Source of the DNA: Anaerolineae bacterium | Lineage (GTDB): Bacteria; Chloroflexota; Anaerolineae; B4-G1 | Reading direction: 5' to 3' | DNA: 9,777 bases | Assembly (NCBI GenBank): GCA_030612585.1 | Contig: JAUWNP010000165.1 | Span: 1 to 9,777, forward strand | Shown: piece by piece, positions 1-9,777 of the stretch | How positions within the stretch are numbered: position 1 is the stretch's first letter | Layout: every line of letters starts with the position of its first letter | The notes under the pieces: generated by a model | What the model saw: only the letters and a program-made list of their open reading frames with translations | The model's database searches: none | What the model was told of the DNA's origin: nothing | Program-made: the position numbers and the translations under genes

Positions 1-128
1 TTGAGTGTCAACGTGCGCGAGAACGCACCATAGAGCCGCTCCTGGAACAGGTATTCGACGTTCTCCAAAGGCGGCCGCAACTCGCCCCGGATGGTCAGAG
101 TATCACCCTCGATGATAATATCTACCTC
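1..128 (-). pseudogene. Hsp20/alpha-crystallin small heat-shock protein, 5'-truncated remnant, runs off the window
   Basis: The minus-strand frame from 128 to the left edge reads like the middle of an alpha-crystallin domain: EVDIIIEGDTLTIRGE, then a PP linker, then YLFQERLYGAFSRTLTL. This matches the family pattern in which a hydrophobic strand, the L-T-I-R-G-E strand and the Q-E-R-x-Y-G-x-F-x-R strand follow in order. Small heat-shock proteins hold unfolded proteins for refolding by Hsp70. The N-terminal arm and the expected P-G-V-x-x-E-D segment are missing. Upstream in the same frame the codons give a Cys/Leu-rich string and run through a terminator hairpin, and neither other frame restores homology. 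No plausible start codon or ribosome binding site lies at the junction. I therefore call it a broken gene. A chimeric assembly joint, or an intact gene starting with an odd fused N-terminus (an in-frame GTG at 215), are less likely alternatives. The C-terminal part lies outside the window. Confidence 0.7.
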
Positions 129-164
129 AAGAAAAAGACAACACCCCTGCGCACACCGCAGGGG
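129..164 (-). terminator. Intrinsic terminator of the kinase/phosphatase/FHA cassette
   Basis: On the minus strand an 8-bp perfect stem (CCCCTGCG at 164-157 pairing with CGCAGGGG at 151-144) closes a 5-nt loop and is followed by a T-rich tract (TGTTGTCTTTTTCTT, 143-129). This is a typical Rho-independent layout. It lies about 290 nt past the stop of the last cassette gene and is the only good terminator seen downstream of it. The Hsp20 remnant begins at the base immediately after the T-tract. Confidence 0.7.
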
Positions 165-223
165 CGACAGCAAAACAATAGCCAGAGAATCCGTGGGTTT
201 CCGCCACCGCGCCACAGATAGAT

Positions 224-252
224 GTCAGCCGCCAACTGCTGACCGCTAACTG
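224..252. repeat. Dispersed repeat, copy A (partner at 7205-7233)
   Basis: The plus strand reads GTCAGCCGC, a 5-nt variable part, GCTGAC, one variable base, then GCTAACTG. The segment at 7205-7233 has the same layout and aligns without gaps at 25 of 29 positions. Both copies sit just downstream of coding regions on the same strand. This suggests a multicopy intergenic element rather than chance similarity. The number of copies elsewhere in the genome cannot be seen here. Confidence 0.6.
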
Positions 253-277
253 GTCGTAAGCGTTCACGTGGGGGCCA

Positions 278-374
278 AGAAACCGGGTTTTTCGTACAGG
301 AAGACCTCCCTGGCAGCGGAAAAGCACCTGCTAGCAATACTACTTCGCCTGTGGAGCACAAAAACCCGGTTTCT
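278..374. repeat. 15-bp perfect inverted repeat pair around a 67-nt spacer
   Basis: AGAAACCGGGTTTTT at 278-292 is repeated exactly in reverse complement at 360-374. With a one-base bulge the pairing extends by two more G-C pairs at the outer end (CC at 275-276 against GG at 375-376). Each arm also has an imperfect palindromic core (AAACC-GGTTT). The pair could form a long stem in RNA from either strand, or mark two oppositely oriented copies of one short interspersed repeat. No transposase is nearby. Confidence 0.65.
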
Positions 375-454
375 GGTCTATCTCCTGAACGGATGCAACT
401 GCTCTTGGCGGAAGTTTCACGGTGAGCAGGCATCACCAGCAATCCCAGCGCACG

Positions 455-697
455 TCACTCGCGGATAAAACTGATGATTTTCTCCTCCTTCTCGCCGGGC
501 AGGATCTCCACGCAGTGGATGCGCGTCCAGGGATAGATCACTGTATTGGTTTCAGGGAGAATATAGGATACATCGCGCCCGTCACGTAGCCGAACATTGC
601 TTACAATCAGTACCTGGTCGTTGGGCTCAGGAACACGCTCCACCTCCGCCACAACGGCATCCTCGTTCAGCAGATGGATCATCACAGTTTGAGACAT
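455..697 (-). CDS. Conserved-looking small protein of unknown function (80 aa)
   Basis: I do not recognise a named family. The ATG at 697 is preceded by a near-perfect Shine-Dalgarno (AGGAGG, about 8 nt upstream), so it is almost certainly translated. The product is acidic with alternating hydrophobic residues, suggesting mostly beta strands: V-M-I-H-L-L, A-V-V-A-E-V-E, Q-V-L-I-V-S-N, V-S-Y-I-L, T-V-I-Y-P-W, H-C-V-E-I-L-P. There is a central charged turn (RLRDGRD, residues 36-42) and an aromatic P-W-T-R-I motif near residues 56-60. It has no signal peptide, membrane segment or cysteine pair, so it is probably cytoplasmic. A small barrel fold (Sm- or OB-like) would fit the length and strand pattern, but this is a guess. 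It is the last gene of the cassette, 31 nt after the FHA gene, so it probably works with the phospho-signalling proteins. Confidence 0.85.
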   Translation of the reverse strand: MSQTVMIHLLNEDAVVAEVERVPEPNDQVLIVSNVRLRDGRDVSYILPETNTVIYPWTRIHCVEILPGEKEEKIISFIRE

Positions 698-728
698 ACG
701 CCACCCTCCTGATACCGTTCACCGCTTA

Positions 729-1238
729 TTACTGAATCATAACTTCCAGTTCGATACGGCCCAACTGAAGCGTGTCCCCATCATTGAGCACGTGAGGCAA
801 GTAGGGAGTCAGACGCTGCCCATTCAAGAAGGTGCCGTTGGCACTGCCAACATCCTCGACCATGTAAGCCGAGCCTCGCTGATGAATCTTGCAGTGGCGG
901 CGGGAGGCGCCACCATCAAGCCCTCCATCAGGAGTGAGATCCAGATCGGGGAAGATGCCATGAGCCGCATCAAGACGCCCGATGTGCACCTCGGGAGCAG
1001 GTGGCATTTGGATCTGGCGACCAGTGGACAGTACCTTGACGTACAATGACACACGAGGTGCCTCGTCGGTCTCCTCCACAGGCTCGCTGGCCCACGGATT
1101 TGCTCGCGAAATAGGCAACTCCTCTTCGGGGAGAGGCTCAGTCCGCAGAGGACCACCAGTGGGTAAATACACTCCACACTCGCCGCAGAACAATGTACCA
1201 GGACGGTGTTTACGCCCGCAAGATGGACATTCAATCAT
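729..1238 (-). CDS. Zinc-ribbon plus FHA domain protein (phosphothreonine reader)
   Basis: The 169-residue product starts with a four-cysteine zinc ribbon (CPSC at 4-7 and CGEC at 18-21). An acidic, proline-rich linker (about residues 30-60) follows, then a C-terminal forkhead-associated domain (about 62-169). The phosphopeptide-contacting FHA signatures are intact: I-G-R at 86-88, S-R-R-H at 112-115 and N-G-T-F-L-N-G at 134-140. FHA domains bind phosphothreonine peptides, so the likely ligand is a protein phosphorylated by the kinase encoded at 3608-5575. The ATG overlaps the end of the J/VWA gene by 8 nt (the upstream TGA lies just inside the new frame), with GGAG about 8 nt before the start, which indicates translational coupling. 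There is no membrane segment, so the protein should be cytoplasmic. The zinc ribbon may dock onto a partner or nucleic acid, but which is not visible. Confidence 0.93.
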   Translation of the reverse strand: MIECPSCGRKHRPGTLFCGECGVYLPTGGPLRTEPLPEEELPISRANPWASEPVEETDEAPRVSLYVKVLSTGRQIQMPPAPEVHIGRLDAAHGIFPDLDLTPDGGLDGGASRRHCKIHQRGSAYMVEDVGSANGTFLNGQRLTPYLPHVLNDGDTLQLGRIELEVMIQ

Positions 1239-2715
1239 GAGACTTTCTCCGTGAAGTAATAGTCAAACTGCGTGTGCCGTACTTGAGTTCTTTGCGTCCT
1301 CTGGCCGTCGGATCACCGCCCTTAGTGATGCGCCCAGCCTCCAGCATTGCCGACCGGGCCAACTGGACCTCTCCCAGAGCGAACAGGCGCGTGGCCACCA
1401 TCTCCAGTTGGCGGGTTGCCGCGTTGGCGTCTCCACTCTCCAGCACATCCCAGGCCCGCTCTTGCATACGATAGAGAGTGATTTTGGTCAACGCGCCCAG
1501 AATGGACGGCGGCACCGGTTCGGGCGGCGACGCAGTAGATGTGAAGGTGAAGCGAATATCGCGCCGCAGTTTATCCCCCTGACGACCTAAGGCCGGTATA
1601 TCACCCGTGAGTTCAAGTTGCAGTAGCCGATGATCTCCGACTGGCTTTTGGGCCACGCCCACCTCCAATACGATGGACAATGGTACGTCAGCTTGCACGG
1701 CCCCCAGGCTGATCACATTGTCGGCCGGAGTGAAACGTTCCAGGTAGGGCGAGATACGAAACGCGCTTTCTATCCACACACCCTCAGCGCAGAGGGTCTC
1801 CAGCGTCAATCCTTGAGCAAAGACGGCCCCCAGGCCACGCACCCTCTGCTGTAGCAATGCACGCACCTGGCCAGGCGACGCGATGTAAGCAGAGACCCCT
1901 CCGCTTTGGGCTGCGATCTCATCAAGCAAGGCGTCGTTCCAATCCTCGCCTATGCCCATTGCCGTGATGCCGATGCGTCGTGCCCCTGCCTGTCGGGCCT
2001 CGGCTATGCAATCTTCCTCATCACCGTAGGTCTGACCATCGGTGAGCAGGATCAAGTGGCTGGTGATCTGCTTGCCATGGCGCTTTCCAAGTTCCTCCAG
2101 TCCGACCCGTATACCTTGCAGAATCTCAGTTCCACCACTGGCCCAGATGGTTGAGACTCTGGCCTTAGCACGAGCACGGTTGACACCCAACTGGCTGGGC
2201 AGCACGACCTCGGCCCGGTCGTGAAAAGTGACCACTGCCAGGGCATCATCGTCGTGCAGTTCATCAATGATCTGGTGTGCCGCTCCCTTGACGTGTTCCA
2301 GCCGCGCTCCCTGCATCGAGGTGCTGCGATCAATCACCAGACACAAGTTGAGCGGGAGACGTTCGCCCCGCACGGCTGCAGCCGGCTGTACCTTTATCAA
2401 GAGATAGACAACCTGCTCCTCGTAGAGAGAACAGAGTTGGTTATGACTCGACAGAATCTCCCAGGAAAGCGCCGCTTCCTCGCCCGACCCTGACTCGGTC
2501 CGTCGGCGGTCGTAGGCACGGCGGCGATGCAGATCGCCCAGGACAACGTAGGCTGTCTGGACGTCGTGGAACAATGCCGTTGGGACAGCCTCTACCCGAC
2601 TGTCGGGATGATAACGGCGCGCCAGTGTGCGATAGGCGCGCTTAATATCCTCGTCCGTCGCGGATTGAGGCACCCCTAGTACGGCGTAGTAGTCCTTCTC
2701 GATGTCCATGCTCAT
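1231..2715 (-). CDS. J-domain/VWA fusion protein
   Basis: The 494-residue protein begins with a J domain (about residues 7-72): D-Y-Y-A-V-L-G-V, then H-P-D at 36-38 and an R-R-A-Y-D-R helix end. The HPD tripeptide is the family feature that stimulates Hsp70 ATPase. A VWA domain follows (about 120-290) with an intact MIDAS metal site: D129-x-S131-x-S133, T196 in a G-G-T turn and T225-D226-G. A beta-rich region (about 300-395) and a helical tail (about 405-465) come next, ending in a basic segment with a K-Y-G-T-R motif near 478-482. No signal peptide or membrane helix is seen, so it should be cytoplasmic. The start lies 5 nt after the PP2C stop and the end overlaps the FHA start, so it is the centre of a coupled operon. 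I infer that VWA binds a client or partner through a divalent metal while the J domain recruits DnaK. It lacks the G/F, zinc and C-terminal domains of DnaJ, so it is not dnaJ itself. Confidence 0.93.
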   Translation of the reverse strand: MSMDIEKDYYAVLGVPQSATDEDIKRAYRTLARRYHPDSRVEAVPTALFHDVQTAYVVLGDLHRRRAYDRRRTESGSGEEAALSWEILSSHNQLCSLYEEQVVYLLIKVQPAAAVRGERLPLNLCLVIDRSTSMQGARLEHVKGAAHQIIDELHDDDALAVVTFHDRAEVVLPSQLGVNRARAKARVSTIWASGGTEILQGIRVGLEELGKRHGKQITSHLILLTDGQTYGDEEDCIAEARQAGARRIGITAMGIGEDWNDALLDEIAAQSGGVSAYIASPGQVRALLQQRVRGLGAVFAQGLTLETLCAEGVWIESAFRISPYLERFTPADNVISLGAVQADVPLSIVLEVGVAQKPVGDHRLLQLELTGDIPALGRQGDKLRRDIRFTFTSTASPPEPVPPSILGALTKITLYRMQERAWDVLESGDANAATRQLEMVATRLFALGEVQLARSAMLEAGRITKGGDPTARGRKELKYGTRSLTITSRRKSHD

Positions 2716-2720
2716 ATGCC

Positions 2721-3584
2721 CTAACTCAGTGGCGGTTCTACCAGGATGGCAGTGATATTGTCACATCCTCCAGCCTGATTTGCAGCAGCGACCAGACTCT
2801 CGCACGCTGCCTGAAGCGAGGAGGAGGTCAAAACAATGTTGGCTATCTCTGCCTCACTCACCATGCCCCACAGTCCATCGCTGCAGAGCAGCAGCCGCCC
2901 CCCAGGGGGAATAGTTCGCACGTAGGTATCCACTTCCAGCACACCGCTCTGGCCGACGGCGCGGTAGAGCACGTTCTTGTGCGGATGAACAGCGGCTTCG
3001 TCGCGGGTAAGTTGCCCCAACTCAACCAGACGGTCTACTAGCGAATGATCATGGGTGATCTGGTCCAATCCCTCCTCTGTGACAACGTAAGCCCGGCTAT
3101 CGCCCACGTGGGCGATGTAGGCTCGCGGGCCAAGCACCAGCGCACAGGTCAGGGTCGTTCCTCCACCAGGCACTCGATCCGCCACAGCACTATTGGCCGC
3201 CTGCACCGCGTCTACGAGCACCTCGTTCAAGGGAGGTTGGTTAGCGTCGTGCTCCTGGCTGATGAGAGTGAGCAGATAAAATTGGCGTATGACGTGATGA
3301 ACCACGACTCGCGCTGCCAGAGAACTGGCAACCTCTCCGCCCTGCTGTCCCCCCATGCCGTCGGCCATGACGAAAATCCCGAACGCCGGTTCTACAGCGT
3401 CACTGCCGTGGGCGGCCGTGACAATCAACGCCGTATCCTCATTATGCCGACGCACTTCACCCACATCGGTAACCCATCCGACCTCAAGCCTGGGCTGAGT
3501 GGATACCGCCACAGGTGGGGACGGGGGACTCGCAGGAGGGGTAGATGTCTTCCCCATTCCTAAAAGGTTACGTATGAATTGCAT
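2721..3584 (-). CDS. PP2C-family protein serine/threonine phosphatase
   Basis: The 287-residue product is a soluble metal-dependent phosphatase that should reverse phosphorylation by the linked kinase. The classic motifs appear in order: R-R-H-N-E-D at 45-50, M-A-D-G-M-G-G at 73-79 (metal-binding D75), G-G-T-T-L at 141-145, H-V-G-D-S-R-A at 159-165, T-H-D-H-S at 177-181, C-S-D-G-L-W-G at 234-240 (D236) and G-C-D-N-I-T at 273-278 (D275). The metal ligands are all present, so it should be active. About 30 residues of Pro/Ser/Thr-rich N-terminal extension (P-P-A-S-P-P-S-P-P) precede the domain and could be flexible or a phosphorylation target. No membrane segment is present. The ATG start has only a weak ribosome binding site. 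The gene lies 23 nt after the kinase stop and 5 nt before the J/VWA start, so it is likely expressed by read-through and coupling. Confidence 0.96.
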   Translation of the reverse strand: MQFIRNLLGMGKTSTPPASPPSPPVAVSTQPRLEVGWVTDVGEVRRHNEDTALIVTAAHGSDAVEPAFGIFVMADGMGGQQGGEVASSLAARVVVHHVIRQFYLLTLISQEHDANQPPLNEVLVDAVQAANSAVADRVPGGGTTLTCALVLGPRAYIAHVGDSRAYVVTEEGLDQITHDHSLVDRLVELGQLTRDEAAVHPHKNVLYRAVGQSGVLEVDTYVRTIPPGGRLLLCSDGLWGMVSEAEIANIVLTSSSLQAACESLVAAANQAGGCDNITAILVEPPLS

Positions 3585-3607
3585 AACTCTAATTCAACTC
3601 TCAGGTC

Positions 3608-5575
3608 TCAGGCAGAGAGCGCATACACGTGACGGTCTGTTGATCCAATGTAGATCACGCCATCCACCACCGTGGGTGACGACGTCACCGGCCCATCAGT
3701 CTGAAAGCGCCACCGCAAGGCGCTCGTTTGAGCATCCAGGCTATAGATAGCCCCATCTACTGAGCCAAAATATACCACTCCATCGGCCACGGCAGGGGAG
3801 GAGGTCACCTGACCATCCGTAGCGTAGCGCCAGGCGAGATGTCCACCCTCGGCGTCCAGAGCATACAGGTAACCATCTACCGAACCAATGAAGACCAGAT
3901 CCCCGCTGACAACAGGTGAGGACACGACCGCTCCGCCAGTGCGATAGCGCCACGCCGGATAACCCGAGCGGATGTCCAGGCCGTAGACGTACCAGTCCTG
4001 GCAACCCACATAGACGCTCCCCTCAGCGAGGGCAGGAGAGGAAGTCACGCCGCGCCGGGCGCGAAAGCGCCAGCGCAATTGACCACTGATGTTCACAGCA
4101 TAGACCATTCCCCCCTCACATCCCACGTAGATGGCTTCATTTCCAATGGCTGGCGACGAGCGCACCGGTCCATCCGCTTTGAAGGTCCAGGCAACGCGGC
4201 CGCTACGGATATTGGCCGCATAGAGATGCTGGTCGTCTGAGCCGAAGAATACGTGACCAAACGCGACCTGGGGTGATGACCACACGCCGCCTTGGGTGGG
4301 GCAAGTCCACGAGATGCGCCCCGTATCCGCGTTGATCGCGTAGAGCACCCGGTCAGCAGAGCCGACGAACACATGCCCTTCATGCACACAGGGGGACGAG
4401 GCAATACCCCCCTCAGTGGGATACTTCCATAGGAACTTCCCATTATCGGCATCAATGGCGTAGAGATTGTGGTCGTAAGCGCCGATGTAAACGACGCCGT
4501 TATGCACCGCTGGCGAGGAGCGGACCTCATCCTCGCAGACGAAACGCCACAGGGCCACGACGTCGCCGCTGATAAAGGCCGGAGCGCCGAAGGGGGCTGT
4601 TCCGCCTATGCCACGGGCCGAACTCAGGCTCATTAGCGCGCGCTGCATCTCTTCGGCCGAGCCGTAGCGATCGTTGATGTCATATTCCAGCGCCTTGTTG
4701 ACAATCTCCATCAGTTCACGGGAAACGAGGGGATTCGTCTTGTGAATAGGGCGCTCGTGGAAGGAAAACGGCGGGTCCAGTTGCGGATCATGCTTGCTGA
4801 GCAGATGATGCATCGTAGCCCCCAGGGCATAGATGTCTACCCGCGGTTCCGCGCTGCCTCGATACTGCTCAGGCGGCGAGTAGCCCTCGGTGCCGATCAT
4901 AGTGCCCTTCTGGCCGCTCTGGAAGATTCTGGCGATTCCAAAGTCCACCAGCCGAATGCGGCCGTGGTTATCGAGCATGATATTGACAGGCTTGATGTCA
5001 CGAAAGACGATTGGCTGCGGTTCGTGGCTATGCAGATAACTCAGCACTTCGCAGATCTGGATGGCCCAATGCACCACCCGTGCCTCCGGCAAAAAGCCCC
5101 CGGTCTCGGCCAGGATGGCCCCCAGGTTTTTGCCCTCCACATATTCAACGACGAGGTAACTGCGTTCACCTTCAGTGAAGTAGTCGTAAATCTGAACGAC
5201 GGCCGGGTGACTGAGCGTGGCAAGAATGTTGGCTTCGCGCTCGAAATTCTGCACCATCATAGCCCGCACCTGGGGATCGGTAGCGGTGTTGAACATCTCC
5301 CTGACGGCACACAATCGAGTAACGTTAGGGAAACGCAGGTCCTGGGCCTTGTAAACGGCGCTCATGCCGCCAATGCCCAACATCCCTAGGACGCGGTAGC
5401 GGTTCTGAAGCAAGTGACCCTCGGAAAGTTGGCCCTCAATACGTTCGAGTGGCTGGACTGAGGCCGGCGTCCTTCCTGAGATATCTGGCTCCCGTGCAAC
5501 AGGTGCGCTGGAAGAAGAACCGGCTACCGAAATGTGATGGGTCTCAAGGGACTTCATACTTGGGTTCACTTTCAC
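3608..5575 (-). CDS. Serine/threonine protein kinase with C-terminal eight-bladed PQQ-like propeller
   Basis: The 655-residue protein has a low-complexity N-terminal tail (1-55), a eukaryotic-like kinase domain (about 58-320) and a C-terminal propeller (about 340-655). Kinase motifs seen are the glycine loop G67-I-G-G-M-S-A-V, E113 in the F-E-R-E-A helix, the catalytic loop F191-R-D193-I-K195-P-V-N198, D211-F-G and the Y-S-P-P-E activation end near 232-236. Two departures stand out: the VAIK lysine is arginine (A90-V-R92-E) and HRD reads FRD. Eight S-S-P motifs at residues 353, 393, 433, 473, 512, 552, 592 and 632 mark blades of about 40 residues. There is no membrane helix between the two parts, so the propeller stays in the cytoplasm and may sense or recruit a ligand or protein. 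Translation begins at GTG 5575, with ATG 5557 as an alternative; neither has a strong ribosome binding site. It is the first gene of the cassette. Confidence 0.93.
   Translation of the reverse strand: MKVNPSMKSLETHHISVAGSSSSAPVAREPDISGRTPASVQPLERIEGQLSEGHLLQNRYRVLGMLGIGGMSAVYKAQDLRFPNVTRLCAVREMFNTATDPQVRAMMVQNFEREANILATLSHPAVVQIYDYFTEGERSYLVVEYVEGKNLGAILAETGGFLPEARVVHWAIQICEVLSYLHSHEPQPIVFRDIKPVNIMLDNHGRIRLVDFGIARIFQSGQKGTMIGTEGYSPPEQYRGSAEPRVDIYALGATMHHLLSKHDPQLDPPFSFHERPIHKTNPLVSRELMEIVNKALEYDINDRYGSAEEMQRALMSLSSARGIGGTAPFGAPAFISGDVVALWRFVCEDEVRSSPAVHNGVVYIGAYDHNLYAIDADNGKFLWKYPTEGGIASSPCVHEGHVFVGSADRVLYAINADTGRISWTCPTQGGVWSSPQVAFGHVFFGSDDQHLYAANIRSGRVAWTFKADGPVRSSPAIGNEAIYVGCEGGMVYAVNISGQLRWRFRARRGVTSSPALAEGSVYVGCQDWYVYGLDIRSGYPAWRYRTGGAVVSSPVVSGDLVFIGSVDGYLYALDAEGGHLAWRYATDGQVTSSPAVADGVVYFGSVDGAIYSLDAQTSALRWRFQTDGPVTSSPTVVDGVIYIGSTDRHVYALSA
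3611..4558 (-). repeat. Eight coding repeats of about 120 bp (propeller blades)
   Basis: Within the kinase gene, a unit encoding the pattern V-x-S-S-P-x-V-x-x-G-x-V-Y-x-G-S-x-D-x-x-L-Y-A-x-D-x-x-x-G-x-x-x-W recurs eight times, spaced 40 residues apart (39 once). The units are diverged at the DNA level, so this is an old protein repeat rather than a recent tandem duplication. The A-L-W-R-F strand at residues 341-345 precedes blade one, and the last unit ends at its Y-A-L strand without its own W strand. This fits the usual ring closure in which N- and C-terminal strands complete one blade. Confidence 0.85.
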
Positions 5576-5599
5576 GCTTCACGTATCACGTCTGATATA

Positions 5600-5627
5600 A
5601 TTATAAGCCAAATGGGCAAACATGCAA
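5600..5627 (-). promoter_or_regulatory. Sigma-70-type promoter of the kinase cassette
   Basis: The minus strand carries a perfect TATAAT (5605-5600) preceded by TTGCAT (5627-5622) with a 16-nt spacer. The -35 match is weak (3 of 6), so an activator may help. A start near 5593 would leave only about 17 nt of leader before the GTG of the kinase gene. This is the only convincing promoter I found ahead of the five-gene cassette. Confidence 0.6.
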
Positions 5628-5637
5628 TTGGACATGA

Positions 5638-5657
5638 GTACCATTAATGGTGTACCA
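5638..5657. promoter_or_regulatory. Operator-like palindrome and direct repeats upstream of the cassette promoter
   Basis: A perfect 12-bp palindrome (ACCATTAATGGT, 5640-5651) is overlapped on both sides by the direct repeat GTACCA (5638-5643 and 5652-5657, 14 nt apart). It lies about 10 bp upstream of the -35 element, roughly at -45 to -65 relative to the inferred start. That is a usual place for an activator when the -35 box is poor. No regulator gene is present in the window to assign it to. Confidence 0.4.
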
Positions 5658-5705
5658 CGGTCAGCGTAGGCAGCGGTACGGCGACGGAACAGGTGAAGTC
5701 GAGGT

Positions 5706-7136
5706 CTATTGCAAGGGATTGAAATAGTTGTAGGTGGCAGTAGCGATGTTGGCTATAAGGGATGCACTTTCCTCCCATTCCAGCCACTCAGGGCGATAGA
5801 AAAAGACCACCAGCACAAAATCGCCGCCCGGGCTGAATACAAGCGCCGCGTCGGCGTGCGTGTCACTGGTCCAGCCGTGTTTGTGCGCTACGCTGGTTCC
5901 CACTGGAACCCCGGCCTCGATGAGGCTATCAATACGGTTCATAGCCATCCACTCGATCATCTGCCCACACTCATCAGCGGTAAAAGCACCAGGGTAAGCA
6001 GCCATCAGTGCACCGCCGCCGTGGCTGCACTGATAGATCATCTCCAACAGCAACCCCACGTCCAGCGGTGTAGTCTGCATATAGGGATCAGGCTCGGTGG
6101 TGATGTCGGTACGGGAATTGGCCGGGGTGACGATAGTCGGCGGGATGCTCTCCTCCTCGTCGTAGGGGGTCGCCATGAAGGTATTGACCAACCCCAGGCG
6201 GAGCATCGAGTCGGTGAGGTTCTTGGCCCCCTGGTCCCCATCGCCGTCGTCAATGACGTCACGCAGCAACGAGTTGGCAGCGACATTCTCACTGAGTGTC
6301 ATCGTCTCACTGAGCAACCCGGTCATTTCGACGTCTGGACTACGGTCGAGGACGCGGTAGGTTTCTTCCAGGACGGCAATCTTGAGCACATCCAATCCAG
6401 CGTAGGCGACGTCAGCATTGATCCCCAATTCGTCCCCGGTTGTCAAACCCTTGACGAAGATGCCTGGTATCAGGCCTTCGTGACCATCCAGGAGAGACTG
6501 GAGTAACTGGCCCAGCACCTCCATATTCAGTGGTGGCGCTTCCTCCGTCCGCACGACCAATTCGACTTGCCGGTCGGTAGGCGAGACCAGGACGGCAGCG
6601 AGCCGGGCACGAGAGGCCTCGACGTCAAGTTCGCTACCTGGCTGGCCAACGCGGAAGGTCAGGCTGGCTGGGAGTGGGACCGGCTCCTGCGGCAGCCGAT
6701 CATACTGCCTGACGACGCGAGCCAGAAAGCCATCAAGCCGCTCGTCCGAGTAACTGACCGCCACAGAGATGTCCACTGGGTCGGGAGGGCGACGCAGAAG
6801 GTGAGCCATGAAGCCATTGAGCCCACCCCGTGCAGCCAGCACCGCGTCCAGATTGGCCTCTGTCTCCTCGGCGTTGTAGCGCAACTCGACGCTATCGAGG
6901 GACAGAGACAGCCGCTGCTCCTGGTACGTAAGTTCCACGGGTGTGGAAAAGGCCACTTCGAGAACATTCAGCACCTGTTCGCGCGTCTTCCCCTCCACCG
7001 GCATATCGGCCACTGTCATACCAGCGGGCAAGGTACGGCTGGCCGAGAGATAGTCGAAGTACTGCCAGGTGAGGAAGAGTGCAGCGACAGCGAGAATGAG
7101 AATGATCCAGGCAATACATCCGGTTATACGCCGCAA
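5706..7136 (-). CDS. Membrane-anchored class A beta-lactamase-fold protein, nucleophile replaced (probable pseudoenzyme)
   Basis: The 476-residue protein starts with an N-terminal membrane anchor (about residues 7-28, arginines in front). The next ~170 residues resemble the peptidoglycan-binding-type repeats found before VanW domains (A-G-M-T-V-A-D-M-P-V-E-G-K-T-R-E-Q at 38-54). A class A beta-lactamase/penicillin-binding fold (about 205-476) follows. Of its three active-site motifs, S-x-N (S282-E-N284) and K-x-G (K419-H-G421, in H-K-H-G-W-T) are present, but the S-x-x-K nucleophile motif reads D249-V-L-K252, codon GAT at 6392-6390. Serine acylation should therefore be impossible. The likely location is the outer face of the membrane, in a cell-wall binding or structural role. 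The start is TTG at 7136, chosen because GGAGG lies 7 nt upstream, the anchor begins right there, and no ATG or GTG precedes the anchor. It has its own promoter, so it is a separate unit from pyrG. Confidence 0.88.
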   Translation of the reverse strand: MRRITGCIAWIILILAVAALFLTWQYFDYLSASRTLPAGMTVADMPVEGKTREQVLNVLEVAFSTPVELTYQEQRLSLSLDSVELRYNAEETEANLDAVLAARGGLNGFMAHLLRRPPDPVDISVAVSYSDERLDGFLARVVRQYDRLPQEPVPLPASLTFRVGQPGSELDVEASRARLAAVLVSPTDRQVELVVRTEEAPPLNMEVLGQLLQSLLDGHEGLIPGIFVKGLTTGDELGINADVAYAGLDVLKIAVLEETYRVLDRSPDVEMTGLLSETMTLSENVAANSLLRDVIDDGDGDQGAKNLTDSMLRLGLVNTFMATPYDEEESIPPTIVTPANSRTDITTEPDPYMQTTPLDVGLLLEMIYQCSHGGGALMAAYPGAFTADECGQMIEWMAMNRIDSLIEAGVPVGTSVAHKHGWTSDTHADAALVFSPGGDFVLVVFFYRPEWLEWEESASLIANIATATYNYFNPLQ

Positions 7137-7166
7137 GGAATTCCCTCCACTTCGCAGATACAGGAG

Positions 7167-7195
7167 ATTATAGCACAGGTATGAGTGTGCGCCAA
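7167..7195 (-). promoter_or_regulatory. Strong sigma-70-type promoter of the beta-lactamase-fold gene
   Basis: The minus strand has TTGGCG (7195-7190), a 17-nt spacer and a perfect TATAAT (7172-7167) preceded by TGC, an extended -10 element. The inferred start near 7160 gives a leader of about 24 nt carrying GGAGG before the TTG start codon. It lies between the pyrG stop and the next gene, so that gene need not depend on pyrG transcription. Confidence 0.75.
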
Positions 7196-7201
7196 GCGTG
7201 C

Positions 7202-7227
7202 GCAGTCAGCCGCTAGCGGCTGACTGC
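7202..7227. repeat. 26-bp perfect palindrome over the pyrG stop codon
   Basis: The 13-nt arm GCAGTCAGCCGCT is followed immediately by its exact reverse complement, with no spacer. Its right end overlaps the last base of the pyrG stop. In RNA it would fold into a strong GC-rich hairpin, but no U-tract follows on the minus strand, so it is a poor intrinsic terminator. It could protect the 3' end of the pyrG message or act as a protein-binding site. It overlaps repeat copy B. Confidence 0.7.
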
Positions 7228-7233
7228 TAACTG
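7205..7233. repeat. Dispersed repeat, copy B (partner at 224-252)
   Basis: This segment aligns without gaps to 224-252 at 25 of 29 positions (GTCAGCCGC, GCTGAC and GCTAACTG are identical). It runs into the 3' end of pyrG, so the stop codon and the last residues (D-S-S) lie in or beside repeat sequence. In this copy the variable middle makes the palindrome at 7202-7227 perfect; in copy A it does not. Confidence 0.6.
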
Positions 7234-8846
7234 CTGTCTAGCGCGCCCTCGTACCGGGCGACGGCCGCAGCGATGAAGGCGTTGAAAAGAGGATGAGGCC
7301 GGTTGGGGCGAGACCTGAACTCAGGGTGAAACTGACTACCGATCATAAAGGGATGATCGGCCAGTTCGGCGATCTCGATCAGTCGCCCGTCAGGTGAGAG
7401 CCCGCTAAACACGAGCCCCGCCTCTGCCAGCATGTCACGGTAGGCGTTGTTCACCTCGAAGCGGTGACGATGCCGCTCCTGAACCTCCGACTCACCGTAG
7501 GCCGCGGCCGCTTTCGTCCCAGGCACCAGGCGGCAGGGATACAAGCCCAACCGCATCGTGCCGCCCAGATCCACGATCGTTCGCTGCTCGGGCATCAGGT
7601 CAATCACAGGATACCTGGTGTGAGGGTCAAACTCGGTGCTGTTCGGTTCCTCGCTGCCCAGGACATGACAAGCCAGTTCGATGATCATCACCTGCAAGCC
7701 CAGGCACAGCCCCAGGTAGGGAACCCCGTTCTCTCGCACCCAACGCGCTGTGGCGATCTTGCCTTCGATGCCCCGGTAGCCAAAGCCGCCGGGCACGACC
7801 ACGCCGGCCATCTTTTCCAGTTCATCCCAGCCCCGGCCACGCTCAAGTTCCTCGGAACTGACGTAGTGCACAGCGGCGTCCCACCCGTGTGCCAGGGCTG
7901 CGTGGCACAGCGCCTCACGCACACTGATGTAGGCGTCGTGGAGTTCGACGTATTTGCCGACGATGGCAATGGGCAGCGACGGCTTGGGAGTGCGGATGCG
8001 AGCCACAAGTTCGCGCCACTCCCCCAGGTCAGGGGCCTCCGTCTCCAGCCTCAGCCGCTCGACGATGAAGTCGCCCAGACCGGCATCCTCCAGGATCAGT
8101 GGTATCTCATACAGCACCGGCGCGGTCACCAGCGGGACGACGGCCCGCTGCTCGACGTCGCAGAAAAGCGCGATTTTGTCACACAGCGCGCCATCCACCG
8201 GGTAGTCAGCGCGAGCGATGATAACGTCGGGCTGGATACCGATGGAACGCAGTTCGCGCACGCTGTGCTGAGTGGGTTTGGTTTTTAATTCACCGGTAGC
8301 ACCGATGTGGGGCAGGAAAGTGACGTGGATGTAAAGCGTGTTCTCAAACCCCACGTCCCGGCGCATCTGCCTCAACGCCTCCAAGAAGGGCAACCCCTCA
8401 ATGTCGCCGACCGTGCCGCCGACCTCGACAATCACCACCTCGGCTCCGCTCCGCTCGCCGACTAACGCGATGCACCGCTTGATCTCATTGGTGATGTGCG
8501 GGATGACCTGGATGGTGCCCCCCAGGAAGTCGCCCCGGCGCTCCCGGGCGATGACCTCCGCGTATACCTGGCCAGCAGTGACGTTGCTGGCCTGGGTCAG
8601 GTTCTCGTCAATGAAACGCTCGTAATGCCCCAGGTCCAGGTCGGTCTCGGCACCGTCGTCAGTGACGAATACCTCACCGTGCTGGTAGGGAGACATCGTC
8701 CCCGGGTCCACGTTGATGTAGGGGTCGAGTTTCTGGATGGAGACACGTACGCCCCGTGCCTTCAACACCCGGCCGACGGAAGCAGCCGCCACCCCTTTGC
8801 CCACACTGCTGATCACCCCGCCGGTGCAAAAAATATACTTACGCAT
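7227..8846 (-). CDS. pyrG: CTP synthase (glutamine-hydrolysing)
   Basis: PyrG makes CTP from UTP, ATP and glutamine, the last step of de novo pyrimidine nucleotide synthesis, in the cytosol. With the start at 8846 it has 539 residues, normal for the family (about 530-550). The N-terminal synthetase domain opens with [18 protein letters not shown], including the ATP-binding loop. The segment [20 protein letters not shown] is also characteristic. The C-terminal class I glutamine amidotransferase domain has P-G-G-F-G-Y-R-G, the nucleophile Cys381 in G-L-C-L-G-L-Q, and the catalytic pair H507/E509 in Q-F-H-P-E-F. An ATG at 8855 is a close alternative, adding three residues. A longer form from GTG 8945 adds about 30 unrelated residues and is unlikely. 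The probable promoter is at 9125-9153, upstream of a 36-codon ORF, so pyrG would be the second frame on that transcript. Confidence 0.97.
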
Positions 8847-8873
8847 TGCTCTCATCCGACTTTCAAGAGAAGC

Positions 8874-8903
8874 GGGGAGGATCGCTCGGGGGCGACTCTC
8901 CCC
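8874..8903 (-). promoter_or_regulatory. Hairpin in the pyrG leader, just upstream of the ribosome binding region
   Basis: In the minus-strand transcript GGGGAG (8903-8898) pairs with CUCCCC (8879-8874). After one A-C mismatch and a G-U pair, UCGC/GCGA closes a 6-nt loop. The base of the stem is about 18-27 nt before the candidate start codons. The downstream bases (GCUUCUCUUG) are pyrimidine-rich but not a clean U-tract, so it may be a weak attenuator or simply an mRNA structure. Confidence 0.4.
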
Positions 8904-8935
8904 ACACATGAATGGAACTGACTTCACAACATCCG

Positions 8936-8958
8936 CTGAGCCCACAAATCTGGCTCAG
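8936..8958 (-). promoter_or_regulatory. Second leader hairpin with an alternative pairing partner
   Basis: CTGAGCC and GGCTCAG form a 7-bp stem with a 9-nt loop in the noncoding leader between the 36-codon ORF and pyrG. A further GAGCC copy in the transcript (plus-strand GGCTC at 8962-8966) could pair with the same downstream arm, so two mutually exclusive structures are possible. No regulatory outcome can be read from sequence alone. Confidence 0.3.
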
Positions 8959-8983
8959 ATTGGCTCTGTTCCCTCCACACAGG

Positions 8984-9094
8984 CTACGAAGTGCCTACAG
9001 AAAAGCAGCCAAGTCCTCGGCTGTCCGCGTCAGGCGTGCTGGCCTGCAGATCTCGTAGCCGATCTACCAGCAGTTCCGTGCGTGACTTCGCCAT
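8984..9094 (-). pseudogene. 36-codon ORF, truncated roadblock/LC7-like start or leader ORF ahead of pyrG
   Basis: An ATG at 9094 preceded by AAGGAG (6 nt gap) opens a frame reading M-A-K-S-R-T-E-L-L-V-D-R-L-R-D-L-Q-A-S-T-P-D and stopping at TAG 8984-8986. The first ~22 residues resemble the N-terminal helix of roadblock/LC7 proteins as I remember them (an L-R-D-L-x-A-S-T-P-D motif). The following hydrophobic strand and the rest of the ~120-residue fold are absent. A +1 shift near codon 23 gives R-T-A-E-D-L-A-A-F-L and then stops, so no simple frameshift restores a full gene. A strong promoter sits about 24 nt upstream of the ATG. Readings, in order of preference: a gene remnant after a deletion, a genuine small protein, or a leader ORF influencing pyrG. 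The signals argue that it is translated. Confidence 0.5.
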
Positions 9095-9124
9095 CCTCGT
9101 CTCCTTAACCTATACCTGCGATGC

Positions 9125-9153
9125 ACTATATCACAAGTCCTGTGCAGTGTCAA
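9125..9153 (-). promoter_or_regulatory. Strong sigma-70 promoter upstream of the short ORF and pyrG
   Basis: The minus strand reads a perfect TTGACA (9153-9148), a 17-nt spacer and TATAGT (9130-9125), preceded by TGA, an extended -10. The expected start near 9118 leaves a leader of about 23 nt with a strong ribosome binding site for the 36-codon ORF. No comparable promoter is visible between that ORF and pyrG, so pyrG probably depends on this one. Confidence 0.8.
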
Positions 9154-9215
9154 ATGCTCCAAGCGCACGACGAAATCTCGAAAGGAATCCCGAAAATCCC
9201 CACCGTCGTCGCCGA

Positions 9216-9777
9216 CTAGGCGTCGGATGCACGAGAACCCGGTACTCGCCTACTCTGGCGGGACTTTACAGCCGCCGCCTCACGGATGCGCTCCCACGCG
9301 GTCTGGACCGCCGCCAGGTCCTCCGGTCGCTCGGGTACTTCTCCGTAGTGCACGGCGACGTAGGCTTCGGTAATGAGTGTCACGTCCTCACGGTTGTTGG
9401 GGAAAGAGCGCTCAAGAGTCGGCAGGTACTCGTATGGGGTCTCGTAGGGAACGCGGGGGTAGCCCCGCTCTGCGGCCAGAGCGCCCATATGGGCATAGAT
9501 GCGGCGGATCGTCATAGCGGCGAGGACCCGCCCCACGAGGGAGCGGCTCAAGGCGGCGGCTGCCCCGCCCAGTCGGCGGCGTCCACGCCGCAGCACGTCG
9601 CGCAGGCGGCGGCGCAGATGCACCCCCTCCCACACCGCCTCACGCTCCTCGCCACGACGCCGCCCGGCCCGCACACGCAGCCGACGGAGTGAGAGAGCCA
9701 CCAGCAACAGCAGGAATAGCACCCCTACGATGATGCCGACCGCCCTCGCCAGCGCCAGTTGGTCGGCTGTGAAGAGC
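9216..9777 (-). CDS. DUF4129 membrane protein, C-terminal part (N-terminus outside the window)
   Basis: The frame is open to the right edge, so only the last ~186 residues are seen. A membrane helix near the edge (A-V-G-I-I-V-G-V-L-F-L-L-L-L-V-A-L) is followed by a very arginine-rich stretch of about 45 residues, as expected on the cytoplasmic side. A DUF4129-like domain comes next: R-G-Y-P-R-V-P-Y-E-T-P-Y-E-Y-L, then L-I-T-E-A-Y-V-A-V-H-Y-G and a final A-W-E-R-I helix. In many bacteria DUF4129 forms the C-terminus of membrane transglutaminase-type proteins with extracellular catalytic domains, but that part cannot be checked here. A GTG at 9722 lies inside the membrane helix and is not the start. 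A small inverted repeat overlaps the stop, without a T-tract. The gene ends about 60 nt before the promoter of the next unit. Confidence 0.8.
   Translation of the reverse strand, partial: LFTADQLALARAVGIIVGVLFLLLLVALSLRRLRVRAGRRRGEEREAVWEGVHLRRRLRDVLRRGRRRLGGAAAALSRSLVGRVLAAMTIRRIYAHMGALAAERGYPRVPYETPYEYLPTLERSFPNNREDVTLITEAYVAVHYGEVPERPEDLAAVQTAWERIREAAAVKSRQSRRVPGSRASDA

Follow-up and report, generated by a model that had tools for sequence, protein, structure and literature searches.

What five closely packed genes might do together is the question raised by this locus of an Anaerolineae bacterium (contig JAUWNP010000165.1 of assembly GCA_030612585.1; the window is the whole stretch analysed, 9,777 nt). 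A sequence-only reading had proposed a phospho-signaling cassette in which writer, eraser, phosphothreonine reader and J-domain/VWA adaptor are supplied together with a small partner. Examination of related loci indicates that this order-conserved set is probably one signaling machine.

Layout and conservation of the cassette

The five ORFs lie on the minus strand in the order kinase–propeller, PP2C, J/VWA, zinc-ribbon–FHA and 80-aa protein (from the ORF list and Pfam), at spacings of 23, 5, −8 and 31 nt, confirming the same-strand arrangement first described.

Table 1. Features of the window
Feature	Position	Strand	Evidence
Hanks-type Ser/Thr kinase with C-terminal PQQ-type beta-propeller, 655 aa	3608..5575	-	Pfam Pkinase 5.3e-42, Beta-prop_ACSF4 7.1e-75
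PP2C-family phosphatase, metal-binding Asp residues present, 287 aa	2721..3584	-	Pfam PP2C 7.5e-14
J domain, VWA domain and C-terminal part, 494 aa	1231..2715	-	Pfam DnaJ 9.5e-19, VWA 2.7e-19
Zinc ribbon and FHA phosphothreonine-reader protein, 169 aa	729..1238	-	Pfam FHA 9.6e-17, Zn_ribbon_3 3.5e-5
80-aa protein, predicted Sm/LSm-like beta-barrel	455..697	-	321 homologues, AlphaFold2 model
Kinase codon 92, AGG = Arg at ATP-binding (VAIK) Lys position	5300..5302	-	Alignment of relatives
Thr481 codon, C-terminal motif of J/VWA protein, candidate phospho-switch	1273..1275	-	Conservation across loci
Terminator-like hairpin, weakly supported	142..166	-	Site scan against shuffles
Partial Hsp20 reading frame at window end (neighbor, not core)	3..137	-	Pfam HSP20 3.4e-4, 21.1 bits (cut-off 20.8)

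The gene content and order, as computed, exceed chance: among 80 related loci, 64 show the identical gene succession, and homologues of the 80-aa ORF number 321 (E ≤ 1e-3). Sixty of these 64 loci include the J domain; where enough flank is available, the count is 51 of 58. Confinement of the order to close relatives had been set beforehand as one refuting outcome; the order extends far beyond them, VWA-protein identity across loci keeping all five genes being 31–78%. The VWA and FHA genes overlap in 62/77 loci. Joint conservation therefore extends to writer, eraser, reader and the VWA adaptor, with near-invariant binding residues. The relatives carry the names Anaerolineae, Thermoflexia or Chloroflexi.

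The loci were retrieved by two peptide patterns, one in the MIDAS region of the VWA domain and one just before the tail threonine of the J/VWA protein, so that conservation is biased at those places; since 70 of the 80 loci carry the MIDAS-region pattern only, the count for the tail threonine is independent of the second pattern. ORFs in the fetched loci came from a simple ORF picker, with some wrong starts and some spurious frames (a short J/VWA ORF in L002, a long one in L035 and several calls in the GC-rich L081–L083 and L090).

The single promoter and single terminator once proposed have support no better than chance. A consensus scan of positions 5576–5705 called no sigma-70-type site; by eye, the minus strand shows a TATAAT at ~5600–5605, though its −35 is poor. 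The hairpin sits ~290 nt beyond the 80-aa gene, and the window holds seven terminator-like sites (shuffles: mean 5.2, sd 2.1). A repeat search with two motifs from window positions 1–455 gave no exact match among 96 loci. The five genes are presumably co-transcribed.

An OmpR-type response regulator gene lies within 200 nt downstream, mostly within 6 nt, in 51 of the 64 five-gene loci and is missing from the other 13; the regulator following the cassette retains its receiver Asp. This linked gene is absent from the window.

The kinase and its phosphatase

The kinase shows no obvious transmembrane segment (maximum 19-residue hydropathy 1.51). The alphaC Glu, the catalytic-loop Asp/Lys/Asn and the DFG Asp are present in the window protein and in 120/120 best-listed relatives; the VAIK Lys, a Hanks-type feature kept by 118 of those 120 and by all 63 loci having that segment, is missing from the window kinase and replaced by Arg92, as it is by Arg in the relatives P0241 (95% identical) and P0247. 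A writer is conserved as part of the cassette, this particular copy being marked by its Arg92. Metal-binding Asp residues of the PP2C protein are found in 71–73 of 73 loci, the remainder being gaps, and the protein scores 228 bits against the NCBIfam Stp1/IreP model, narrowly below the cut-off of 230.

The J domain as the least constrained part

In the window protein, the J domain spans approximately residues 8–69 with an intact HPD, and the VWA domain residues 123–276 with intact MIDAS residues, the latter kept in 79–80 of 80 loci. The HPD is intact in 62/80 loci and, among the 119 close relatives whose sequence covers it, in 115. In six loci a J-like domain lacks the HPD, and in nine the J domain is missing altogether; the other four genes are kept in all six of the former and in three of the latter, and the HPD has been lost more than once on the tree. 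The J domain is the least constrained part of the set. The suggestion that it hands clients to DnaK is thereby qualified: such a hand-off is plausible, and would not belong to the constant core.

These counts bear on a strengthened form of the first reading, in which co-chaperone work is the main task of the J/VWA protein: damaged clients would be marked by the kinase and FHA protein, held by the VWA domain and passed to DnaK by the J domain, with Hsp20 acting as holdase. The frequency of intact HPD speaks for it, as do same-strand Hsp20 genes near the cassette in 10/80 loci and the partial Hsp20 frame in the window; however, Hsp20 is a minority neighbor, and the persistence of the other four genes where J domain or HPD has gone argues against it. 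We regard this explanation as unlikely, though worth keeping in view. The N-terminal part of the window's Hsp20 is not in the frame at 3..137.

A candidate docking threonine and its proposed reader

The C-terminal part of the J/VWA protein carries the motif K-x-[ILV]-[KR]-Y-x-T-R-x-L, with Thr in 79/79 loci having the segment, Arg at +1 in 78 and Leu at +3 in 77. Thr481 is among 25 columns invariant in 42 sequences, some of them from records labelled Planctomycetota, Armatimonadota and Caldithrix. The residues of the FHA domain that bind phosphothreonine (Arg88, Ser112, His115, Asn134) are intact in the window and in 77/77 loci, and the ribbon Cys residues of the same protein are kept in 76/77, the Zn_ribbon_3 match itself scoring 23.6 bits, below its cut-off of 27. 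The T-R-x-L threonine is our candidate for the mark read by the FHA domain; it could instead be structural.

Thirteen extra VWA proteins, from eight stretches of Chloroflexota genomes, were compared. T-R-x-L is present in all three that adjoin an FHA gene and lacking from five of a second kind; among the latter are L098 and L099, where 14 kb hold no other cassette gene. Two of this second kind still have the Thr. Five further proteins (in L100, L101, L102) adjoin PP2C genes and keep T-R-x-L, with no FHA match in the fetched stretch, and L078 retains the tail Thr with no recognised partner nearby. The contrast in T-R-x-L among the 13 lies between subfamilies, and both kinds share a stretch in L100–L102. 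Apparent J/VWA–FHA fusions (P0008, L067) were rejected as proof of binding, since one indel is enough to join two overlapping genes.

A predicted LSm-like protein of 80 residues

The 80-aa protein has no Pfam family at E ≤ 0.01. Its AlphaFold2 model is a small barrel (pLDDT 89.5, superseding a first model of pLDDT 73), for which Sm/LSm domains rank top among structural matches, with moderate scores. The modelled barrel invites comparison with divergent Sm/LSm domains (EDC3, Trailer hitch, archaeal SmAP), from which it differs in missing the N-terminal helix. In sequence it matches none of the solved Sm proteins, a profile search against PDB sequences giving one non-Sm match at E 0.83. The family is conserved and LSm-like in its model, with a five-stranded Sm-type barrel as its possible fold.

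The gene is found once each in 131 of 400 Chloroflexota genomes, and in 55 of these 131 none of the VWA matches listed lies just before it. Among 15 stretches without a VWA gene beside it, the kinase alone adjoins in six, an FHA gene pairs with it in three, and an apparent topA is nearby in three. The partner role first assigned to this protein is qualified: its family is conserved, and also occurs with no VWA gene adjoining. Such independence, together with the topA neighbors, would fit a loose neighborhood in which the genes are co-inherited for regulation, serve separate pathways and include an unrelated 80-aa protein; FHA and PP2C proteins frequently have many partners. Against this, overlaps and short gaps persist at low protein identity, and the kinase + 80-aa and FHA + 80-aa pairs recur, making such an arrangement rather improbable.

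Comparison with known systems

In its logic the cassette is closest to AfsK–AfsR and PpkA–PppA–Fha. It shares with the Streptomyces AfsK–AfsR system a Hanks kinase with C-terminal PQQ repeats and, in the transcription factor that AfsK targets, a Trans_reg domain as found in the linked OmpR-type regulator; the available portion of the source describes AfsK as a membrane-associated PQQ-repeat kinase that phosphorylates AfsR, a large NB-ARC/TPR protein with a Trans_reg domain, and in that portion mentions no J/VWA, FHA or LSm-like partner gene (PMC1262709). Against the NCBIfam AfsK model the window kinase scores 256 bits, below the cut-off of 1300. With PpkA–PppA–Fha of type VI secretion it has in common a kinase, a PP2C-type phosphatase, an FHA protein and a VWA domain. 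Membership of that threonine phosphorylation pathway was rejected because the VWA domain resides here on the J protein and not on the kinase, whereas PpkA is, in the parts of the sources available, a membrane kinase bearing the VWA domain (PMC3224232; VWA on the kinase also in PMC1262709). The FHA protein scores 44.7 bits against the TagH model (cut-off 120.25), and no secretion genes were found among the few neighbor families scanned, most neighbors having only been clustered. StkP/PhpP–RitR and similar systems likewise combine a Ser/Thr kinase and phosphatase acting on an OmpR-type regulator, although RitR, as far as the available text describes, shares its transcript with a different gene and has no receiver Asp (PMC4601284), a residue that the cassette-linked regulator keeps.

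Kinship with TerY-P systems, originally proposed, was not supported: a stress or defence triad of this type with swapped parts has in its favor the adjacent kinase, PP2C and VWA genes and a zinc ribbon in the set, but is highly improbable given that the FHA protein carries the ribbon, that the kinase ends in a PQQ-type propeller and not in the zinc ribbon (or, in a variant, OB-fold) described in the accessible part of PMC11090510, which excludes membership, that the VWA domain is within a 494-aa multi-domain protein and that the 80-aa gene was found once in each of the 131 genomes having it. Assignment as a defence system was also rejected, PADLOC returning kinase models on the kinase (32 families, mostly PD-T4-6 among the 25 listed), one PP2C model (PDC-M21C) and nothing for the other three proteins, a result that counts against the TerY-P-like triad as well.

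Proposed mechanism

We favor, at slightly under even odds (roughly 0.48), a cytoplasmic phosphothreonine signaling operon found mainly in Anaerolineae. The kinase would sense a signal via its beta-propeller and phosphorylate partners, which the PP2C protein would reset. The J/VWA protein would be the main scaffold, its VWA metal site gripping a partner and its phosphorylated Thr481 forming the putative docking site for the zinc-ribbon–FHA protein. On the kinase/FHA side, the LSm-like protein may act as adaptor; transcriptional output would come from the response regulator, the next gene in most relatives. In HPD-bearing lineages the J domain may recruit DnaK to remodel the VWA-bound partner. 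The window's Arg92 and its missing response regulator are counted against the favored model, as are the repeated losses of HPD and the 13 loci lacking the regulator. A more specific version, spread through Anaerolineae, in which Thr481 phosphorylated in a kinase-dependent way recruits the FHA protein, DnaK remodels the VWA-bound partner and the LSm-like adaptor links to the OmpR-type regulator as a chaperone-gated switch, is distinctly doubtful.

Significance

We recognised no description of this cassette in the openly accessible literature that was searched. Kinase/phosphatase/FHA sets are known already; this one is tied firmly to a J/VWA scaffold, a near-invariant candidate docking threonine, a linked response regulator and an LSm-like protein with no Pfam match, the family of which turned up in roughly one in three of the 400 Chloroflexota genomes sampled. 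For a bacterial group that is large but little studied, the cassette offers a circuit that is concrete and open to test, and what a bacterial FHA protein reads could be examined at one predicted site. If the chaperone-gated switch were true, Ser/Thr kinase signaling, Hsp70 and two-component output would meet in one operon.

Gene content and order of the cassette

The sequence-only reading had placed five short-spaced genes on one strand, behind one promoter and before one terminator. All five genes, with their positions and gaps, were borne out on the minus strand of the window; a consensus scan of 5576-5705 did not bear out the promoter, and the number of terminator-like sites does not clearly exceed that of shuffled sequence (7 vs 5.2, sd 2.1). 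The beta-lactamase-like gene is also found upstream of the cassette in the close loci L002, L003, L004 and L005.

Features of the window, cassette genes first
Feature	Position	Strand	Remarks
Hanks kinase with PQQ-type propeller		minus	cassette gene
PP2C		minus	cassette gene
DnaJ+VWA protein		minus	cassette gene
Zinc-ribbon+FHA protein		minus	cassette gene
80-aa protein		minus	unmatched in Pfam and NCBIfam at E<=0.01
Beta-lactamase-like protein (PF13354)	5706-7136	minus	hydrophobic N-terminus; directly upstream, 130 nt from kinase
CTP synthase	7227-8945	minus	upstream of cassette
DUF4129 protein	9216-9722	minus	upstream of cassette
Partial Hsp20 frame	3-137		N-terminal part missing; terminator-like hairpin before it

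Related loci were retrieved, taking one genome per species, by means of a J/VWA-protein profile and two peptide patterns (LLTDGQTY and GRKE[LI]KYG); the retrieval scan confirmed 112 relatives, the best 80 of which were analyzed. These encode the VWA protein (80), FHA protein (77), kinase (73), PP2C (73) and 80-aa protein (72), with all five genes in canonical order in 64/80 loci, and in 51 of the 58 that have at least 3.3 kb before and at least 1 kb after the VWA gene. Identity of the VWA proteins to that of the window runs from 78% down to 31% in the aligned set, so the gene order is not a close-relative effect; the refuting condition named by the sequence-only reading, an order kept in close relatives alone, does not hold. 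Seven loci are exceptions despite sufficient flank: L003 and L004 lack PP2C, L067 has a fused or frameshifted FHA gene, and L076, L077, L078 and L080 have no 80-aa gene, these four all lying within the group devoid of a J domain (where records named Planctomycetota, Armatimonadetes and Caldithrix also sit). Median gaps along the related cassettes are 14, 3, -4 and 19 nt, with the VWA and FHA genes overlapping in 62/77 loci.

Divergent relatives of the 80-aa protein, bearing C-terminal extensions, occur in other Chloroflexota genomes (L081, L082, L091); the adjoining or nearby gene is one that we take to be topA.

Catalytic and binding residues

The FHA Arg/Ser/His/Asn set is present in 77/77 loci, the zinc-ribbon cysteines in 76/77 and the PP2C metal-binding aspartates in 71-73 of 73 (the remainder being gaps). 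MIDAS residues of the VWA metal site are found in 79-80 of 80 loci, a count biased upward in that one retrieval pattern sits in this region. Kinase catalytic residues other than the ATP-binding Lys are kept in all 120 relatives listed (of 7133 found); the Lys itself is present in 118 of these 120 and in 63/63 loci with that segment. At this position (5300-5302) the window kinase has Arg92, as do its relatives P0241 (95% identical) and P0247, and a lone base error is unlikely because so close a relative carries the same Arg. Lys-to-Arg exchange here usually cripples kinases, placing the "writer" role of the window copy in doubt, although the kinase family looks sound.

Distribution of the J domain

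The HPD motif is intact in 62/80 loci, nine have no J domain, and the J state of three (L002, L049, L070) is broken, truncated or unclear. Six loci (L015, L017, L051, L054, L071, L072) have a J-like domain that lacks HPD; five of these were scanned, giving 57, 69, 27, 27 and 24 bits for L015, L017, L051, L054 and L072, of which two pass the Pfam cut-off of 27.8. The 64 complete loci comprise 54 with HPD, six J-like without HPD, three with no J domain and one unclear; among closer relatives of the window, HPD is lost in 4/119. On a quickly built tree of the VWA portion (78 rows; L002, L063 and L070 left out), in which several long branches make details unsure, J presence has to change twice and HPD-less J four times, three of these forced by well-supported branches. 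The J fusion is confined to one part of the family and, among these loci, to Chloroflexota. Hand-off to DnaK, framed by the sequence-only reading as the new core of the system, is thus only partly right: since HPD is mostly kept and J is absent or HPD-less in some loci, it is likely for most members, not all.

The VWA tail as a candidate phospho-switch

The C-terminal tail of the VWA protein reads K-x-[ILV]-[KR]-Y-x-T-R-x-L. Among the 79 loci with this segment (L063 is truncated), Thr is present in 79, Arg in 78 and Leu at +3 in 77; the second retrieval pattern stops just short of the Thr, and 70/80 loci contain only the other pattern. This Thr is one of 25 invariant columns among 42 diverse sequences, and the whole motif is found in 118/120 close relatives, the other two having R for K or being truncated. 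The T-R-x-L tail fits a candidate docking site for the FHA protein. Selectivity at +3 is common among FHA domains.

Some Chloroflexota genomes have further VWA copies (three matches each), one kind without T-R-x-L. Eight such stretches (L097-L104, seven Chloroflexota genomes) hold 13 VWA proteins. T-R-x-L is kept by eight, three beside an FHA gene (L097, L103, L104) and five adjoining a PP2C gene with no FHA match within the stretch (L100-L102). The second kind (5/13) has GRKT, ARKT or TRKT instead, with Thr still present in 2/5; L098 and L099, of this kind, show no kinase, PP2C or FHA match within 14 kb. The contrast is one between subfamilies, not many independent events, and the FHA-less keepers weaken the docking reading.

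Downstream genes

An OmpR-type response regulator begins no more than 200 nt past the 80-aa gene in 51 of the 64 loci with at least 800 nt downstream (at most 60 nt in 48, -4 to +6 nt in 40), and 97% or more of these 51 retain the receiver Asp; the domain assignment (PF00072 and PF00486) comes from a scan of a single member, L047. It is absent in 13/64 (L007, L013, L014, L019, L020, L022, L023, L024, L026, L049, L054, L075, L079), seven of which (L013, L019, L020, L023, L026, L049, L079) have, after the 80-aa gene, members of one family of ~380-450 aa, the L026 member matching Pfam CpXC. No response regulator follows the 80-aa gene in the window, where ~315 nt, containing a 32-nt imperfect inverted repeat (261-391) with a AAACCGGGTTT-like core, lead to the Hsp20 frame, which reads as a fragment or contig-edge artefact. 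From the repeat region, GAAACCGGGTTTTT had no exact match in the 96 loci searched. Examined neighbors include same-strand Hsp20 genes in 10/80 loci and Arf/Ras-like GTPase genes in 8/80 (family identity from one and two scanned members, respectively).

Comparison with known systems and proposed mechanism

The cited papers offer precedents. The PQQ-repeat kinase AfsK has as its substrate AfsR, a protein with a Trans_reg domain (PMC1262709); PpkA, PppA and Fha1 are a precedent (PMC3224232); Ser/Thr kinases phosphorylate OmpR-type regulators and PP2C binds RitR (PMC4601284). Among the separate themes described for one class of conflict systems are fusions of DnaJ that accompany HSP70/GrpE and, elsewhere, sets of kinase, PP2C and vWA (PMC7159879). 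TerY-P was rejected as an identity, the cassette falling outside its definition in PMC11090510; the TerY-like framing of the sequence-only reading is only partly right.

The best-supported mechanism runs from kinase to J/VWA tail to FHA docking; it builds on the observed parts, order, residues and fold model, from which we infer all contacts and the signal flow. A kinase signal would lead to phosphorylation of the J/VWA tail, on which the FHA protein would dock, with PP2C resetting the phosphorylation. The VWA domain would grip a partner in metal-dependent fashion, DnaK would be recruited where HPD remains, the 80-aa protein, predicted to be LSm-like, may act as adaptor, and the response regulator would be the output.
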